Origin: Ophiosphaerella korrae
Taxonomy: Eukaryota > Ascomycota > Dothideomycetes > Pleosporales > Phaeosphaeriaceae
Direction: 5' to 3'
DNA: 64,000 bases
NCBI GenBank assembly: GCA_028456385.1
Contig: JALNQF010000092.1
Location: forward strand, 62,001-126,000
Shown: positions 1 through 64,000 of the stretch, piece by piece
Position numbering within the stretch: the first letter of the stretch is position 1
Layout: each line of letters begins with the position of its first letter
Translations under genes and position numbers: made by a program
Notes under the pieces: generated by a model
Seen by the model: the letters and a program-made list of their open reading frames with translations, nothing else
Databases searched by the model: none
Told to the model about the DNA's origin: nothing

Positions 1-3000
1 ACTAGACACATCCGCCACACTCGTCTTAATCCTGCCCCTCGACTCAACACCCCGCATATTCCCTACGCCTCCACCACCAACACAAATTTCCCACAACCTC
101 ACCCATTCATCGTTGCCAGCCGTCACAACGAAGACCTGCGCCTTGTGCCTTACAAGCGCACACGCTGTGATGGCCGAGGCGTGCGCGCGATTCCTGATGA
201 CTGGCGGTGTGGCATGTGCATTCTTCGTAGAATTGGTAGACGCCATTGTCAGCACAGCCAGGCTACCGTCGTCGCCAGCAGAGACGATAATTTTCTCGCT
301 ATCGGTGTCGTTGGCAAGCGAGGCCATGGCCTTGGACGAGCTTTGGTGAATACTAATAGGTTGTTCCCAGCATATAGTCGGAACAGGGGTCGTAGATTCG
401 GTATTAGAGTTTGTGGATTGGGGCGGCAATGGCCAGATAGCAATGTGGCCGTCGGTACCTGCTGTAAGTATGCTTTCGGGAGAGAGGAAGTCGCATTGCG
501 TTAAGCAGGAGGTGGAATAGAGGCCCTTCGCAAGTGGGTGCCACCTAACAGCGCCCGTGGGGTTGTACTGGTAAACCTTGGATATGTTAGCATATGAGGA
601 ATGATTGTGTGGAGATAATACCTTGATACTAGAGTCGGAGAAGACCATGGCGATGTCATATTCGCTACCATGCTTTCTCACGTCAAAGGACATGATCCTC
701 AAATCTGAATGCTCGCTTTCGGGAGCATATGTGTGTTCGCATACGATACCGATGGTCATGATGGATGGCAGCCTCCTTATCCTCCAGATATAGAACTCCT
801 CGCACCCACCACTGCTAAAGAGGTAATCGTTGTCTTCGGACCACTGCAGGTGCTGAATACCTGTGGTGTGTCTCCGCAATGTCCTTCGACAGAGCATCTC
901 TCCATCGACATACTCAAAAATCTTGATATCGGTGTCTTCCGCGCCTGTTGCGATAAGTTGGGGTGATGACCCCTGAGATACCGCCACGGCTTTAATCTCA
1001 CGACCATGTCCACCGGGGCGTATAGCGCTATGATTTGGCTTGGATTGAATACAGATGTGCATACTAGAGGCTCTTGTCCATACTAGAGTTCCCCAGCCCG
1101 GAAGATTGGGACGAGGCTGGAACGACCAGCTCCGGTGTGCACCTCCGGTGTCGACGCTCATTATTTCTTCTTCGACTGTAACGTCGTAAAGGACCCACTT
1201 CTTGCTTGAGAATCCGTGCACCATAAGGTGATTGTTAGAGAAGTAAAGACCTTCGATGTTTGGTCCAATGGGTAATGGTAGGTTGTAAACGAGTTCGACA
1301 GAGGTTGTATGTAAGCTGATGGCATGTACAGCAAGACGTCCATCCCGTCCTACGGATATCAAATGGCCGATACATCTATCGGTGGAAGATGCTACCCATT
1401 CCAGTGCAGTGACAGTTTCCACCCCATGAACTCCCTTTACTACCTTCAATAATGTAGCACAGTCGTCTGATGCCAATTGATCGTTGAAGAAGCTGTGCAC
1501 TGACACAGATCCACGTCGAAATCCGAGGTAGAGGAAGCTGCTTTCAGAACCAGAAGCAATTGCCATGCTAGTGATCATTGAGCCTGTCAGCGCGTCCGAT
1601 ATTGGTACTTTGATAGTACGAGCAATACAAGGCTTGGCATTCGCTGCGATTTCTACAAAGAAGAGTTGTGCTTCTGCCCGTCCAACAAGTGTAACAAGCA
1701 GTACAACTATATTGCGGCCTTGGAGGAGAGATGACTTCAAAGCAAACATTTCTCCAACCTTCCCATCGACGGAGCCAACCTTTGATAAGACTCCAGATGT
1801 TGCGGAGTACATGTATATAGAACCCACGGAACTTGCGATAAATGCGACACTAGATGCCGGCTCACTGGTGCATGTGGAGTACCCAGAAAGATCTTTTGGT
1901 TGTTCGATGAATGCTGCCATGTAAAGGCCATCATTGGCTTGTAGCATTGGCTGAGCTAGAACCACTGGCGGAACGTGATGGGCTTGAAGCCTAGTAACGA
2001 AAATTTTCCCAGAATTAGTAGTAAGTAGGATTGTACTGTGATCGAGAAAGCAGTAACTCCGAAAAAACTCGGTCTTTTTTGAAGATTTATGATCACATGG
2101 CAAAGATGACTCTGCATCAGGAGGTTGATCGAAAGTTTGCGCGAGCGACAGAACATCATGTACTGTGTACTCATAGGTCCTACTATTCAGTATGTTTTCC
2201 GAAATACTGGTGAGTGCATAGGCAGTAATTTTGGCGTCAGCACCGCCGCATACGATCCGTGGTCGTTTAAAGACATCCTCGTGTACGGCGCTGGACCAAA
2301 TGTTTTTCCCATTATGATATGCAGCACAATCCTGCTGGAGCAGCTTGCAAGGAAATGCCGCCCCTTCTTCAGTATTTAAGGTCAGTTTCCAGGTCCGTGA
2401 AGATGCGTCTTCCCCAGTAGAGAGGAGGAATATTGTTCCTTCACATGGCGCTATCTTGAGAAATCGTACGGTCCAGACGCGGGATATATGCCCCCATCCG
2501 ATCGCTAGGCACTCTGAACTAGAGAATGGCATCGGGTCGAAGGATGCATTGCTGAACCCTGTATGGTGAGTTCTAGCTGACTCTATTTCTTGGCTAGAAT
2601 CCAGCGAGTGGTCAGATTGTATGATAACGTCCGAAACATCCCATATGCGGATCGTACGGTCGTCGCTACAGCTTGCAATTATACGTTTCAGGCTTCCGCA
2701 GCACTCCGAGGGCAATTCCTTGGATATACGAACACCAAATATGGAACCTTCGTGTCCCAGGAAGACGCGATGAACTCGAGAAGTGGACCCAGAGTGTGGG
2801 TTGCGGCTCCAAGACCAGTACAGGATCTCCCCAAATGCAGTTCCAGCTGCTACAAGCACATGATCCCTAGATTCACAGAATACATGTGCCGAGTAGAGAA
2901 TTGAACGAGAGCTTGAAGTAAGCTCCTCTGTGAAGAGCGTGAAAACACTGTCTTTCGTTAGCTAAGATATGAGCTCACATGGGATGCCATGATCAACAAT

Positions 3001-3517
3001 ACCTAGGCGCATTATCTTCCGTACTTTTGCAGTCTATGGTGATTTGTATAAGTGCATTGTGAGCTGTGACAGCAACGCACGTGCCTCGCTGGTACTCCAC
3101 CTCATCTAGGTTTCCGAAACATGGAGCCAAGTCGAGTATCCAATCTGAGGCTTTCGCAACTTCAGACAAGATCACATCTAGCTGATAATCTTGATAACCT
3201 GTTGTCGTAAGATTGACCTCAAGAGCTCGAACGAGTCGTCCACCCCATACTACAAGTTTGATTACATGATTGATCTGATCAGAAAACACAGCGATGCCAT
3301 GCACAGTCTGCGCTTTGAACACGCGTTTTGACGCGATATAACTCGAATTTATGGCATTGTAAAAGCGCAGATATGGGCCTTCTCCTGCGACAAGCAACGC
3401 GCCACAGACTGCCAAAGCCGTCACTGGCAAGCGAACGAAACCATTCTGGATGATTTAGCTGCAGCTGAAAACGGCTCAGGGGATGCCACTCACGTGTAAC
3501 TGGAGTGGCGATGGCAT
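1..3517 (-). CDS. WDR6/Rtt10 (Trm734)-like WD40 protein, 3' end cut by window edge
   Basis: Homologue of the WD40 protein that in yeast (Rtt10/Trm734) and human (WDR6) partners the Trm7/FTSJ1 2'-O-methyltransferase for wobble-position tRNA methylation and is also linked to endosomal recycling. My model: a 24-nt first exon (ATG at 3517), intron 3446-3493, exon to 3003, intron 2948-3002, then one open exon to position 1, about 1138 residues so far. Recognition comes from the N-terminal block RLPVTALAV followed by LLVAGEGPYLRFYN, the block ILYSAHVF with a downstream GHEGSIFGV and SCSDDRTIRIWDVSD, and near the left edge ITACAL with TAGNDEWVRLWEI. The final C terminus lies outside the window. The short first exon was chosen because it keeps phase and joins directly to the conserved N-terminal block; a longer first exon starting at 3572 joined at another acceptor is the alternative. 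Divergent from the next gene, about 155 bp between starts. Confidence 0.82.
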
Positions 3518-3673
3518 TTCGTAGAAGGTTGGAGCTCCTACCAGAATTTTGAGGTTGAGTCAGCCCCACCATAAAGTTGGTGGGGTACCTATGACGAAGC
3601 TTAAAGATTCACGAAATTTACAAACCATCTCTCTTCTCAGCGTCCTTCGATTCAGTCGCATAATACACACAAC

Positions 3674-4276
3674 ATGTCTCTGAGCGTAAATAACGTCAAA
3701 TCCGAGGACACGGGAAACTCAGAGCAGGTCGGTCTACGATGCGCTTTCACCATCAACATCGCAACTAACAACAGACCGATAGATCGAGCAGGCATTCGCC
3801 GTAAAAGGCATGCTATTCCATGCGTCTTCCCTTCTCCACTAACCAATCCGCGCAGTGGTACAGCACATCGAGACGTACTGGAAGATCCTGGAGAAAGTCC
3901 CCGGGTCGAAACTGCGCCTGACCAAGATCGACGACGAGATATACGAGCACTTCAAGAAAGAATTTCCCGACTTCGACCCAACCGCCACCATAAATGAGGA
4001 AGAAATGAAGAGCAAAGAGGGCAAAGAGCGCTGGCGCAAGTTCATCAACGCATACGACAAGCGCATCGACGACTTCAACTTCGGCACCGTAATCCGGACA
4101 AACCCCAAGTTCGAATATGGCGAGAACGAGACTATATTTGCGGTGCGCATGCAGTTCTACGCTATCGAGATCGCCCGGTAAGTCAGACGATCTTTATCCA
4201 GGGAAAGCGCATATCTGACTTCCACAGGAACCGCGAGGGGCTAAACGACTGGGTACACGAGAAGGCTCAATCATAA
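3674..4276 (+). CDS. PBDC1 / Ypl225w family protein (eEF1A co-translational chaperone family)
   Basis: Small conserved eukaryotic protein of the PBDC1 family (old label 'polysaccharide biosynthesis domain'); the yeast member Ypl225w/Chp1 is a ribosome-associated chaperone for nascent eEF1A. Four exons: 3674-3727, 3783-3807, 3856-4177, 4228-4276. The body contains IETYWKILEKVPGSKLRLTK, DDEIYEHFKKEFPDFDP, KSKEGKERWRKFINAYDK and FNFGTVIRTNP, the typical family blocks, and the last exon ends LNDWVHEKAQS. Intron 1 (3728-3782) and intron 3 (4178-4227) are GT-AG. Intron 2 (3808-3855) appears to be GC-AG: this is the only reading that keeps the AFAVK and VQHIETYW blocks joined in frame. An alternative GT donor at 3801 would delete five conserved residues. 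The protein is cytosolic with no membrane segment. Confidence 0.85.
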
Positions 4277-4870
4277 AGCGATGAGTATCTACCTCTACAG
4301 TAAAAGAAATCACCACAAGCATACCGAGTAATTCGGTCGACCCCTCGCTCCTGTGACGAGACTCCCGGATGCGCGGCTCTTTGTTCTACATTGGTATCTG
4401 TTTTTGCCTCTTCGGCCGTGGGAAAAAGGACTTTGCGACGATTTCGCCAGAGGGAAGGTACCTGGCGCATTGAAGCGCTCGAGGCAATCGTAGCGCCTCG
4501 AAGACTACGCGGCGCTAATACCCCTCGCGCGTATACTGTAATCCTACCAGCTACATGAATAGTTACATTTTGCTCAAACCAAAAACAGTGAGAACCCATG
4601 TTTTTTTTTTTCGCAATACGTAGTCTCAAGAAGGGGAACTTGCCCCTATGGTACACACTAGCCACTAGTCGCGAGAACAATATTAAGCCGCAGACAAAGT
4701 ACTCGAACACCAAACCCGTCGGCGCTAGTCTATTTTGGGGCAGATATTTACTTTCACTACACTTGACGCATACATCTGAACATGCATCTCTAGCATTTTG
4801 TGCCTCGATTCCATTTCACTTTACTATCATATTCTCTCAATTACCTCAATTACCAGCCCAAGCCCGCACA
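4277..4870. other. Intergenic region upstream of the Ste6-like gene
   Basis: 594 bp without a supportable gene. It holds a 10-T tract near 4600, pyrimidine-rich stretches just before the ste6-like start (4840-4865), and no repeat family member that I recognise. It presumably contains the 3' UTR of the PBDC1 gene and the promoter of the ABC transporter. Confidence 0.5.
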
Positions 4871-7800
4871 ATGGCGACACCACAACCCCCCTCTAACCAA
4901 GACCCAGACGAAGAAACCCAATACGTGCTCCACGCAGGCTGGAACTCGCTCTTCGCCTTCATCACCAAGTCGCACCTCCCCCTCATCTCATGCGGTCTCC
5001 TCAGTGCACTCCTCAGCGCGGCCACAATGCCCGTCTTCGCCATAATCTACGGGCTGATATTCCGCGCGTACACGTCCTTCGGGCAAGGCAGCATAGACGG
5101 CGCCACGCTACGCTCTAGCGTAACGACATACTGCCTCATATTAACCGGCATCGCGGCTCTCAACTGGGCTGCGAACAGCCTGTATTTTTTCTTTTTCCTT
5201 GCGTTTGGCGCTGTGCAGGCGAGGGGTGCGCGAAACGGGGTGTTTGATGCGTTGGTCGGGAAAGAGATGGCGTGGTATGATACGCGGAAGATGGGGACTG
5301 CGGCGTTTTTGCCGGCGGTGCAGATGTAAGTGGATGGGAACTAGATATGCTGTGGGAAGTGACTGACGAACAGGCACATTCGCGACCTGCAATTGTCAGT
5401 GTCTGCGCCGTTTGGCGAGGGAGCGCAGTGCCTGTTTCAGGGCCTGGCTGCCCTCGCTGTGGCACTGTATTACTCGTGGAATCTGACACTCGTGGTACTC
5501 AGTTCTGTTCCGCTGATATATGCCTTGCAATCAGTGCTTGCGCGCCGACTAGCGATTCATGCGAACGAGCATGCGGAGACGCTCCAGTCTGCGTTGAAGT
5601 ATGTTACAAATGCGATTCAGAGCATCGAGGCTGTCAAGTGCTTCAATGGCGAGCGACAGGAATTGGCCTCGTTCAGGAAGATTACGGCCCTCGCGGCGAG
5701 CGCATATCGACGTGTGGCGAATGTGCGCGCTATGCAGATTGGCACCATGCAGTTCCTCACGCTCAGCATTTTTGTACAGGGTTTCTGGTACGGGAGTCAT
5801 CTTGTTAGCACGGGGGCGTTGAGTGCTGGACAAGTCATTACGACGTTCTGGGCAGCGTTGATGGCCATCATGGGCATTACGGGATTCCTGCCACAGTTCA
5901 TCGTTATGCAGAAGGGTAAAATCGCAGGCGCACGACTCCGACTCCTTGTGAAGCAAAGTTCGACAAACGATCGGTGGAAAGAGATAGGGGGTGCTCTGAA
6001 GCCCTCGCGGTGCCTGGGCGACATTGAATTCCAAGACGTAAGATGACCTTGGATTGAGAGAACTCCCAACTGATGATATAGGTATCCTTCTCCTACCCCT
6101 CACGCCCCGAAGACCTAGCCATCCGCACTGCCTCCCTCTTCTTCCAAGCTGGCGAAACAACATTCGTTATCGGCAAAAGCGGCTCAGGTAAGAGCACACT
6201 GGGCCAACTGCTCGTCCGCTTGTACGAGCCCCTATCCGGCCAAATTGTGCTAGACAACCACCCCCTCAACAAGCTCGACGTGCAATGGTTGCGCAAAAAC
6301 ATCACCCTCGTCGAACAGCACAGCGTCCTCTTCGACTCGAGCATTGCCGAGAACATATGCCTGGGCCGCCCAGATGGAACTGTCGGTCCCAACGAGATCA
6401 AACACGCGCTCTTGTTCGCGCTGCTAGACGCCACGGTGCACGCCCTTCCGCACGGCGTCCATACGCAACTCGGCATGAACAGGCGCTCGCTGAGCGGCGG
6501 CCAACAGCAACGCATGGCGCTTGCGCGTGCACGAATCCGCGACTCGCCCGTGCTTGTCCTAGACGAATCGACCAGCGCGCTAGACTCCGTCTCGCGCGCC
6601 GCCGTCCTGCAAGCAATTCGCGCTTGGCGCAAGGGCAGAACGACGATCATCATCACGCACGATATCTCACAGATCCAGGCGGAGGACTACCTCTACCTGA
6701 TGGAGAATGCGTGCGTGGCGCAGGAGGGTTTTCGTTCGGACCTCGAGGCGCGCAGGGGGGCGTTCCAGGCGTTGCTTGCGGTGCATGTTGAAGATGATGG
6801 AGAGAGTGAGTGCGAGTTTGGGGGTGAGGCGAGTGAGATTATTTCGTTGTATGAGGAGGAGACGTTGGGGAGGGAATCGTTGCATCGGCCTCTGTCGGCA
6901 GTGCAATTTGGCGATAATTTCATAGCGCCTTTTGAGATGGGGAAGCGCGAGTCGTTTGGCGTGGGAGGGTCTCCCAGCTGGGAGAAGCGGCAGAGTAGGT
7001 TTGAGTTTGAGGATGGGGGTGTAGGAGCCACGAAGCGTCGTCCTGGTATGCGGCGGACGTCTATCTCGCGGAGCTTGATGAGTGATTATAGTGTACGGCC
7101 AAGTTCGAGGGCTTCAAGGACTTTTCATCATCCGCGGCACTCGGTGGCGAAGGAGTATGGCCCACGGCCAGGCACGAGCGCTTCTTCACGGCCGCGATCC
7201 CAACCCTATGCGTATACTCAACGCCTTTCGATCGAGCAATCCGGACACCGAAGACACCGAGATTTGCAGAGATCTCAAACCCCCAACGGCCCCTCCCAAT
7301 CCCCATCAAACGAACCCCTCGGAATCCTCGAAATCCTGAAAACCGTCTGGCCCACAGTATCCTGGCGTGCGCGCCTCACCCTCTTTGGAGCCTTTGCCTG
7401 CGCCATGATTCACGCTGCCTGCACCCCCGTATTCTCCTGGCTCTTCGCTCAACTGCTGCAAACGTTCTACATGCCCGAGTTCCGCTCCCGCCGCGCCCTT
7501 ACCTACTCCATGGCAATTCTAGGCATCGCCATTGGCGACGGAATAGCCACGTACCTCCTCTTCTACCTCTCCGATTCCGTCGCACAGTCCTGGACGCACA
7601 CGCTGAAACAAAAAGCCATGCACGCCATCCTCTCCCAGCCACGAGAGTTCTTCGACGCAGAAGAAAACAGCATATCGCGGCTCGCAGAAACACTCGACCA
7701 CTTCGCAGAAGAAGCGCGCAATCTGCCGGGACGGTTCGCAGGTATCCTTGTTGTTATCGTGCTTATGATTGGGATATCGATTGGGTGGAGTTTAGTTACA

Positions 7801-9201
7801 TGTTGGCGGCTTGCGCTTGTTGCGTTGGGGTGTGGGCCCGTCATGTTTGTCATTACCAAGAGCTTTAATATAATCAGCAGTCACTGGGAGGCGCGGGCGA
7901 ACGATGCAGACGATGTGGTGGGCCAGGTGTTGCACGAGACGTTTGTGAACATTCGGACTGTCCGCAGTCTCACGTTGGAACCGCATTTCCGCCAGAAATA
8001 CGTGCGCGCAACGGCGGCGGCGACGAAAATCGGAATCAAGCGCGCGATTTACTCTGGGTCGATGTTTGGGCTGCAGTTTTGCAGCATTCTGTTTGTGGCT
8101 ATTTTGCTGTTTTGGTATGGCGCGGTGTTGATGGCATCGAATCAGTATAGTGTTACTCAGATTCTGGAGACGTTTCTTATTCTGATGTTGAGCGTGAATC
8201 ATATCACGTATATGGGGCATTATATCACGCAGATCAACATGGCGCGGACAGCGGCGTCACGACTCCTCCGTCTTGCACGTCTGCCCCCTTCGTCTGACGA
8301 ACACGTAGGCGGTCTAAAGATCCAAGTTGCCGGCAGTATCGCCTTTACGAACGCGAATTTCCGATATCCCTCGCAGAAGGACCACCAGGTGTTGCACGAC
8401 GTGTCTTTTACGCTGCCACGCGGAACGTGCACTGCGATCGTAGGGCCGTCTGGATCAGGGAAGTCCACGGTTGCAGCGCTACTGATGAAGATGTATGCTG
8501 CTGATCGAGCGGATACGGCCTCTGTTACGGTATCAGGACTGGATATACACGCGCTGGATACCACGGTGTTGCGCGAGCGTATCGCGCTCGTCTCGCAAAC
8601 GCCTGTAATATTCCCGCGAAGCATTGCGCAGAACATCGTGTATGGATTGGACGAAGCGGATCCACGAACAAACATGCGGAATGTAAGAGATGCGGCAAAC
8701 GCGGCGGGCATTTCCGAGTTCGTAGAGTCATTGGCGATGGGATATGGAACTGTAATTGGAGCCGGGGGTACGGGGTTGAGTGGAGGGCAGGCACAGCGGA
8801 TAGCTATTGCGCGGGCGTTGGCGCGGAAGCCGGATATTCTAATCCTGGATGAGGCGACAAGTGCGTTGGATATGGAGTCTGCAGGTGTGGTGCGCGAAAC
8901 AATTAAGAGACTTGTAGGAGATGTGACCAAGGGTAGCAACCTTACACTAGTTTCGCCACGGTCTGGCGGTGTGTGGGATAATAAAGGGTGGGAGCGTGGG
9001 GCAAAGGAGAAGGAGAGGGGCAAGAGGAAGAAGATGACGGTGGTGATCATTACGCATGCGAAGGAGATGATGGGAATTGCAGAGCATATTGTGATGATGG
9101 ACCAAGGGCGCGTAGTCGAGCAAGGGCCTTTCATTGACTTGAAGAGGAAAAATGGAGGAGCATTTGCGAGGTTACTGAAAGGTGAAAGAGATACCATCTA
9201 G
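4871..9201 (+). CDS. ste6: Ste6-like full-size ABC-B transporter (a-factor/lipopeptide pheromone exporter family)
   Basis: Full ABC-B exporter, TMD-NBD-TMD-NBD, about 1412 residues from three exons (4871-5325, 5374-6037, 6082-9201). NBD1 has Walker A GKSGSGKST (about residue 404), signature LSGGQQQRM (about 510) and Walker B VLVLDEST (about 530). NBD2 has GPSGSGKST (about 1160), LSGGQAQR (about 1272) and ILILDEAT (about 1292). A long Ser/Arg-rich linker (about residues 590-780) separates the halves. Between Walker B and the H-loop of NBD2 (VIITHAKE) lies a charged insertion of roughly 40 residues. Family knowledge: fungal Ste6 exports the farnesylated a-type mating pheromone across the plasma membrane; multidrug relatives have the same fold, so pheromone export is inferred from the fungal Ste6-like layout. 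The gene converges on gpi14 with only 35 bp between stop codons, so the 3' UTRs probably overlap. Confidence 0.83.
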
Positions 9202-9236
9202 AAGCATGCCAATCAAAAATCTACTTTCGATGAACG

Positions 9237-10585
9237 TCATTCGGGACTCAAGCTTGTTTCTTTTTTCTTTGATGCGATGGGGTGTCGGGATTTGCGTTTT
9301 GTGTCGTCGATGATTATTCCTAGTATTCCGGTATTTACGAGGAAAAAGAATATCCCTGATGCCCAGAGGCCCGGAACGAACGTTGAGTGGCCATTGAACT
9401 CGAGTTGAAAGCCTTGTTGTAGCCATGCCAGTTGGCCGACGATCCACAAAACCAACGCAGACAAGCCAATTTTGGGTGATTGCAAAAGCGTTGAATCAGG
9501 GAGATAGTATGGTAAGAACATCATGTACCAGAGGAAGTACTGTAATTGTTAGATGTCTGTTGCAGTGGTGAGATTGTTATACATACTTGACTTGTGCAAA
9601 CCTTGTTGAAAGTTACAAACGCAAATGTTTGTGCTAACATTGTGCTTGGAAGGTCTTTTTTAGCTAGTACCAGCGGGATGAAGACGGCGCTGAGAAGTAG
9701 CTGCGGGACAAAGGCGAGGCGTTCGAGCTCGAAGGACCGGGAAGTGGTGTGTGGAGAGGAGTTGAGGTAAAGGAGTGTGTTGTATGGCGAGAAATTGTGT
9801 CGATGGTCGATTCGTATCAAGTGGTAGAGGTAGCTATGCTCGAGGAAGGGGTAGCCATACATTGATTGCATGGTTATGTTGAGGGCGGCAAAGGTGAGCA
9901 GGCTGTAGCTTGCCAATTCAACTCTCTCCACACTGAAAAAGGCGATGATCTGGTCGGTTGTTGACGGCGGTGGCGTGGATTTAATGGCTTTGATTGGTCC
10001 GCTGCCTTCATCATCTAGCCACCAGACGATTGAAGCCGCATAGATGAATGGATATATCTTGAAATGCACGGCAAAGCCCAGCAAGAATCCTGCGGCTGGG
10101 ATACGCTTCGCTAGTACTGCCCAGAGCAACGCCGTGACGAAGACACCCAAAAGTCCCTCAGAGCTTCCCCTCGTGCTGATAGTTGCGACCATGGGGTTCA
10201 ATAGCCATATACTTGCAAACTTGAGTGCCCTCTCGTCCCCCATTTTCCGATACTCTTTCAAAATGCGGTACATCATCCATCCCGCAGCCACATCTCCAAT
10301 GGCAAAAAGAATCTTGCCGAATGAAAACCAGAACTGACCAGGCCAGACAGTGGGATAGATGAGCCAGGCGAGCAGAGGGGTGTAGCGATAAGTGTCCCGC
10401 GCGTAGGGAGATTGGCCGCGCGAAATAAACCGAGCAGCATCAGTGAAGACATAATAATCAATATCAGTGTATTTCATTGGCGAGTTTGCATCTTGCCAGA
10501 GACCGTAGAGAAGGAAGACAATGCGGAGGATGATAGATGATGTGAAGATAGCACGTGGAGACCTGAAAAAGGAGGAAAGAGCCAT
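9237..10585 (-). CDS. GPI14: GPI mannosyltransferase 1 (PIG-M/Gpi14)
   Basis: ER membrane alpha-1,4-mannosyltransferase that adds the first mannose to the GPI anchor precursor from dolichol-phosphate mannose. Two exons (10585-9587 and 9539-9237, 47-nt GT-AG intron) give 433 residues, the usual length. Visible family blocks: the lumenal DID motif in KYTDIDYYVFTDAARFI near residue 40, GQSPYARDTYRYTPLLAW, LNPMVATISTRGSSEG, FAVHFKIYPFIY and, across the splice site, FNKVCTSQ joined to YFLWYMMFLPYYLP. Multiple hydrophobic segments follow. The intron starts GTATGT and ends TTACAG. Convergent with the ABC transporter and divergent from the TRAX gene. Confidence 0.93.
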
Positions 10586-10864
10586 GATGAATGATGAACG
10601 CTAACAGGCCGGAAGCAAAGAGGCTATATCATGCAGAAAACCACAAGCACCCACAAAGGGAAAAGTTGGAGATGGGAGAGGATGCCAATTGGGCCATGCA
10701 AAGAACTGTGTAGGTTACACGTACTGAGAAGACGTGCAAGGTGTTCGCTACAGGGGAAAGAGTAGCCGAGGCGATCTAGGCCTAATACGGATAAGTATCC
10801 CTTGCTGCATCAACTTCGCTCTTTATTCCGACTTCCTTGCTAGAAGACAACACGTTGCAAACTG

Positions 10865-11861
10865 ATGGGTCTTAAGAGATCAAGAGAAGACGCGATGGTG
10901 GAAGCGAAGGCAGAGCAGCCGGCATCGCCAATTGTTGCCATGTTTGAGGGGTTCAGGAAAGAGTTGGATGAGCATCACGAGCGCCGTGAGAGGACCATCA
11001 AAGCGTCGCGCGACATTACTGCAGCAAGCAAGAAAATGTAAGAATGCGCTCTTATTATGAAGACGATTACTGATATGTGTACAGCATTTTCACACTCCAG
11101 AGGTCAGGAGAGACAGTCATTTCTTCAAAAACACTCAAACTTATTAAAACAGGGTCCGTCAAGTGTGCGAAACAGTGCCTCCGCCTCTCACTAAAAATAA
11201 TGCGCAGTACTGGGAGATAATCGAAAATCAGTACAAGAATATCTGTGCAGACCTGCAGGGCCTCAATGCTCATCGCTACGCCCACAACATCACAGGCGGC
11301 AACCAAGAATTCATGGAGGCGCTGAGCTTTCAGCACTACCTAGAGACGCAGTCGGTGATTCGGTATGAAGAGGTTCAGGCAAAAATCGCAGCCATGTGTG
11401 GCGAGGGCGGGGCAGTCTCACTCACGCCAGAAGACTACGTTCTTGGCATCTGCGACATGACGGGAGAGCTGATGCGTTTTGCAATCACGACCATGGCTGC
11501 GACTGGCAAGCTGCCAGCCGGCAACAAGGTCAGCTCTAACAAGAGAGTCAAGCAGGAGGCTGATGGGGGCGACAAGATGGACGTCGATGGCCAGGCGCCA
11601 GGGTCTCAAGACGGGGAAAAGCCGAGAAGTGTCTTGGACGACCTTCGCGCGATCCGGCTGCAGCTGGAAATGTTTGAGGCGCCCCAGGGGACCAAGTTTG
11701 ACTATGAGCTAGGCACGAAGAAGATGCCGGTGATGCGCGAGAGCGTGGACAAGGTGGAGAAGGCGCTGTATGGACTGACGGTGCGAGGCTCAGAGCGGCC
11801 CAGGGGCTGGATGCCGGATCTTGGAGGAGGAGACAAGCGGGCAGAGGTAGAGGGCTACTAA
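10865..11861 (+). CDS. Translin-associated factor X (TRAX/TSNAX family)
   Basis: Translin-family protein; with translin it forms the C3PO endoribonuclease that processes small RNA passenger strands and tRNA fragments. Three exons: 10865-11037, an 18-nt microexon 11085-11102, and 11153-11861 (299 residues). The splice junctions rebuild the family block KKIIFTLQRVRQV. Further blocks are FRKELDEHHERRERTIKASRDIT near the N terminus, FQHYLETQSVIRYEEVQ and a helix rich in acidic residues (LTPEDYVLGICDMTGELMR), typical of the TRAX catalytic face. A low-complexity acidic/lysine insertion (residues about 205-235, NKRVKQEADGGDKMD) interrupts the C-terminal helices. The 3' end is a single exon ending in an acidic tail. 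No second translin-family gene is visible in the window. Confidence 0.9.
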
Positions 11862-12288
11862 CTGCAGCGGGTGCAGCGGGCGCAGGCCATAGGATGTAGA
11901 GCGGTTGCGTGGGTGAGCGGCTGGGTGGTTGGGTGGTTGGTGGTTGGGTGGTGTGGCGTCGGTGTGGCTGGTGGCATCCCACTTGGCGCACCTCAGTCAA
12001 CAGACGATGCAGACCTTCACTTGCCAGCCTGTTTGCCCGTTTGCCTTCGCCCTCCGCCCGCGTCCTGCCCGGCCTGCCCCCGCCCTCCCTTGTTTGTGCT
12101 GCGCCATGCCCACGACTGAACCACCCGCTTCTGCGCCGCGACCCTGCCGCGCGACAATAATGCTCACGCCCTGAGTGTGCTAACCCCGAGGCCAGAAAGC
12201 GCGGCACCGACCCCAATCACCCACCTGCCCACCCGCCCACCTGCCCACCAGCCACCAGCCCTCTCTCTGCCTGCCCGCGCACCCCAAC
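11862..12288. other. C-rich intergenic region
   Basis: 427 bp between the TRAX and PIN-domain genes. The left part is G/T-rich (ggttggttggtggttgggtgg near 11920-11950) and the right part is C-rich with imperfect GCCCACCT/CCAGCC repeats just upstream of the next start. No gene seen. Confidence 0.5.
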
Positions 12289-13635
12289 ATGCGACGCAGC
12301 ACCTTCCCGCCCCGGGCCGCGAAGCCCCTTGCCGCCCCCGCGCGCGCGCCCGAGCCGCCCAAGCGCAAAGTATTCAACTGCATTGTCGACGACACGGCCC
12401 TGATTGCCGGCGTCAAGAAGAGCACCCGCGACGGCATCCGCAAGTGGGTGTCGCAGGGCTCCATCCGCCTCTATGTTCCGCTCTACACCCTCACCCAGCT
12501 CCACCGCCTGAAGACGGGCACCGAGCGCATCCATGCCGACGCCCGCGAGGCCGTCAGGTGGCTGGACGACATTACGTCTGGCCCCGGCGAGGTCGCCAAC
12601 CGCGTCGTCCTCCAGGGCGCCGACGAGGCCTACCCCACCTGGGCCGAGGTCGAGAAGTGCCTGCTGCCTGCGACCCTGCTGTCCATGGACGACACCGAGT
12701 CGGACGAGGACGACTACCACGAGGACCTCGAGAGTTCCTTCAACGCCCTGGACGTGTCCGACGAGACGTCGATGAGCTCGACCCACAGCCTCGAGGATGC
12801 GCCAAAGACGCCAGAGTCGCCCAAGTCGTTCATGAGCAGCAGCATCAGGTCCATTGACCAGGCCGCTCACGGCAGCAGAGCCGCCGCATTCGTCATGGCG
12901 TCTCCAGACCGCACCGCCCGCAACAGCTCCGAGCTCCAGCGCGCCGAGAAGCCGTCCAAGGGCGCTATCCCCGTCTATCTCCAGCCCCTCTTCAGCCACA
13001 TCATGTGGCGTATCAACAAGGAGGACAACCCCGATGCTGCCCTCGCGTCCTTTATCCTTCTCACCAACGATCCGGCCAAGCAGGCCATTGCCCAAAAGTT
13101 TGGGGTCCGTGCAAAGCGCCTGGAGCAGCTCCGCGATGCCGTGGCCCGTGAAGACCGCGAATACAAGAACCATCTAACCATGCACCAACTAGAAACCCAG
13201 ACCACTCTCACCGCACCAAAGGCAGCTGAGCGCCCAAAGTCCAGCCATGTCCCAGAAAGCAAGCCGGCGGACGTATCTGATGATGAAGACGTCGTCCTCT
13301 TCCGCGCCCCACGTGGCCCGGCAGCAACAACCACCACCACCACCACCCAGCGTGTCTTCGACCCCAACGACTTCGGCCGCGCCAGCCAGCACCACTCCCC
13401 CCGCGGCGGCCGTGGCGCACATAGCTCCCCCCGTGGTCGCGCGGGCCCACCATCCTTCCGGGGCCGCGGCAACTTCGTCCCGCGTGGCGCCTATGTTCCT
13501 CCCGGCCCAGCCTTCCGCGCCCCCCCCGCTCGTCACGACCCCAACGAGCCCCTGGATCCCAATTCGTTCGCCCGCCCCGCCCGATCCAACCCCATTCGCG
13601 GCGGCCGTGGGCGTAAGCTGTGGGAGCCAAATTAG
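12289..13635 (+). CDS. PIN-like domain protein with C-terminal RGG/GRGG tail
   Basis: Single-exon gene for 448 residues. The N-terminal block (about residues 26-95; KVFNCIVDDTALIAGVKK, then SIRLYVPLYTLTQLHRLK) resembles the PIN nuclease fold: an early Asp after a hydrophobic strand (VDD, residues 34-35) and a later Tyr-Pro-hydrophobic strand. The centre is acidic and Ser-rich (DDTESDEDDYHEDLE), and the C-terminal third carries SPRGGRG, SSPRGRAG, FRGRGNF and IRGGRGRK, an RGG-type RNA-binding tail. Family knowledge: ascomycete PIN/RGG proteins are expected to act in RNA turnover; Nmd4-like or unnamed fungal PIN proteins are the nearest ideas. I cannot assign an orthologue, and whether all catalytic acids are present needs an alignment. 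Confidence 0.65.
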   Translation: MRRSTFPPRAAKPLAAPARAPEPPKRKVFNCIVDDTALIAGVKKSTRDGIRKWVSQGSIRLYVPLYTLTQLHRLKTGTERIHADAREAVRWLDDITSGPGEVANRVVLQGADEAYPTWAEVEKCLLPATLLSMDDTESDEDDYHEDLESSFNALDVSDETSMSSTHSLEDAPKTPESPKSFMSSSIRSIDQAAHGSRAAAFVMASPDRTARNSSELQRAEKPSKGAIPVYLQPLFSHIMWRINKEDNPDAALASFILLTNDPAKQAIAQKFGVRAKRLEQLRDAVAREDREYKNHLTMHQLETQTTLTAPKAAERPKSSHVPESKPADVSDDEDVVLFRAPRGPAATTTTTTTQRVFDPNDFGRASQHHSPRGGRGAHSSPRGRAGPPSFRGRGNFVPRGAYVPPGPAFRAPPARHDPNEPLDPNSFARPARSNPIRGGRGRKLWEPN

Positions 13636-13755
13636 GCGGGCAGCGGGAAGTGTCTGAGGGCGCTGGAAAAAAAAAATTTAAACATCACCCACATATGTGC
13701 GCACGGAAGTCTGGATCCAGATCGAAAAGTGATCTCACAGCAATGGCGTCCACCG

Positions 13756-13773
13756 CACACACACACACACACA
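13756..13773. repeat. (CA)n microsatellite
   Basis: Nine uninterrupted CA dinucleotides 120 bp downstream of the PIN-domain gene stop. Confidence 0.9.
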
Positions 13774-14281
13774 TCTGGCTGATCCAATCCGCACCAGCGC
13801 GGATGACCAGCGGAGAAAGTCCAACAAAAAATGTGTACCGTGCAAAGCAGCACTGCTCCCATCACGCACGCACAAGGATAACAACGGCTTTTCGCCAAAC
13901 CATTTCAAACTCTTTTCCCTCGTTCTAACTTGCTTTGAAACTTTCTGCTTTACCTCGCTCTTGAATTCAACTTGCGTCGGTGTTCTACGGTTCGTATGGG
14001 TGTTCTCTGCCGTTTTTCGCGGTTGCGTTTACTCTCATCCCGCTTAATTCAATCCATCGCTTTGCGCTCCCATACTTTCTTTTCCCCTCTGCCTGCCGGT
14101 GAATTTTTTCCTCCGTGATGCTTACGCCCATCTGTCCCCTGCAAATCGCGGCGCCCATACTTTGCCGCCTTCATCGCTGCGCGGCGAGGGCGCCGGCTTG
14201 TATTGTGTCTGGGGTTGCGGTGCCGGCGTGTAGTCGTGGACGAGCGTTGCGATGCTCATTTTGCTGGGTGTGGATGGGGTG

Positions 14282-14314
14282 GGTGGTGGTGTGGGTGTGG
14301 GTGTGGGTGTGGGG
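14282..14314. repeat. GTGGGT-type short tandem repeat
   Basis: Consecutive GGTGGT/GTGGGT units in the intergenic region, G-rich on the plus strand. Confidence 0.8.
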
Positions 14315-14954
14315 TGGAGTAAAGAGGATATAGGTATTGTACTTGAGGGATGGATGAGTGACGATATTGGAATGGAAGTACGCGTGCATTGTGCTTGTTG
14401 TGAAGCCATGGTGACTTGTGTGGCCTGAATGAGATGGATGGACAAAGGAATGGGCGTAAACGAAAGGACGTTTCTTTCAGATTTTGTTGAGGACGTAGTT
14501 GCATTTGTTGGGTAGTTTTTTGGGAATTTTTGAAAGGGGGGGGGATATGTGGTTGGCTTTGAAGATGGGGATACAATGTTGGTGTGCAATAAGTGGGTAA
14601 TGAGGTGGTGTTTAGGATTATTTGCTTGAGGGAGGGAAGGATTTGAAGGGTGCGTGGTGTGGAAAGAGGTAGTCGTGGCCCATTGTGCTTGTACATGGAG
14701 TGCCATGACAGCACTACTACATACCAACCCATCAACTTCCCCCCCCCCCCCCCTGCCATAAGATGTAGGTCTTCACAGAGAGAATAGTATATTTATGTGC
14801 ACATGGAGATGACAAAGCGTTGTATCCGTGTCTTATTGTCAGACAAATCGCTACCCCTAGAAACAATCCACTCACCCACATTACACACCACGCGACATCA
14901 CGTGGGATGCACTTCACCTAGCCACGCCGCCCCTGCCCAACCACCACAAGCTCC

Positions 14955-16940
14955 CTACCTGGTCCCCGCATCCACCGGCCACCCCAACTGCCTCCCCTCC
15001 CCCTCCACCCCATTGTCCTCCCTCCACCGCCTCCTCTCCACAACCCCGACCCCAGGCCCCCTATACACACTCCCATACACCCCACTCGCCCACTCCTCGC
15101 CCGCGCCCTCCCCCCCAGCCTTCCTCCCATACCACTTCCCATACGCAATCAAATAATACAGCCGGAAACTCAACAGCGCGAACCGGTCCCTCTCCAAATC
15201 CTCGGGATACCTCGCGCCCAGATCCACCGCCGCCACTATGCCAGACATAACCGCCACTTCATGCGCATTCAACAGCGTCCAACTCGCCGCAAAGCGCGTG
15301 TGGCGCCGGCCTTGCAGGGACATCATCCAGGGGACGACGAGCACGTAGTGCGTCCAAGAGTGGCACAACTGGTGCCACCAGTCCGTGCGTATAATCTTTG
15401 ATTCGTCGATGGCGTCGGCGCTCCAAAGGTGGCTGTCGCGCGCCTTGTTGAGGAAGATGGTTTGGAACACGTGGGCTTCAAAGGGCGCATGTGGCGGGAA
15501 TTGCGACTGGTAGTTTGTGCAGTCGAAGCTCATTTCGAGCTTGGAGGGGTCGGCGGCGTATTGCTTGATGTAGTACATTGGCTTGAAGGATGCTTTGCCG
15601 AGGGCGATGCGGGAGTCTTGTGGGGTGGAGGAGAGGGATGATACGGCGTGGGTGGGGGTGTAGAAGTTTTCGTAGTGGTTGCGCATGTAGGTCGAGTCCC
15701 AGTGCGTGATGGTCATGTCGTCGGAGAACTTTGCGGCGCCGAGGATTTTGCGCTCGCGCAGGGAGGAGGTTGGGTGCAGGATGCGTTTGGCGGTATCGGC
15801 ACTGGATAGATAAAATCAGTCAGGGGCAAATGGTGGATAGGGAAAGGGGGGGGGGAGGGGGGGGGGTGGAGACTGTACAGCACGCATAGCACCAGCTCGT
15901 CGTAGTTCTCTTCCACTTCTTCGGCCGCGGCGTCCGCGCCTCTATCGCGATTCGACGGCACCCATTCGCTGTTCGGATTATGTGCGTTCGCTACAGGCGT
16001 CCTCTTAATCAGCCTCACCGTAACACCCGTTTTATCCCTCTTGACCACCCTCGTAACCTCGGTTGACAACCTAACCCGCACCCCCCTCCGCTCCAAATCC
16101 TCTTTCCACGTCTGATAAAACTCGCTGAACTTGGGGAACACGACCATCGGCGGCAAATTGCTCGCGACGCTGTGCTTGTCCGGCGGATACCACATGCCGT
16201 ACGTGGGGCTTGTGCACAGGCGCTCGAGGATGATGCTGGGGACATTGGGCGTCTCGTTGCCTGTGCCGAGGAAGAGGGCGATCATGGGCATGGCGATGGT
16301 ATTTGTGAATTTGCCCGAGAAGAAGAAGAGCTTGAATAAGATCTTCAGTGGGATCAGCGCGAAGATGAGCTCGAACCAGCGCACGATTTTGAGCATGAGG
16401 GCGAAGCGCCGGATTTCTTTTTGGTGTCGGGCGAGGAGGGAGGTGGGGAAGACGTTGGTCCAGAAGTTTTCGCCCTTGCCAAAGGATACCTGAGTTGTTA
16501 GTTGGTGCAATTGTGGGAGGACATGATTGGTGATTGGTGTACCTGCAGATCCACGGGATCCGCACGAAACCCTTGCCGTGCAAACATGGTCAGCGTGTGA
16601 TGAAAGATATAACTCCCGCCCTGTACGCCCTGGTTCAGCCACGATGCTCCATGCCGCTCTTTGTCCAGCGGAATCGAAAATGCCTGGCCGCCGCAGTAGT
16701 CTACTGCGTCAACGAGCGTGACGTCGAACCTCTCTGGGTGCTGTGAGAGGTGGTATGCGCACGACATGCCTGCCAAATATCAGTCAAATCCCCATAACGC
16801 ATCTATCTGTCCATATAGATAGACGTACCTGCGGCACCCGCCCCGACAACTAACACCTTCTTCCTTCCACCCCTGCTCTTTCCCGTCGTGGCCATATTGG
16901 TCGTGGGCAGAATGGGCTCGGTGTTGCGCGAAACTCGCAT
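14955..16940 (-). CDS. FAD/NAD(P)-binding amine-oxidase-family flavoprotein
   Basis: Flavoprotein of the NAD(P)/FAD-dependent amine oxidoreductase superfamily (COG2907-like). Four exons: 16940-16829, 16769-16543, 16489-15879 and 15801-14955 (598 residues). The first exon-exon joint rebuilds the dinucleotide-binding motif VLVVGAGAAGMSCAYHL, followed by the acidic end of strand 2 in VTLVDAVDYCGGQAF. Other blocks are GASWLNQGVQGGSYIFHHTL, a hydrophobic segment (IFALIPLKILFKLFFF) that may be membrane-associated, MWYPPDKHSVASNLPPMVVF and DELVLCVLADTAKRIL. Intron 3 (15802-15878) contains a long C/T homopolymer-like tract. The start at 16940 is the first in-frame ATG; MATTGKS at 16895 is an alternative. 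The substrate cannot be told from sequence. It lies head-to-tail with the Zn2Cys6 gene (459 bp apart). Confidence 0.8.
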
Positions 16941-17398
16941 TGAAAACGAAGCGACAATGTAGTTGTATAGTTGTATAGAGCAAGCCACCCTAGGCGCTGC
17001 GCCGCGTGAGTATTTGTTTATCGCATGACAACGACATACGTGAAGAGCTGCGTCATGAAATTCTAAATACGGTTAGGGCGATCTGGGGATCGGAAAATGT
17101 GGGTCGTTAGATCGCGCCGCAGGCATGCTCGCTAATCGGGAGCGGGCATCATTATGTCATGAGCAGACTTATCAATTATGGGGACTCGAGGCATGGTGGT
17201 GTTGAAATAATACAACGTAGAAGTGGTATCATTTAATAATTGCTGGTATCGATTATTTTCGGACGGGTATGTGTGTGTGTGTTTGTCGTGTTTGTACATG
17301 GTACATGGAGAGATGCACTCATATTCGCTGCCGATATACACAGGCATCCTACCTCCAGTCTTGGTATGCATCCTCCAGACCCACCCACCCAACATCCA
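16941..17398. other. Intergenic region between flavoprotein and Zn2Cys6 genes
   Basis: 458 bp holding the flavoprotein promoter and the 3' flank of the regulator gene. A short GT repeat lies at about 17269-17284. No gene seen. Confidence 0.5.
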
Positions 17399-19889
17399 TC
17401 ATACAGAGTGTACGCCTTTCAGCGTCTCATTCGTCCAGTCATCTGACTCGCTCGTGTTGGTATTGAAATACGCCGGATACGCCGCCCCTCCATGTTCCTC
17501 CGGCATCGACACCGCACTCATATTTTGATTGAGGTCGAAGAAGTCTAGGCCAAGAGTGCTCGTGGCGCTAGCAAAGCAGTCCTCCTGGACGTCTGAGATC
17601 TGCGCAATATCAGGCGACGCGCTGTCGTCAACTGCCACGGACTGAGCCTGGAGCGCCGGGTCATACGTGTGCCCCTCCTCGTCGTACACACCCGTCATAC
17701 TGGCGAATTGCGTTGCAATGCGGCTCAAAATGCTGTACGTCGGCGCTAGCTTCTTCATCCCGTGGACATGGCTGAGCATGGCACCGACCGTCTCTTTACG
17801 CTCAATATCCTTGCGCGACTGCTGTTGCTCAGCAGGACGCGCAAGAAAGTCGGCGCAAACAATCAACACAGAATGAAAGACGAAGAACAAATCCAGCCAC
17901 GAATACCCAATCATGCCAAGATCCGAGCCCGCCATTATACAGCGAATGCTCTGGTGTGCCGACTCGACGCAATCCTCGCTCAGCGCAAGCGTGCTCTCCC
18001 AATCATCTGGTATAAGCGGAGCTTGGTTTTCTAGCTGGGCGATATAGCGCTCCACCTTCTGGATGAGGAAGTCGCGTGAGACGATGCACCGCGTGTAGTA
18101 ATAGTACACATGCAGCAAAAGGATGCGTGCACGCTGGCCCGGCAACGACGGCGAAAAGTCCACAGACAGGTGCCGCGGTATAGTCAGGAAATACTCGTCG
18201 CACTCTCCCAATAGCGTAATTGCTACGTCGTGCGTGGGCGAACGTTCCTCCGCCGTCCGCACATCAATGTACGCTCGCTGCCGTATGCGATACGACATCT
18301 GTATCACGTCAAAAGCACTCGCCATGTACTCGGCCGACATGCTTTTCTGCTCGAGCATGGTGGCATCCGGGATTCTCACCGACACCTCACTGTCGTCAAT
18401 AACGGTGGGTCGGCCGAGGATGCTGCACAGGATCTTTTCAAAAGTGTATATGGACCACCAGACCTGGCGGCGCGTATTACGCTCGATGGGATTGAATTCT
18501 GTATTCGGGCCGTCTCGATGCATGCCCATAGTGATAGCCTACGCGGCTCATGTTAGTTAGTCCGCGATCATCCGGACACTAAGGTAGGTTACGAACCATG
18601 CGGGCTCCGAGGCCGATGAGCAGCCATGATGAGCTCTTCTGGCCGATGATGTGGTGGTGCAGATTGAGCAGGACTAGGGCCTGGACGTTGGCGAGCGACG
18701 TCGTCGTCAGCAGATTCCGGAAATACGTCTTTGCAAAACCGAGGTATTTCAGGCGCAGCGCGTGCGCCTGTCCGGGGTCATGTTCACGCAGTTGCTGGCA
18801 GCCGAAGGAGAAGACGAGGGCGAGGCAGATGAGCCAGCCTATGTCTGCGACGTCCTTGAGCAGCTCCGCCTGCCGCGAGTATGTTGCCTCCAGCCTCATC
18901 TGGAACATGCTTCGGTGGAACAGGGGCAGATAGATGTGGACATGGTCGAAGTATGCAGACGCGAGGGCATCTGCCAGCGACCGCGAGGGCAGCAGGTCGG
19001 CGACGGTGTTGGCAGGCACGCCACTGTCTCGCTCCTCCCACTGGTCGCTCGTGCCTTCCATCTGCGACCTCAACCGCTTCCTGCGGCTCCGGAATGGCGA
19101 GTGCGATCCATCCAGGGTGGGGACCGTGTATTCCTCGTCCGACGGGTTCGTGCTGGCCGTGCCGTGAGAAGCAAACGTTCCGCCAGCGGAGCGCGACTGG
19201 CTCCTCGACGCGGGCGCCTCGACGCCATGGGCACGTTTCCAGCGTGCCGCCAGGGCTCGGATGGTCATGGCCAGGCGGAAGCTGCTCGAGGGGCCAAAGT
19301 AATGGGGCGCTCCGTGGCGAGTCGGTATCAGTCCCTCGTTTGGCCGTGACGGCTGCTGCACCTCAGAGAAGGGATTGTGCTGGCTGTCCTTGGAAGCCGA
19401 TCCAGGCGAACTGGTCCCGGCCGAGCGGACTGAGTGGTGTATCGTCTGGGCAGGCGGCCGTGGTTGCTGTGCCTGCGAGGACGACTGTGCAGGCTCCTGG
19501 GGCGGCTGGCTCCACGTCGAGGCCGGCGGCCGGCTGTCACTGAAGATGTCGGCAGGCGTGTAGTCGTCGCTCGCCGGCATGGGGATATTCCGGGCTGCTG
19601 CGAGTTGGAAGATGGTGTTGGTATCCTGCACATTCTCTTGGGGGAACAGCCCCTTGACTAGTGACTCGAGCGCCCTGTAGCGTAGACTCAGCGTCTCGAC
19701 GCTGCCATAGACTCGCTGTTTTCGCGGCAACTTGGACTCGCACTGCACGCCGCTCATCTTGCAGTCGGCGCATGGCTCGTCGGGGCTGTTGCGAATGCAT
19801 CGCGCTCGACGGAGCTTGCAACGGTCGCAACTGACAAGAGCTCGCTTTCGTGGTGCTGGTGCTTCTGCCTTACCCCGACGTTCGGGCAT
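17399..19889 (-). CDS. Zn2Cys6 (Gal4-type) transcription factor with fungal_trans domain
   Basis: Fungal-specific regulator of about 810 residues from two exons (19889-18597 and 18538-17399; intron 18539-18596). The zinc cluster has canonical spacing C-X2-C-X6-C-X8-C-X2-C-X6-C at residues 21, 24, 31, 40, 43 and 50 (SCDRCKLRRARC, EPCADCKMSGVQC). The middle (roughly residues 330-600) is the fungal_trans (PF04082-type) region with FDHVHIYLPLFHRSMFQ, RMAITMGMHRDG across the splice joint and RRQVWWSIYTFEKILCSILGRP. A Ser/Pro/Gln-rich linker separates the two domains. The ATG at 19889 is the first in frame. Nuclear DNA-binding protein; target genes are unknown. The neighbouring flavoprotein on the same strand is a possible target only by proximity. 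Confidence 0.88.
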
Positions 19890-21106
19890 TATTCGCGAGA
19901 AGAGCACCTTGTCTGTGTGCGGAAGAGTCGTTCCGGGGGGTTGGGAAGACACCCAGCTCTGCTCGTCCGAGGAGCTTCAACCCCATAAGTAGTGACCTAA
20001 GTAGACTTGCGTCCGCATCCTGTGGCGCCAACAGCCAGTCCAGCTCGTCACTGGCTGTCCGGAGATAGCTCCGCACCACGGCAAGGGAAGGTAAGTAAAC
20101 ATGCGTATTAAAACACGCATTGGAGGTTAGGTTGCGGGATAAGAGGCTTGCCTAAGCAACGGGTGGATTGCATGACTGTTTGTCAAGACGGGATCTAATG
20201 CCGGACGCCAGCCGATGCTAGCTAGTGCCATGAGGGGCGAGGGGTCGTGCTGTTCAATCATACCTAGTCTCACCAGGGTGGATGGCAGGTTGATACTCCG
20301 CGAACATGCGTTCGCAGACGAGACGTGGAGTAAATTAAACGTCTCCTAGTTCCATGAGTCGCGGAGAAGCGACTCTGCAGAGCAACCTCACGGCATGGGT
20401 CGTCTGCTACGAAGCCCTCTGAACACGAGCGGCTTTGGAGAGCGTGCAGATCAACCAGGTTTTGCCTTCAACTACTGCACTTGGTAACGGCACCAACGAC
20501 TCCCTTGAAAGTTTACACAGCCCCGGTTATGCAACTCTATTCCGGCACATCCATCATGGCGTACCTGCTTGAAGCCATGTACTTATTTGCAATTCCATAT
20601 TACTCGGCCAGCGGTGAATCAGGCAGATCCTATCGGTAGTATCAGTGCTGCCGATTACTACATGGCCCGAGGTCCTGTCGTCGGTGACTCGGTGACATAT
20701 CCGATTTCCATCTCCGATTTCCACTCCGAAGAACTCGTACATTTATCCAATTTAAGCTTCCAACGCTTGTCTTCCGCGAAACTTTAAAATCAATCAGGTT
20801 GTGCCACTTTGCCGTGTAGACACTTCAACTGCCACGCCTTTGCGCTCGGGTCGGGCTAGCAGCGTGTTCGATGGAACTTCAAATCAAATACGGCAAGGGT
20901 CCCCCCTTGATCAAGATCAACGACTCTTCGAGAATGACGGACAACTTCAAACGGGCCCGGATCCAGCACGTGACGTCGCAAAGGAGTATGTATGGAGATT
21001 TCTTTCCCCACTTCGGCAATTTCCGACAATATAACTCAAGCACGAACATTGATTCTAGATTACGAACTAATTATACACAAACCCCGGCTGCTCAGCCGCG
21101 TTTATA
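19890..21106. other. Intergenic region, 1.2 kb
   Basis: Between the starts of the regulator and the stop of the b5-ACAD gene. Short open frames are present but none shows codon pattern, splice context or family similarity. It is long enough to hold an extended upstream region for the transcription factor. Confidence 0.45.
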
Positions 21107-22907
21107 TTATAACTTCATGCCGAGCACCTTGTGCACTCGCAAAGCTTGCCGGATACTTAGATCGAGCATAATCTCCTCGCTACCACCGGGGATGGCATAC
21201 GCCCTGACATCCCTGTATAGCCGCTCAACCTTGGCCCCCTGTCCACCGCGACTGTAACTCAAGCCGCCGAAAATCTGACTCGCTTCCCTTGCACAGAATT
21301 CAAAGGTCGTGGTGCTCTGTGCCTTTAAGCTAGCGATGGCGCCACCTAGTTTCAACATGGCCTCCATTTCGTTCATCTTTTGGCACTGGTAGATTAGGTT
21401 CTCGAGCCAGTTGTACGATGACTCGATTTGACGGGCCATGTGTGCGAGCTTGAGGCGAATCACGGGATGGTCGATGAGACGCTTGCCAAACGTCTTGCGT
21501 TTATGCGAGTACTTTACGCTTTCTTCGTAACAAACGCGAGCGAATCGCAAGCATTGGATGATGATGCCGATGCGCTCGTGGTTGAAGTTTGTCATGACGA
21601 CCTTGAAACCTTGGTTTTCTTTACCGATTAGGTTCTCTACAGGAACCTTAACGTCTTCGAAGGTAATGTATGTTGTGCCACTGCTCCATACACCTTGGCA
21701 GTCCATTCTGCGGGTGGAGACACCGCCGGCAGCACGCTCGATAAGGAGGACGGAGACACCGTTCATGCCTTCGCCGCCGGTGCGCACGGCAGTGGTGAAG
21801 TAGTCTGACCAGATTCCGTTTGTGATCCACTTCTTCTCGCCATTGACGACGTAGTGCTTGCCATCTTCGGAGAGTTTGGCCTCGCAAGTGATGTTGGCGA
21901 CATCGCTACCAGCATCTAGGTAATATATTAGTATATGCAATTGAGTTTTGAAAGCCGATTGACTTACCAGGCTCAGTGATGGCCAGACAAATGCGCTTCT
22001 CTCCGCTGAGTAGGCCAGGGCCAATACGCTTCACGAGTTCAGGCTTTCCAAGCTTGAACACTGGTGGTGCACCAATGCCATAACCACCGAGAAGGTTCCA
22101 AACAAGACCACCGCTGCCTGTGCGCGAAAGCTCATCCGTAATGATCATCTCGTGGAAATGATCCCACCTCTCCGGAGGCACCGACTTGACCCTCTTATTG
22201 GTGTATTCTTCAGGATAATGGATACCGAGGAGACCGGCGAGGTATCCTCGCTCGCCCAGCTCCCTGAAGATCTCTTCGGGCACGTTCTTGGCCTCGTCCC
22301 ATTCGTTGACATTGGGCATGAGCTTCTCCTCGACCCATTCTCTGATTTCCTCGCGGAGAGCGACGTGCGTTTCGTTGAAGTAGGGCGAGTGGTACTGATA
22401 GCTCTGGATTAGCCTAATCACATGGTAGATGTATAGATAAAAGACATACTGTTTGGTACCACGACGGGTCTGCGTATGGGATGATGTCGCCAAACGAGTC
22501 GAAGGGCTCGGAGTCTTCGGCAGCAGCCGAAGTTGGCTGAGGCGCAACGACGCCGGAGTTCGCCCCCGGCTCGACAACCTCCCGCTTCTCAGGTGCGGGC
22601 GGGGCCGGGGGCGCTGCTTTGGTGTCTAGCGATCCGACCTGCAGTTGCTTCCGGTACTTTTTGAGAATGCCGTCATTGTGATACTTCCAGAACTGCTTCG
22701 AGGCGTCTTTGCCTGCCACACGCTGGAGGACTGTGCTATGTTAGCAGACGCAATGCAAAGTTAATCAAAGACCGACGCACTCTTCTTGCCGCCCGGATGT
22801 TCGTCTTGAAACTTGGTGAGGTCATAGACGTCCTCATCAACAATGATGTACAGGTCGTCACCCGTCTTATGCGCGGCGACCTCCGCAGCCGAAAAGCGTT
22901 GTGACAT
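21107..22907 (-). CDS. Cytochrome b5-acyl-CoA dehydrogenase fusion protein
   Basis: Four exons (22907-22781, 22730-22450, 22394-21968, 21915-21107) encode 547 residues. Residues about 1-80 are a cytochrome b5 domain with the axial-haem motif HPGG (37-40) and the second-ligand block FWKYHND. A Pro/Ala linker follows. The remainder is an acyl-CoA dehydrogenase: N-terminal helical part (VALREEIREWVEEKLMP), FAD-binding middle domain (KRICLAITEPDAGSD, YVVNGEKKWITNG) and C-terminal domain (VYRDVRAYAIPGGSEEIMLD type block). The fusion is a known fungal architecture (family knowledge); it couples alpha,beta-dehydrogenation of acyl-CoA to an attached haem redox module. The catalytic Glu cannot be fixed without alignment. 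No evident peroxisomal or mitochondrial targeting peptide. Confidence 0.92.
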
Positions 22908-23562
22908 AGTGGCAATGAGAGTACGAAAATCAAGAATAACTTCACAGAATACTGTTACAAGACTAAAGTCACGGATGCGATCCCAGAACAAAAGAGGCGC
23001 AGGCGCACACCCGCGTTATAACGGAGCCGGCGAGTGCTGTGTCGTCGGTTTCACGTCTTTCACATGCCGCCAAGAAATCTGGGGATGCTGCTGAAAAGGA
23101 GCCCAGACCCGCAAATAGCGTGGTTTGCGATGCAGCGGCCGCTGGCTTGTGATCTCGTGTCCAATAATACCTTGCGTGTGATTGGCTGCTGGTGTATGGG
23201 TTCATGGGCTTCCGGCTGACGTTCCTTTTCGAGGTGGAATCGAGCGCGACGTCACCTAGAGAAGATGCCGAGGCATGTCTGCGCCCGCCTCACGTGGATC
23301 TTTTCCTTTCACAAGCAAATTGCGAGTCCGGGGTACTGCAACGCGTCGGCGGCGTTAAATGTCCAAGAGCAATCATGTACGTGTCAATAACATGGTTGGC
23401 GCTGTTTGGTGTCTAGAATACGGAAATTGCTCCTCTGGCAGTTCGTGCGATGCAGCCTGCATGAGCTTGTCATCATGACCCAGAGATGTAGTGAACAGCC
23501 TAGCTTACATACCTACTCAGACACCAGCCTTGCTTGACTGCAATGCACCAGCATCGTTAATC
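22908..23562. other. Divergent promoter region of b5-ACAD and cupin genes
   Basis: 655 bp between divergent starts. Nothing gene-like was seen. Confidence 0.5.
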
Positions 23563-24118
23563 ATGAAAGACACCATCCCAAGAGAAGTGCAGGTCAAGAA
23601 GGCGTCAGAAATCACTGCGCCAGACGGACCCCAGACAGATGGCATGATTCGCATGCCGGCCATCGTCGACAAGTCTAACCAGATATGTGGCACAGGCAAG
23701 CGAATCACCCATCCAGATTTCAACACTACTAACAACATCAGTAATGGTAGCAAAGCCTCACACCGCATCAGCGGTGCATCACCACGGTGAAGAAGGTACG
23801 CCCTGAAACTCGCAATCATTCACATCTTGCCAGTTATTGCTCAAGTCCAAACATGGTCTGATGCACCTCGCAGATACCATCGTGTACGCCGCAAGTGGCC
23901 ATGGCGCCGTTGTCAGTGGACCTGATGGCTCCAAGCGACAGGAACTTGCGCCCGGCGATTTTGCCCTTATACCAGCCTATGCTGAGCACCAGGAGGTAAA
24001 TGACAGCGATGAAGATATCATCTGGATTATCACGCGAGGTGGTCGAAATCCTATCGTTCATAATCTTACTGGCTGGAGTAAGGCGCACCAGATTTTGCCG
24101 GAGCAAGGGGCCTATTAG
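23563..24118 (+). CDS. Small single-domain cupin
   Basis: Three exons (23563-23695, 23742-23795, 23874-24118) give a 143-residue cupin. The metal-binding face is visible in motif 1 (SAVHHHGEED, then TIVYAASGHGAVV) and motif 2 (PGDFALIPAYAEHQ). Intron 1 (23696-23741) looks like GC-AG (ACAG then GCAAGC); a weak GT donor nine bases upstream would also keep frame but drops three residues. Intron 2 (23796-23873) is GT-AG. Such small cupins can be oxygenases or isomerases or simply binding proteins, so no substrate can be assigned. The gene shares an upstream region with the b5-ACAD gene. Confidence 0.78.
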
Positions 24119-24618
24119 AGCATAGTTCTAACTTCTGGATACGACGTGCTACAAGGCTGGCACTCATTTCGATATCAGGATGAATTGCTGTGTTAAGATA
24201 GTAGTGAGGACTTGATGTAAGCTCTCAATTAGGCCAACCATACTTCGGACGAAATGTTTCATTTTCACTTCAGTGCTCGCGCTCACGTCATAATTTATGG
24301 TCGAACGTCTCAGTGGGGTCCTCAGTCACTCACATGTTCCCAGTCCGAACTTTGATTGGTCGAAACCGGGTATTCCTAGTCCACCTACTATGCAAGTGCT
24401 ATGGTGCCCCCACCTTCCTGTAGTTCAACCGCGCATTTAGCAAATATGGAACAGCTTTTTCTTTGTCTTTAATTTCATTCTTTCAGATCGATTATTCATT
24501 CAATCGAATAAAGCCCAAAATCTTACACCGAACTAGATGAAATGTGTAGCGACTGGGTTCAACTTAAATTGTCACTTCCCATTGGTTTCTTTTGTTGATA
24601 TTCCTTCTAATCATCAGT
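24119..24618. other. Intergenic region upstream of GH92 gene
   Basis: 500 bp, AT-richer than its neighbours. No gene or recognised repeat. Confidence 0.5.
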
Positions 24619-27003
24619 ATGCGCTTAATTGCCGCTGGAACTCTCGCCTTATGGCTGAGCAGAGCTACGGCTGGCAGTGATACGAAGAATAGTGATTATG
24701 TCAATGTATTGTATGTACCTACCGAACGTTAAGTAGTTCATTAACTTATCTAATATAGCCAGGGTACAAAAAATGGAGGCAACAGATTTCCTGGCGTAGT
24801 CGCAGCGCCCTTCGCCATGGTAAAATTAGGCCCCGACGTGGAATCTGGAAGAACAGACGCATATTCAGGATACTTGCCGACTGGAAATATCTGGGGCTTC
24901 AGCATGATGCATGAATCAGGAACTGGCGGCGCACCAAAGTACGGCGTCGTATCCCAAATGCCAGTACCAGGATATGTTCCAAATCCTACTGGCAACTTCT
25001 CGCAGCCGCGTGCTTTGCCGGATCAGGGACGTGTGGGATACTACAAGTCCTCGCTCGCCAACGACATTACAGTAGAACTTGCTTCAACCGAGCATGCAGG
25101 GCTATATTCGTACTTGGCGAAAAATAGCAGCACTTTGTCTATTGTCGTGGATGTGTCGCACGTTTTGCCTAGTTTTCGAGGCCTTGGGTGGGAACAGCAT
25201 TACTCTGGAGGCAATTTTAGTATTCACGATGATGGACACTACACAGGTTCAGGGACCTATAATAACGGGTGGAACCTCTCACCTGACTGGACGATATATT
25301 TCTGTGGAAGATTCAGTCAACATCCCTCGAAAGCCTATACATTTTTTGCTCAGGGAAACACGACTGTCTCAAATAATGGAACTTCGACGGTTGCTAGTAG
25401 TGAACGTCTTGGTGGAGTGTTTGGTTTCAATGGCAGCGGCATACAATCTCGTGTTGGCATATCGTTCGTCTCGAGTGAGAAGGCGTGTACAAATCTAGAT
25501 GCTGAGATCAGCGAGCATACTCAACTAAAAACATTGGTTGACAATGCGAAGCTCAGGTGGAGCGAGGATATCTTCAACAAGGTGCAAATCTCGACAAGCA
25601 ATGAAACAGATCGACAACTCCTGTATAGTTCATTGTACGGAATGTTTCTCATTCCATCCAACCGGACAGGAGAAAATCCAGGCTGGAGGAGCACAGAGCC
25701 TTACTATGATGATATTTTCACACTCTGGGATACGCATCGATGCCACACTTCGTTGTTTCACATCATTCAACCTACCGCATACGAAGAGTTTATCCGTTCC
25801 CTCATCGACATCTGGAGACACGATGGCTTCATGCCGGACGCCCGGTCGTCCAACTTCAACGGACGTGTACAAGGTGGCTCTAACGCTGACAATGTCCTCG
25901 CTGACGCATTCGTGAAAGGCATACGAGGTCGCATAAACTGGGAGGATGGTTTCAGCGCCATGCTCACCAACGCCGAAGTCGTTCCCCCCAATAACTTCGA
26001 TCCAAAAGCTCCGGACTCTTCGACGAAAGAAGGACGCGGCGCCCTCCTCGACTGGCTCCAATACGGCTACATAACGCCTCGCTTCACGCGCGCTGTTTCA
26101 CGGGCAATCGAGTACTCGACCAACGACTTCGGCCTCTACCAGGTGGCGTCTGGTCTAGGGAAAACCCCGCTCGCACAAAAGTATCTCGCCCGTTCCAGAA
26201 ATTGGCGAAATCACTGGAACTCAAACACTGTATCTGCCAATCACTCCGGCTTCGTGGTACCCCGTTCTGCCAATGGTTCCTTCATCCCACAAGACCCCAA
26301 GAATTGCGGGGGATGCTACTGGGGCGACGCATATTACGAAGATAACGCGTGGATCTACTCCCTCAATGCCATCCACGACGTAGCTGACTTAATTGCCCGA
26401 AGTGGCGGCGATGCCCGGTTCGTAGATAGACTAGACAAGTTGTTTGAGTTAGGAATATTTAACGCAGGCAACGAGCCTGGCTTTACAAGTCCATACTTGT
26501 ATAATTTTGTGCGTGGAATGCAGTGGAAGAGTGTGATGCGGAGCAGGTTTATTGGGAACAAGTATGGGGCTGGAGAGAGTGGGGTGCCAGGGAATAGCGA
26601 TGCAGGGGCCATGGAAAGTAATCTTCTGGTATATTTCCAACACCGTTCTTTCGCCGAAACTTCTGTGTTGTACTAATTCGTCGATTAGTGGCAGATGATT
26701 GGACTCTGGCCTATGACGGGCCAAACAACTTTCCTTGTTCTGGCGCCGTGGTTCGAGTCAATGACTATTAGCCTGGGTGCCGGCAAAATATTGAACATCA
26801 CCACGAAGGGCGGTGCTCGAGACACTGCGTTCTTTGTCCAGAGCCTGAAAGTAAATGGGAAGCCATGGGACAAAGGATGGGTGAGATGGGAGGATATCTT
26901 TGCGGATGGGGGAACCCTAGAATTCGTGCTTGGTAACGATATGAAACATTGGGCTACAGGCGATTTGCCTCCTAGTCCTGCATCAGGCAATACAGGCAGC
27001 TAA
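24619..27003 (+). CDS. Secreted GH92 alpha-mannosidase
   Basis: Three exons (24619-24710, 24759-26628, 26689-27003) encode 758 residues with an N-terminal signal peptide (about 1-18, ending ATAG). After it comes the GH92 start block VNVFQGTKNGGNRFPGVV. Catalytic-domain blocks include STEPYYDDIFTLWDTHRCHT, DGFMPDARSSNFNG, CGGCYWGDAYYEDNAW, AGNEPGF, NSDAGAMESNLL and WQMIGLWPMTGQTTFLV. GH92 enzymes are calcium-dependent exo-acting alpha-1,2-mannosidases that trim N-glycans or fungal cell-wall mannan; the secreted form fits an extracellular role. The 3' intron falls between the conserved NLL and WQM blocks. Confidence 0.93.
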
Positions 27004-27497
27004 TAATTACCATGATTGCTACCTCACCCAAGCCTGAACCTGATGAGCAAACCCACCGCGTGCCTGCGGAGCTGACACCACATGCACAAGTCACGCAACC
27101 CCCGTATCACGGCACCAACAATGCCTCGCAGCCAAGTGCCCTCCTATCATCTGGACATGCGCCCACCGTGCCACCACATCAATCGCGCGGCCCAGCCCAA
27201 GCGCAAGTCGCGCCACTAAGTCCCAGGCGGTGTGCAAGACCACCATCTTTGTCCACATGAGGCCCTCCTCCACCCCATCACATGAGCCCCCCCAAACACT
27301 AGTCTTTCCCCGCCCCAATCCCTGCCTCCCGCTACCTTGCAAAGCCACGCCCACCAACCTGCCGTTCGCCTGGGCTGACGCCAAGCACGTGGTCTGAGCT
27401 TTGCATAAAGGTTCACAACGGCGCTGCTGGTCTTTATTACTATCTTGCTCCGTCCTGCTAGATCGGTGTTCTGATATTGAGTCGAATCGAAGTACTT
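27004..27497. other. Intergenic region upstream of kha1
   Basis: 494 bp, C-rich in the centre. No gene seen. Confidence 0.5.
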
Positions 27498-30458
27498 ATG
27501 TCGCCGAGTGTTGCGATGGCGAGCGCGTCGCCTACGGCGCCGCCGAAGGCCCCGCCACAAGGAGGCGTGTTGGAGGGCGTGAATCCGGCGCATTTTGATG
27601 CGAAGAATCCGATTATCTTGTTTATCATACAGGTATGTATTTTTTTTCCCTGTCGTTCTGAGTGGGCGTGGTGAGGGTGTTGTGTTCAGCTTCTCTAGCC
27701 CTCATTTTGTCTTTCCGGAGACGAGCATCACGGCATATTGGATTTGGAAACGAACTCGACGATGGAGTAGTTGTTTTGTGCTAATTGGGTTGCAGGCATC
27801 AATCATCATCATCTTCTGTCGCGCGCTCAATTGGCCCCTGTCCAAGATCCGCCAGCCTCGCGTCATCTCTGAGATTATCGGCGGTATTGTTCTGGGTCCA
27901 TCAGTCATGGGCCGAATCCATGGTTTCCAGGCCTCTATCTTCCCCGCCTCGTCCATGACCAATTTGAGCCTAGTTGCAAATATTGGTCTAACCCTCTTCC
28001 TGTTCATCATCGGCTTGGAAGTCGATTTGCGGTTCCTGCTTAGCAACTGGAAAGTAGCACTCAATGTTGGCGTGGCGAGTATGGTTGTCCCGTTCGGCTT
28101 GGGATGTGCTATTGCGGTCGGTTTGTACAATCAATTCAAAGACGAGCCGGGTACAGTGCAAGTGGATTTTTCTATCTTCATGCTTTTTATTGGTGTGGCG
28201 ATGGCGATTACCGTGAGTATATTCTTGACTTATATTTGTGTCTCGCTAATGTTGTCTTAGGCGTTCCCGGTCCTTTGTCGTATCCTGACTGAGTTGAAAC
28301 TGCTCATGACCCCTGTCGGTGTCATTGTTTTGTCGGCGGGTGTAGGCAATGATGTCGTAGGTGAGTAAAAGAGAAGTCTACTTCAACTCTCAGTGAATAA
28401 TGTTCTATAATAGGCTGGGTTCTGCTTGCGCTCTGTGTTGCTCTTGTCAACGCGGGTTCAGGACTTACCGCACTCTGGGTGCTCCTGACATGCGCGGGCT
28501 ATATGCTATTCCTCAGCTATCTCGTCCGCCCTGCTTTCGTCTGGTATCTGCGCAGAACCCGCGCTCTCCAAGACGGTCCTAGTCAAGGCATCATTGGTCT
28601 AACTCTGCTGCTTGCACTCGGATCGGCATTCTTCACCGGTATCATTGGCGTCCACCCAATTTTCGGCGCCTTCATGGCTGGTCTCATTTGCCCCCACGAA
28701 GGTGGTTTTGCCATCAAGGTAGCAGAGAAGATTGAAGATCTTATCGGCGCTTTGTTCCTTCCGCTTTATTTCACTCTGTCTGGGCTCAACACGAACATTG
28801 GACTCCTTGACTCTGGTATCACGTGGGGTTATGTTGTTGGTGTCGTCGCTGTGGCGTTCTTCTCCAAGTTCCTTAGTGCCACACTTGCGGCTCGAGGCAC
28901 GAAGATGCTGTGGCGAGAGTGCTTTGCCATTGGATCTCTGATGAGTTGTAAAGGATTGGTGGAGCTTATCGTTTTGGTATGTCAAACAGCACTGTTTGAT
29001 AAAATCCGAAGCTAACATCTGTAGAACATTGGATTGAACGCCAAAATTCTAAGCACCAGGACCTTTACCATTTTCGTCGTCATGGCTCTTGTCACTACCT
29101 TCCTGTCTTCCCCACTTACAATCTACTTCTACCCTCCATGGTACCAGAAGAAGGTTGACGCTTGGCGCCGTGGCGAGATCGACTGGGACACCGAAAAGCC
29201 CATCGATGGAGATGAAGCAAGAGACAGCGCCCAATACGATAAAATTGCGGCAGAGAAGATTAAGCGATTCACTGTATACCTTCGCATGGACAGCATGCCC
29301 AATCTGCTTGCATTTACCTCGCTGTTTGGCGGAACTACTTATCAGCCCGTGGCAAAAACGCATCCCTTGAAGGCTGATAACTCAGCCAAAGAGACAACTT
29401 CAGACTCTTCAGCGGAAGAGCCGCCTAAAAGGCCAGTCGAGGCATATGGTCTACGTTTGCTTAACCTGACAGATCGTGGTTCTTCCGTCATGCAGGTCTC
29501 TGAGATCGAATCATACACTGCACATGATCCCGTGGTCAACACCTTCAGAACCTTTGGACGGTTACACAACTTGGCTGTTAGTGGAGAAGTTCTTGTCGTA
29601 CCAGAGTCTTCATTTGCCGAAACACTTAGCACACGTGCTTCAGACTCAGATTTCTTGCTATTGCCATGGAGCGAAACCGGCGGCATGAGCGAGCAGACCA
29701 TCATCGAAGATAAAGGCACCAAGAACAAACTCGCAGTCTCATCCTACACAAACTTCGTTCACTCAGCCCTCGAACAAGCCTCCACCCCCGTCGCCATCCT
29801 CATCAATAAAAATTTCGGCGGCAGCAAAAACAAAGACCACAAGCGTAACCTCAAGCTTACCCGCACCTACAGCGGCGTCAGCCTCAACAGCCGCCGCGAC
29901 GATGTGACCGCCCCCATCGCCGACCGCAGCCACCACATCTTCTTCCCCTTCTTCGGCGGCGCCGACGATCGCGCCGCCCTGCGCCTCGTCCTCCAGCTCG
30001 CCGAAAACCCACAAGTCACCGCCACAATCGCGCACTTCGACATCCCGAACACCGAGGCCGCTGCACCAACACCTGTGCAATCACCCGCTGGCAAGTCCGG
30101 CGAAGTCGTGTCCACGACGATGCCCACGCGCGACCAGGACGCGGCGTTCTTTGCGTCGCTGCGCGCGTCGCTGCCTGTCGATTTGGCGAACCGTGTGGTC
30201 TTTGAAACGGTCACGTCGACGTCGCCTACTAAAGATGTGATTGCGCGCGCGAGCATTGAGGTTGGACAGTCGCCCAAGAACGCAGGCGATCTCGTTGTCC
30301 TCGGGCGAAACGTGGGCCGGAACGTTCGTATCAGCATTGACGACGGAGATGAGATTCGCAGCTCGACGTCGGCGGCGAATACGTTGGGGGCGTTGGCGGA
30401 GAAGGTGTGGGAGGGCAAAGTTGGGGCGAGTGTGTTGGTTGTTAAGGCGCCATATTAG
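27498..30458 (+). CDS. Kha1-type K+(Na+)/H+ antiporter (CPA2 family)
   Basis: Five exons (27498-27632, 27796-28212, 28261-28360, 28414-28976, 29025-30458) encode about 882 residues. The N-terminal half is a CPA2 membrane domain with about 12 hydrophobic segments and family blocks [68 protein letters not shown] and [20 protein letters not shown]. The last ~400 residues form a cytosolic universal-stress-like regulatory region. Yeast Kha1 works in the Golgi for K+ and pH homeostasis. Introns 2-4 are 48-53 nt; intron 1 is 163 nt. The ATG at 27498 is the first in frame after upstream stops. Confidence 0.92.
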
Positions 30459-31552
30459 GAGTGTGTTGGAGGCAAGGGAGTTTGGGCGCCTGGGAGGCAT
30501 ATATATATATATAATGTATTATGTGTATGTTTTGGATGAATGTTAAATGCATATGATTGGCTATGATGTCTGGATCATGCAGAGCAACTTTTGAGCTTCT
30601 CATGTGCATCTCCTCGTGCTATCATGAACCAGGTGCAAAATATGAGAAAGATATGTATGTAGCAAAATGTTTTACGTTCATTGCCCCATATATGGTGGTG
30701 CAAGGAATGATTGACACTGCGAAATTGATCTTTCGCCGATCTGGAGAGAAATCTAGCATGGGTGCGTAGTGCTGTTTCTCGCAGTAAATTACGGCGATTG
30801 GATGTCACGAAGTCTTCGCGGCCGACTTGAACCTAGAATAAGTGATGGAAGAGTGCAGACTAGTTCTTGTATCTTCACAAAATATAGTACTAAAATTATT
30901 TATATTAGTGGCTGTAGTTTGTTACGTACAAGGCCTTGATGTCGATCATTGCCCATCGTTCCACCTGCGCATCGTGGATTTGATCGGGGCATGCGAATCA
31001 TTTGTCTTGTGTGCGCTTGACATATAGCGCAAGTTGACTCGCAGTCGCTCTGTTCCGATTTCCTCCAAGTAACGCGTTCATCGTAGTATGTCGTAGTGAC
31101 ATTTGCACACTCCGTGCTCAGCCACGGATAGGACACCAAGCCAGTTTATCGAATCAGAGATGCCATCAAAGCGTCCGCTGGTTAACAAGGTGTTTGTGCC
31201 GAACGCGGATTTCATGCACCCTCCACGTCGACCAGTGAACCACTTAAGCCCGGTAAAGGGAGAGTTACAACGGCTGGTGAGGAGGAGTGCTCATTGGGTA
31301 CACGCTAGGCTTTCATCATCTAAGAAGAGCGTTAGTAAGGTTTATCTATGCGTTGCAGATGGGATGGCTTACTTGAGTTAAACTGGAAGGATGAGGAAAG
31401 AAAGAGGGTGTGGGAGCTCGGAAATTTTCGACGTCGATGAAGCTTGGACCATGTCTTGGCAAAATTCCTCGATGCTTGGACTATGAAATATCATTCGATA
31501 CACCCAACATCAGATCTTTGGGGGGGGCTTGAAATTCTTTCTGGAAGCTATA
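30459..31552. other. Intergenic region, 1.1 kb
   Basis: Contains a short TA repeat (about 30501-30513) after the kha1 stop. Small open frames lack any supporting feature. Confidence 0.5.
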
Positions 31553-33722
31553 ATGAGTTTGATACATGCAGCAAGACGGGCTCCAGGCCGAGTAGCCTGT
31601 CTGCGCAGTTCTTACGTTGAGATTTCTCGCTTCTTTTGCACACGCAATCACAGGATCACGTCCAATCGTGCTATAACATTTCCAAGAGCAGACGCAAGGG
31701 ATTTGTCGACTTCAAGGTCATTGATGGACACGATTAAACCCGATGAGAAGTTACGGAAAACTCTGGATGAGTTCAAGGCTAGTAGTATGTTATAATCGCT
31801 GCCTCATTCCTCCATACTCATTTAATGCAGTCAGATCAACACCGTGGCGCTGTGTGACCCAATATCGGGGTAATGAAGAAACTGTAGGCCAAGATATCGA
31901 AGCCGTTGGTTATTTGAGCACACGGCGAGATGTCAACAAAAACCTGACCTTCACCATGCTTCGCAACAAAGCACAAACATCGTGTATACAGCTTGTGTCT
32001 AGTTCGAATATCGAAGGGAAGCAAGCAGATGCCCATGCACGTCTACGGTCGTTGAGGGAGTGGACGCCTGTAATTATTCGAGGCAAGTTGAAGGCACGCA
32101 GCCCAGCGAAAAGCGCTGAACACCTGGGTATGAAACTGGCCATTGACCGAGAGATCGTTGTGGAGCACGTAGAGTCACTGAACGAGTTATCGTACGAAAC
32201 CATTATCAAAGAAGATACGGTTTTTGGTCCTGAGCAGCGACATTTGCAACTACGTACCAACTCAGAACTTCGCGAGAACATAGTCTTTCGGGCAGAAGCG
32301 GCCGCCCAAGCGAGACTTCATCTAAATAGTATCGACTGGAGAGAGATAGAAACTCCAGTTCTTTTTAAGTCGACCCCAGAAGGCGCAAGAGAATTCCTCG
32401 TACCTACGCGCCAAAAAGGGCTGGCGTATGCCCTCCCTCAAAGCCCGCAGCAGTATAAGCAAATATTGATGGCTTCAGGGTTTACGAGGTATTACCAATT
32501 CGCTAGATGTTTTCGCGATGAAGATTTAAGGGCCGACCGCCAGCCAGAATTCACTCAGCTTGATATGGAAATGTCATGGGCGGATGAAAACGACGTCATG
32601 GCCGAGACTGAGCATCTCTTAAGGACACTTTGGAACAAACTGGTTGCACCAGTGCATGAGGCTTTTCCAAGGATGCCCTATCTAGAGGCAATGTCTTCCT
32701 ATGGGTCTGACAAGCCGGACTTACGGTACAAGGCTAAGGTAGGTGTAATAATCATCATTTAGATGCGCCTCCCGACTGACAGCTTTCAGATTCACAAAAT
32801 CACGCAGCATCTTCCCGCAGATCTGATAAGAAAGATCACCCCCCTTGAAGACCCCACGGTTGATGCCATTAAGATTTCAATATCCTCTGACCCCAAGGTG
32901 ACACGGAACTTTATATCCTCGTTCCTTGATAGCCCTGATGGTAAAATTTACTTGGACAATCCTCATGGCCAGCCTGGTGTCTTCGTGGGTGATTCCGCAC
33001 AACCCATGCAAGGTCTCGGACCCTTGGGATACCAATTCGTAATGGAAGGCCCTGGAGAACTCGCTGTTGAACATGGTGATCTACTCATTGTTCAGGCGCG
33101 TCCAAATAGTGTTCTCTCCGGTGGCTCCACCGTCCTCGGCAATCTTCGTTTAGCACTCCACAAAGCTGCAATAGCACAAGGATTAATGGACGCACCATCT
33201 CCAAGAGACTTCAAATTTGTCTGGATCACAGACTTCCCACTTTTCACGCCGAGCAACGACAGCGATTCAGACCAGGGTGGCACCGCGGGCTTCTCATCGA
33301 CCCACCACCCATTTACCGCACCTAAGACACCCCAGGACGTCGAACTTCTCCTCACAGATCCCTCTCTCGCCACCGCCGCACACTATGATATTGTGCTCAA
33401 CGGCGTCGAACTCGGCGGCGGCTCCCGTCGAATTCACAACGCAGCCGTCCAAGAATTCATTTTCCGCGACGTGCTAAAAATGTACCCTTCCCGCATCGAG
33501 GATTTCAGGCATTTGCTTGATGTACTGGGGAGTGGGTGTCCTCCACATGCAGGAATCGCGCTGGGGTGGGACAGATTAATTGCTGTTGCGCGGGGTAAAG
33601 AGAGTGTCAGAGATGTCATTGCATTTCCAAAGAGTGGGAAGGGTGAGGACCCTATGGTGAAGAGCCCAAATCCAGTTACACAGGAACAGTTGGATATATA
33701 TCACTTGAGATTAAAGGAATAA
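31553..33722 (+). CDS. Mitochondrial aspartyl-tRNA synthetase (bacterial type)
   Basis: Three exons (31553-31784, 31831-32738, 32790-33722) give 690 residues. The N terminus is Arg/Ser-rich without acids for about 30 residues, like a mitochondrial presequence. An OB-fold anticodon domain follows (VGYLSTRRDVNKNLTF). The class II core shows SPEGAREFLVPTR-like motif 1 flank, SPQQYKQILMASGF, motif 2 in FRDEDLRADRQPEFTQLDME, the inserted GAD-like domain, KFVWITDFPLF, GVELGGGSRRIHN and motif 3 GIALGWDRLIA. It charges mitochondrial tRNA-Asp. Introns are 46 and 51 nt. Confidence 0.94.
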
Positions 33723-34200
33723 GGTATGGCTCAAGCTTAGAATTGGAGTAATACGCTTAGTGGGATAGAGGTTTATGATTCTAACCTGGTTCGAGTGCGG
33801 GTATCTGGAAGTTTTGACTCAACATTAAGTCTGTGCAGACAAAGCACACCGAAATTGAAGTCACGAACTAATGCTCATAGGACAAGCGAATGGCCCCTCT
33901 TCCATGACTTATCGGTGATTTACTCATTCTAATTGAATAAGTGCTTGCTAAACATGATGTCGTCTCCAGGACCTTTTCCAGTATAAAACAGCGCCCTTTC
34001 TTCTCCCTAAACAAAGAACTTGTACCTAACTTAACAAACCCCCTATAAATTCACCATAGCACCATTTCTCTCCGAGCCTATTCACCTACGCCAGCTGTTT
34101 TTCGAGTATTTTGCGTCTACGTAACAGGTATCATTCGCTCGCCAACTTCGAGAACCACTTCTACCTCACACTTCAACCACCCTGTTCAGAATTGTCAGCT
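33723..34200. other. Intergenic region upstream of secreted-protein gene
   Basis: 478 bp; a TATAAA-like box (about 33982) and CT-rich sequence precede the next start. No gene. Confidence 0.5.
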
Positions 34201-34921
34201 ATGAAGCTCTGCTCCAGTACTCTTCTCTCCGCATTTGTCGCTGCTGTCGCAGTACCCACCAACGATAACGGTAAGTATAATCCACTTCATATAGTACCTC
34301 AACATCGAACATGCGCTTACAATAGATGCACATCTAGGCCACATCATCACTCGCAACACTCAACTCCAGATCCGCCAGCTCGCCGCCCAACCGGGCAAAA
34401 TCATCGTGCGGATTGGATCCGGCAACGCTAACGTCGGCACAACCGTCAACGGTAACCTCTACAACCTGGTATACACCTTGCTCAAAGCTTCGTGTCAAAT
34501 GAAAGGCATGAGCGGGTGCACAAACCTCGGCGGCGGAATGACAGTCCGCCAGCCCAACGCCGACGGCACAACCACAAGGCAGACCCTTCAAATCACAGTG
34601 AAGGATTTCAAATGGCGCTCTGATGCGATGTACGATCTGCTGGTCGGTAGCGTTGCGGGCGTTGTCGAGCGTTCGGCGTACCAGGCGAATTGTCAGTCGG
34701 TAGGCCAATCGAATGCTTGTTTAGCGACGGACAGTGTTGAGATCTCGGCTGCGGATGGTGATTATATTAAGGTTGCACTCAGTAATAAGGATCGTGGGGT
34801 TGGCAGCTTTAGTTGTGGCAAGGTGCGCGAGACGGCGGGGGCGTATGTGGAGTCTTTGCGGGGTCAGTTTCAGTCGGCTGTGGCCAAGGGGGATATGTGG
34901 GTTGATACAGAGTGTGCCTAG
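34201..34921 (+). CDS. Small secreted six-cysteine protein, function unknown
   Basis: Two exons (34201-34270, 34326-34921; intron 34271-34325) encode 221 residues. An N-terminal signal peptide ends near residue 18 (FVAAVAVPTN). The mature chain has six cysteines (KASC, MSGC, QANC, SNAC, FSC, TECA), compatible with three disulfides. There are no transmembrane segments and no family I recognise. It is the last intact gene before the AT-rich accessory compartment, a common address for fungal secreted accessory proteins. Size, signal peptide and cysteines allow an effector-like role, but that is inference only. Confidence 0.75.
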
Positions 34922-36289
34922 GGATAAGAGGTGGTTACGGGCTGAGAAAAGGCTCTGATGAGGCCATTTGGTGGTGTGAAAGTTGTTAGATGACAGTCTG
35001 CGGTGTTGGACTGGAATCAGACTCATGCGCTAGCGTGCATTCTTCCAATTCAAATGTATATACTCAATACGATTTCTTTACAGTACTTATGCAAGCGTTG
35101 GCGGGGCCTGGGAAGCCTTGAGAGGGGACTAGGATTATGACAGGCTTCAAGTAGCAAGGCTTATAATATGGCCGTACATTTGGATGAGTGACTTTTTGGT
35201 ATTGGGCGTAGTCATGGGGTGGCAGAACACTATGAACTCGCATCGGAGCAAAAAGAAAGCTCTAACGGTAAAACAAGTTTAGCACTCGTATAGGTGTAGT
35301 AGATAAATATGTGAAACTATTGATTATATTTTTGTAATTTCTATATACTTATAGACGAGCCAAAGAGGTCTCTGTAAATATGAAAAAAATACAAAAAACT
35401 GATACATTATAGACTTAAAGTAGGGTAAATATTTACTTGCCTAACATTGAAATAATCGCCCAAAATGTCTGGCCAATAACAACTAATGTGCATCCCTCCA
35501 TCCTGCCGTGCCGCAAAATGTGGGGGCAACTTAGACTTCGAGCGATCATATTTCCACACGCGCGATAATATTCGCTAAGTTTTATGTAAACTGAGACTTC
35601 TCTCACACATGAAGAGCCCTTTCTACCCGAAAATTACGTTTACATCGCTACGTGCGCGCGTGGTTGATAGAGAGCCTTATTTCAGAGTATAATCACATTC
35701 TCTCTTGAGCATCTCTGTTAAACTCTAATTACTGTATTATACTTATAAACTGATTTGCCGAAGTCCTATAAACTTACTATAAGGCTGAAATGTCATTACT
35801 AGCCTCGTGGCGCACAATTTTATACTCGATCGCCACCCTGGTCAGTACTTCTGACGAAAGCGATTTCAAATCCTGGCTGGTGTAGCAGGTTCGCACGGTG
35901 TAATTTATACATGTCATCCTGGAGGCCAAGCCTGTAGCTGTTGTAGCTACGGCTGTGTACACACTCGGATTCGAGCGTCAGCACATGACACTCTCTGATA
36001 CGCCTTGGAGCATTACCTGCTTATTATATTGTCTGACATATAATCTACGTATTTATAGCCTTAGTACGGTAGATAGCTAGCGAAACTGGCTTCCCCTCGA
36101 GTGCAGCTCCAACAAGTCTTTCGCCAATCAACTTAACACGCTGCCTTCCACGTCTAGTAATAGACACCTCTAAATTACAGTTCGAGCTCATAATTATGTA
36201 ACCGGAACAGATTATCCACCCTCCGTGATAGAGAGTAGTGACGTGTAGAACCTTGTGTTTAACTTATTCATGTAACTAGGTGAGAGTAA
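34922..36289. other. AT-rich gene-poor DNA at the core/accessory border
   Basis: Clearly AT-richer than positions 1-34000, with many TA-containing short words and no credible open frame. Composition suggests old RIP-mutated repeat DNA, but I could not identify the source element. Confidence 0.55.
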
Positions 36290-36784
36290 CTATGCCCGGA
36301 GTCTTGCAACTAGATCTAGCGGTTTGGGAAACATTAACAATATAGTACAGGGCTCTTTAAACCATTCATTTTTAAATTCCGAAGATAATTTATTGATGAT
36401 TGTAGACTTGTACTGAACCGCTTCATCAAGTAGTTTGCGGGCCCTGCTCTCTTTCAGGCACCACCTTAGAGATCTTTTCAATATCTGTCGCTTTCTCAGG
36501 GTAGTTTGAATGTCCCTCTAGATTGCAAGACCATCGAGTTCAGCGGCAGGCTCGTTGACGGTCGTGTCACAACCTTAGACAGCACCATCCACGTTATTGA
36601 GGTTTCGTATCACATGAGAGAAATCGCTGTCTGCAGCAGAGAGATACTGTAGGCTTTCAAGCGTTGTTTTAAGTGACGAGATCTCGATAAAGATATGGCA
36701 CAAGTTATTTAGGGCATCGTGTGTCGTCTCAATGAGATACTTACACTTGTTGATGACTTTCGTAGTCAGGTCAATAACGGCCAA
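36290..36784 (-). pseudogene. Relic of fungal STAND/NLR N-terminal domain
   Basis: Reading leftward from about 36784 the frame gives VIDLTTKVINKCKYLIETTHD, IFIEISSLKTTLESLQYLSA, then after an in-frame TAG (about 36522) LRWCLKESRARKLLDEAVQ. These are blocks of the helical N-terminal domain found on fungal STAND NTPases. No ATG is near, the frame is broken by TAG, and no NACHT/NB-ARC follows, so it is a decayed fragment. The TAG fits a CpA to TpA change. Confidence 0.6.
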
Positions 36785-37367
36785 AACACTAGCCGCGAAT
36801 ATATAAAAGTTACAGAGGTAGGTTAGAAGAACAATAGGTTTAGTTTTTAAAAAATTCTATTTGGTAGAAGTTGCTATATAATATAGGAGAAAAGGGTAAT
36901 TTTAGTGAGGAATTTGTTAGCAGCTCAAAATTTTGACGAGTGATTGTATTGTGCAGCGGGGGAAGTCATTGAATAGGGAGAGGTAAGATATTCTATCTGC
37001 AAGGGGGAAAGCAAAGCGGGAAGTGTGAGGACTGAAAAGTGGTAGCGTGGTCCCAGCGCCAAATGTACCTCATGAAGCACGCCGGCGGCTGGGAGCGTGC
37101 CGAATACGCTAGAGAGATAGGCTGTGAAGGCAAGGTGGGGTGCCGGTGCATGCTTGAGTAAGGATGAGAAGGGGAGGGGGAGGGAAGGGGGAATGTGTAC
37201 TGCATTGTAGATTCTATGGAGATATGTCATGGATGGAATACACTAGGTATTCACTTTGATGAATATCGATTCGAATTCCTATATCAGATTGTGAAACCTG
37301 ACTGAAAACTATCTTTACACACCAAACCGATTACTAGCCAAACGGATTCGTCCTCCCAACCGACTTC
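36785..37367. other. AT-rich spacer
   Basis: 583 bp of AT-rich DNA with a purine-rich strand near 37160-37190. No gene supported. Confidence 0.45.
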
Positions 37368-38512
37368 TCATTCCTTTTTAACCTCATACATATACCACCC
37401 ACTCAGACTCTTCAAACTATCCAACTTCGCCTCCCCATCCTCGCCATTCTCGCCGCTCTCAAAAGCCTCAATCCCAAGACTCCCCGCCACCATCTTGGCC
37501 TTCGTAATCTTACCATTCCGATCTTCAAGCTGAACGGGCGCGCTCGCCCACCCGCTCGAAATGTCTTCTGTGTCTAAATGATGATATGTCACGCCATCAA
37601 TTACACCGCTTGTTATTCAAAGCCTTACACCCCTTCTCATCCCGCACAACCCGATTACTCACATACCCCAACTTCTTCCCATCCTGACGCTAGTAGCAAA
37701 ATGCTGTAATCTAGCCCGTAAGCGTAGAAGTCCCGCTGCCACTCTCATGATGCACAATCCTGCTCCAAAAATCATGTCTCTCTGCCGTCTTCTCGTCGTC
37801 AAAACTAGCGATAAAATTGCGCAGAATAGGTCGGAGCAATTTTGCCCAGTCAGTTGGCTCAGGCCCTAGCTCCTCCAGTTTGTCGATGCGCGACAAAATG
37901 TCTTCGTAGTCGGAGCGCTCGCCCAGTAGCGTCACAGGGTAACCCGCAGCCAAGGTGGGCGAAGTAGTTAAAGTACGCCTGCAGACTGCCCATCATGAGT
38001 ATCGCAGCCACGGTGCGATCTTCGACTTTTGTAGTGCTAAATGTTGGCATAATCCAGTCTCGCAGGTTCGGGTCTTTCACGTTTTCCTGGATCAGGTAGG
38101 TCATCTGGCGTGCGAAAGCGCCAAAGTCTCATGAGCCGAAGTCGAGCGTGTTTTTTTCAATCTTGAGGTCCTTTTTGCCTCTGTGGGAGACGAAGTGGCT
38201 GCGTAGGGCTTCTGCATCTGCGTTGATGTAGAAATTTAGTTGCGAGAGGATCGCGAACCAAATGTCGTCTAGGCGGATAGTGAGGTGGTGGTGCTAGCTA
38301 TAGGCCTCGAAGGCGGAGAAGACGATGCCGTTTCTGGAGGGGGTAATGTGTGATTGCTTGAGGAAGTCATCGGAAATAGAGGATTGGATGATGTGTGAGC
38401 GGGTTTTGTTCTCAGAGGAGTAGCTATCGCGGAAGAGGTGTTGTTCTTTTTCTACTTTTTGTCTCGCCCACGGCTTAGAGGGGTAGTCTGCGACTTTGAA
38501 AGTTACTGGCAT
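37368..38512 (-). pseudogene. DUF4419-domain protein, inactivated by stops and a frameshift
   Basis: Starts at an ATG (38512) and reads through typical DUF4419 blocks: HHHLTIRLDDIWFAILSQLN, FYINADAEALR, NVKDPNLRDWIMPTFST, VAAILMMGSLQAYF, VTLLGERSDYEDILSRIDKL, KLLRPILRNFIASFD, HHLDTEDISSGWASAPVQL and KMVAGSLGIEAFE. Lesions: TAG at 38294-38296 before HHHLT, TGA near 38130, a frameshift near 37950 between GCGLP and VTLLG, and two TAGs where Trp is expected near 37711 and 37690, plus further disruption at 37605. CAG to TAG and TGG to TAG are the outcomes of CpA to TpA mutation. DUF4419 is an uncharacterised family common in fungi. Confidence 0.75.
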
Positions 38513-39338
38513 TGCGATGCTTGAATGGCGTTCTGTAGAAGATGTGAAAGCTGGAGTAATGTTGGAAATATGTGTTGTTCTGCTAAGTCAAGAAAGGGTT
38601 TTGAATTGAAATATATAGTGACTTAAGGTCAATCCCTACGTCGCGGGACGCATGGTATGGCGGGACACTTTTAGGAAAAAGGTATCTTAAGTCTCTCTCC
38701 TGTAGACGTATAGGGCTTTATTTAACATGCAACTATTCTATTGCTATTTAACTCTAGGATTCTACTTTTTTATAAAGTTTCACTTTGTGATCGTCGTGCT
38801 AGTCGACGATTCGTCAGCGCCGTCAACCGCGTTCTTATCAATACCCCCCTGTTTTCTCGCGATAGATAGGACCTTCCTTGATTTCGGATGTCTGAGAAGA
38901 AAGCTTGATTATAAGAGAAATTTTTCCGTACATTTAGGGTTCAGTTTGACTGGATAAAGATGATTTCCAATAGTTTCGCCGTCGGCTGATTAGCCACTGA
39001 AATTCTCTAATATTTTAGCGCGCGTTATGTCTGTTTACATAGCTGTGGTATTGAATAGTATGCCAGCTTATTGGCCAGTGTGTGTAAGGCTTGTTTGTAA
39101 TAGGCCGAATAGGCTTGGTATAAACAGGATTTAACGGAAGGTTTACAAGAATAGCATAGCAAGTTCATAGCAAAGATAGAGTTTGCAGAAATTAACTGTT
39201 ATTTATAGTACCAGCTTATTAGCCGGTGTGTGTAAGGGTTATTTGTAGCATAAATAGGGGTGGAGGGTTGTAGATTAGAGGGTTGTGGATTGAAAGGGCT
39301 AGAGGGTTGTAGATTGAAAGGGGTATCAGCTGGCTATC
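38513..39338. other. AT-rich spacer with a diverged direct repeat
   Basis: No gene. Two similar stretches of about 43 bp (39061-39104 and 39213-39255), both containing CCAGCTTATT and GTGTGTGTAAGG, form a diverged direct repeat 150 bp apart. Confidence 0.55.
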
Positions 39339-39569
39339 GAGCTGGCTATCCATCAGCCATTGAGCTGCCTATCAAGCTAGCCATCGAGCTGCTATCAAGC
39401 TAGCCATCGATCCGCTATTGAGCTAGCTATCGATCTGCCTATCCATTAGCCATCGAGCTACCTATCTATCCGCTATTAACTTAGCTATCTATCGCCTCAG
39501 GGCTAGCTATCGATCGCCTATAGGATTGCCCATCAATCGTCTATAGGACTACCTATCAGGCAGGCTACC
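39339..39569. repeat. 23-bp minisatellite, ten degenerate units
   Basis: Ten consecutive units of 22-24 bp resembling GAGCTAGCTATCGATC followed by GCCTATC; 231 bp total equals 10 x 23. Adjacent units differ at many positions, so the array is old. A partial unit precedes it. No coding meaning, since 23 is not a multiple of three. Confidence 0.8.
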
Positions 39570-40127
39570 TACACACAAATGCCTTACCTCTATAATGTAC
39601 TATTTCTTACCTTTGTTTGACTACTTTTCTACGTTGAAAAAGAAGAGATAAGAGGAAGAAAGAAGGAGAGGAAGAAAGGAAGAAAAGGGGAGAGCGGGTA
39701 ATACTTAATCCGGGCGACTGTGCAGAGGAAAAGTGGCGCGTGCAGACAAAAAAAAGGTAGGCACGGACAGAAAACAACAACTTTGCAGGTCTCTAGCAAC
39801 AGCTACAGACATTATATAGACTTAAAATTTGAGGACATAGTAGCGGCAGGTATAGCGATTAATTTGAAGGTAATTTCGGGTGGTGCAGGACGATATTACG
39901 GAAATAAAGATAGGCTGTTATATATAAGATATGGGGTTCAAAAGTGACCGTGCAGACTGGATGGGTTTGGAAGGGCTTTTGAGTCAGACTTTGCCGTAAT
40001 AGGCTAGCACCCCGTAAAAACAACGACCTGGGGCGGGTCCCACTGGGGGAGCTAGATCCGGGAGCCATCGTACACAGGTCAACTATGAAATACCGTCCTT
40101 CCCAAAATATTCTCATCGCCTCCAGGG
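39570..40127. other. Spacer left of the inverted-repeat element
   Basis: A purine-rich block (AAGAAAGAAGG type, about 39640-39695) and otherwise unassigned DNA. No gene. Confidence 0.4.
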
Positions 40128-40171
40128 CAACCCTATGGCGGGTGCGGGTCAGCCATCCTCCCTGCTAGCGT
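40128..40171. repeat. Left terminal inverted repeat of the NLR element
   Basis: Begins CAACCCTATGGCGGGTGCGG and ends TGCTAGCGT. 43 of 44 bases match the reverse complement of 44322-44365, with the mismatch at 40162 (C against T). Inward similarity continues, more diverged, for about 35 bp. Confidence 0.9.
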
Positions 40172-40510
40172 TACCAAGGTGTTCGTCCACTTCAGTCGGG
40201 TGGGTGCATTGCAAAATCGCCTTCCGCTAACCCCACATGTCAGCTTTACCGCGCCACGCTGTGGGCTGTGCAATCAGCCACGTCAGCCCCTCAGCTGATC
40301 TTTTTCACCCTCAGAATCAGTTCACAGCACTTTGCACTGTCTCGCTTTTCGATGCGATTCTTTGGTAATTCACTGTTCCTATTTCCTTGTATGCGCGCTA
40401 ATTCCGAGAGCTGGGATTCATCTTAGCAGAAGAGTACTCGTCTCTTCCCTAGGCTGCTGCCTTGAGCCTCTGAGAGTGTATTCTGCCATATGCACCCGTC
40501 CAAACTCCCC

Positions 40511-40519
40511 ATGAAGTAA
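40511..40519 (+). promoter_or_regulatory. Two-codon upstream ORF overlapping the NLR start codon
   Basis: ATGAAGTAA sits directly before the main ATG so that its stop overlaps the start as TAATG (TAA 40517-40519, ATG 40519-40521). Such a minimal uORF would require leaky scanning or termination-reinitiation for NLR translation. Seen in sequence; regulatory effect inferred. Confidence 0.5.
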
Positions 40520-43500
40520 TGCGGCTTTTGCGACGCTGCAAAACCGGCGAATTTAACTTCACGGAGGACTTGGTCGACGATGGTTCCATACCTCCCTATG
40601 CGATCCTTTCACATACTTGGCAGGAAGGTGAAGAGGTCACCTTCAAAGATTTGATAGATGACACTGGGCAGGACAAGAATGGCTACAACAAGATCCGGTT
40701 CTGCGGACAACAGGCCGAGCGCGATGGCTTACATTACTTTTGGGTGGACACCTGCTGCATCGACAAATCAAACTATGGTGAACTCCAGGAAGCGCTCAAC
40801 TCTATGTTTCGCTGGTACCGGAATGCTGTAAAATGTTACGTCTATCTGTCAGATGTTTCGATGACTAAGCGAAAAGCAAGCGACGGGGCCTCTGAATTTG
40901 CTTGGGAGCCAGCTTTTCGAGTCAGCAGATGGTTCACCCGGGGTTGGACGCTTCAAGAGTTTCTTGCCCCGAGCTCGGTCGAGTTTTTCTCTCGAGAATG
41001 GAAAAGACTTGGTGATAAGAGCACACTAACGCAACAAGTTCGCAAGATAACAGGAATTCCCGAGTCAGCGCTTCAAGGAGGACCCCTCTCTCAGTTCAGC
41101 ATTAATGAGCGATTGTCGTGGATACAACACCGCCAGACGAAGCTCGAAGAAGATAAAGCGTACGCGTTACTCGGCATATTCGGTGTTTATTTAGCCCCTA
41201 TTTATGGCGAGGGAACGGTGAGGGCGTTTAAGCGGCTCACAGATGAGATCGACAAGTGGGACAAGTGTATCCAAGACTTATACCTCACCGATTCCCGTAA
41301 TGACAAGAAGCGCATTGAGGAAACCAAGGGTGGCCTGCTAAAAGACTCATACCGCTGGATCCTCGCAAACGCCGACTTCCAGCGATGGCGTGACGACAAA
41401 CAAAGCCGGCTGCTATGGATCAAGGGCGATCCTGGCAAAGGCAAGACGATGCTGCTCTGCGCAATTGCAAATGAACTGACGGGCTCAACGAACAAGACGG
41501 CTCTTCTGTCCTACTTCTTCTGCCAGGCTACAGACTCACGGATTAACAGCGCCACGGCCGTCCTTCGAGGTCTGCTGTACATGCTCGTCCATCAGCAGCC
41601 ATCGCTCGTCTCGCATATCCGGAAGAAGCACGACCATGCAGGCAAAGCACTCTTCGAGGACGCGAATGCCTGGGTTGCACTGTCTGAGATCTTCACAGAC
41701 GTCCTCCAAGACCCGAGCTTGAAGGGCGCATACTTAATGGTTGACGCGCTCGATGAATGCGTCACTGGACTACTAAAACTGCTAGACTTCATCGTGCAAA
41801 CGTCTTCCATGGCTGCTCGTGTCAAGTGGATCGTGTCCAGCCGCAACTGGCCCATTATTGAGGAGCGTATTGAAAGAGCAGGACAAAAGGTGAAACTTAG
41901 CCTCGAGCTGAATGCGGACTCGGTGTCTACTGCTGTGCAGGTCTATATTCGGCATAAAGTGGCTCAGCTGGCGCTGGACAAGAGTTATAGAGAGAAAGAG
42001 GAGAATGCTGTGCTAGCTCATCTAACCTCAAATGCGAATGACACCTTCCTCTGGGTAGCCTTAGTCTGTCAAAGCCTCGACGACATACCGAGATGGAAGG
42101 TGCTCGCGAAGCTAGAAGCATTTCCACCCGGACTCGACGCTCTTTACAATCGGATGATGCAGCACATAAGCAGCTCGGACGATGCTGACCTGTGCAAGCG
42201 CATACTGGCCTTGATCGCCATTGTATATCGGCCCGTTACGCTTGACGAGCTGGCACGTCTTTGCGAACCGCTTGAGGACGTGGCCGATGACCCTGTCTCA
42301 GTCCGACAGATCGTTGGCCTATGTGGTTCGTTCCTTACAGTTCGAAGTGGTACGGTCTACTTCGTACATCAATCCGCAAAGGACTTCGTATGCACAAAAG
42401 CCGCTAGCGTCATCTTCCCAAGCGGAATGGACGAGGTCCACCGTGCTATCTTCTCGAGATCGCTCCAAGTTATGTCGAAGGCGCTCCGACGAGATATGTA
42501 CAGCTTACGTGCGCTAGGGTATCCTGCGGATCAGGTAGAGCCGCCAGACCCGGACCCATTAGCGGCATCGCGATATTTGTGCATCTACTGGATCGATCAC
42601 CTTTCCGACTTGAATGACGGTTGTTCTGCACAGTATAGGGGCCCGCTACAAGACCAAGGCCCTGTGGACAACTTTCTAAGAAGGAAATATCTTTACTGGC
42701 TTGAAGCCCTGAGCCTGTGCAAAAGCATGCCAAAAGGTGTAATCTCCATGGCGAAACTTGAGACACTAATGAAGGTAATATTCACACTGTGAGGATACTG
42801 ATGTATATTACTGCTAACACGGCCTAGGGAAGAACGGGTGCAGCTGAATTAACAGGATTGGTTCGAGATGCGCGTCGATTCATAATGGCGCATAAGGGGG
42901 CAATAGAGAGCGGTCCTCTACAGGCATACTCGTCTGCACTGGTGTTCAGTCCAGCCTGCAGTCTGATAAGGACACTTTTCAAGGAAGAAGAGAAACAAAA
43001 GATCACGATAAAACCGAGTATAGGAGATCAGTGGACTGCCTGCCTCTCGACGCTCGAGGGGCATAGCAGTTTGGTCTACTCTGTAGCCTTCTCCCACGAC
43101 TCGACCCGGCTCGCGTCGGCGTCGAACGACAAGACGGTCAAGATCTGGGACGCCAGCAGCGGTGAGTGCCTCTCGACGCTCGAGGGGCATATCGATTCGG
43201 TCTACTCTGTAGCCTTCTCCCACGACTCGGCCCGGCTCGCGTCGGCGTCGAGTGACAAAACGGTCAAGATCTGGGACGCCAGCAGCGGTGAGTGCCTCTC
43301 GACGCTCGAGGGGCATATCGATTGGGTCAGGTCAGTAGCCTTCTCCCACGACTCGACCCGGCTCGCGTCGGCGTCGGGCGACAAGATGGTCAAGATCTGG
43401 GACGCCAGCAGCGGCGAGTGCCTTTCGACGCTCGAAGGGCATAGCAGTTGGGTCAGCTCTGTAGCCTTCTCCCACGACTCGGCCCGGCTTGCGTCGGCGT

Positions 43501-44150
43501 CGCTCGACGAGACGATCAAGATCTGGGACGCCAGCAGCGGCGAGTGCCTTTCGACGCTCGAGGAGCATAGCAGTTCGGTCATCTCTGTAGCCTTCTCCCA
43601 CGACTCGACCCGGCTCGCGTCGGCGTCGAGCGACAAGATGGTCAAGATCTGGGACGCCAGCAGCGGCGAGTGCCTTTCGACGCTCGAGGGGCATAGCGAT
43701 TCGGTCATCTCTGTAGCCTTCTCCCACGACTCGACCCGGCTCGCGTCGGCGTCGAGCGACAAGATGGTCAAGATCTGGGACGCCAGCAGCGGCGAGTGCC
43801 TGCAGACGCTTACGAGGGGCAAGCTACTTTACCGCATCTCATTTGATATCACCGGATCATACCTGCACACTGATATTGGACCTATCGAGATTAGTGTTTC
43901 GCCAGGCCTTTCAAGTCCACCCCTTTCTAATCTAGAACCCCAGAATCCTCAGTATCAAGGCTTAGCCTTGAGCGCAGATGGTATATGGATAACATATAAT
44001 TCCGAGAACCTAGTGTGGCTTCCCTCAGAGTATCGACCGACATGCTCAGCGGTGTCAGGGGGGGCGATTGGCGTTGGTGTTGGAAGCGGAAGAGTGTGGA
44101 TATGCAATGTCCACAATGGTGTACCTTCAAGCATTGCAGGATTTACGTAG
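40519..44150 (+). CDS. HET-NACHT-WD40 NLR (HNWD / HET-E, HET-D type)
   Basis: Two exons (40519-42774 and 42828-44150; 53-nt intron) encode 1192 residues with no lesion. Residues about 1-200 are a HET domain (YAILSHTWQEGEEVTFKDL; FWVDTCCIDKSN; RGWTLQEFLAP). A NACHT domain follows with Walker A GDPGKGKT (303-310) and Walker B AYLMVDALDE (404-413). The C terminus has six almost identical 42-residue WD40 repeats (residues about 824-1075) and a degenerate seventh. This is the layout of the Podospora het-e/het-d/het-r incompatibility proteins, in which the repeats bind an allelic target and the HET domain triggers cell death. The inverted repeats and the overlapping uORF (TAATG) set it apart. Function in this organism is inferred from family. 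Confidence 0.92.
43041..43796 (+). repeat. Six 126-bp WD40-coding repeats
   Basis: Units start at 43041, 43167, 43293, 43419, 43545 and 43671, each 126 bp, with near-identical DNA including synonymous sites. Amino acid differences concentrate at unit positions 9-11 (SSL, IDS, IDW, SSW, SSS, SDS), 13 (Y, Y, R, S, I, I), 22 (T/A), 29 (N, S, G, L, S, S) and 31-33 (KTV/KMV/ETI). This is high-identity repeat structure with focal hypervariability. Confidence 0.95.
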
Positions 44151-44321
44151 AGATGATATACTATATCTTATATTCTTTATTATCTCTATTGCATAGAGGG
44201 GGCCGGGGGTCGACGTAGCTATATAGCTTGCTAATTTGCCACAGTGAAGCTTCAAACATCTTCTGGTTATAGTGAAGATTCGCCACTTGAGCCCCGTTAA
44301 GAATAGATGAACGCCTTAATC

Positions 44322-44365
44322 ACGCTAGCAAGGAGGATGGCTGACCCGCACCCGCCATAGGGTTG
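44322..44365. repeat. Right terminal inverted repeat of the NLR element
   Basis: Reverse complement of 40128-40171 with one mismatch; lies 171 bp downstream of the NLR stop codon and ends CCGCCATAGGGTTG on the plus strand. Confidence 0.9.
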
Positions 44366-44997
44366 TGAGGTGGCGATTCTGTAGGTGTTTTTGAAAGTTG
44401 AGATAGTTAGCTGGAGGCATAGCCAGTATTGGCTGTAGGCTCAATGCCTTTTCTAACAACACACATGGGAGAACCTCGGATAAATAAAAGCACGTGACTT
44501 GATTCTATTCCAGGCTGCTGACACAGGCTACTAGCCAAAGATCTCACGTTATGATTAATCTGCTTAAATTACAGTGTAATATATTATGTGAGACGTGCAA
44601 TGACCACCTCGCTTAGGATGGGAAAGTGCTGATTGACGTGGCGACCTTGCATGAATTATCTTTTTCCAGCCGCCATAGGGCTGATGACTTATCAGCATGC
44701 TAGCCAGGCTACAAGGTGCCAATACAGCATTATTATAACTTTAACCGGCATGAAGACCTGGTGTTGGAGTCATGGTGGAGGAGCCGCGCTCCGCCGTAAA
44801 TCAACGCCCCTACTTTGAAGGCCGTGAAGGCGACAACGAGATTGGTAATCCTGCTAGAAACGGGCGCTAAGTAGGTAGAGGAAGACTCCTAGTATCTAAC
44901 GCAAACAGTGCATTATAAGTATCTTGATGTGGATGGATTTATTCTACTTTAAAGTCTAAGTACCTATGAATTTTCTCGCTACGGAGTACTTCTCTAG
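44366..44997. other. Spacer between NLR element and captain-like gene
   Basis: 632 bp of unassigned DNA, moderately AT-rich. No gene. Confidence 0.45.
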
Positions 44998-47452
44998 TTA
45001 GACCGTTTCTACCTTTGGAACCCGAAGCCTAATTTTGTGAACACCTAAGGAATGAGCCTTAAGATGCGACACACCATGCAACGCCAGCTTCATCGGCCGG
45101 CATCTGGGATGGGGGCAGGGGATTTCTGCGTCTGGCGCAATGTGTTTGAGGTGTTGGTCTTCCGTGTGGTCCATCATCTTCGCTGGCCGACTCCAACAGA
45201 ACGTCCGTTGTGCAAGAGGTAGCGTCTCATCACCTAGGCAAAACAAGCACTGGCGGCGATCGCACTCTAGAGGAAGCGAAGTGAACAAGTCCGTCTCATC
45301 TTCAGTCGGAGAATCCGCCGGGCTCTGAACTATTCGACGTCGTTTTGCTTCTCAGCGAGAGCACAAACTCGTCATGGCTCGGATGAGCTCGATTCGCTGG
45401 TTTAGGCAGTCTGGCTGATTGAGGTCACCGGGGGGCCTGCAAATCAAATCTGCGACTAGAGCCCGCTCCTTGAGCGTGTAGGCCATGGCATTGGATTTGG
45501 CCTCATCCGTGTCTTCAGGGAACGATTCGTCTTGTTTCTCCAGCTCTCTTGTGTCGTTCTCCATAAAGAACTTCTCTCTGGCCTTCTTCTCAGCACGATC
45601 TCGTAGACGCTTCTTCTTCCGACGCAGCTCAGCCTCTGCTTGCTTCTTTAGTTGGATAAGGTCCTCCTCTTCCTTCGCATCTACGCATGAGCCAGGGTCT
45701 TGTTGTATCCGCTTCAATCTCTTCGACAAAGCATCCCTTCTCTGGCGTAGCCTGGCAACTTTAGGGTGTTGTTGGATCGCCCGAGCGTCGTCCGGATTGA
45801 GTCCCGTCGGTGCCAGCGGGTCGCGCGTTAACGACATATTCCCGAGCGTCTTCATTAACGCCTCGTCCGATGGTTGATCCAGGAAGGCCGCCTGCACGTC
45901 ACACTTTACGTTGGGATTGATGTAAAATTGGAATATGCCTGAGTAGCTGTGCCCCATGACTTGATCACGGTCGGCCACGGATCCCACCTCTACCAAATTG
46001 TTAGCCTGGAGTCATGAGCGGCAGAGACCGAGAACACATACTGTCAACAGCATTTCCAGTGCCGCGCCGGATGCAGGAATGCGACAACGGTTGCTTCATA
46101 CCAACAGCCTGCCCTAGACGCTTCATGTAGCGAGCTGCAGTGTGTGCGCGAAGAGGCGCTGGCACCGTCGCTGACGATGATGCCTTGCCTTTAGGTTCTC
46201 GAAATATTGGTTTCTTTAACATGCTCTCCTTCCATCGGAAGATTAAGCTGACCTTTCGCTTCGGGACTCGTGCGCGCAAGATTGCTTCCGGTCCGCGAAT
46301 AGTAGAGGCGGCAAATGCATCGTTGTGAAGGCCCACGGCAACCATATGCCCAATAGGGCAGAGAAAAGGATTATCGTTCTGGTACATCCTATACGTTTTC
46401 CTGGATGCTCGTCAGCTCGTGCACAAAGGGAAGATAGTCGATACGGACGGTTGTGGCTTCCTGTCCTCCCCTTTTGTATGTATGATCGTGACGAACATGA
46501 CTGGTACCATGCGGTCCTGTACTTTCACCGCCATGATAGTGACATGTTCATAGAGTACTGACTTCAGCTCCTCTGTGTCGACGAACGGCAGGCCATCTTC
46601 ATCAAAACCTGGCTCCTCTTCATATCCGCTGTCGGTTTCGCTGTCTTCACTGGAGTCGTAGTAATGGACCGTTTTGCCTTTAGCGGTATTTTTTGCACTC
46701 TCATCCGGGTCCGATTCCGATTCCGATCCCGATCCCTTCACGCTGGTATCTAGCAGCGAGACTGGCCGACACCCCGTGAAGGCAGCGAACAAGAAGAGCA
46801 GAGCCAACAGCAACCGCTGTTCTTCCTCTTTGTAAACGCATTTACACAGGACCCAGTGGTAGTACAGTAGTAGGAGCAGGTCATCGACTGATAACACTGG
46901 CTTGTCTCGTACGGACTTGTCGAGCTGGTATTGTTCCGTGAGAATCCTGATGTACTGCAGCACCAGCGTTACCATCACCAATGTCTCAAGTCTTAGGGAG
47001 CTGTGACTTACGTTATTTACATCGTCCACGACGTTTCGATCCAAAAGTTTTCGTGCATGCCGCTTATAGAGCATCTTCAACTGTCTCCAGTACTGGTGGA
47101 GACTGGATTTTTTTCGCACGCCAGGGTAGCGATCTAGAACCCAGGAGAAAAAGGTTTTATAGTTTGCAGGCACCACAGACTTCAGGTAATCGATTGGTAG
47201 CTCCTTTGCCTCTTCGGAGTATCTGATGGTCTGTAAGCTATCGCTGAATAGTTGCGTAGTAGTAAATCGGTGCGGCTAGACTGACATTACCCATCTTTTC
47301 CAAACCCCTCTCAAATTCTGGTTGGTTTTTTTCGCATATTTTACCTGTGCAGGACCGCCCGCTGCTAGGTCTTCCCGCATACTGTCGTAATAGTTGGCTG
47401 GGCGCTTGGCCAGCTTATGCCGCCTTTTCTTGGATAGTGTTTGTATTGCCAT
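44998..47452 (-). CDS. DUF3435 tyrosine recombinase (Starship captain-like), C-terminal tail cut by TGA
   Basis: Five exons: 47452-47291, 47230-47012, 46954-46449, 46400-46042 and 45989-45352, 627 residues to the first stop. Blocks of the DUF3435 family: YAKKTNQNLRGVWKRW, KPVLSVDDLLLLLYYHW, AAFTGCRPVSLLD with the box I Arg (about 190), HTKGEDRKPQPK, FLCPIGHMVAVGLHNDAFAA, SHSCIRRGTGNAVD with the box II His/Arg (403-408) and QVMGHSYSGIFQFYI with candidate nucleophile Tyr438. DUF3435 proteins are the captains that mobilise giant Starship elements. A TGA at 45352-45354 is followed in the same frame, without shift, by 117 codons holding the usual C-terminal zinc-finger-like tail (QCLFCLG, HLKHIAPD, CPHPRCRPM), so the tail is lost by one nonsense change. 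The recombinase core is intact; activity without the tail is uncertain. Confidence 0.85.
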
Positions 47453-48704
47453 CGCAGAAAGCTTGCGACAAAGACGAGGGAACGGGAAAGCGCTGCTGGG
47501 TCGCAGGAAGATGGAATATAGAGTGGCAGTATCAGCCAGAGAAGAGAGTGTGAGGTGTAGGGACGGCTTGCCGAAATCTAGCCCTGAAGTGGTTGCTGGT
47601 GGTTTGGCTATTTATACACCTCTGCGCTCCAGCGGTCTAAGTATAGGTAGGTAGGTTGTTGCGGCGTGGTATACACATCGGTGGGGTCCAAAGGAGCAGG
47701 GGTCTATCGCTTAGCCTCGTAAAGCGGCAACAGATTGCAAGGGCGGCACGCGGTGTTGAGGCCTCCAAAAGCGGCGGCAAAAGCCGCCAGATTCAGACGC
47801 TCCAACACCGGAACGTAGCTTATATGTAGTAGGCTCCTCTCTAAGTTAAGTACAGCTGCCTCAACGCTAGTAATAACTACCTTACGATGGGCTAGATAGA
47901 GTAGAGGTATCACGTGCGTAAGTTAAATCGATTCAAAAAATAAAAACAGCTCTAGAGGTAAGTTGCTAAGATTAAACTGTTTGAAGGCCTTGAGAGGTAA
48001 CTTGTAGGTCATGTTAGCACTAAGTAGGGTACAGAGATTGCTAGCGTTACTAGCGTTTTAATTCCTTTCAAACTGCATCAAAAACCCCTCGGCGATCCGA
48101 ACACGCGCTGTTTAAATTTACGATTTGTATTTATTTTTGAATAAACAGGCACAAATTCTGGCGCACCGAACAGGGCCTTAAGCTTCTTCTATATCCTAAC
48201 GTGCTTACTCACGACCCGGGCCACCCCACCACTCGGGCCACTCCACCCAACCTGACTGATCTATCTGATCAATTGCGCCACAACCACACACTCAAAGCAG
48301 CTGGAATTCAAGAAGTAGATAGATTAGATTGATTTGCATTGGCGCTTGCTGTGGCCAGGTATATGACACTTGCTACAAGTTGATGGTGCACGTTGGCGCA
48401 CTCGGGACGCATCTGCCTGACGGCTCCTCTTAGCTTCTTCAATCAATCTCTGTCCTTCTTTAACTTGAATCGTGCCTCTAGAAGCTATATAACGTCTGTG
48501 CTTGTATTTCCTCTGTATCTTGCGATAATTTTCAGCTTTTAGCTAAGCATTTTTATAAGCGATCTGATTATCCTTTATGGGAAATTACTGTATCTATGGC
48601 ACCGTCTTGGATGGGTAGCTGCCTGGATGCGCCGCAATGGTTACATAAGGCTGACTTAGATTCCCGAAGAGTTCTATAATGTGGATACTATGTGTAATAT
48701 TCAA
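47453..48704. other. Region upstream of the captain-like gene
   Basis: 1.25 kb without a gene. In an intact Starship the element's 5' end would lie here, upstream of the captain ATG. I could not identify a terminal repeat or direct repeat by eye. Confidence 0.4.
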
Positions 48705-49493
48705 CGAATATATTCTAAATGGCTACTGGACGCGCTGGTATCTATCATGTAGGTCAAATTCCACGCTATAGATTAGAGGGACAAAGTCTACGCCCTACTT
48801 GGACTGGCGGCCGGGTGTGGAGATGTTTCTAAGATACTAGACTCCCTACAACCTGACTATACGGTGGATGTAACACATATGTACTAGAAAGCTGCCCGCT
48901 TCTTGCTTGAGCAAAATCGTTCACTTGCTATGCTTACACAGGTACATGCGACGAGCGGCAGTCTGACTAGAAAACAGCGAAAACATGACTTGGATTTGCC
49001 CTTATGGGTACCTGACTGGAGCGACCTCCGTATGGTGGATAGTAGACGAATAAGCTTTTCTTGGGTCGGCTATTCAGACCCTGTTAAGACCCCGTGTCTT
49101 GGATTTCTAAGGCACTACAATGCTTCAGCCGGACTTAAATTAAAACTCTACCACACGCTGGACAGTTCGGTGCTCCGTGTCAGCGGCATAAAAATAGACA
49201 AGGTTGCCCAAACTGTTCCCTTCAACAAAGAAAATTGTTCGCGTGATAAATTCAAACACGTCTTCGCATCATCCCTTGCACGATCATGTGATGCTGCGAT
49301 TCCATTGTTGGAGGGGAACGGCCTGTACAAATGGGCAAACCTCTTCATCGAGAGCACTACGGCGGAGCAACACCGCCTTAGCGGACGATATTGGAATCAG
49401 AGCCTTAAAGACGGATTGGGGTACCCATATCTACTGCAGCAGTTGATAAACCCAACAGGGCATCTCCAAGAATGGACTAAATGTCCGACGTAG
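48705..49493 (+). pseudogene. C-terminal part of a HET-domain protein, with TAG stops
   Basis: The frame reads YSKWLLDALVSIM, TAG, VKFHAID, TAG, RDKVYALLGLAAGC, then MY, TAG, KAARFLLEQNRSLAMLTQVH and LPLWVPDWSD, typical of the segment following the HET domain in fungal incompatibility proteins. An open C-terminal stretch follows to a stop at 49493. The three internal stops are all TAG. The N-terminal HET domain is missing upstream, but a HET N-terminal portion lies next door in the opposite orientation. Confidence 0.72.
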
Positions 49494-49966
49494 AGATATC
49501 GACACCGGCGCTTTTTTGTCCAGGCCCAAAATTTGGTAAACGCAGTGGAATTGTTCCCACTGTAAAGTCCCCGATCCGCACATAATATACACATCCGCAC
49601 AGTCTTGGAGGATCCAGATACGAAACCAGTACGGCCCTAAAGAAAGGTCAAAAAGTTCATCGCCTGGGTTGGAATCATAGTTCTCGGTCTGTTGAGAAAA
49701 GCTGATGGAAGGTATCTTCTTGGACTTAGAGGCGAAAGATGAAAATATTCTGCTTGCGTACTGGCACATAGCGTGTGCTGCCACTGTCTCCTTACCAAGG
49801 CATATGATAACGTATTGTGTAGTTTCGTCGATTTGGGGTATGCGCCGGATCTGATCTGACTTTTCCGCGTGATCACTTTGGTCGGTGCAAAGTTCTTCGA
49901 TCTAAAAGAATTCATCAGTAGAACTGCGAAGCGATGCCCTCGAATATCACTCTCTCCATCTTGCAT
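49431..49966 (-). pseudogene. N-terminal HET-domain fragment, opposite strand
   Basis: Reading leftward: IEELCTDQSDHAEKSDQIRR, IPQIDETTQYVIICLGKET, then GPYWFRIWILQDCADVYIMCG and FHCVYQILGL. These match the HET-domain core (WIDALCINQ, RRMPQIY, VWLG, RPWFRRIWVLQE-type positions). The first strand is damaged (a TAG or lost intron just before IEEL) and the frame leaves HET similarity at about 49500, where the plus-strand C-terminal fragment begins on the other strand. Confidence 0.68.
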
Positions 49967-50051
49967 TTAATACAGTTGATTACTCGGAGCACTGCTACTA
50001 AACGGTAAACTTAGTGGACTCAACAGTTTTTTTAGCTTCTGGAAGCATGTA

Positions 50052-50113
50052 ACGTGGTTTACAAGCGAGTTGCGCGTGCAAGCGAGTTGCGCACCCCACC
50101 AACTTTGCGCACC
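50052..50113. repeat. Left TIR of pogo-like element
   Basis: 62 bp with two copies of a CAAGCGAGTTGCGC unit, then ACCCCACCAACTTTGCGCAC. Confidence 0.92.
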
Positions 50114-50132
50114 CATCTTATCTCGACTCACA

Positions 50133-51788
50133 ATGGCTCAACGCCACGCTACTCAGTTAACTTCAAATGAAGCAGGTATTCAGCTTGCTATCTCATCTAT
50201 TGAATTAAGTCAAATCACAAGTAATCGACGGGCAGCTAAAGTCTACGATGTTGTTGAATCAACACTGCGTAACCGACGCGCTGGTATGACTGCCCGACGC
50301 GATTGCCAGCCCAACTCAAGGAAGCTCAGCTAGCTAGAGGAGGAGGTAATAGTCGATTATATTCTCAATCTGGATTCTCGTGGTTTTGCCCCAACTCTGG
50401 CTGCTGTGCGTGAGATGGCTGATAAGCTACTCACTCAGCGTGGAGGCAGCCCTGTCGGCATCCACTGGGCGCGCAACTTTGTCAAGCGTACAGACAGTCT
50501 TACGACGCGTTTCAATCGCCCATACGATAGGCAGCGAGCCTTATGTGAGGACCTGGCTACTATAAGTGGTTGGTTTGAGCGGGTGCAGCGTACAAAAGCT
50601 ATGTATAGGATAGCTGATGAGGACGTCTACAACTTCGACGAGGTTAGCTTTATGATAGGTAAGATTACAACTTAGCTTGTTGTAACAGGGTTAGAGAGGA
50701 GAGGTAGGCTAAAGGCTATCCAGCCTGGCAATCGTGAGTGGGTAACGGCAATTGCTGCAATCAATGCTGCTGGCTAGGTAGTCCCACCGTTCCTTATCTT
50801 CGCCGGCAAGTCCCACCTTTCTGCCTAGTACGAGGAAGACTGTGTCCTACGAGACTAGGCTATCGGAATTAGCGAAAATGGCTAGACAACAGATAAGCTA
50901 GCTATTGACTGGCTTAAGCACTTCAATGAGTATACAAAGAACTAAGTAGTTGGTGCGCGTCGGCTACTTATACTTGATGGTCACGGGAGCCACTACTCTC
51001 TTGAGTTTGACAAGATCTGCAAGGAGAACAACATCTATACGCTCTGTATGCTAGCTCACTCATCTTACTTACTTCAGCCTCTTAATGTTGGCTGCTTCTC
51101 TCCATTGAAGAAAGCGTACAGCCGTTAGGTTAAGAGCCTAATCTGGAACCATATCAATCACATTACTAAACTTGAATTCCTGCTAGCCTTCTACGCAGCC
51201 TTTAACTAGGCCTTTACAAGAGTAAATATTTACTCAGCTTTTCAAGCTACTGGCCTTGTTCTACTTTAGCTAGAAGTAGTTATCTCAAGACTTGATGTCC
51301 AGCTCCGTACGCCTACTCCAGCTACTCCAGCTCTACCAGAGGCTCCCTGGGTAGCTTGCACGCCGAGTAACGTACGTGAGCTAGAGGCTCAGTTAACGCT
51401 TATACGTGAGCGCGTACGCCGGCACAAGAGCTCATCGCCAGCATCAATTATTGACGCAATCAATCAACTCAAAAAGGGAGCTCATACAATGATGCTGGAA
51501 GCTGAGTTGATGCGCGATCGGATCTCCAGTCTTGAGAGAGCCAATGAGGCAGCCAGCAAGCGTAAATCACGAAAAAAGAAGCGGATTCAGAAGAAAGGAG
51601 TCTTAAAAAAGGGACAGGGAGAGGATATAATTGCTCAACTAGAGGCTGATCACCAGATTGATCGTGAACAGCGCGAGAGTAGGCGGCGTTCAGGCTCGAG
51701 TCGCCAGGCTCGCGCACGCTGTAAGAGGTGCAGAGAGACTGGGCACAACTCACGTACATGTAAGAAAGATGGAGAAGCTACTACTTGA
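50133..51788 (+). pseudogene. pogo-like transposase, ten in-frame stops and no frameshift
   Basis: One reading frame of 552 codons runs from ATG 50133 to the stop at 51786-51788. It shows an N-terminal CENP-B-like HTH region (AGIQLAISSIEL, NRRAAKVYDV, SRGFAPTLAAVREMADKLL), the DDE domain with NFDE (about 50637), LLILDGHGSHYS (about 50965) and LCMLAHSSYLLQPLNVGCFS, and a C-terminal CCHC-like knuckle CKRCRETGHNSRTC. Internal stops lie near 50331, 50673, 50776, 50827, 50861, 50881, 50943, 51127, 51207 and 51268: nine TAG, one TAA, no TGA. The second catalytic Asp block and its Asp are still present. Every stop fits a CAG/CAA or TGG codon changed by CpA to TpA transition. Confidence 0.92.
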
Positions 51789-51847
51789 TTTATTATATAA
51801 ATATATACTCTCTACTCTACTGCGTTGTTGAGTTGTACGCTTGAAGA

Positions 51848-51926
51848 GGTGCGCAAAGTTGGTGGGGTGCGCAACTCGCTTGTACGCGCAACTCGCTTGC
51901 ACGCGCAACTCGCTTGTAAACCACGT
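51848..51926. repeat. Right TIR of pogo-like element
   Basis: 79 bp; inverted match to the left TIR with three rather than two copies of the 17-bp unit. Confidence 0.92.
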
Positions 51927-51938
51927 TAGCAAAAACTT

Positions 51939-52339
51939 CTAAATCATAGTCTTTCCTGTCGCCTCTATGCGCATTTGGGCGCACCGCTTGCCAGCTCCGA
52001 CCGAGGCAACACCATCCTTGAAGACAATGCCTATGAGATGTCGCAAGTCGAGGGTGATGCCGGAACCATCTATGTTGGAGCAACGGGGAAGAGTTGCTGT
52101 CCCGCTCCTTTGACAGCGAAAGGGATGCCACCGCCCTTAACAAAGGGCTTGAGAGGCTGCAGTAATTTTGCGACACCTTGTCTGTCGCGCGGCAAGAAAT
52201 TGGCCGCTGGAGCGAATTCGCTCTGAAGTAATGACAGGCATGATTCATTCAAAATCTCGAAGTTCTCTGTATCTTTGAGGACAAGGTAGCTCTCTGGAAA
52301 TTCAGATTTAATGGCTTGTATAGCTTCTTGGACGGACAT
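51939..52339 (-). pseudogene. N-terminal fragment of an FAD-binding oxidoreductase
   Basis: From ATG 52339 the frame gives SVQEAIQAIKSEFPESYLVL, then FLPRDRQGVAKLLQPL and GIPFAVKGAGQQ, the start of an FAD_binding_4 (BBE-like) flavoenzyme. After PVAP a one-base shift is needed to continue as IDGSGITLDLRHLIGI and VASVGAG, then the sequence ends IEATGKTMI at a TAG 12 bp from the transposon terminus. The rest of the enzyme is absent. Likely a former secondary-metabolism oxidoreductase. Confidence 0.7.
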
Positions 52340-52760
52340 GGCGGCAAATGCGAAATACGAACGTCGCTCTGCGTAGCAAGCAGATAAAGGTTTGTGTTGC
52401 AAAATAAATTAATACAGAGAGATACTACCTCTAATATCTCGGAGCACATAATATGGGTAACAGTAAATGCGCCAATGTGGCGTTGTGCTCACACCCTGCC
52501 CCCCTTTGATACATACCGCATCCCTTGACAAGAGATAGCCCTTTGCCTGGCGTACTATCTCTCGCATGACGCTGTTTATAGGCGCGCTTTCTCACGATTG
52601 ATGATTATTACTAAAGGCCACATGCCAGCATCTACTGCTAGAGGATACCAATATGCTTGCACTAGTACCAACGTATGACATATCGTCCGATCCGTCCATC
52701 CTTATGGGTGTCTTTCCCAAGGCCGCGTATTAGCACAGATAGTGTTACATACTGTGCTAG
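52340..52760. other. Spacer between oxidoreductase and P450 relics
   Basis: 421 bp, no recognisable coding sequence. Confidence 0.4.
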
Positions 52761-53707
52761 TCATGGGTAGCATACTGGAGCGCCATGTCCACCATTTCTT
52801 TGGTCCGGCTTGATAAGCTCAATATCATAGTTCAAAATAACTTTTGCAATTAAGACCTTCATGATAGCGGCTGTATAGTAGCGTCCGGGGCTGACCTTGG
52901 AAGCTAGTGGAAATTTTCCGTTGACACGTATACACAGTAAATCTTACCAAGCCATTCTACCTGGCCCCAAAATGAGATAGGTAGGGTCTGGGTCTGTGAG
53001 TTTACTCGGTTGTGCTTGGTATACTTGCTTGATCCTGGCTTGGTTTTCATCAACTAGCTTTGTATCAACGAGTCGAAAATCATTGAATGATAGGGGTTGC
53101 GGATAGTGTTCTGCGCTTTGCATTAGCGCTTTCGCGGGTGTGCATAGCAAATCCCCAACTCTCAATGTCGTTCCGTCGCAAAAAGAAAAAGATTTCAAAG
53201 CCAGCCGGCGTGTGCTAACTGTGGAATGATGAGTAAAGTGGGTTTAAAACGCGATACAAGTTGCAAGGTAGTGGGACGAGCAATGCCTTGAGAGGTAGCT
53301 GAACAAGCTGAAGGTATTACATACCCGACTCCAAAGGGGTCAAACGGGCTGGCTCCTTAATGAAGCTGTTCAATAACGGAAGTCCTCTCGCTCCCTTCTC
53401 ACGGATTGAGTAAGATTTGCTGTTTAGTTCATTGCGGAGAGGCTCCACGTATTCAGGGTGAAGGCAAAGGTCTTCTATCGCAAAGGTGGCAGTCTAAGAG
53501 TATGTAAGTGAAGGATGCAGAAAATATTCGAAGTCCCAGAAGATAACTTACAATCGCCATGGCATGTACTGACCCAAACCAGATTGCCATGAGCTCAAGC
53601 ACAATTCTCTGTGCCAACCAAGGATTCTTCTTTGGCGATTTGTCCATAACCCATTGAATGCAGTCATTATGCGGCTTTATTATTCCATAAGAGGACGAGG
53701 ACGAGGT
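52761..53707 (-). pseudogene. Cytochrome P450, C-terminal half, frameshifted
   Basis: Fragments in P450 order on the minus strand: an I-helix-like segment (NPWLAQRIVLELMAIWFGS), then TATFAIEDLCLHPEYVEPLR, ARGLPLLNSFIKEPARLTP with the ExxR position read as EPAR, then FSFCDGTTLRVGDLL and ALMQSAEHYPQPLSFNDFRL, and the haem loop GPGRMACPGRYY across an intron (about 52853-52940). Between VSTRR and LKSFSF one base is missing (about 53210), giving a frameshift. The N-terminal half is absent. Together with the FAD-enzyme relic this suggests a lost biosynthetic locus. Confidence 0.75.
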
Positions 53708-54108
53708 CTATTGTACATGAGTCTTTGTTTTATAACCAGAATCTCGTTCTAACACTCGTTCGTCCGCGTATGATTGGGCGACAAACTCACGCCCTCTTTC
53801 GTCTTCTTTGCCCTGGTTAACTAGTCTGAAATAAGCATTATGACCCCATCCTATTTATAATTAATATCAAGGAGTAGTAGCGTAGCTAGGCGATCGAACT
53901 ATATAGAAAAAACTCGATAATACTAAATGAAGGTTCTATGTAAAATTAGCAAGAAAGTAGTAATATACACGTGATTTATAGGTGGCAGAGGTCTAAAGAT
54001 TTTCTCAAGTAGCTACTAGACACTACTCATATAAAACTTCAGTAAAGCTCGACGTGTGCGCAGAGTTATTGTCACTCGAAGTCAAAATAACCCTTGAATT
54101 TTCCGGTA
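53708..54108. other. AT-rich spacer
   Basis: No gene found. A short stretch near 53790-53830 is open on the minus strand but unrecognised. Confidence 0.4.
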
Positions 54109-54211
54109 ACGTGGTTTACAAGCGAGTGCCGGGCCTCACCAACTTTGCGCACCTATCTGGTCTTTATGTATAATAGCTCAACGCCACGCTACTCAGTTAA
54201 CTTCAGATGAA
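54109..54211 (+). mobile_element. 5' fragment of the same pogo-like transposon
   Basis: Starts TA|ACGTGGTTTACAAGCGAG and matches 50052 onward through the first codons of the transposase (GCTCAACGCCACGCTACTCA), then similarity stops at about 54211. The transposase start codon is ATA here, and the second TIR unit is deleted. It is a truncated copy about 2.2 kb from the longer copy. Confidence 0.85.
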
Positions 54212-54406
54212 TAATCGGGCTAACTTTGAGCCGACTAACATGTATATAATCACCCTACATCATGCACCTGATAAGCCCTCAAGTCGAAACACACTTGTCG
54301 GTTTTTAACTAGGCTGTGTAGGACAATTGTTGACTTATTGGATTCCTCATGTTGACTCCATTCTCTCATAACCCAAATCAAATTTGTTCCTGTCTATGAA
54401 TAATAC

Positions 54407-55498
54407 TCACTTTCCTCCGAAACTAGTTCCACTGACACCGCCATTGATTATTCCAGCTTGAAATCCCGAGTTCTGATTGCCGAGTGTGACACTAGTTGAA
54501 TGGCTCTGAGGCCTTGCGGCTTTCGCAACAGCTTCTTCTTGTGCCTTAGAGAGCAGCTCATCCAGCAATTTTCGTGACGTATTTAGCGCTTTGCGTTCTT
54601 CTTCAAGTTGCCGCAATGCCTCAGCCTTGTCTTCCTTGTGTACAGCCACTTCCTCGTCATCGGTGCTGGCGTTCATCTCCTCCAGCTTGTTATCCAATAC
54701 TATCAGCTGCTTATCCGCTGTGGTAATAGCACCCTTGGCCTCAGCCTGATTCATAGATATTGTTTGCTTAATCTCTTCTGTGATGTGGCTATTGCGGACG
54801 GAGCTGTATCTATAGGCGGGGTTAGATCGATTTCTACACTGAAGCACTCAGATTAGAGTTATTCACAAGGTCGCTATGCTGACGATCGAGTTAGTGGAGA
54901 GCTTGCAGTTTTGAAGCTGCTCGGACATGGCCTTGATTTGTCCTTGCTTGAAGAATCCCACATTTGCACGATCCTTCCATGCTAATTTTCCATCTTCTGA
55001 GTGCCTAGTCCACCGCTGAAGGTCGGTTCTGAAAAGATCGCATGCTTGCGTGCAGCTGCTGATGGTAGTCTGTAGTGGAAAACAGGGCCTAGGAGAGGAT
55101 CACACAATCCTGAAATGGCCTGCCGAGGTAATCGGGAACCGGATTATTAGTCTGACCGATCCTCGAGTATATAGAGTTGATCGTACATAGCTTTACACTT
55201 AGCCAGTAGTCTGATCAACTTTTCATTCACACAAGATCGTTCTTTACGCCTCCATTTTCCATCACATAGTCTTTGACCCCTCGGCTATATTTGGACCAAG
55301 TGACATCCATTCTCTCTCATCCACGTTTTGGATCAGCTTGAGTGCCGTTTCAACAGAGGTGACATCTTCTGTTAGACGTTTCACGGCTTTTGGTGCGTCT
55401 TTAAGGTTCTGTAGATCGTCGAGAAGAAGTCGTGTAACGTGCAACGCTGGGACTGTGACCCCAACTATACTTGCGGCAATACTGAGGGGATCGGCCAT
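54407..55498 (-). CDS. HeLo-like (STAND N-terminal type) domain protein with C-terminal amyloid-like motif
   Basis: Three exons (55498-55266, 55058-54867, 54809-54407; introns 207 and 57 nt) encode 275 residues, apparently intact. Residues about 1-160 are a helical domain of the fungal STAND N-terminal/HeLo-like type (DPLSIAASIVGVTVPALH, LLLDDLQNLKDAPKAVKRL, NVGFFKQGQIKAMSEQLQ). Residues about 165-245 form an acidic coiled coil (ALRQLEEERKALNTSRKLLD). The C terminus is glycine/asparagine-rich and holds NSGFQAGIING (255-265) and a final TSFGGK. HeLo-like domain plus C-terminal motif is the layout of fungal cell-death effectors such as HET-S and HELLP. The motif is shared with the N terminus of the divergent NLR gene. 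The intron 1 acceptor (CATCAG) was chosen by phase. Confidence 0.72.
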
Positions 55499-55686
55499 TT
55501 GGCAATAGAAGAATATTAAGAGGAGGGTGCAAAGGGTCTGGCTGAAGCGTGGCATGCGGGGTTCAAATATGGATCAAAGAGATTGGTCACCAGCTGATAT
55601 GGCTGTGCAAGCCATCAAGGGCGGATACGAACCACCAGGCTCAGCTCCGCCAACGCATACGCATACTACATTACTGCTACAGCATC
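55499..55686. promoter_or_regulatory. 188-bp shared promoter between effector and NLR genes
   Basis: The starts of the divergent genes are only 188 bp apart, so their upstream regions must overlap. No specific factor site could be identified. Confidence 0.6.
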
Positions 55687-58286
55687 ATGGCATCCGTGAT
55701 ATCTTTCGGCGGCGCGAACTCCGGCTTCGAGGCCGGCATCATCAACGGCCCGGTCAACACCACGTTCCACCTTCCGCTTGGTGAGTTGCGGGAGGATCTG
55801 AACGGCTAGAGACTCCACCACACCCGGCGGCGGTGATCCCCTTCAGTCGCGACACAGACTTCGTCGGGCGAGGGGCGGTACTTGATCAGATCCGCCAGAA
55901 ATGCGCTATACCAGGTTCATGGACCGCACTCGTCAGCCTGGGTGGTGCCGGGTGAGTATGAACGGCTCCGTCGATACCGATTGCTGACTGCGAAGTAGCA
56001 AGTCGCAGCTGGCTATCGAATTTGCATATCGGGCTCGTGCGCGATCGCCCAACATGTGGGTTTTCTGGGTCTACGCAGCTAATGCAGCCCGGTTTGAGCA
56101 GAGCTATCGCGACATTGCAGACTGCGTCAAGATCTCCGGGCGACGTGACCCCAAGGCCAATATATTCAAACTTGTACATGACTGGATGCGGGATAGCAAG
56201 CAGCGGTGGGCACTCATACTCGATAACGTCGATGACGCTCGTTTCTTGCTCGATGGCCAGGATGACGGCCAAGGTCAACCTACCGATTCGCAAGGCGCTT
56301 CCAAGCCGCTCTGAGAATACCTTCCTCAAAGCCAGAGTGGCTCGGTTCTCATAACGTCGCGTAGCAAAGAGGTGGCGTTGAAGCTGGTTGAACAGCAAGA
56401 CATCATTGCTGTGGAACCGATGGACAAGGCGCACGCGCTGGCACTCTTCCAGAAGAAGCTGGGAGCAATGATATTGCCAAACTCGCAGCGGCGCTGGATT
56501 TTATGCCGCTTGCCATTGTTCAACCGGCGGCGTATATTTCCCAAAGAGCGCCTCGATGCTCAGTGAGGCAGTACCTTGAAGACTTTGAAAAGAGCGACAG
56601 CAAGAGAACAAGTCTTCTTGATCACGATGATGGACAGCTCCGCCGAGATGGGCAGGCGAACAACTCCATCATCATTACTTGGCAAATATCCTTCGATTAT
56701 ATCTGTCAGACGCGACCATCAGCGTCAGACCTACTCTCCCTCATGAGCTTTTTTGACCGACAAGGGATCCCAGAGACACTGCTTCGAAATCGAACCGATC
56801 AGAGAGACACCCAAAGTAACACCCAAAGTGATCAAAAAGAGCTTGATAACAGCGACTGGAATGGGGCTGAAGAGGATAGTACATTCCAGTCTAGCGCAAA
56901 CAATGATAAATTTGAAGTTGATGTAGTGGCACTGTGGAACTTCTCCTTCATTTCTATTAATGCTAATGGAACAACCTTTGAAATGCATAGACTAGTTCAG
57001 CTAGCGACGCGGAAGTGGCTTCAAGCCAACGGCAAGTTTAAGCCGTGGAAGCAGCAGTTTATCAGGAATCTTTGCGAAGGGTTTCCAACGGAAGAATACG
57101 AGAACTGGGCAAGATGTCAAGTGCTTTTCACGCACGTGAAGTCAGCTGCGGCGCAGCAGCCAGAGGAACGAGACTTATTAGTAGAGTGGGCCGCACTACT
57201 CTATCGTGCAGCACGGTATGCATGGAAAAGAGGAAGCGTAGCCGATGCTGAAAATTTATCCACGAAGTCCCTAGAAGCGCGGAGGAAGGTATTTGGTCAA
57301 GAGAACAAGGAAACTCTAAGTAGTATGGCGATGGTAGGAATAGCAAGGCAAATTCAGGGGCGGTGGAAGGAGGCGGAAGAGCTGCTTGTGCAAGCGATGG
57401 AGGCGAGGGTGAGGATGCTTGGGGCAGAGCATCCAGACACTCTGATTAGTATGACCTACCTAGCGGCAACGTACAGGATTCAGGGGCGATGCAAAGAGGC
57501 GGAAGAGCTGTTGGAGCAGGTAACAGAAACGAGGACCAGGGTGCTTGGGGTGGGGCACCCGGATACTCTGATTAGTATGACCCACCTAGCGGTAGCGTAC
57601 AAGAGTCATGAGAGGTGGAAGGAAGCAGAAGAACTGTCAGTGCAAGTGATGGAGATGTCCAAGAGGGTGCTTAGGACGGAGCATCCAGAAACACTGGCCA
57701 GCATGCGCAACCTAGGTAGGACGTACTGCAGCCAGGGGAGGTGGAAGGAAGCGGAAGAGCTATTAGTGCAAGTGATGGAGACGTCCAAGAGGGTGCTTGA
57801 GACAGAGCATCCTACCACACTAACTATCCTAGCCGCCCTAGGTGAGATGTACAGGAGGCAGAAGAGGTGTTGGTGCAAATGACAGAGACCTCCAAGAGGG
57901 TGTTTGGGGCGGAGCATCCTACCACATTAGCCATCCTAGGTATCCTAGGCACGGTATATAGAGGTCAGGGGCGGCTAAAGAAATCAGAAGAGGTATTGGT
58001 GCAAGTAATGGAGACGTCTAAGAGGGTGCTTGGGACGGAACATCCTACCACGCTGACTTGCATGGATCAATTAGCGCATACTTGGGAATCTCAGGGCCGC
58101 AAGGAAGATGTTGTGTTGTTGATGAAGGAATGCTTTAGGCTAAAGCTACATTTCTTAGGCGCTCAGCATCATAGTACTGTGGCATCGCTCCAAGCTCTAG
58201 AAAAGTGGGAATCGGGTAAATTTATGAAAAAAGCTAAGCTACGCTTCAAGGCCTGGAAACATGTATTTGACAAGTTTGGTAGGTAA
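55687..58286 (+). pseudogene. NB-ARC-TPR NLR with N-terminal amyloid-like motif, broken in three places
   Basis: Exon 1 (55687-55780) encodes SFGGANSGFEAGIINGPV, including the motif at residues 11-21. Next comes ETPPHPAAVIPFSRDTDFVG, a P-loop rebuilt across intron 55952-55998 (LVSLGGAGKSQLAIEF), RWALILDNVDDARFLL (Walker B), SGSVLITSRS, MPLAIVQPAAYISQRAP, and 42-residue TPR repeats from about 57284 (EHPDTL...KEAEEL type, seven to eight units). Lesions: TGA at about 56312 after ASKPL, a frameshift near 56470 between KKLG and DIAKLAAALDFMP, and a deletion of about 17 bp with frameshift near 57856 in the fifth repeat. Intron 1 would be only 29 nt (55781-55809) if the conserved block is kept. Architecture parallels PNT1-type NLRs. 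Confidence 0.8.
57284..58190 (+). repeat. TPR-coding tandem repeats, 126-bp units
   Basis: About seven units of 126 bp of the type RVLGTEHPTTL...LG.Y..QGRWKEAEELLVQVMETSK. Units are similar but more diverged than the WD40 array at 43 kb. The fifth unit lacks about 17 bp. Confidence 0.82.
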
Positions 58287-59775
58287 CCTGTAGGATTGTT
58301 TGAGGCTGAGGCAATATTATTAGCATTTAGAGCCACAACATGGTATAATCTCCGCCCAGATACTCTATAATATCAGCGATAGAGACAAGCTGTTCATGTT
58401 AAACTTCTGGATAATGTTCACAGCAGCCATAGGAACCAAAAGGAAACTGTCCACGACAGCATACGTCGTATAAGGAACAAGTCGCAGGATGCGACTAAGC
58501 TATAAAGTTATCAAATCTTAAACGATTGTCAAATATAACATTTTCGAAGTTTACCTCGCAACATGGGCCTGGGAGCACAATGATTCGACTGGAAACAGGC
58601 TCCAGCAGAAACTTACAGTGAAGCAATTTCACGTTGACGTCCTCGACTGTCACAAGGTCTGTTATTTCTTGCCCTTTGTTACGATTGTGGGAACTTATGG
58701 CTCCTTTTTTTTTTACGGCCTAGCTCTAGAAAGGGGCTCTAGAACCCTTGAGGTAAGTGAAATAGAGTCTTGGGTAGGGTAATCCCATTTCAATGAACCA
58801 GGCCGCTGGGTCTCGTTTCCACAATAACCCATGGACAAGGCCATCCTTCCACAGCCCCGCGAAACACAAACTGCGTGTGAGATCTTGAATAACTTGAGCC
58901 GTAGCCTATATTGTCAGCAATCTGCTGATGGGGTATGTAGCTAGTTTTCCCGAGTATTTGCTCACTAGATTATACCAGTTCGTTTTTTTCGATGATTGAA
59001 ACGCGATCCAGCCTTGGATTCCTGATTTTGGCCGTACATGGCGATGGGATCCTGCCTACCTTGGGGATAGGTCCCTTTGAAATGCGCTGCATTGTGGGAC
59101 TAGGTTTCTATCCGACCTTCGCCAATGCCTACCAACGGATAACATTGCCAATACGTCCTTCCCTCACCATAGAAGATTACTCGTTTTGATGATTGAGTTT
59201 CTTGAAAGACTCAGGCGCACATATTCATCTTTGAGTGCTTTACATCGCCCGCGTATGAACCTACCCTCCTCTGCAGGTACAAATGGGAGACAGGGGCATC
59301 TGGCTGTAACGAAGGTTCTCTAGGCTTGAGAAAAGATCCTTCTGAATTCGAAGACGACGAAGCAGCTGTTGTCGGCTGGCTATTTGCAAATATGCCAGCT
59401 ATTTTAGGTAGTTCCTAGAGCTTGTCTTCCGGCGAATCTCGCACGATACAAAGCGAGTCAATTCATAAACATCGTATGTACAGTTTATTTACGACTCGTA
59501 TTGCATCGTGAAACCCTAGCCTTAGAGATTCAGTGGGGATTCTTTGTTGAATCTGAGCAAGATTCCAGCATGTCGTCGTCCTGTTGATATTACCCCAGCA
59601 GTGATTAAGTGTGGCATGTCCTTCAAATGCGACACTCCCGAACTTCCGACAGGACGCACATTACCGAGACTATGGGATGAATTGATATCAATTACTCGAC
59701 CCGGAAGACTGCTGTTGAGAATGGAAGAATTGCGCATATCATGTGTCGTTGTGCACGTGTGCAACTAGTAAGTTT
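58287..59775. other. 1.5-kb region without a supported gene
   Basis: Contains a T-run (about 58708) and several short open frames. A plus-strand open stretch at about 59230-59419 (ending FEDDEAAVVGWLFANMPAIL before TAG) has coding-like composition but no family I recognise. Confidence 0.4.
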
Positions 59776-60182
59776 CTAGAGTAAATCTGTGGTAGCTTTA
59801 TCGTCGGCTACTAGTTCCAGGTCGTTCAACGATTTCTCCAACAAGTCTTTCACTATAGCCTCGTCCATCTCGCCAACCGAGACTACATTTTTGCTAACCA
59901 TGTTTGTCGCCGCCTTTCGATTTCTCGTCGTGAATAGAACAAATCCGTGCTTGCTCTTAAGTAGGTAATCAATTTAACGACTTGAGCCCGGCATGTTGCC
60001 CGCTTTATCCGTCTAGATGTCGATGCTTTCGGCATTGCCGAACACCAATAGCCACCTACCAGAGATTTCGTGGCTCAGCCAGTTTTACACGAGATTTTAT
60101 ACGTGTGCCTTCCCCTGCTCGAGATTCGAGGTCTGAAGCTGCTGGCCGGTCTCTAGGTACGCTTCCAACATGCTATCGACAT
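59776..60182 (-). pseudogene. NB-ARC relic of another NLR
   Basis: Leftward frame: SMLEAYLETGQQLQTSN, AHV, TAA, NLV, TAA, NWLSHEISGRWLLVFGNAES (Walker B region), IDI, TAG, TDKAG, IDYLLKSKHGFVLFTTRNRK, then VVSVGEMDEAIVKDLLEKSL and a TAG at 59776. It covers the middle of an NB-ARC domain only. Stops are TAA/TAG, none TGA. Not part of the TPR NLR next door, which is on the opposite strand and has its own NB-ARC. Confidence 0.72.
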
Positions 60183-60814
60183 TAGGCGGTGCTATCGTTG
60201 CACAATAGATAGATAGAGATGTGAATTGATTAGGCTGAACGGACTTTTCGCAAGTCTCGTATCATTTTCGATGAAAACATCCGAATGATCGCAATCATGT
60301 TCATGGCAGCGCTTCGTATGGAGCGATCTCCCGTTGCCGATCGATGAGTGGTGTTGTGGGGTCTGAGATGGTGATCGTGATTCGAAGTCGGCAGCCTGGA
60401 CACTTGTACGTTTCCAGTTCAGACCTGAATCGGATTCTAAAATACGATTAGACACCACCACGTAACCAAGTACCCCAGTTCCCGTTGTCGATCGTAGGCA
60501 GGGAGAATGCACATATTGTTGCCAGCATTGATTACGGTTACGAGTCTCTCATGTGCCGTCTTTGTCGCGGTCACTTCAACTAAGCCTGTAGGCACAGAAA
60601 TGGAATCACCGGAAATATTCAAATCGCGAAAGCAGCGATTATAACATCTGTGTCTGCCTCTCTTTGTCTCTCGTAGGTCACCAAGAACGTTCAACCCTCT
60701 TAACGACTCACCTTCTCTACAGACTGCAACAAGCAGATGTGGTCGAAGATAGACGAGAGATTGAAAGTCTTAGTGGGCCGTAAAGATTCCATTCCGAGCT
60801 GCCACTACACAAAG
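60183..60814. other. Spacer, possibly more NLR relic
   Basis: Minus-strand words such as RFRSELETYKCPGC and DRQREIAPYEAL continue in the NB-ARC-relic frame with stops, but I cannot assign a family. No intact gene. Confidence 0.35.
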
Positions 60815-63800
60815 CTACTCTACGTTGCTCCCATAGGTATCTCCGACCGAAACGAGGAGAGGTAGCTCGGCTTGTAGTGAAGAGTAAGAGGAATCAAGGA
60901 TTTCGTTCAAGTTTGACGCGGCTTGCTTGCACTCTTCCCGCCACCATCGCCTCAGGCCTGGATTGATCCGTAGTACTTCATTCCGTTCACGGGTACCAAG
61001 GGTCCTCAGACGCCGGTTGGGCGATGTATCGCTCCAGAGGCCCTACAATTCGCAAAAGTGAAATTAGAATATTCACTACCACAACTTGCCCTTGCTTTAG
61101 AGCGCACGGAATAAAACGATTTAAAAAAACCGAATCCATCGAAATCCCCAAGTGCCATATACCATTCTTCGTTGGTACCGCTGTGTAGCCTCTTTTTTTC
61201 AGCATCTTCCAATAGAGGTACAACTTCACTATGACCATTATCATTTGCAAACTTGATAGCGAATTTGAATCCCTTTTTACGTCGCACATTACCTTTCGCT
61301 CCAGCATTCAGAAGGGACTGGACTGTATCCAAGCGGCCATGTTCAGCCGCGCCTTTGATGACATATCGGCCCTCAAGAGCTGACGGCTCTGCATTGACCA
61401 AGGCGCCTTTTTCGAGGAGAAGAGCGACTAATATGATATTTCCGGATATAGCAGCACCCTGTAAAGCAGTGACTCCTCCGTAGACTGCCGGCTCTGCATT
61501 AACCGCTGCGCCATTTGCAAGTAGTAATTCTACAAGCCCCTTGTTTCCTGCGGATGCGGCAGCCTGGAGTGCCGTCCGACCAAACCGTGGTGCCGGATCC
61601 GCATTGATATTAGCCCCGCGATGGAAGAGCATTTTCACTTGTGTGATGTGTCCGCAAGCCGCTGCAAGTTGAATTGGTGTCATGGGCTGCGACTCGTCGT
61701 CATCCCCCGGGATTCCAGGCTCGGCCCACATATGTTCAAGGACTATATTGCGGTGAGGCTCCAGAAAACGGGCTAGGATATCATCCTCGCCATTCTGGAT
61801 GATGCAATGTAGTGCCCAGCTTGCTTTTCCCCTTGGCCGATTGACGGGAGCACCAGCATCCAGGAGTCGGTGGCACATTACGCGCCTTTCTTCTTCTTCT
61901 TCTTCTTCTTCTTCTTCTTCTTCTTCTCCATCCAACGCACTGCAGGCTGCCTCGAGAGTCGCCAGCCCCTTTACAGATGCAGGTGGAGCGGAGACATTAG
62001 CTCCGCGTTCTAACAATAATTCTGCCACTTCACAGCCCCCCTCTGCATCGAGAGCTGCTTGCAATGCGGTGCGTCCATTGATCGGATAGGCTGGAGCGTC
62101 TATGTTTTCATTGTATGAGAGGAGAAGCTCAACCATTTTCAGCTCTGCCCAGCCAACTGCCGCTTGAAGAGGAGTCTGCATTAGGTACAGTGTGTTGACG
62201 TCTGCTCCGCGCGCTAGCAGATAGATTACCGATATTATATCTCCGTGTCCAGCCACTTCGACTAAGGCTCCAAAGCATTGGTGATCAAGGTTCACCTCGG
62301 ATTCCACAAATAGTGGCAAGAGCCGGCAGGAGTGTCGACCAGCGACGACTCGTTCGGGAATCCCAGGCACGTCAACGGTCGCCCCAAAGCTTATCAAGAG
62401 CTGACACATCTCAAATGGCTCTCTTAAATCCATGGCAGTCTCTAGAGGTCTCTCGCGTAAGGTATCACCGTCTGGGCTCACTCCGGATTGTAGCAGTACT
62501 ACTATAGCTACTGAGTGATTTAGTCGGATTGATTCGTGGAGTGTCTGCTCAAGTTGGTGCGTGGCGATTCGTTCTTCATGGTTTAAAGTTCTTGATTCGA
62601 ATAACCGACTCCAGAATCTTTTACAGAAAAGGACCGGATGGTGGGGGCCTTGATATTAAGAAAAAGTTACACTTGTTCAGTGAAATGATGATCAGTGATC
62701 CACTTTAGGAAGGTATCTGTACGATAATTGTCTAGGATATTGTTAGATGAGAAATAAGCCCCCAGCCCAAGGAGGAACCAGACTCCGGAAGAGGAGATCG
62801 AGCGTGAATTCAGGAGATAGCCCAGTTGTTTAGACAGTGTGTTTGGCTCTTTCTCTAGCACAAGATTCTCCAGTCTCGATACAACCTGAGGAAAATTCTC
62901 CTGTACATGTTTTCCTGTTGCGGAGCCGAGCAGATTTGTAAGGGCCCGTCGTCCAGCGTCCATGGAGAGGCCATTGAATGTGCTTGTTGGTGCGAATGGA
63001 GAAGACTCTCGCTCAGAATGTGCCTGTGGAGGCATGTGTGCTGATTGCGTGGTTAGCGTCTTGGGAATTGCTACAGATAAGAGAGGAGACACACCTCGTT
63101 GCTCAAGAAGGTGCTGAACTTGAAAGATCGGCAAGTTGGGTCATCCACCGTTTAACCCCGCCGGTTACGACGAAATTAGATACAGAGAAAGGGTTCCCAT
63201 CTCGTCCCACTAGACTTGAGTCCGGAGTGTCACTGGTGCTGGAGTTCATGCCCCCTTGTCGCCTTCCTCCAGGGGATGTCAGTGGCATCGGCGCAAAGTC
63301 GTCGTTGCCAGTTCTAGGCAATTCGAATGGAGCAAGAATGGCTGTGGTATGATTATTAGCTCTCGGCTCAAAACGCATTTCAATATCTTACTAATGTTAC
63401 CTTCGAACTCTGAGGGAGTTGGCGTCGGAGGCTGAGGCCCTGGGCTGGCCAATGCCCAGAAAGTACTCTCAAAGTTGAATTGTCTATCAGCTTCAAGCCC
63501 CAATTCCGGATCCGGTATGGAAGGTACCTCAGAGGTCTGTTCAGTCGTTAAGTGCAGAAAAAATGTCTCCAAGGTCCCAATGTCTTCTTCATTCCCCCCA
63601 AGAATACCACTCTGATGCAGATTCGGTTCAGGCGTCAATGCCGGAGGGGTCCGGACGGATATCCTTTTCGGGAATGGATTTGGCATTCCTTCGATCGATC
63701 AGTAGATCGTGTGAGAATGTGGCGTAGGGGTCTTCACCACTTGAGTCTATTTCAGAATGCGCCCTTTTTCCGTAGCGAGCCGTCGCGCGATTGACGCGAT

Positions 63801-64000
63801 CGGCAGTCTGTGGGATTTCATTGAAGTATACATGAGGCTGCTTCCCGGCTGCGGCTCGACGTTGAATCTCCAGATGAATCCATTTCCATTCTTCTTCTGT
63901 CAAATTCTTTTCTTTTCCAAACCTGTATTTGTACTGTCTCTCCCTGCCATTTTGGGTGTCGTTAGCCTAATGCTCCAATTCCTTGTATGTAGGAGACACG
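60815..64000 (-). CDS. Clr5-domain and ankyrin-repeat protein, 5' end cut by window edge
   Basis: Six exons: >64000-63738, 63688-63401, 63341-63120, 63040-62671, 62617-61108 and 61042-60815, about 958 residues visible. At the window edge is the end of a Clr5 domain (RERQYKYRFGKEKN, LTEEEWKWIHLEIQRRAAAG). A Ser/Pro-rich middle leads to an ankyrin region from about residue 480: TPLQAAVGWAELKMVELLL, GRTALQAALDAEG, TPIQLAAACGHITQVKMLF, GRTALQAAASAGNKGLVELL, VTALQGAAISGNIILVALLL. A polyglutamate run (about 13 residues) lies inside the array, coded by 61888-61926. All internal splice phases fit and no lesion was seen. The upstream stop near 63955 implies an intron or start just outside the model. 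Clr5-ankyrin proteins are a large unexplained fungal family. Confidence 0.78.
61888..61926. repeat. (TTC)13 trinucleotide repeat, codes polyGlu
   Basis: Thirteen perfect TTC units on the plus strand (GAA on the coding strand) inside the ankyrin gene; length changes would keep frame. Confidence 0.92.

Follow-up and report, generated by a model that had tools for sequence, protein, structure and literature searches.

A probable HELLP/PNT1-type amyloid gene pair in Ophiosphaerella korrae, with a diverged PP motif, a damaged receptor and a MITE-like element in the effector exon

Two neighbouring genes of Ophiosphaerella korrae encode nearly the same 11 residues, one at the C terminus and the other at the N terminus of its product, which raises the question of whether they form an amyloid signalling pair, to which class the shared motif belongs and whether such a pair could still work. 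PP motifs, one of the classes concerned, are fungal relatives of the RHIM motif of mammalian necroptosis. The locus lies in a window (the whole stretch of DNA that was analysed) of 64,000 nucleotides, C912:62001-126000 in a genome of 63 Mb and 974 contigs. Its features, in window coordinates, are the following.

54407..55498, minus strand: HELLP-family effector gene, HeLo-like (PF17111), split by a MITE-like element (Pfam, homologues)
54440..54472, minus strand: PP-subtype motif NSGFQAGIING at the effector C terminus (kept at the C termini of the family)
54810..54866, minus strand: 57-nt effector intron (placed and phased like the only intron of hellp, PMC7885112)
55059..55265, minus strand: 207-nt stretch of a coding exon, containing a 196-bp MITE-like element almost entirely (genome copies, target-site duplication GACTA)
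55687..58286, plus strand: NB-ARC/TPR receptor pseudogene of PNT1 type (Pfam TPR_12 and NB-ARC, paralogue map)
55717..55749, plus strand: PP-subtype motif NSGFEAGIING at the receptor N terminus (motif search of the genome)
55781..55800, plus strand: shortened receptor intron 1 (comparison with paralogues)
56312..56314, plus strand: in-frame stop in the NB-ARC region of the receptor (translation, paralogue map)
56464..56467, plus strand: frame change in the receptor (paralogue map)
57846..57858, plus strand: frame change in the TPR region of the receptor (paralogue map)

The effector ends with NSGFQAGIING followed by GGVSGTSFGGK and then by a stop codon that finishes at 54407 on the minus strand (C-terminal sequence LGNQNSGFQAGIINGGVSGTSFGGK), while the receptor begins, from the ATG at 55687 on the plus strand, with MASVISFGGANSGFEAGIINGPVNTTFHLPL. 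The genes are divergent, with 188 bases between this ATG and that of the effector (55498, minus strand). The likeness of the two termini, on which the original prediction was built, is real: 10 of the 11 motif residues are identical, and a local alignment of the termini scores 69 against a maximum of 49 in 20,000 shuffles, so the similarity is beyond chance. A short motif rich in Gly and Asn does invite the suspicion of a chance or low-complexity likeness, but this explanation, refuted by shuffles of which not one reached the pair score and by the conservation of the motif at the C termini of the effector family, has practically no probability left.

The assignment of the minus-strand gene to the HeLo-like effectors holds as well. 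The joined gene model, which carries the motif C-terminally, matches PF17111 (PigL_N, called HeLo-like in PMC9815663) at 2.5e-19 and 70 bits, for a cut-off of 27.2, the exon-1 piece by itself reaches 2e-8, and all 61 aligned members of the effector family match this model too (E up to 1). The search for homologues returned 278 proteins, the top identity among the 120 matches listed being 75% over the whole length, and a second search, with an Achaetomium family member as query, brought in a 271-residue protein of Podospora pseudocomata that is 43% identical to the window effector model over 273 positions, nearly its full length. This protein was taken as HELLP from its 271-residue length and its TFGRRG end, the P. 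anserina HELLP length being stated in PMC7885112 and its end deduced via a primer sequence given there. Furthermore, the 57-nt intron lies within the L codon of SIATL and agrees in codon and phase with the only hellp intron, as described in PMC7885112. The predicted structure of an effector homologue is all-helical (pLDDT 77), with the motif in a low-confidence tail; this model fits a HELLP-type effector but proves nothing, and its comparison with PDB structures, in which an MLKL/HeLo four-helix bundle was sought, gave no informative match.

The 275-residue effector originally described is a full-length match to the family, but it exists only if the 207-nt stretch is spliced, and this supposed first intron turned out to be mostly a 196-bp MITE-like element, overlooked in the original prediction, that sits within the coding sequence. 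At the site of the element the family consensus is uninterrupted (SKTTISSCTQ). A genome search with the 207-nt stretch gave 28 matches, its own counted, of which 15 (again with its own) are near full length, at 79-100% identity. In an alignment of 14 copies the window element measures 196 bp and has terminal inverted repeats, TGTGATGGAAAA and TTTTCCACTACA, that pair at 10 of 12 positions; 9 of the 14 copies have perfect 5-bp target-site duplications, 2 have duplications with one mismatch and 3 have unconvincing ones, and the window copy has GACTA on either side. The stretch is thus essentially a MITE-like element that was inserted into a coding exon, and the effector must be either broken or reliant on splicing the element out.

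Were it broken, the module would be dead, the element having inactivated the effector as the lesions described below did the receptor, and the other receptors with the motif would be orphaned or would signal to an effector outside those found. This reading, quite possible if just short of probable, draws on the position of the element in a coding exon and on the stop codons that it contains. It is opposed by the presence of frame-keeping GT-AG pairs: the GT in the terminal repeat of the element gives open models of 265-285 residues with any of four AGs, the 275-residue model being without two consensus residues. It is also opposed by the effector exons, which have neither stops nor frameshifts and whose model deviates at 4 of 91 conserved columns, which places it 25th among 61 members. 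Even so, the exons argue only weakly that selection has acted after the insertion: in simulations at 3% divergence with no selection, 43% of the copies had no new substitution stops (3.6% with an assumed indel rate). The window element itself has 6 private differences over 197 columns.

As for the plus-strand gene, which had been reported as a broken NB-ARC/TPR receptor with an N-terminal motif, its pieces match TPR_12 at 2.7e-60 and NB-ARC at 20.7 bits, just below the 23.5 cut-off of that model, which marks the adjacent NLR as one of the NB-ARC/TPR type. A paralogue on contig C124 maps onto it as five frame segments, between which the frame shifts at the first intron, at an ordinary second intron, at ~56465 and at ~57850. 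The first intron has kept its donor, located after coding nt 94 in the window copy and in five of the seven paralogues tried (the pnt1 intron spans nt 95-148 in PMC7885112), but homologous coding resumes after ~20 nt, where five paralogues have 57-65 nt. Since an AG nine bases downstream makes a 29-nt in-frame intron possible, this lesion by itself is inconclusive. The in-frame stop and the two frame changes, however, make the receptor a pseudogene, as originally proposed, unless they are assembly errors.

The same adjacent pairing, which the original prediction expected in other genomes, is found in at least one other fungus. In Leptodophora sp. the effector (ACEPPN_000486) and a motif-bearing receptor (ACEPPN_000485) have consecutive locus tags and lie on contigs of the same size; in Pyrenophora seminiperda the two are on equal-sized contigs, which is weaker evidence. 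These are the two cases, among 15 receptors found elsewhere, in which an effector could be assigned to the same contig, and in one of them contig size was the sole criterion.

To which class the motif belongs is best judged against the PP core, NxGxQxGxN (PMC9815663). The HELLP-like NSGQQVGVNSG aligns without a gap with NSGFQAGIING, in which the Asn comes one place later and an Ala follows the Gln. Ses_B, the Pfam model of PP, gives the effector tail 10.9 bits for a cut-off of 23.2, and the window motif pair is absent from its genome matches (E up to 10), which exceed the cut-off at five places (C21:27492, C21:28388, C387, C90:151445 and C198). Among the effectors, 37 of 61 were matched by Ses_B at E up to 1, with a best value of 5e-4. 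Because the cut-off is not reached, the motif is better called a diverged subtype than canonical PP, and the cores found within the family show what it has diverged from. They were tallied over a tree of 143 effectors, a sample seeded by the window gene and hence biased towards the QA-type core. In the 34 starred rows of the HELLP clade, 15 cores are canonical, 10 have Asn or Tyr one place later with V, I, L or M after the Q, 5 are of the QA type, 2 have another residue after the Q and 2 are unclear. The remaining 105 rows, which include the window effector and are not one clade, contain 65 QA-type cores, 14 with V, I, L or M, 8 with another residue, 4 of other kinds, 2 canonical and 12 unclear; in the four Xylariales rows three cores are canonical and one is of the QA type. 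Such intermediate cores identify the motif as a diverged PP subtype.

Of the 120 listed effector tails, 89, all of them from other fungi, were used to build a profile. It gave 17.5-44.7 bits with every receptor head tested (15 out of 18), 4.4-15.3 bits with six canonical PP segments and no more than 12.3 bits with 4,400 shuffles, and thus separates the window-type motif from canonical PP within one genome. This separation, together with the Ses_B score, might be thought to favour a family of its own, distinct from PP, HRAM and sigma, as the original prediction had suggested. That view is already partly refuted and has become very improbable, for the motif occupies the corresponding position on HELLP homologues, aligns gaplessly with NSGQQVGVNSG, is linked to canonical PP by the intermediate cores and accompanies introns at the hellp and pnt1 positions, and three of the six canonical segments lie slightly above the best shuffle (12.4, 14.4 and 15.3 bits). 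Comparison of the termini with catalogued amyloid motifs yields a relative of PP that stays under the Ses_B cut-off. HET-S/NWD2 (HRAM) and SesA/SesB/HET-eN (sigma; PMC3321046) resemble the window pair in having a motif at the receptor N terminus and the effector C terminus, but they differ in the motif itself: on visual comparison with the consensus given in PMC3321046, the threefold GxGxQFNxx/GGTQNINT repeats of sigma are missing from both termini, and no 21-residue double repeat of the HRAM (HET-s) kind was seen. HET-S had no Pfam match among the families listed for the effector and receptor pieces.

With its neighbour decayed, the effector had been considered to be without a trigger. The genome points elsewhere. 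A motif search (E up to 10) gave 19 matches, one to the window effector and 18 to receptor-type heads, that of the window among them, and since the motif is present at 17 other receptor-type loci, which are candidate triggers, the effector is not without possible ones. At 13 of these 17 loci the motif is close to an open frame of 474 codons or more, the exceptions being C722, C261, C534 and C856; according to Pfam, 7 of the 13 have TPR and 6 have NACHT/NPHP3, ankyrin or WD40 domains. The genome motif searches, which score best candidates only, found no further C-terminal copy of the motif and no motif-bearing lipase. The effector relatives are remnants at C124, C386 and C767, along with a more distant protein at C210; the C124 remnant, which has lost its motif by truncation, directly precedes a receptor head. 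The many receptors to one near-complete effector of the window family are the unusual part of this arrangement, which may be a functioning one.

These counts bear on whether the effector is still in use. It could still be made, by splicing of the element, and serve as a hub for numerous unlinked receptors that fall into two NOD classes, a reading suggested by the 18 heads facing one near-complete effector and by the domain composition of the open frames. That one effector might serve different NLRs is an idea raised in PMC5485727, and in PMC7889193 NLRs are predicted to activate several unlinked executioners. The hub reading is nonetheless somewhat doubtful, as open frames are not all intact (at C21:9903 there are in-frame stops between repeat blocks, and the loci on C416 and C945 continue beyond the contig ends), head-to-body splicing could be modelled for just 4 of the 7 receptor loci tried, and PF17111 gives about 30 match rows in the genome, several with open frames, that were checked by motif searches only. 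The three effector remnants and the decay of several receptor loci, in turn, add to the case for a dead module.

The closest known system is HELLP/PNT1 of Podospora anserina, which, as described in PMC7885112, shares with the window pair a HeLo-like effector of 271-280 residues with a C-terminal motif, a neighbouring NB-ARC/TPR receptor with an N-terminal motif and the intron positions of both genes. The window pair differs in its core (NSGFQAGIING for NSGQQVGVNSG), in its receptor being a pseudogene, in the MITE-like element in its effector exon and in the many additional motif receptors of the genome. CgHELLP/CgSBP/CgPNT1 of Chaetomium globosum (PMC7885112, PMC5485727) likewise combines a HeLo-like effector and an NB-ARC/TPR receptor with a common PP motif but, unlike the window pair, is a three-gene cluster that includes a lipase-type effector. 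Within the same genome, the canonical PP pair at C21:27492/28388, each gene of which is above the Ses_B cut-off, is divergent like the window pair, but has the cores GLQLGHNSG and GLQVGHNSG and an effector of the HeLo (PF14479) type; its receptor has DUF7779 and an RPETPP linker. Stops between the pieces of this effector frame, possibly introns or damage, mean that this pair may be damaged too. No comparable case appears in the available parts of PMC3321046, PMC9815663, PMC5485727, PMC7885112, PMC8086366, PMC7889193, PMC12881547 and PMC12258605 or in related titles and abstracts.

Taken together, the locus is very probably a two-gene amyloid cell-death module of the HELLP/PNT1 type with a diverged PP subtype, whose receptor is a pseudogene and whose effector is dead or rescued by splicing. 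Gene anatomy, homology, the shared motif, intron positions and the damage, all of them observed, are its basis; counted against it were the Ses_B score below the cut-off, the 37 of 61 effectors matched, the uninformative PDB comparison and the 2 of 15 receptors paired. By homology with HELLP/PNT1 (PMC7885112, PMC7889193), oligomerisation of the receptor would nucleate amyloid of its motif, this amyloid would template the effector tail, and the effector would then shift to the membrane region and kill the cell.

If it is still made, the window effector could be a shared executioner for the 13 open-frame receptor loci; if it is not, the output of this channel may be lost. The most elaborate scenario, in which a dozen or more NLRs of the NB-ARC/TPR and NACHT ankyrin/WD kinds converge on one HELLP-family executioner, with the MITE spliced as a new intron and the channel insulated from canonical PP, is unlikely as a whole. 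For the family, the QA-type subtype accounts for 65 of 105 rows beyond the HELLP clade and is the commonest core there, in a sample biased by having been seeded with the window gene, and since it falls below the Ses_B cut-off, surveys that rely on this model may arrive at too low a number of such receptors. In O. korrae, where 18 receptor-type loci face one near-complete effector, locus-by-locus wiring could be tested against hub wiring (an idea found in PMC5485727), and the same genome could reveal whether motif subtypes keep signalling channels apart.

The core of the motif in the window receptor reads GFEAG, with a Glu at 55729-55731 where Gln is the usual residue, and the same variant is found in one Stemphylium receptor (P0122). 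Elsewhere in the same genome, contig C21 harbours three amyloid-motif loci (at 9903, 27492/28388 and 41092) within approximately 32 kb, a trio in which the diverged PP subtype of the window is mixed with canonical PP. The canonical locus on C21 and two further loci on the window's own contig (C912) are as follows.

C21:27492-28462 (L049), same genome: divergent canonical PP pair of a HeLo (PF14479) effector and an NLR, Ses_B over cut-off in both
Window 61006-62655, minus strand: ankyrin-repeat open frame of 549 codons, separate from the effector/receptor pair
C912:53162-53844, outside the window on the same contig, minus strand: strong match to the HeLo-like domain PF17111, in two stop-free pieces

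The frame of the HeLo effector on C21 contains stops, which may be either introns or damage.

Genome-wide, the MITE-like family has a unit of about 196 bp and 5-bp target-site duplications, and L053-L065 are 13 of its copies.

Receptor copies at C261:38088 (L040) and C856:50285 (L043) are interrupted by many stops and lie in AT-rich surroundings, the GC content of these loci being 0.37 and 0.40, respectively. Their decay resembles the outcome of repeat-induced point mutation.
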